Source: Deltaproteobacteria bacterium (GTDB lineage: Bacteria > Myxococcota > Myxococcia > Myxococcales > Myxococcaceae). Taken from it: a DNA stretch of 10,027 bases. A model generated the notes under the pieces. It did not search any database and had not been told where the DNA came from. It saw only the letters and a program-made list of their open reading frames with translations. Position numbers and translations under genes: made by a program. Position 1 is the first letter of the stretch, and each line of letters begins with the position of its first letter. Below are positions 1-10,027 of the stretch, piece by piece. The stretch is from positions 1 to 10,027 of the forward strand of contig VGRA01000055.1 in NCBI GenBank assembly GCA_016875515.1. Direction: 5' to 3'.

Positions 1-43
1 CGAGCAGCCGGAAGCCCTCGTCCGGCGGGGGCCCCGCGCTCAT
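1..43 (-). CDS. 5' end of an unidentified gene downstream of bamD
   Basis: An ATG at 43-41 overlaps the bamD TGA in an ATGA arrangement, and the frame stays open to the window edge, giving 14 codons (MSAGPPPDEGFRLL). The overlap suggests translational coupling and a shared operon with bamD. Too little is visible to name a product. The main support is the ATGA overlap and the absence of a stop. Confidence 0.5.
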   Translation of the reverse strand, partial: MSAGPPPDEGFRLL

Positions 44-819
44 GTGCCGCGCAGCAGCCGCTCCGCGCGCGTGGCGGCCGGGGTGCCGGGGAACAGCTGC
101 AGCACCTTTTGGAGCGCCGCCTGGGCCTTCTCCATCTCTCCCAGCTGCCCGTAGGCCGCGTGCAGGCCGAACAGCGCCTCCTCGTCCAGCCCCAGGCCCG
201 GGTACTCGCGCACGACGCGCTCGAAGCGGGCGGCGGCCCCCTGCCACTTGCCGCGCTTCAGGTAGAAGTCCCCCACGTACAGCTCGTAGCGGGCCACGCG
301 CGTGCGGGCGTCCGCCGCCACCTTGCGCGCCTCCTCCACCCAGCTGCTGGTGGGATACTGCCGGATGAAGTCGTTCATGCTGCGCAGCGCGCCGCGCACG
401 TCCCCCTGGTCCTTCTCGTAGGAGGGCGGCAGGAGGAGGAAGTCGGACGGGATGTCGCGCGCGTAGGTGAGGGCGGCGTGGAAGGCGGCATAGTCCACCT
501 TGGGGTGCGTGGGGTGGAGCTTGATGAAGGCGAGGTAGCTCTCGCGCGCCTCCGCGTACTTCTCGCGCGCCAGCTGCGCGTCCGCCAGCCTCAGCTCCGC
601 CTCCCGGGAGGCCTCCTGGAAGGGGTACTTCGTCTTCACGTGGGCGAAGTACTTCTCCGCCTCCAGGTAGTTCTTGTTGCCCAGCGCCTCGTCCCCGAGC
701 GCCAGGTTCTTCTCCGCGCTGGAGGCGTACTCGGGCTCGCCCGGCTCACCCTGGGTCGTGGCGCAGGCGCCGAGGGCCAGGGTGGAGGCAGCGGTTGCGA
801 GCAGGAGGAACTGGCGCAT
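40..819 (-). CDS. bamD: Outer membrane protein assembly factor BamD (TPR lipoprotein)
   Basis: A 259-residue lipoprotein component of the BAM complex, which inserts beta-barrel proteins into the outer membrane. The N-terminus is a signal peptide ending in the lipobox LGAC (Cys19). Ala at the next position fits outer-membrane sorting. About five TPR-like helical repeats follow (residues 35-255). They include features typical of BamD: HPTHPKVDYAAFHAAL near residues 102-117, an FIRQYPTSSW segment near 151-160, and ARYELYVGDFYLKRGKW near 176-192. Length is close to the family norm of about 245 residues. The frame is open 109 codons further upstream, but that would run through the divergent gene and bury the signal peptide, so the ATG at 819 is chosen. 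No Shine-Dalgarno sequence is visible in front of it. The downstream gene overlaps the stop. The family assignment is strong; the alternative would be a generic TPR lipoprotein of the YbgF/CpoB type. Confidence 0.9.
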   Translation of the reverse strand: MRQFLLLATAASTLALGACATTQGEPGEPEYASSAEKNLALGDEALGNKNYLEAEKYFAHVKTKYPFQEASREAELRLADAQLAREKYAEARESYLAFIKLHPTHPKVDYAAFHAALTYARDIPSDFLLLPPSYEKDQGDVRGALRSMNDFIRQYPTSSWVEEARKVAADARTRVARYELYVGDFYLKRGKWQGAAARFERVVREYPGLGLDEEALFGLHAAYGQLGEMEKAQAALQKVLQLFPGTPAATRAERLLRGT

Positions 820-848
820 GGGAGAGGCGGCAACGTATAGCCTCTCCC
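820..848. promoter_or_regulatory. Perfect 9-bp inverted repeat in the bamD divergent intergenic region
   Basis: GGGAGAGGC at 820-828 is exactly inverted as GCCTCTCCC at 840-848, with an 11-base spacer that contains TATA (836-839). The dyad lies in the 58-bp gap between the two divergent genes, and one arm directly abuts the bamD start codon. It could be an operator for either promoter, or an RNA hairpin at the bamD start. The spacer holds a -10-like TATACG on the minus strand, but I find no convincing -35. The symmetry is seen directly; the function is inferred. Confidence 0.45.
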
Positions 849-877
849 CTCCCTCCTGCCACCCGGGACGTTCAGCC

Positions 878-1585
878 ATGCACCCCACCTTCGCCCAATA
901 CCTGGACCTCCACGTCGCGTGGGAGACGCTGGAGCTTGCCGGGGGCGACGAGCCCCTGGAGGGGCCGGCCGCGGACTTTGCGGCCGTGGCCTCTGCCCAC
1001 CCGGAGGTGCAGGCGGCGGTGCTGGCGGGCAAGGGGCGCGCGCAGGCCGGGGAGCAGGCGGAGCAGGCGCTGGTGCTGCTGGCCGCGCTCTCCGCGGTGA
1101 GGACGCTGGAGCGCACGGTGCGCTGGGAGACCCCGCTCCAGGCCACGCGCGAGGCGCTCTACCGCGCCGGGGCCACGGAAGAGGAGGCCTCCGCCTTCCT
1201 CGCCAAGCTGGTGGTGGAGGAGGCCTTCGCCTTCGAGACGCCAGCGGACAGCTTCGACGAGGCGCTTTTCGAGGAGACGCTGGCGTCCATTCCCGCGCTG
1301 CTGGGGTTGGACGAGTCCTCCGTCGCGGCGCTGCTGGAGTCCTTCGTCAAGGCTGCGCCGGCCAGGAAGGGCACGCTCTACCGGGACGCGGCCAAGGGGC
1401 TGCTCGAGCAGGCGTGGGCGGACGGGGCGGAGCCCATTGCCCCCGAGCACGTGCAGGCGGCGCGCGAGGCACTGGGCAAGCGCGCCGGTACGGCCGAGGC
1501 CCTCAAGGCCTTCATCGCCCGGCTGGCGCAGGAGGAGTTGGTGGGGCCGCTGCGGCGCAAGGCGCTGGAGGCGGCGCTGGTGTAG
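878..1585 (+). CDS. Hypothetical helical protein, divergent from bamD
   Basis: A 235-residue protein I do not recognise. It is rich in Ala, Glu and Leu and should be almost wholly alpha-helical. It has no signal peptide, membrane segment or cysteine, so a cytoplasmic location is likely. Acidic stretches surround residues 95-160, and the C-terminus is more basic (ending RRKALEAALV). I see no catalytic motif. The ATG at 878 is chosen because it gives a normal start (MHPTFAQYLDLH) clear of bamD. Upstream in-frame codons would overlap bamD on the other strand. A weak GGGA at 864-867 is the only ribosome-site candidate. The gene ends six bases from the pilT stop, converging with it. Coding likelihood rests on the long frame, sensible composition and a fit between neighbours without conflict. 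Confidence 0.75.
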   Translation: MHPTFAQYLDLHVAWETLELAGGDEPLEGPAADFAAVASAHPEVQAAVLAGKGRAQAGEQAEQALVLLAALSAVRTLERTVRWETPLQATREALYRAGATEEEASAFLAKLVVEEAFAFETPADSFDEALFEETLASIPALLGLDESSVAALLESFVKAAPARKGTLYRDAAKGLLEQAWADGAEPIAPEHVQAAREALGKRAGTAEALKAFIARLAQEELVGPLRRKALEAALV

Positions 1586-1591
1586 CGCCCT

Positions 1592-2920
1592 TCAGAAGCG
1601 CTCTATCTTGAAGTCATCCCCGGCGGCCGGCTCGGACGGGGAGGCAGGGCGTGTGGGCGGCTGTTCCTGCGCGGCGGCGGCCGCGGCAGGTGCCGGGACC
1701 GTGGGACGGGCGCGCGGGAGCCCCTGGCCGGCGGCCGGGACCGGCTGGGTGGCGGATGCGGCGGCGCGGGACTTCGCCTGCAGGGCCCAGGCATCCGCCT
1801 CCCGGGCGGCGGCGGTGCCGTCAAAGTCGTCCCACTTGCTGTCCGAGGTGCCGCTGATGCCGGCCAGGCGCAGCGCGAAGTCGTCCGGGTTGGTGGCCTG
1901 GCGCTTGGCCTCGTCCATGGTGATAAGCCCCTTCTGCACCAGGGACATGAGGCTCTGGTCGAAGGTCTGCATCCCGTAGGAGGTGTGGCCCTGGGAGATG
2001 GCCTCGTGGATTTCGCGCGTGCGGTCCTTGTCCTCGATGAGCTCGCGGACGCGGGCGGAGCTGCGCAGCACCTCCACGGCGGGGACACGCCCCTTTCCGT
2101 CCGCGCGCGGCACCAGCCGCTGGCTGATGACCGCCTTGAGCACGGAGGAGAGCTGCAGGCGCACCTGCTTCTGCTGGTGCGGGGGGAAGGCGCCGATGAT
2201 GCGGTTGATGCTCTCGGTGGCGTCCAGGGTGTGCAGCGTAGACATGACGAGGTGGCCCGTCTCCGCCGCGTTGAGCGCCGTCTCGATGGTCTCCAGGTCC
2301 CGCATTTCGCCGACGAGGATGACGTCAGGATCTTGCCGCAGCGCGCTCTTCATGGCGTGGCCGAACGAGTGGGTGTCCACCCCCACCTCGCGCTGGTTGA
2401 CGACGCACCGCTTGTCACGGATGAGGAACTCGATGGGGTCCTCGATGGTCATGATGTGACCGGCCTCGTTGGCGTTGATGTAATCCACCATGGAGGCCAG
2501 GGTGGTGGACTTGCCGGAGCCGGTGATGCCGGTGACCAGGACCAGGCCACGCTCCTCCTTGGCAATTGGCTCCACCACCGCGGGCAGGGCGAGCTCCTGC
2601 ACGGAGGAGATCTTCACCGGGATGACGCGCAGCACCATCCCCATGGCGCCGCGCTGCATGAAGACGTTGACGCGGAAGCGGCCCAGACCGGCCACGCCGA
2701 AGCCCAGGTCCACCTCGTTGGTCTGCTGGAACTTCGCCCGCTGGGCCTCGCTCATGGTGCCGAGCGCCATGCGGGAGACCTCCTCGCCGGACAGCCGCTG
2801 GGCGTTCTTGAGCGGGACGAGCGCGCCGTCCACGCGGAACATGGGCGGCAGCCCCACCTTGAGGTGGATGTCCGAGGCACCGCCACGCACCGCGACTTGA
2901 AGGATGTCCGAGAGTTCCAT
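1592..2920 (-). CDS. pilT: PilT-family type IV pilus retraction ATPase, paralogue with extended C-terminus
   Basis: A 442-residue secretion-type hexameric ATPase that would power type IV pilus retraction at the inner-membrane base of the machine. The N-terminal domain (1-100) has the typical GASDIHLKVGLPP. The ATPase core shows Walker A GITGSGKST (131-139), the Asp box TIEDPIEF (158-165), Walker B DPDVILVGEMRD (197-208) and the His box HLVMSTLHT (223-231). The segment matching PilT's AIRNLIRE retraction motif reads ARVRELIED (289-297), a diverged form. PilT is usually about 345-370 residues. This one continues with an Ala/Pro-rich, probably disordered tail (about 365-434) ending in DDFKIERF. 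No other pil genes are adjacent, so it is probably a stand-alone paralogue, close to PilU/PilT2-type proteins, rather than the main pil-cluster enzyme. The start matches family N-termini although no clear Shine-Dalgarno precedes it. Family assignment is firm; the exact role is not. Confidence 0.93.
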   Translation of the reverse strand: MELSDILQVAVRGGASDIHLKVGLPPMFRVDGALVPLKNAQRLSGEEVSRMALGTMSEAQRAKFQQTNEVDLGFGVAGLGRFRVNVFMQRGAMGMVLRVIPVKISSVQELALPAVVEPIAKEERGLVLVTGITGSGKSTTLASMVDYINANEAGHIMTIEDPIEFLIRDKRCVVNQREVGVDTHSFGHAMKSALRQDPDVILVGEMRDLETIETALNAAETGHLVMSTLHTLDATESINRIIGAFPPHQQKQVRLQLSSVLKAVISQRLVPRADGKGRVPAVEVLRSSARVRELIEDKDRTREIHEAISQGHTSYGMQTFDQSLMSLVQKGLITMDEAKRQATNPDDFALRLAGISGTSDSKWDDFDGTAAAREADAWALQAKSRAAASATQPVPAAGQGLPRARPTVPAPAAAAAAQEQPPTRPASPSEPAAGDDFKIERF

Positions 2921-2943
2921 GGGGAGCGCGGATGCTAGCCCAG

Positions 2944-2987
2944 CCCCAACGAGAAAGGGCCCCCCGGACGAATCCGGAGAGCCCCTT
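2944..2987 (-). terminator. Rho-independent terminator after rpsI
   Basis: On the minus strand, just downstream of rpsI, AAGGG plus a CTCTCCGG arm pairs across a six-base loop (ATTCGT) with CCGGGGGG plus CCCTT. This gives about 13 pairs, two or three of them G-T, with one bulged G (2955-2987). It is followed by a modest T-rich stretch (TTTCTCGTT). It would end the rplM-rpsI transcript and partly insulate pilT. The T tract is short, so the tail coordinates are approximate. Confidence 0.7.
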
Positions 2988-3016
2988 CGTGTCCAGCCGG
3001 TGCAGCGAGCGGAGAC

Positions 3017-3418
3017 TTAGCGCTTGCTGAACTGGAACCGGCGGCGGGCGCCGGGCTGGCCGTACTTCTTGCGCTCGACGGCGCGGCTGTCGCGGGTGAG
3101 GAAGCCGGCCTTCTTCAGCGGGCTGCGGAAGTCCGGGTTCATCCGGGTCAGCGCGCGGCTGATGCCGTGGCGGATGGCGCCGGCCTGGCCGGAGAGGCCG
3201 CCGCCGCGCACGTTGACCGTCACGTCCACCTTGCCCACCTGCTCCAGCAGGGCGAGGGGCTGGGCGAGGACCATCTTGGAGGTCTCGCGGCCGAAGTAGT
3301 TGTTGATGTCACGGCCGTTGATGACGACCGCGCCGGTGCCGGCCTTCAGCCACACGCGGGCGGTGGCCTCCTTGCGGCGGCCGGTAGCGTAGAAACCCCT
3401 CTCAGCGTGAATGGGCAT
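3017..3418 (-). CDS. rpsI: 30S ribosomal protein S9
   Basis: A 133-residue small-subunit ribosomal protein that contacts 16S rRNA and reaches toward the P-site tRNA with its C-terminal tail. The N-terminus [15 protein letters not shown] (10-24), the family signature [19 protein letters not shown] (72-90) and the invariant ending RRRFQFSKR are all present, and the length is usual. The start ATG is preceded by AAAGGA (minus strand, 3427-3432) at a good distance. It lies 19 bases downstream of rplM, the order seen in nearly all bacteria, and is followed by a strong hairpin terminator. Confidence 0.99.
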
Positions 3419-3437
3419 GTGCGTGTTCCTTTAGGCC

Positions 3438-3884
3438 TTAGGCCTGGACGTCGCGCGCCTTGGGCTTCTGCGCGCCGTGGAGGTGCTTGTCGTCCGCGTA
3501 CACCTTCAGCTTGGTCATCATCTGGCGGCCGAGGGCGTTGCGGGGGAGCATGCGCTTCACCGCGTTGACGATGACGTCCTCGGGGTGGCGGGCGCGCAGG
3601 TCCTTGAGGTTGGTGGTCTTCAGGGCGCCGGGGAAGCCCGCGCGCGGCTGGCGGTGGTACAGCTTCGCCGTCTCCTTGGTCCCGGTGACCTTCACCTTCG
3701 CCGCGTTGATCACGATGACGTGATCACCCGTGTCGATGGACGGGGTGTACATGGGCTTGTGCTTGCCCTTGAGGAGGGTGGCAATCTGGGTCGCCACGCG
3801 GCCGAGCACCTTGTCGGACACGTCCACGATGTGCCACTCGCGGCGGATGTCGGTCGGCTTCGCGCTGTAGGTCTTGTGCGGCAT
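3438..3884 (-). CDS. rplM: 50S ribosomal protein L13
   Basis: A 148-residue large-subunit assembly protein that binds 23S rRNA early in ribosome formation. Typical L13 segments are REWHIVDVSDKVLGRVA (15-31), TPSIDTGDHVIVINA (47-61) and VKRMLPRNALGRQMM (109-123), with a YADDKHLHGAQKP ending (129-141). The ATG at 3884 is chosen because GGAG (minus strand, 3891-3894) sits six bases upstream and the length matches the family. The frame continues to a TTG at 3968, but that codon lies within the -35 box of the likely promoter. It is the first gene of the rplM-rpsI operon. L13 is known to repress its own operon in E. coli; the roughly 50-base leader here could serve that purpose, but nothing in it proves this. 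Confidence 0.99.
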   Translation of the reverse strand: MPHKTYSAKPTDIRREWHIVDVSDKVLGRVATQIATLLKGKHKPMYTPSIDTGDHVIVINAAKVKVTGTKETAKLYHRQPRAGFPGALKTTNLKDLRARHPEDVIVNAVKRMLPRNALGRQMMTKLKVYADDKHLHGAQKPKARDVQA

Positions 3885-3890
3885 CTTCGG

Positions 3891-3894
3891 CTCC
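3891..3894 (-). promoter_or_regulatory. Ribosome binding site of rplM
   Basis: GGAG on the minus strand lies six bases before the ATG at 3884. It decides that start over the upstream in-frame TTG at 3968, which would add 28 residues foreign to L13. Confidence 0.75.
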
Positions 3895-3939
3895 ACGAAC
3901 TCGTTGACCGCTGCGGGGAAACCGCGCGGAAGGGCGGGC

Positions 3940-3968
3940 GATCTACGGGGATGTCGAGGCCAAGTCAA
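3940..3968 (-). promoter_or_regulatory. Sigma-70-type promoter of the rplM-rpsI operon
   Basis: On the minus strand, TTGACT (3968-3963, five of six matches to TTGACA) is followed after exactly 17 bases by TAGATC (3945-3940, three of six matches to TATAAT). Initiation near 3933 would give a leader of about 50 bases before rplM. It lies in the 103-bp gap behind the helicase gene, as expected for a separately driven ribosomal operon. The -35 is strong and the -10 moderate. Confidence 0.65.
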
Positions 3969-3987
3969 GCCCCGGGCCTGATTTCGA

Positions 3988-6009
3988 TCACTTGGCCCCC
4001 CCGGGCGCCCCTCCCAGCCCCAGCCGGGCGCGGATCATGTCCGTGTAGTTGGAGGGGCCCGGCGGGGGGGCGTCCAGGTCCACCAACTCCACCAATTCCG
4101 CGGGGATGTCCGCCAGGAACCGGGAGGGCGTGCGGGGCACCTCCTTGCCGCGCTTCACCCGGGTGGCGGCCCGGGTGATGTAGAGGATCTCGCGCGCGCG
4201 GGTGAGCCCCACGTAGGCCAGGCGCCGCTCCTCGGGGAGGTTCTGCGACTCCCCCTGCATCCCCGAGTGGGGCAAGAGGTCCTCCTCCGCGCCCAGCAGG
4301 AACACGATGCGGTACTCCAGTCCCTTGGAGCCGTGCAGCGTCATGAGCGTCACCCGCCCCTTCCCCGCGGGCAGCTCCTCGTCCTCCTCCTCCCTGGAGT
4401 CCAGCGAGAGGCGGTTGAGGTAGGTGAGCAGGTCTGCCTTCTTCCCCTCGCGCCGCTCGAAGGCGCCCAGGGAGGCCACCACCTGGTCCACGCTCTTCAC
4501 CTTGCGGTCCCCGGCCGCCGCGGACGGGGCGTGCAGGCGCGCGGCGTCCTTGAAGCCAATCTCCTCCAGGAGCTGCGCGGACACCTCCGCCAGGTTCCCC
4601 TTGTCGAAGGCGGCCCGGTAGCGCTGCAGCATCCCGCGGAACTCCGCCACCTTCTCCGCCGCCCCGCGCGGCAGGTCCTCGAGCTCGCCGGCGCGGTCCA
4701 TGGCCTCCTGCAGCGGGACCTCCAGCCGCCGGGCGTGGGCCACCAGCCGCTCCATGGTCACGTCCCCGATGCCGCGCGCCGGCACGTTGACGATGCGGAG
4801 AAGCGAAACCTCGTCCCGCGGGTTGGCAATGACCTTGAAGTAGGCCACCACGTCCTTCACCTCGCGCCGGTCGAAGAACTCGCTGCCCCCCACCACCTCG
4901 TAGGGGAGGCTCTTCTCCCGCAGGGCCTCCTCCACCGGGCGGGACTGGCCGTTGGTCCGGTACAGCACCGCAATGCTGTCCAACGGGACGCCGTCCTGGG
5001 CGCAGCGGTGGATCTCGGAGGCCACGTACCGGGCCTCGTCCTCCTCGCCGTGGGCCACCACCAGCTTGATGCGGTCCCCGCCCGAGCGGTCCGTCCACAT
5101 CTTCTTGGCCTTGCGCTCCGGGTTCTGGGCGATGACGGCGTTGGCGGCATCCAGGATGACCTGCATGGAGCGGTAGTTCTGCTCCAGCCGCACCTCCTTG
5201 CCGCCCGGGAAGAACCGGTCGAAGTCCAGGATGTTGCGCACCTCCGCGCCGCGCCAGCTGTAGATGCACTGGTCGTCGTCCCCCACGGCGCAGACGTTCC
5301 TGCGCGTCCCGGCCAGTGCCTGCAGCAGCTCCAGCTGCGCCACGTTGGTGTCCTGGAACTCGTCCACCAGCAGGTAGCGGAAGCGCCGGGTGTACTTCTC
5401 GCGGAGGTCCTCGAAGTCCCGGAGCAGCTGGGTGGGGAGGATGATGAGGTCGTCGAAGTCCACCGCCCCCTGGGCGCGCAGCCCCAGCTGGTACAGCGGG
5501 AACACCTCCGCGGTGACCAGGTCGTAGTCATCCCCCAGCCCCTCCGGCCTGGGCTCCGGGACGGTGTTGGAATTCTTCGCGCGGCTGATGGCGGTGAGGA
5601 CCTTGCGCGCGTCGAACGCGCGGTCGTCGATGCGGCGCTCGCGCATGGCGCGGCGGATGAGCGCCAGCTGGTCCCCGGTGTCCAGGATGGCGAACTTCCG
5701 CGGCCACCCCAGGCGGTAGAGGTCCTCGCGCAAGAGGTCCGCGCCGAACGCGTGGAAGGTGGAGATGGTGAGCGGCTGGGCGCGCTTGCCCGCCATGTGC
5801 ACCACCCGCTCCTTCATCTCCGTGGCCGCCTTGTTGGTGAAGGTGACGGCGAGGATGGCGCGGGCGGAGACCCCCTCGTCCAGCAGGTGGACGATGCGGT
5901 GGGTGATGACGCGCGTCTTGCCGCTCCCCGCCCCGGCGAGCACCAGCAGCGGCCCCTCCGTGGTGAGGACCGCCTCGCGCTGGGGTGGGTTGAGCTTCGA
6001 CAGGTCCAT
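3988..6009 (-). CDS. Rep-like superfamily 1A ATP-dependent 3'-5' DNA helicase
   Basis: A 673-residue helicase of the Rep/UvrD/PcrA family, which unwinds DNA in replication restart and repair. Motifs in order are: Q motif LNPPQREAV (6-14), I AGAGSGKT (25-32), Ia TFTNKAATEM (56-65), Ib STFHAFG (83-89), II VDEFQD (215-220), III GDDDQCIYSWRGA (243-255), IV LEQNYRS (275-281), V TLHGSKGLEY (557-566) and VI EERRLAYVGLTRA (593-605). The length equals that of E. coli Rep. VDFDDLIILPTQLL (183-196) and the SWRGA form of motif III resemble Rep more than UvrD. The C-terminus ends shortly after motif VI with a short Pro/Gly tail and lacks the long UvrD/PcrA C-terminal extension. Motif III has Cys where Ser is usual (DDDQC). 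The ATG is preceded by GGAG (minus strand, 6015-6018) five bases away. The gene stands alone, divergent from a lipoprotein gene. Function is sure at family level; Rep versus PcrA role is not. Confidence 0.95.
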   Translation of the reverse strand: MDLSKLNPPQREAVLTTEGPLLVLAGAGSGKTRVITHRIVHLLDEGVSARAILAVTFTNKAATEMKERVVHMAGKRAQPLTISTFHAFGADLLREDLYRLGWPRKFAILDTGDQLALIRRAMRERRIDDRAFDARKVLTAISRAKNSNTVPEPRPEGLGDDYDLVTAEVFPLYQLGLRAQGAVDFDDLIILPTQLLRDFEDLREKYTRRFRYLLVDEFQDTNVAQLELLQALAGTRRNVCAVGDDDQCIYSWRGAEVRNILDFDRFFPGGKEVRLEQNYRSMQVILDAANAVIAQNPERKAKKMWTDRSGGDRIKLVVAHGEEDEARYVASEIHRCAQDGVPLDSIAVLYRTNGQSRPVEEALREKSLPYEVVGGSEFFDRREVKDVVAYFKVIANPRDEVSLLRIVNVPARGIGDVTMERLVAHARRLEVPLQEAMDRAGELEDLPRGAAEKVAEFRGMLQRYRAAFDKGNLAEVSAQLLEEIGFKDAARLHAPSAAAGDRKVKSVDQVVASLGAFERREGKKADLLTYLNRLSLDSREEEDEELPAGKGRVTLMTLHGSKGLEYRIVFLLGAEEDLLPHSGMQGESQNLPEERRLAYVGLTRAREILYITRAATRVKRGKEVPRTPSRFLADIPAELVELVDLDAPPPGPSNYTDMIRARLGLGGAPGGAK

Positions 6010-6046
6010 TTGCGCTCCGCTGCCCTTCTACCCTTTCATTGAGTCC

Positions 6047-6589
6047 GTGCGCGTCCCCCTGCTCGTGGCCGCCCTGGCAGGGCTGGCCGGCTGCCGCTCC
6101 GCCCCGGAGGCGCCGCTCCCGCCTGCCGCCGCGGTACCGGGATCCATCTACTTCACGGTGCTGCGGGGCTACCTGCCGAAGGGCCTCCCCGGATGGACGG
6201 CCGGCCCCCCGCCCGAGGGCTCCACCGGGAAGTACGGGGACGTGGCGGTGAGCGAGGTGGAGGCGGTCTTCATGCGGGAGGCGTCCCGCAAGCTGTCCGT
6301 GCGCATCGTGGACACCTCCCTCATTGACCGGCTGGGGCCGGCCATCCGGTCCGCGGTGGAGGGGGCCTCCGGCCGGGCAGAGGAGGACCCCACCGCCCCG
6401 CTGCGCCTCCCGCCGCACGCGCTCGGCTTCGTCCGCTTCGACCGGGAGGAGCGCCACGGCGAGGCCAACCTGCTGGTGGGGGACCGGTACGTGGTGGCGC
6501 TGCAGGCAGACGGCTTCCCGGACACGCAGGAACTCCGGCAGGTGGCCCGGGCGCACCTCGACCTCGCAGGGCTGGCCGCCCTGCGCTAA
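6047..6589 (+). CDS. Predicted lipoprotein of unknown function
   Basis: A 180-residue protein whose first 16 residues form a short signal peptide, with hydrophobic LLVAALAGLAG ending in the lipobox LAGC (Cys16). A Pro/Ala linker (about 18-31) and a soluble domain follow. The domain runs YFTVLRGYLPKGLPGWTAGPPPEGS, then alternating strand-like stretches (KLSVRIVDTSLIDRL, ALGFVRFDREER, ANLLVGDRYVVALQADGF) and a C-terminal helix. The LPxxLPGW opening and the LVGDRxxV segment remind me of envelope proteins of unknown function that bind nothing known; this is recollection, not a search. The GTG at 6047 is chosen because it puts the signal peptide at the very N-terminus. The longer upstream frame runs antisense through the helicase gene. 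The ribosome site is weak (TTGAG). The Cys-array gene follows after 12 bases, so the two probably share a transcript. Confidence 0.8.
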   Translation: MRVPLLVAALAGLAGCRSAPEAPLPPAAAVPGSIYFTVLRGYLPKGLPGWTAGPPPEGSTGKYGDVAVSEVEAVFMREASRKLSVRIVDTSLIDRLGPAIRSAVEGASGRAEEDPTAPLRLPPHALGFVRFDREERHGEANLLVGDRYVVALQADGFPDTQELRQVARAHLDLAGLAALR

Positions 6590-6601
6590 GCGTCACGCCC
6601 C

Positions 6602-7063
6602 ATGAGCACTGCCGCCGAGGAGACCGAGGCCCGCGCCCGCATTGCCCAGCTGGGCCGCCGGGAGTTCCAGCAGTGGCTGGGGGAGCTGCAGCGCGGCGCG
6701 GGCACCCGGCCGGAGAACCCGGGCTCCTACGCGTGCGAGGACTGCACGGGCTGCGTGGAGTGCAACTTCTGCAAGCGCTGCGAGGGCTGCACCCGCTGCA
6801 CCCACTGCGCGGACTGCACCCGCTGCCACGGCTGCAGCCACTGCAGCGGCTGCATGGGCTGCCATGGCTGCTCCCACTGCGTGCAGTGCGAGCAGTGCAC
6901 CGGCAGCGCCTACCTGGTGATGTGCCGGGACCTGTCCGACTGCACCTACTGCCTCGGGTGCGTGGGGCTCAGCCGGAAGGACTTCCACGTCCTCAACGTC
7001 CCGTTCAGCCGCACCGAGTACTTCGAGGTGGTGGCGCGGCTGAAGCGGGAGCTGGGGCTGTAG
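6602..7063 (+). CDS. Cys-array protein with every-third-residue cysteine repeat, function unknown
   Basis: A 153-residue protein with 23 cysteines. A helical N-terminal part (1-40, with RREFQQWLGELQ) leads into an unbroken run of 19 cysteines spaced exactly three apart, from Cys45 to Cys99. A gap (TGSAYLVM) is followed by Cys108, 114, 117 and 120, all still in the same three-residue register. The last part (121-153) is cysteine-free, with FHVLNVPFSRTEYFEVVARL. Every Cys codon is TGC. Residues between cysteines are mostly polar, Gly or His. There is no signal peptide or membrane segment, so the protein is probably cytoplasmic. The pattern suggests dense metal (zinc or iron-sulfur) binding or a stacked beta-helix-like ladder; neither is shown. 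I recall similar myxobacterial proteins labelled 'caib/baif family', a label with no visible basis here. The start is ATG without a visible Shine-Dalgarno, 12 bases after the lipoprotein stop and in the same frame. Confidence 0.85.
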   Translation: MSTAAEETEARARIAQLGRREFQQWLGELQRGAGTRPENPGSYACEDCTGCVECNFCKRCEGCTRCTHCADCTRCHGCSHCSGCMGCHGCSHCVQCEQCTGSAYLVMCRDLSDCTYCLGCVGLSRKDFHVLNVPFSRTEYFEVVARLKRELGL

Positions 7064-7573
7064 CTACTTCCGCCGGGCGGCCGTCTTCTTCGCGGCCGTC
7101 TTCTTCGCGGCCGTCTTCTTCGCGGCCGTCTTCTTCGCGGCCGTCTTCTTCGCCGTCTTCGCGGCGCGCTTCGCACCGGCCTCCACGAAGTACGTCCGCA
7201 TGGGGACGAAGTAGTGCTCCTCCCAGCCCTGCTCGTAGGCGTCTGCCTGCCCCTCGGGGATGTCGGTGTGCCGCAGGGTGATGCGGGTGCCGCCCGCGTC
7301 CGGGTCCAGCAGCACCTCCAGCAGGGAGGGCGGGTGGCCCTCCGGGAATTCGGACGTTCTCCAGGACTGGAGGATGCGGCGCCCGGGCTCCAGCTCCAGG
7401 TTGGCCCCGGTGATGTAGCCGTCCCAGGCGTAGAAGACGCCGTCCACGCCGGGCTGCACGCTGGCCTCGGCGCCGGTCAAGGCCGAGTGCGCCCTGGAAT
7501 CCAGCCACGCCCGGTACAGCGCCTCCGGCGCCACCGGCAGCCACGTCGACACTTCCAGCTCTTCCGTCTTCAT
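7064..7573 (-). CDS. SRPBCC/AHSA1-family protein with a Lys-Ala-Thr repeat tail
   Basis: A 169-residue protein. Residues 1-132 form an SRPBCC (START-like, AHSA1) domain: the opening VSTWLPVAPEALYRAWLDSRAHSALTG, the GVFYAWDGYITGANLELEPGRRILQSWR core, TRITLRHTDIP and the final helix GWEEHYFVPMRTYF. Such domains hold hydrophobic ligands in a deep pocket, and no ligand can be named here. Residues 133-169 are a strongly basic tail with five tandem KKTAA units ending in ARRK. It resembles histone H1-like and HU-type tails that bind nucleic acid. GGAGGGG (minus strand, 7576-7582) just before the ATG supports the start. It is the last gene of a minus-strand operon, 13 bases after rlmI. Its TAG stop abuts the stop of the converging Cys-array gene. 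Confidence 0.9.
   Translation of the reverse strand: MKTEELEVSTWLPVAPEALYRAWLDSRAHSALTGAEASVQPGVDGVFYAWDGYITGANLELEPGRRILQSWRTSEFPEGHPPSLLEVLLDPDAGGTRITLRHTDIPEGQADAYEQGWEEHYFVPMRTYFVEAGAKRAAKTAKKTAAKKTAAKKTAAKKTAAKKTAARRK
7077..7151. repeat. Five perfect 15-bp tandem repeats encoding KKTAA
   Basis: The unit GCGGCCGTCTTCTTC occurs five times head to tail without a mismatch (7077, 7092, 7107, 7122, 7137). A shortened related copy follows at 7152-7166. On the minus strand each unit reads Lys-Lys-Thr-Ala-Ala in the tail of the SRPBCC gene. Exact identity suggests recent expansion and probable copy-number variation between strains; changes of one unit keep the frame. Confidence 0.97.
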
Positions 7574-7586
7574 GTCCCCTCCGTGC

Positions 7587-8777
7587 TCACGCGAGCACCC
7601 GGTAGTAGTCCGTCTTCAGGTACTCCGTCTCGGGCAGTCCCACCAGCGGCGGGTGGTCCATCCCAGCCCCGCGCCGCTCGAGCAGCGCCACCGGCCGCCG
7701 GGCATCCCCCGCGGCCTCCGCCACCATCTCCTCGAACGCCTGCCGCGTCACCTTCCCGGAGCAACTGCAGGTGACGAGCAGGCCGCCTGCGCGCAGCAGC
7801 TTGAAGGCCCGGAGGTTCAGCTCCCGGTAGGCACGCAGGGCGGTCTTCAGCCCCTCCTTCCGCTTGGCGAAGGCGGGGGGATCCAGCACCACCGTGTCGA
7901 ACCGGCGCCCCTCCTTCTCGAAGGCGCGCAGCACGTCGAACGCGTTCCCCTGCTGCACCGACACGCTGGCGCGCCCGTTGCGCCGCGCGTTCTCCGCCGC
8001 GCGCGCCGCCGCCTGCGCGTCCTGCTCCACCGCCAGGACGTTCCTGCAGGTGCGCGCGAGCGCCAAGGCGAAGCCGCCGTGGTAGCTGAAGGTGTCCAGC
8101 GCCTCGCCCCGGGCCAGCTCCCCGGCCCGCAGGTGGTTGTCCACCTGATCCAAGAAGCCCCCGGTCTTCATGTCCTCCAGCAGGTCCACCTCGTAGGCGT
8201 TCTCCCCCTCGTGGTAGCGGACGCGCGTGCTCCCCTCCCCGGCGAGCAGCCGCTTCTCCCGCGGCAGCTGCTCGAAGTCCCGCCCCGAGTGGTCGTCCCG
8301 GCACACCACAACCTGCGCGCCGGTGAGCCGCTTCAAGGCCGCGGCCAGCTGCGCCTTGCGGGCGTCCATCCCCTCAGACAGCGTCTGCACGGAGAGCCCT
8401 TGTCCAAAGCGGTCCACGAGCAGCCCGGGCAGGAGATCCGACTCGCCGTGCACCAGGCGGAAGGCGTCCCGGCCGGAGAGAACGGCGCGGCGGGAGAGGG
8501 CCGCCTCCAGGCGGGACTCGAAGAAGGCGTCGTCCACGCGGCAGGCGGACGAGGGCTCCCGGGTGAGCAGCCGCAGGGCCAGCGGGGAGGCGCGCGCGTA
8601 GAGCGCCTGCCCCACCGGGTTGCCCTGCGCATCCACCACGTCCACCACCTGCCCCGGCCCCCTCACGTGCGGGGGATCCATCAGCTCGGTGCGGTAGCAC
8701 CACGGGTTGCCGCGGCGCAGCCGCTGCGCCCCCTTCTGCGTCACGCGCGCCACCGGGCTCGCCACCGGACTCCGCAT
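7587..8777 (-). CDS. rlmI: RlmI-like 23S rRNA (cytosine-C5) methyltransferase
   Basis: A 396-residue class I SAM-dependent methyltransferase of the COG1092 type. E. coli RlmI makes m5C1962 in 23S rRNA. An N-terminal PUA-like RNA-binding region (about 1-75) is followed by HGESDLLPGLLVDRFG (110-125) and KTGGFLDQ (204-211). The SAM-binding motif I region is LDTFSYHGGFAL (227-238). DPPAFAKRK (299-307) comes next, and SCSG (338-341) contains the likely catalytic Cys339. The length matches E. coli RlmI. The ATG at 8777 is preferred over an in-frame GTG at 8783, because GGAG (8783-8786, minus strand) lies five bases before it. The start is one base or so past the stop of the upstream TPR-peptidase gene, indicating tight coupling. 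The exact target base is inferred from the family. Confidence 0.92.
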   Translation of the reverse strand: MRSPVASPVARVTQKGAQRLRRGNPWCYRTELMDPPHVRGPGQVVDVVDAQGNPVGQALYARASPLALRLLTREPSSACRVDDAFFESRLEAALSRRAVLSGRDAFRLVHGESDLLPGLLVDRFGQGLSVQTLSEGMDARKAQLAAALKRLTGAQVVVCRDDHSGRDFEQLPREKRLLAGEGSTRVRYHEGENAYEVDLLEDMKTGGFLDQVDNHLRAGELARGEALDTFSYHGGFALALARTCRNVLAVEQDAQAAARAAENARRNGRASVSVQQGNAFDVLRAFEKEGRRFDTVVLDPPAFAKRKEGLKTALRAYRELNLRAFKLLRAGGLLVTCSCSGKVTRQAFEEMVAEAAGDARRPVALLERRGAGMDHPPLVGLPETEYLKTDYYRVLA

Positions 8778-8779
8778 GG

Positions 8780-9991
8780 TCACTCCAGTCCCCGCGCGGC
8801 CAGCTCCGAGTCGTCCTCGCCGCGCAGGTGGCCCAGCTCGTGGACGAGCGTGGTGCGCACCTGCTCCGCCAGCTCCTCCTGCGTGCCCACCGCGCGCAGG
8901 AGGTTCAGCCGGTAGAGGGAGATGGACCGGCAGGGCATGCCGGGGGACTCCGGCACGCAGGGCTCGCCGAGGGGCGGGCCGCGGAAGATGCCCAGGATGG
9001 TGGGCGAGAGCGGCGGATCGTTCACCAGCAGGTCCGCGTCCGACGGGAGGTCCTCCGCGGTGACGGGCACGCCCTGCAGGTCCCGCTTCATGTCCTCTGG
9101 CAGCCCGGCCAGCGCCCCGTCCAGCAGCGCCTGGAAACGCTCCGGCGAGGCCACCACCGGCGGCGGGAAGTCCTGGGGGTGCAGCTTCCGGGCGGTGGCG
9201 AAGTGCGCCTCCGCCTCGGCCTGCCGCCCCTTGCGCTCCAGCACTTGCCCGAGGTGCTGGTGCGCGTGCGCCGCCTGCTCCGGGTCACCCAGCCGCGCCT
9301 CGAAGGCGGCCTTCGCCTCGCCGAAGCGGCACAGCTCGAACAAGGCGAGCGCGCGCTCCCACGCCGCCTCCGGGTCTGCCGGCGCGGCGGACAGCACCCC
9401 CTCCGCGTACGAGAGCGCCTGGCTGGCCAGCCCCAGGTCGTTGGCGGCCATGGCGGACAGCACGCCGAAGCGCTGCACCCGCTCTGCGTCCCCCTGGGAG
9501 GCGGCCAGGTGCAGCCCGCGCTCGGCGTACAGCATCCCCAGCTCGTCGTGCTCGCGGCCGCCCGGCAGGGCCACCGTGTACAGGTGCGCCGCGCCGGCCA
9601 GCCCCTCCAGCCCGTCCGGGTCCAGAGCCAGCGTGCGCGCCCAGGCCAGCTTGGCCTCCTCGTACCGGCCGAGGGCCGTGAGAGCCGTGGCGCGCTCGGC
9701 GTGGGCCTCCGCCCGGCTGGGGGCCAGGGCCGAGGCGCGGGCCGCGCAGGACAGGGCCTTCTCGTACTCCCCCTCGTCGTACCAGGCGCGCGCCGCCTCC
9801 AGCGGGCTCTCGTCCCGGGTCTCGCAGAGCGAGAGTGGCGCATGGCCGTGCCCGTGTTCCCGCGGCGGGAGGGGCGCGGGGGACGGCGGCGCTGCCACCG
9901 CGGCCGGGGCGGGCGCTGCCACCGCGGGCTCCGTCTTCTTGCAGCCGGCCGCGAGGGCCAGCGCGGCCAGGGCCAGCAGCGGGGCCCTCAT
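8780..9991 (-). CDS. TPR lipoprotein with C-terminal zincin-like metallopeptidase domain
   Basis: A 403-residue exported protein. The signal peptide (1-16) ends in AAGC with Cys17 as probable lipid anchor; the lipobox has Ala where Leu is usual at -3. A Pro/Ala linker with a small HGHGH cluster (46-50) leads to about five TPR-like units (63-270), such as ARAWYDEGEYEKALSCAARA and AHAHQHLGQVLERKGRQAEAEAHF. The C-terminal domain (about 283-403) matches the 'metallopeptidase family' minimal zincins: FQALLDGALAGLP, the NDPPLSPTILGIFRGPPL strand pair, SISLYRLNLLR and the active-site motif HELGHLRGEDD (384-394). That motif supplies two His ligands, Glu385 as base and a downstream acidic third ligand. 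Such domains usually form small stand-alone cytoplasmic proteins, so an enveloped TPR fusion is unusual. Its stop overlaps the rlmI start region, and its start overlaps the stop of an upstream gene. Substrate unknown. Confidence 0.9.
   Translation of the reverse strand: MRAPLLALAALALAAGCKKTEPAVAAPAPAAVAAPPSPAPLPPREHGHGHAPLSLCETRDESPLEAARAWYDEGEYEKALSCAARASALAPSRAEAHAERATALTALGRYEEAKLAWARTLALDPDGLEGLAGAAHLYTVALPGGREHDELGMLYAERGLHLAASQGDAERVQRFGVLSAMAANDLGLASQALSYAEGVLSAAPADPEAAWERALALFELCRFGEAKAAFEARLGDPEQAAHAHQHLGQVLERKGRQAEAEAHFATARKLHPQDFPPPVVASPERFQALLDGALAGLPEDMKRDLQGVPVTAEDLPSDADLLVNDPPLSPTILGIFRGPPLGEPCVPESPGMPCRSISLYRLNLLRAVGTQEELAEQVRTTLVHELGHLRGEDDSELAARGLE
8783..8786 (-). promoter_or_regulatory. 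Ribosome binding site of rlmI
   Basis: GGAG on the minus strand overlaps the final codons of the upstream gene and sits five bases before the ATG at 8777. It favours that start over the GTG at 8783, whose own first base belongs to this motif. Confidence 0.65.
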
Positions 9992-10027
9992 GGGTCCGAC
10001 AGCTCAGCGAGGATCTTCGCGAACGCG
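9988..10027 (-). CDS. 3' end of an unidentified upstream gene
   Basis: On the minus strand one frame reads AFAKILAELSDP and stops at TGA (9990-9988), overlapping the ATG of the TPR lipoprotein gene as ATGA. The helical, well-composed peptide and the overlap suggest the end of a real gene, the first visible member of this operon. Only 12 codons are seen, so no product can be named. Confidence 0.45.
   Translation of the reverse strand, partial: AFAKILAELSDP

What the first reader, a model, noticed from the sequence alone, without database searches (positions are those of the whole stretch)
6734..6961. Nineteen cysteines in a perfect every-third-residue run, with four more in the same register
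Residues 45-99 have Cys at every third position without a break, and Cys108, 114, 117 and 120 keep the same phase: all 23 cysteines fall on residue numbers divisible by three. This is not the usual paired CxxC of zinc ribbons or the CxxCxxCxxxC of ferredoxins. A three-residue period would place all thiols on one face of a polyproline-II-like or beta-helical rod. That would suit a metal-thiolate chain, a disulfide ladder or a redox sink. The conserved-looking flanks (RREFQQWL before; FHVLNVPFSRTEYF after) suggest a defined fold rather than low-complexity drift. It is the best candidate here for an undescribed function.
Basis: partly seen in the sequence, partly recalled or inferred. Interest (0 to 1): 0.82.

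Follow-up and report, generated by a model that had tools for sequence, protein, structure and literature searches.

The report
Cysteine-cored bacterial beta-solenoid protein
A small myxobacterial protein has a cysteine at every third position because it is predicted to coil into a narrow spring-like rod whose core is lined with cysteines; it belongs to a large, uncharacterised bacterial family, and its job is still unknown.

The parts
6602..7063 (+). 153-aa Cys-triplet protein gene (CYS), ATG to TAG
   Evidence: homologues
6611..6700 (+). N-terminal two-helix segment, residues 4-33 (contains conserved F22, L29)
   Evidence: AF2 helices 4-16/19-33, 4-15/19-33; conservation
6725..6970 (+). predicted 12-residue-per-turn beta-solenoid, residues 42-123; every third residue inward
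   Evidence: AF2 block pLDDT 83-98 from residue 41 to 120; structural match to 1ezg over residues 44-124
6734..6898 (+). unbroken run of 19 Cys at every third residue, 45-99
6923..6961 (+). four further in-phase Cys: 108, 114, 117, 120
   Evidence: positions 114, 117, 120 are Cys in 119, 122, 124 of 125, position 108 in 71 of 125
6767..6949 (+). aromatic/His ladder on one face: F56 (6767-6769), H68 (6803-6805), H80 (6839-6841), Y92 (6875-6877), Y104 (6911-6913), Y116 (6947-6949)
   Evidence: 98% aromatic/His, lowest entropy of the outer phases; each is the first residue of a predicted strand
6962..7060 (+). C-terminal cap and tail, residues 121-153 (VGLxxKDFHxLNxPxxRxEYF...), shared with the Patescibacteria family
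6047..6589 (+). upstream same-strand hypothetical lipoprotein-like gene, 12 bases before CYS; not shown to belong to the system (relative found in 29 of 80 loci)
   Evidence: (no Pfam hit)

Best explanation
The protein is a short, probably cytosolic beta-solenoid rod of about seven 12-residue turns (residues 42-123). The chain advances in triplets, one residue in and two out, so each turn has four inward positions, and Cys (or Ser, Leu) is used there because the lumen is too narrow for larger side chains. The Cys array is therefore mainly a structural core. The rod is capped at the N-terminus by two helices and at the C-terminus by a conserved cap and tail, and it displays an aromatic/His ladder on one face. 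I infer that the ladder and the C-terminal motif are a docking surface for a protein or nucleic-acid partner. Shown by computation: register, its conservation, predicted turn length, structural match, homology of the cap. Inferred: inward pointing (from the strand pattern), cytosolic location (no signal peptide seen by eye), reduced thiols, docking role.
Against: No experiment. Foldseek alone gave no significant PDB match (best E 1.6e-2; 1l1i E 0.59). AF2 pTM is 0.65 and the C-tail is poorly modelled (block pLDDT 50-67), so cap and ladder contacts are unknown; the ladder might only pack against the protein's own helices. Such a high share of Cys rather than Ala, Val or Thr is not explained by packing alone. 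Patescibacteria relatives have further conserved outer aromatics off the ladder phase (positions -41, -32, -14 from the cap Leu), so the ladder correspondence there is not unique. No partner gene is conserved across lineages.
Confidence: 0.55

Rival explanations
1. Metal-thiolate store: the Cys-lined lumen binds Cu(I), Zn or another soft metal, in effect a beta-solenoid counterpart of bacterial copper-storage or metallothionein proteins.
For: About 20 Cys on average per member, most facing one lumen if the models are right; Patescibacteria relatives have treble-clef-like ends, so thiols there are probably reduced and metal-competent.
Against: Inner Cys are exchanged for Ser and Leu at many positions; Cys count in the array ranges from 13 to 24; no metal transporter or metal regulator was recognised among the few neighbours identified, though one two-domain ABC ATPase of unknown substrate lies upstream in 4 of 29 far loci; no Pfam/NCBIfam hit.
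Confidence: 0.2
2. Disulfide-laddered rod: inner Cys pair as disulfides within turns, as recalled for the Tenebrio antifreeze protein, giving a very stable rod or a redox sink.
For: Closest solved match is 1ezg, disulfide-cored as recalled; joint loss of neighbouring Cys at 75/78 and 84/87; even Cys counts are somewhat in excess, 75 even against 50 odd; two i,i+6 pairs correlate, 69/75 r 0.48 and 60/66 r 0.47.
Against: No signal peptide is apparent in the sequence (by eye), so oxidising export is unlikely; Cys count is odd in 50 of 125 members (weighted 18.7 of 49.4); mean correlation of Cys presence is 0.008 at i,i+6, the pairing recalled for 1ezg, against 0.169 at i,i+3.
Confidence: 0.15
3. 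Low-complexity drift: the array is a slipped repeat at DNA level without a fold.
For: Short-period DNA repeats of 9, 18, 27 and 36 bp are detectable within 6750-6898.
Against: The repeats are imperfect (70-91% matches); 125 family members keep the phase, at 41-87% identity for the 90 in A2; outer positions are conserved with period 12; AF2 is confident in the array.
Confidence: 0.02
4. RNA- or translation-linked factor: the aromatic face binds tRNA, rRNA or a translation protein. This is a special case of the best explanation.
For: A D-Tyr-tRNA deacylase gene (Pfam-tested in L078) lies next to CYS in 10 of 29 far loci, its start overlapping the CYS stop by 4 bases in 6, and a TsaD/TsaB-type gene in 6 of 29; in Cystobacterineae CYS lies near rplM-rpsI and an RlmI-like gene; 2 of 120 listed Patescibacteria relatives are named 'Zn ribbon nucleic-acid-binding protein' by their source.
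Against: The deacylase neighbour is absent in 34 of 34 loci taken from genomes of the window's own phylum outside its family; ribosomal genes are common neighbours of anything.
Confidence: 0.2

Closest known systems
Tenebrio molitor antifreeze protein (PDB 1ezg, 1l1i; Pfam AFP PF02420)
   Same: 12-residue turn, triplet register with Cys-rich inner positions, rod of about seven turns
   Different: No Pfam AFP match in the window protein (1 of 38 members at E 0.11); outer ladder is F/H/Y rather than the Thr-x-Thr ladder (recalled for the beetle protein); nearly all four inner columns are Cys; no apparent secretion signal; conserved C-terminal tail beyond the aligned part. The half-turn register between the two is undetermined. 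Probably convergent (inference).
Patescibacteria (CPR) proteins of about 550 aa; at least 7995 proteins scored in one search; 18 of the 120 listed carry an organism name, all CPR groups
   Same: Homologous cap: profile-profile probability 99.0, E 2.5e-18; C-tail HMM without the Cys array hits 115 of 120 at E<1e-3 and 0 of 720 reversed or shuffled controls; same triplet rule
   Different: Those have two solenoid segments each with a cap (both caps anchored in 100 of 120) and treble-clef-like ends (4 of 4 scanned at E<0.01, above the curated cut-off in 2 of 4; precomputed Pfam in 12 of 120); fewer Cys in the core. The window protein is one segment with no zinc-finger match.
'Caib/baif family protein' as a database name in myxobacteria and in Campylobacter virus IBB35
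   Same: Name carried by 3 of 120 listed members of this family and by a phage protein found by fold comparison (E 6e-5, TM-score only 0.29-0.31)
   Different: The name suggests CaiB/BaiF CoA-transferases (recalled), for which no Pfam match exists here; it looks like a misnomer.
phrog_15341 and Campylobacter phage IBB35 Cys-triplet proteins
   Same: Every-third Cys arrays; PHROG match E 1.8e-12 over residues 43-125; phage ORFs with 45 in a row and with 26 of 26 Cys in phase
   Different: Matches cover the array, not the C-terminal tail; almost no ladder aromatics (1 of 45); homology versus convergence is not separated.

Membership tests
Insect antifreeze protein (Pfam AFP, TmAFP) | beta-helix with 12 residues per turn | tested here: met
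Insect antifreeze protein (Pfam AFP, TmAFP) | sequence match to the Pfam AFP repeat model | tested here: not met
   0 families for the window protein at E<=1; 1 of 38 members at E 0.11; profile against PDB 1ezg E 0.017 and 0.025
Insect antifreeze protein (Pfam AFP, TmAFP) | outer Thr-x-Thr ladder on the ice-binding face (feature recalled) | tested here: not met
   repeating outer ladder is F/H/Y
Insect antifreeze protein (Pfam AFP, TmAFP) | in-turn disulfides (recalled) | not testable with these tools
   no coordinates or redox data; odd Cys count in 50 of 125 speaks against full pairing
Patescibacteria solenoid family | C-terminal cap motif after the solenoid | tested here: met
Patescibacteria solenoid family | triplet register with small inner residues | tested here: met
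   window family; Patescibacteria
Patescibacteria solenoid family | terminal treble-clef zinc fingers | tested here: not met
   no PF13451/PF23477 hit in the window protein at E<=1
Zinc ribbon / ferredoxin | match to any such Pfam or NCBIfam model | tested here: not met
   0 families at E<=1
CaiB/BaiF CoA-transferase (database name) | match to the Pfam CoA-transferase family III model | tested here: not met
   0 Pfam families at E<=1
Copper-storage or metallothionein proteins | metal binding by the Cys | not testable with these tools
   needs metal analysis; no Pfam hit
Pentapeptide-repeat protein | match to the repeat model | tested here: not met
   0 Pfam families at E<=1; period is 3/12
Pentapeptide-repeat protein | same fold | tested here: inconclusive
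Known anti-phage defence protein | match to a PADLOC model | tested here: not met
   0 families at E<=1

The most novel reading that the evidence does not exclude
A cytosolic solenoid whose lumen is a continuous stack of reduced thiols, four per turn, that carries or stores a soft metal, persulfide sulfur or electrons along its axis, while the aromatic face docks it to its client: a thiol wire or sulfur/metal store of a kind not described in the papers I could search.
Probability: 0.13. Interest if true: 0.87.

Novelty: new variant of a known kind. Interest (0 to 1): 0.62.

Why it matters
It explains a striking sequence pattern by a simple geometric rule (triplet solenoid with a very narrow lumen), links a single-copy gene found in 127 of 195 sampled genomes of its phylum to a very large unexplained protein family of Patescibacteria, and suggests that antifreeze-type narrow solenoids with near-all-Cys cores occur in bacteria and in a phage with 45 Cys in a row. 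It makes the open question directly testable: are some 20 buried thiols in a cytosolic rod reduced, paired or metallated, and what does the conserved aromatic face bind?

Tried and rejected
Zinc ribbon, ferredoxin, CoA-transferase, pentapeptide repeat and defence protein: no family matches. Function from neighbours: among the 80 loci, a UvrD-like ORF lies in 47, a RlmI-like in 44, both in 39 (several contigs are short, so these are lower bounds); the deacylase lies in 10 of 29 far loci and in 0 of 34 later loci; BadF-type activase (5 of 29; 7 of 34), M23 peptidase (6 of 29; 7 of 34) and inositol monophosphatase (5 of 29; 6 of 34) are also lineage-bound. Many of the 34 later loci lie on the same contigs as the far loci, so the two sets are not independent. 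No universal partner. Covariation of Cys loss at i,i+6 (across-turn disulfides): mean correlation 0.008 over 18 pairs against 0.169 over 20 pairs at i,i+3, not corrected for phylogeny; single i,i+6 pairs reach 0.48. Viral contigs: no relative in two scans; tblastn against phages gave nothing for P0001 and one weak partial hit for P0216, low-complexity filter being on. Direct Foldseek against the PDB was not significant. A first anchoring of the Patescibacteria motif was wrong (regular-expression error, last part) and was replaced; those numbers are not used. The half-turn register to 1ezg could not be settled: the sequence alignment puts the beetle strands against the other face than the one I had assumed. 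A match with two TAG codons in one relative (G188) turned out to read into the stretch before its start codon, so it is no anomaly. Papers: ten searches; none listed a paper that I recognised as describing this family; the slash in 'caib/baif' cannot be searched, so the name may be in print unseen.

Papers seen: PMC2853527 and PMC3322345, passages by term only ('cysteine' occurs 0 times in both main texts); all others in search listings only.

Selections: alignment A1 used 38 rows (window protein and all 37 hits, one of them an 85-aa fragment). A2 used 90 of the 125 proteins P0001-P0125; the 35 that I left out are mostly over 180 aa, or have deletions, or are near relatives of rows kept. A3 used 24 of the 120 listed Patescibacteria proteins; Pfam was run on 4 of the 120. 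Searches used all 125, which are the window protein and the proteins listed (only 120 of 542 were listed). One search anchored the motif in 106 (first helix) and 113 (second helix) of 120 proteins. Neighbour families were grouped by BLAST; Pfam was run on one representative each (10 proteins).

Full report
Observation. The ORF 6602-7063 (+) encodes 153 residues. All 23 cysteines fall on multiples of three, 19 of them in an unbroken run 45-99, then 108, 114, 117, 120. Shuffling residues 45-120 100,000 times never gave one phase for all, with a longest run of 10. The finding's coordinates are exact.

Family. A protein search found 37 relatives, and a profile search 542 at E<=0.001, of which 120 were listed. 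Three of these carry the source name 'caib/baif family protein', although the window protein matches no Pfam or NCBIfam model at E<=1. In the window's own genome, which is 87% complete, there is one match; in its phylum 127 of 195 genomes have it, each with one match. Among genomes at least 90% complete and at most 5% contaminated it is 107 of 149, and by genus 52 of 90, so it is widespread but dispensable in some lineages. The genome-contig scan found 141 encoding stretches, 80 kept, with myxobacterial, Deltaproteobacteria or Proteobacteria record titles and one titled Comamonas.

Register. In 125 proteins 99.6% of Cys lie in one phase; the longest unbroken run is 5 to 19, median 11; 3 of 125 reach 19. 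So the perfect run is an extreme of a conserved triplet rule. Weighted composition of the inner positions is Cys .733, Ser .155, Leu .094, all others under .01. Near-invariant Cys include C48, C63, C72, C99, C114, C117 and C120 (119 to 124 of 125).

Outer surface. With sequences weighted (effective n 49), the outer phase containing residues 56, 68, 80, 92, 104, 116 has mean entropy 0.46, lower than the inner phases (0.53-0.60) and far below the other outer phases (1.27-2.79); 98% of its residues are F, Y, W or H; 1 of 20,000 permutations reached so low a phase. The period equals the predicted turn. In the 45-Cys phage array only 1 of the 45 residues before a Cys is aromatic or His, so the array can exist without the ladder.

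Deeper kinship. Eighteen of the 120 listed carry an organism name, all CPR groups. Four were scanned with Pfam: all four have a treble-clef match at E<0.01 near an end, above the curated cut-off in two. Profile-profile comparison with the window family: probability 99.0, E 2.5e-18, aligned from the second N-terminal helix to the C-tail. Because Cys-rich profiles can match falsely, I built an HMM from residues 121-153 alone: it hits 115 of 120 at E<1e-3, against 0 of 720 reversed or shuffled controls, and twice in 49 proteins. In these proteins the triplet rule holds before each cap: in the first helix inner positions are 93% small or aliphatic with 48% Cys and outer positions have 0% Cys; in the second helix 86% with 32%, outer 3%. 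Aromatic positions recur at -28 and -16 from the cap Leu in the first helix (93% and 82%), 12 apart; allowing for one missing triplet, as in the alignment, these would correspond to Y92 and Y104 (my mapping). Other outer aromatics (-41, -32, -14) are conserved there too and do not lie on that phase, so the ladder correspondence is suggestive only.

Phages. A fold comparison with viral models returned a Mimiviridae protein (E 1e-7), an unnamed protein (E 3e-5) and an IBB35 'Caib/baif family protein' (E 6e-5), with low TM-scores. PHROGs returned phrog_15341 at E 1.8e-12. In the IBB35 contigs a profile search found two ORFs, one with 45 Cys in an unbroken every-third run and one with 26 of 26 Cys in phase. 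Two phage genome papers do not contain the word cysteine in the main text (term passages only). Two viral-contig scans and two tblastn searches of phages gave no convincing relative.

Neighbours. In many Cystobacterineae loci the order PilT-like, rpsI, rplM, UvrD-like, hypothetical, CYS, RlmI-like, TPR-zincin is kept; of 80 loci 47 have the UvrD-like and 44 the RlmI-like ORF. Elsewhere the neighbours change: M23 peptidase, inositol monophosphatase and a two-domain ABC ATPase in the Anaeromyxobacter lineage, a BadF-type activase in others, D-Tyr-tRNA deacylase in 10 and a TsaD/TsaB-type gene in 6 of 29 far loci. The deacylase start overlaps the CYS stop by 4 bases in 6 loci. There is no universal partner, so neighbours do not give the function.

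Mechanism. Best reading: a narrow 12-residue solenoid whose core is built of Cys, Ser and Leu, capped at both ends, with a one-faced aromatic/His ladder and a conserved C-terminal tail as docking surface. Against a full disulfide ladder: odd Cys number in 50 of 125 (though even counts are in mild excess), no apparent signal peptide, and joint losses at i,i+3 more than at i,i+6. Against a stoichiometric metal site: frequent Ser/Leu replacement. Neither is excluded for part of the Cys, and the heavy preference for Cys over Ala, Val or Thr remains unexplained.

Verdict. Observation confirmed and strongly conserved; fold predicted with good support; family already in databases under what looks like a wrong name, function unknown. 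New variant of a known kind of fold, interest 0.62.

Noticed in passing
window 7064-7573 (-), repeat at 7077-7153: AHSA1-like protein (PF08327, E 1.6e-17) ends in a histone-like Lys/Ala tail made by a perfect 15-bp tandem repeat, 5.1 copies: an AHSA1 domain with an apparent variable-length, possibly DNA-binding tail.
   Followed up: no
L126 (HM246721) 19436-20002 (-): Campylobacter phage IBB35 ORF with 45 Cys in an unbroken every-third run, longer than the window's; annotated hypothetical protein.
   Followed up: partly
L128 (HM246723) 2449-2892 (-): Second IBB35 ORF with 26 of 26 Cys in one phase and a similar N-terminus.
   Followed up: partly
L070, L072, L073, L076, L078, L081: CYS stop overlaps by 4 bases the start of an ORF of the D-Tyr-tRNA deacylase family; a TsaD/TsaB-type gene lies upstream in 5 of these 6.
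   Followed up: partly
window 8780-9991 (-): Lipoprotein-like TPR protein with a C-terminal zincin-like metallopeptidase domain (PF06262, E 8e-22).
   Followed up: no
window 1592-2920 (-): PilT-like ATPase (named from sequence by eye, no family search run) with an Ala/Pro-rich C-terminal extension, next to rpsI/rplM.
   Followed up: no
L010: Record titled Comamonas sp. KCTC 72670 carries the myxobacterial gene order around CYS: probably a mislabelled or contaminated assembly.
   Followed up: no
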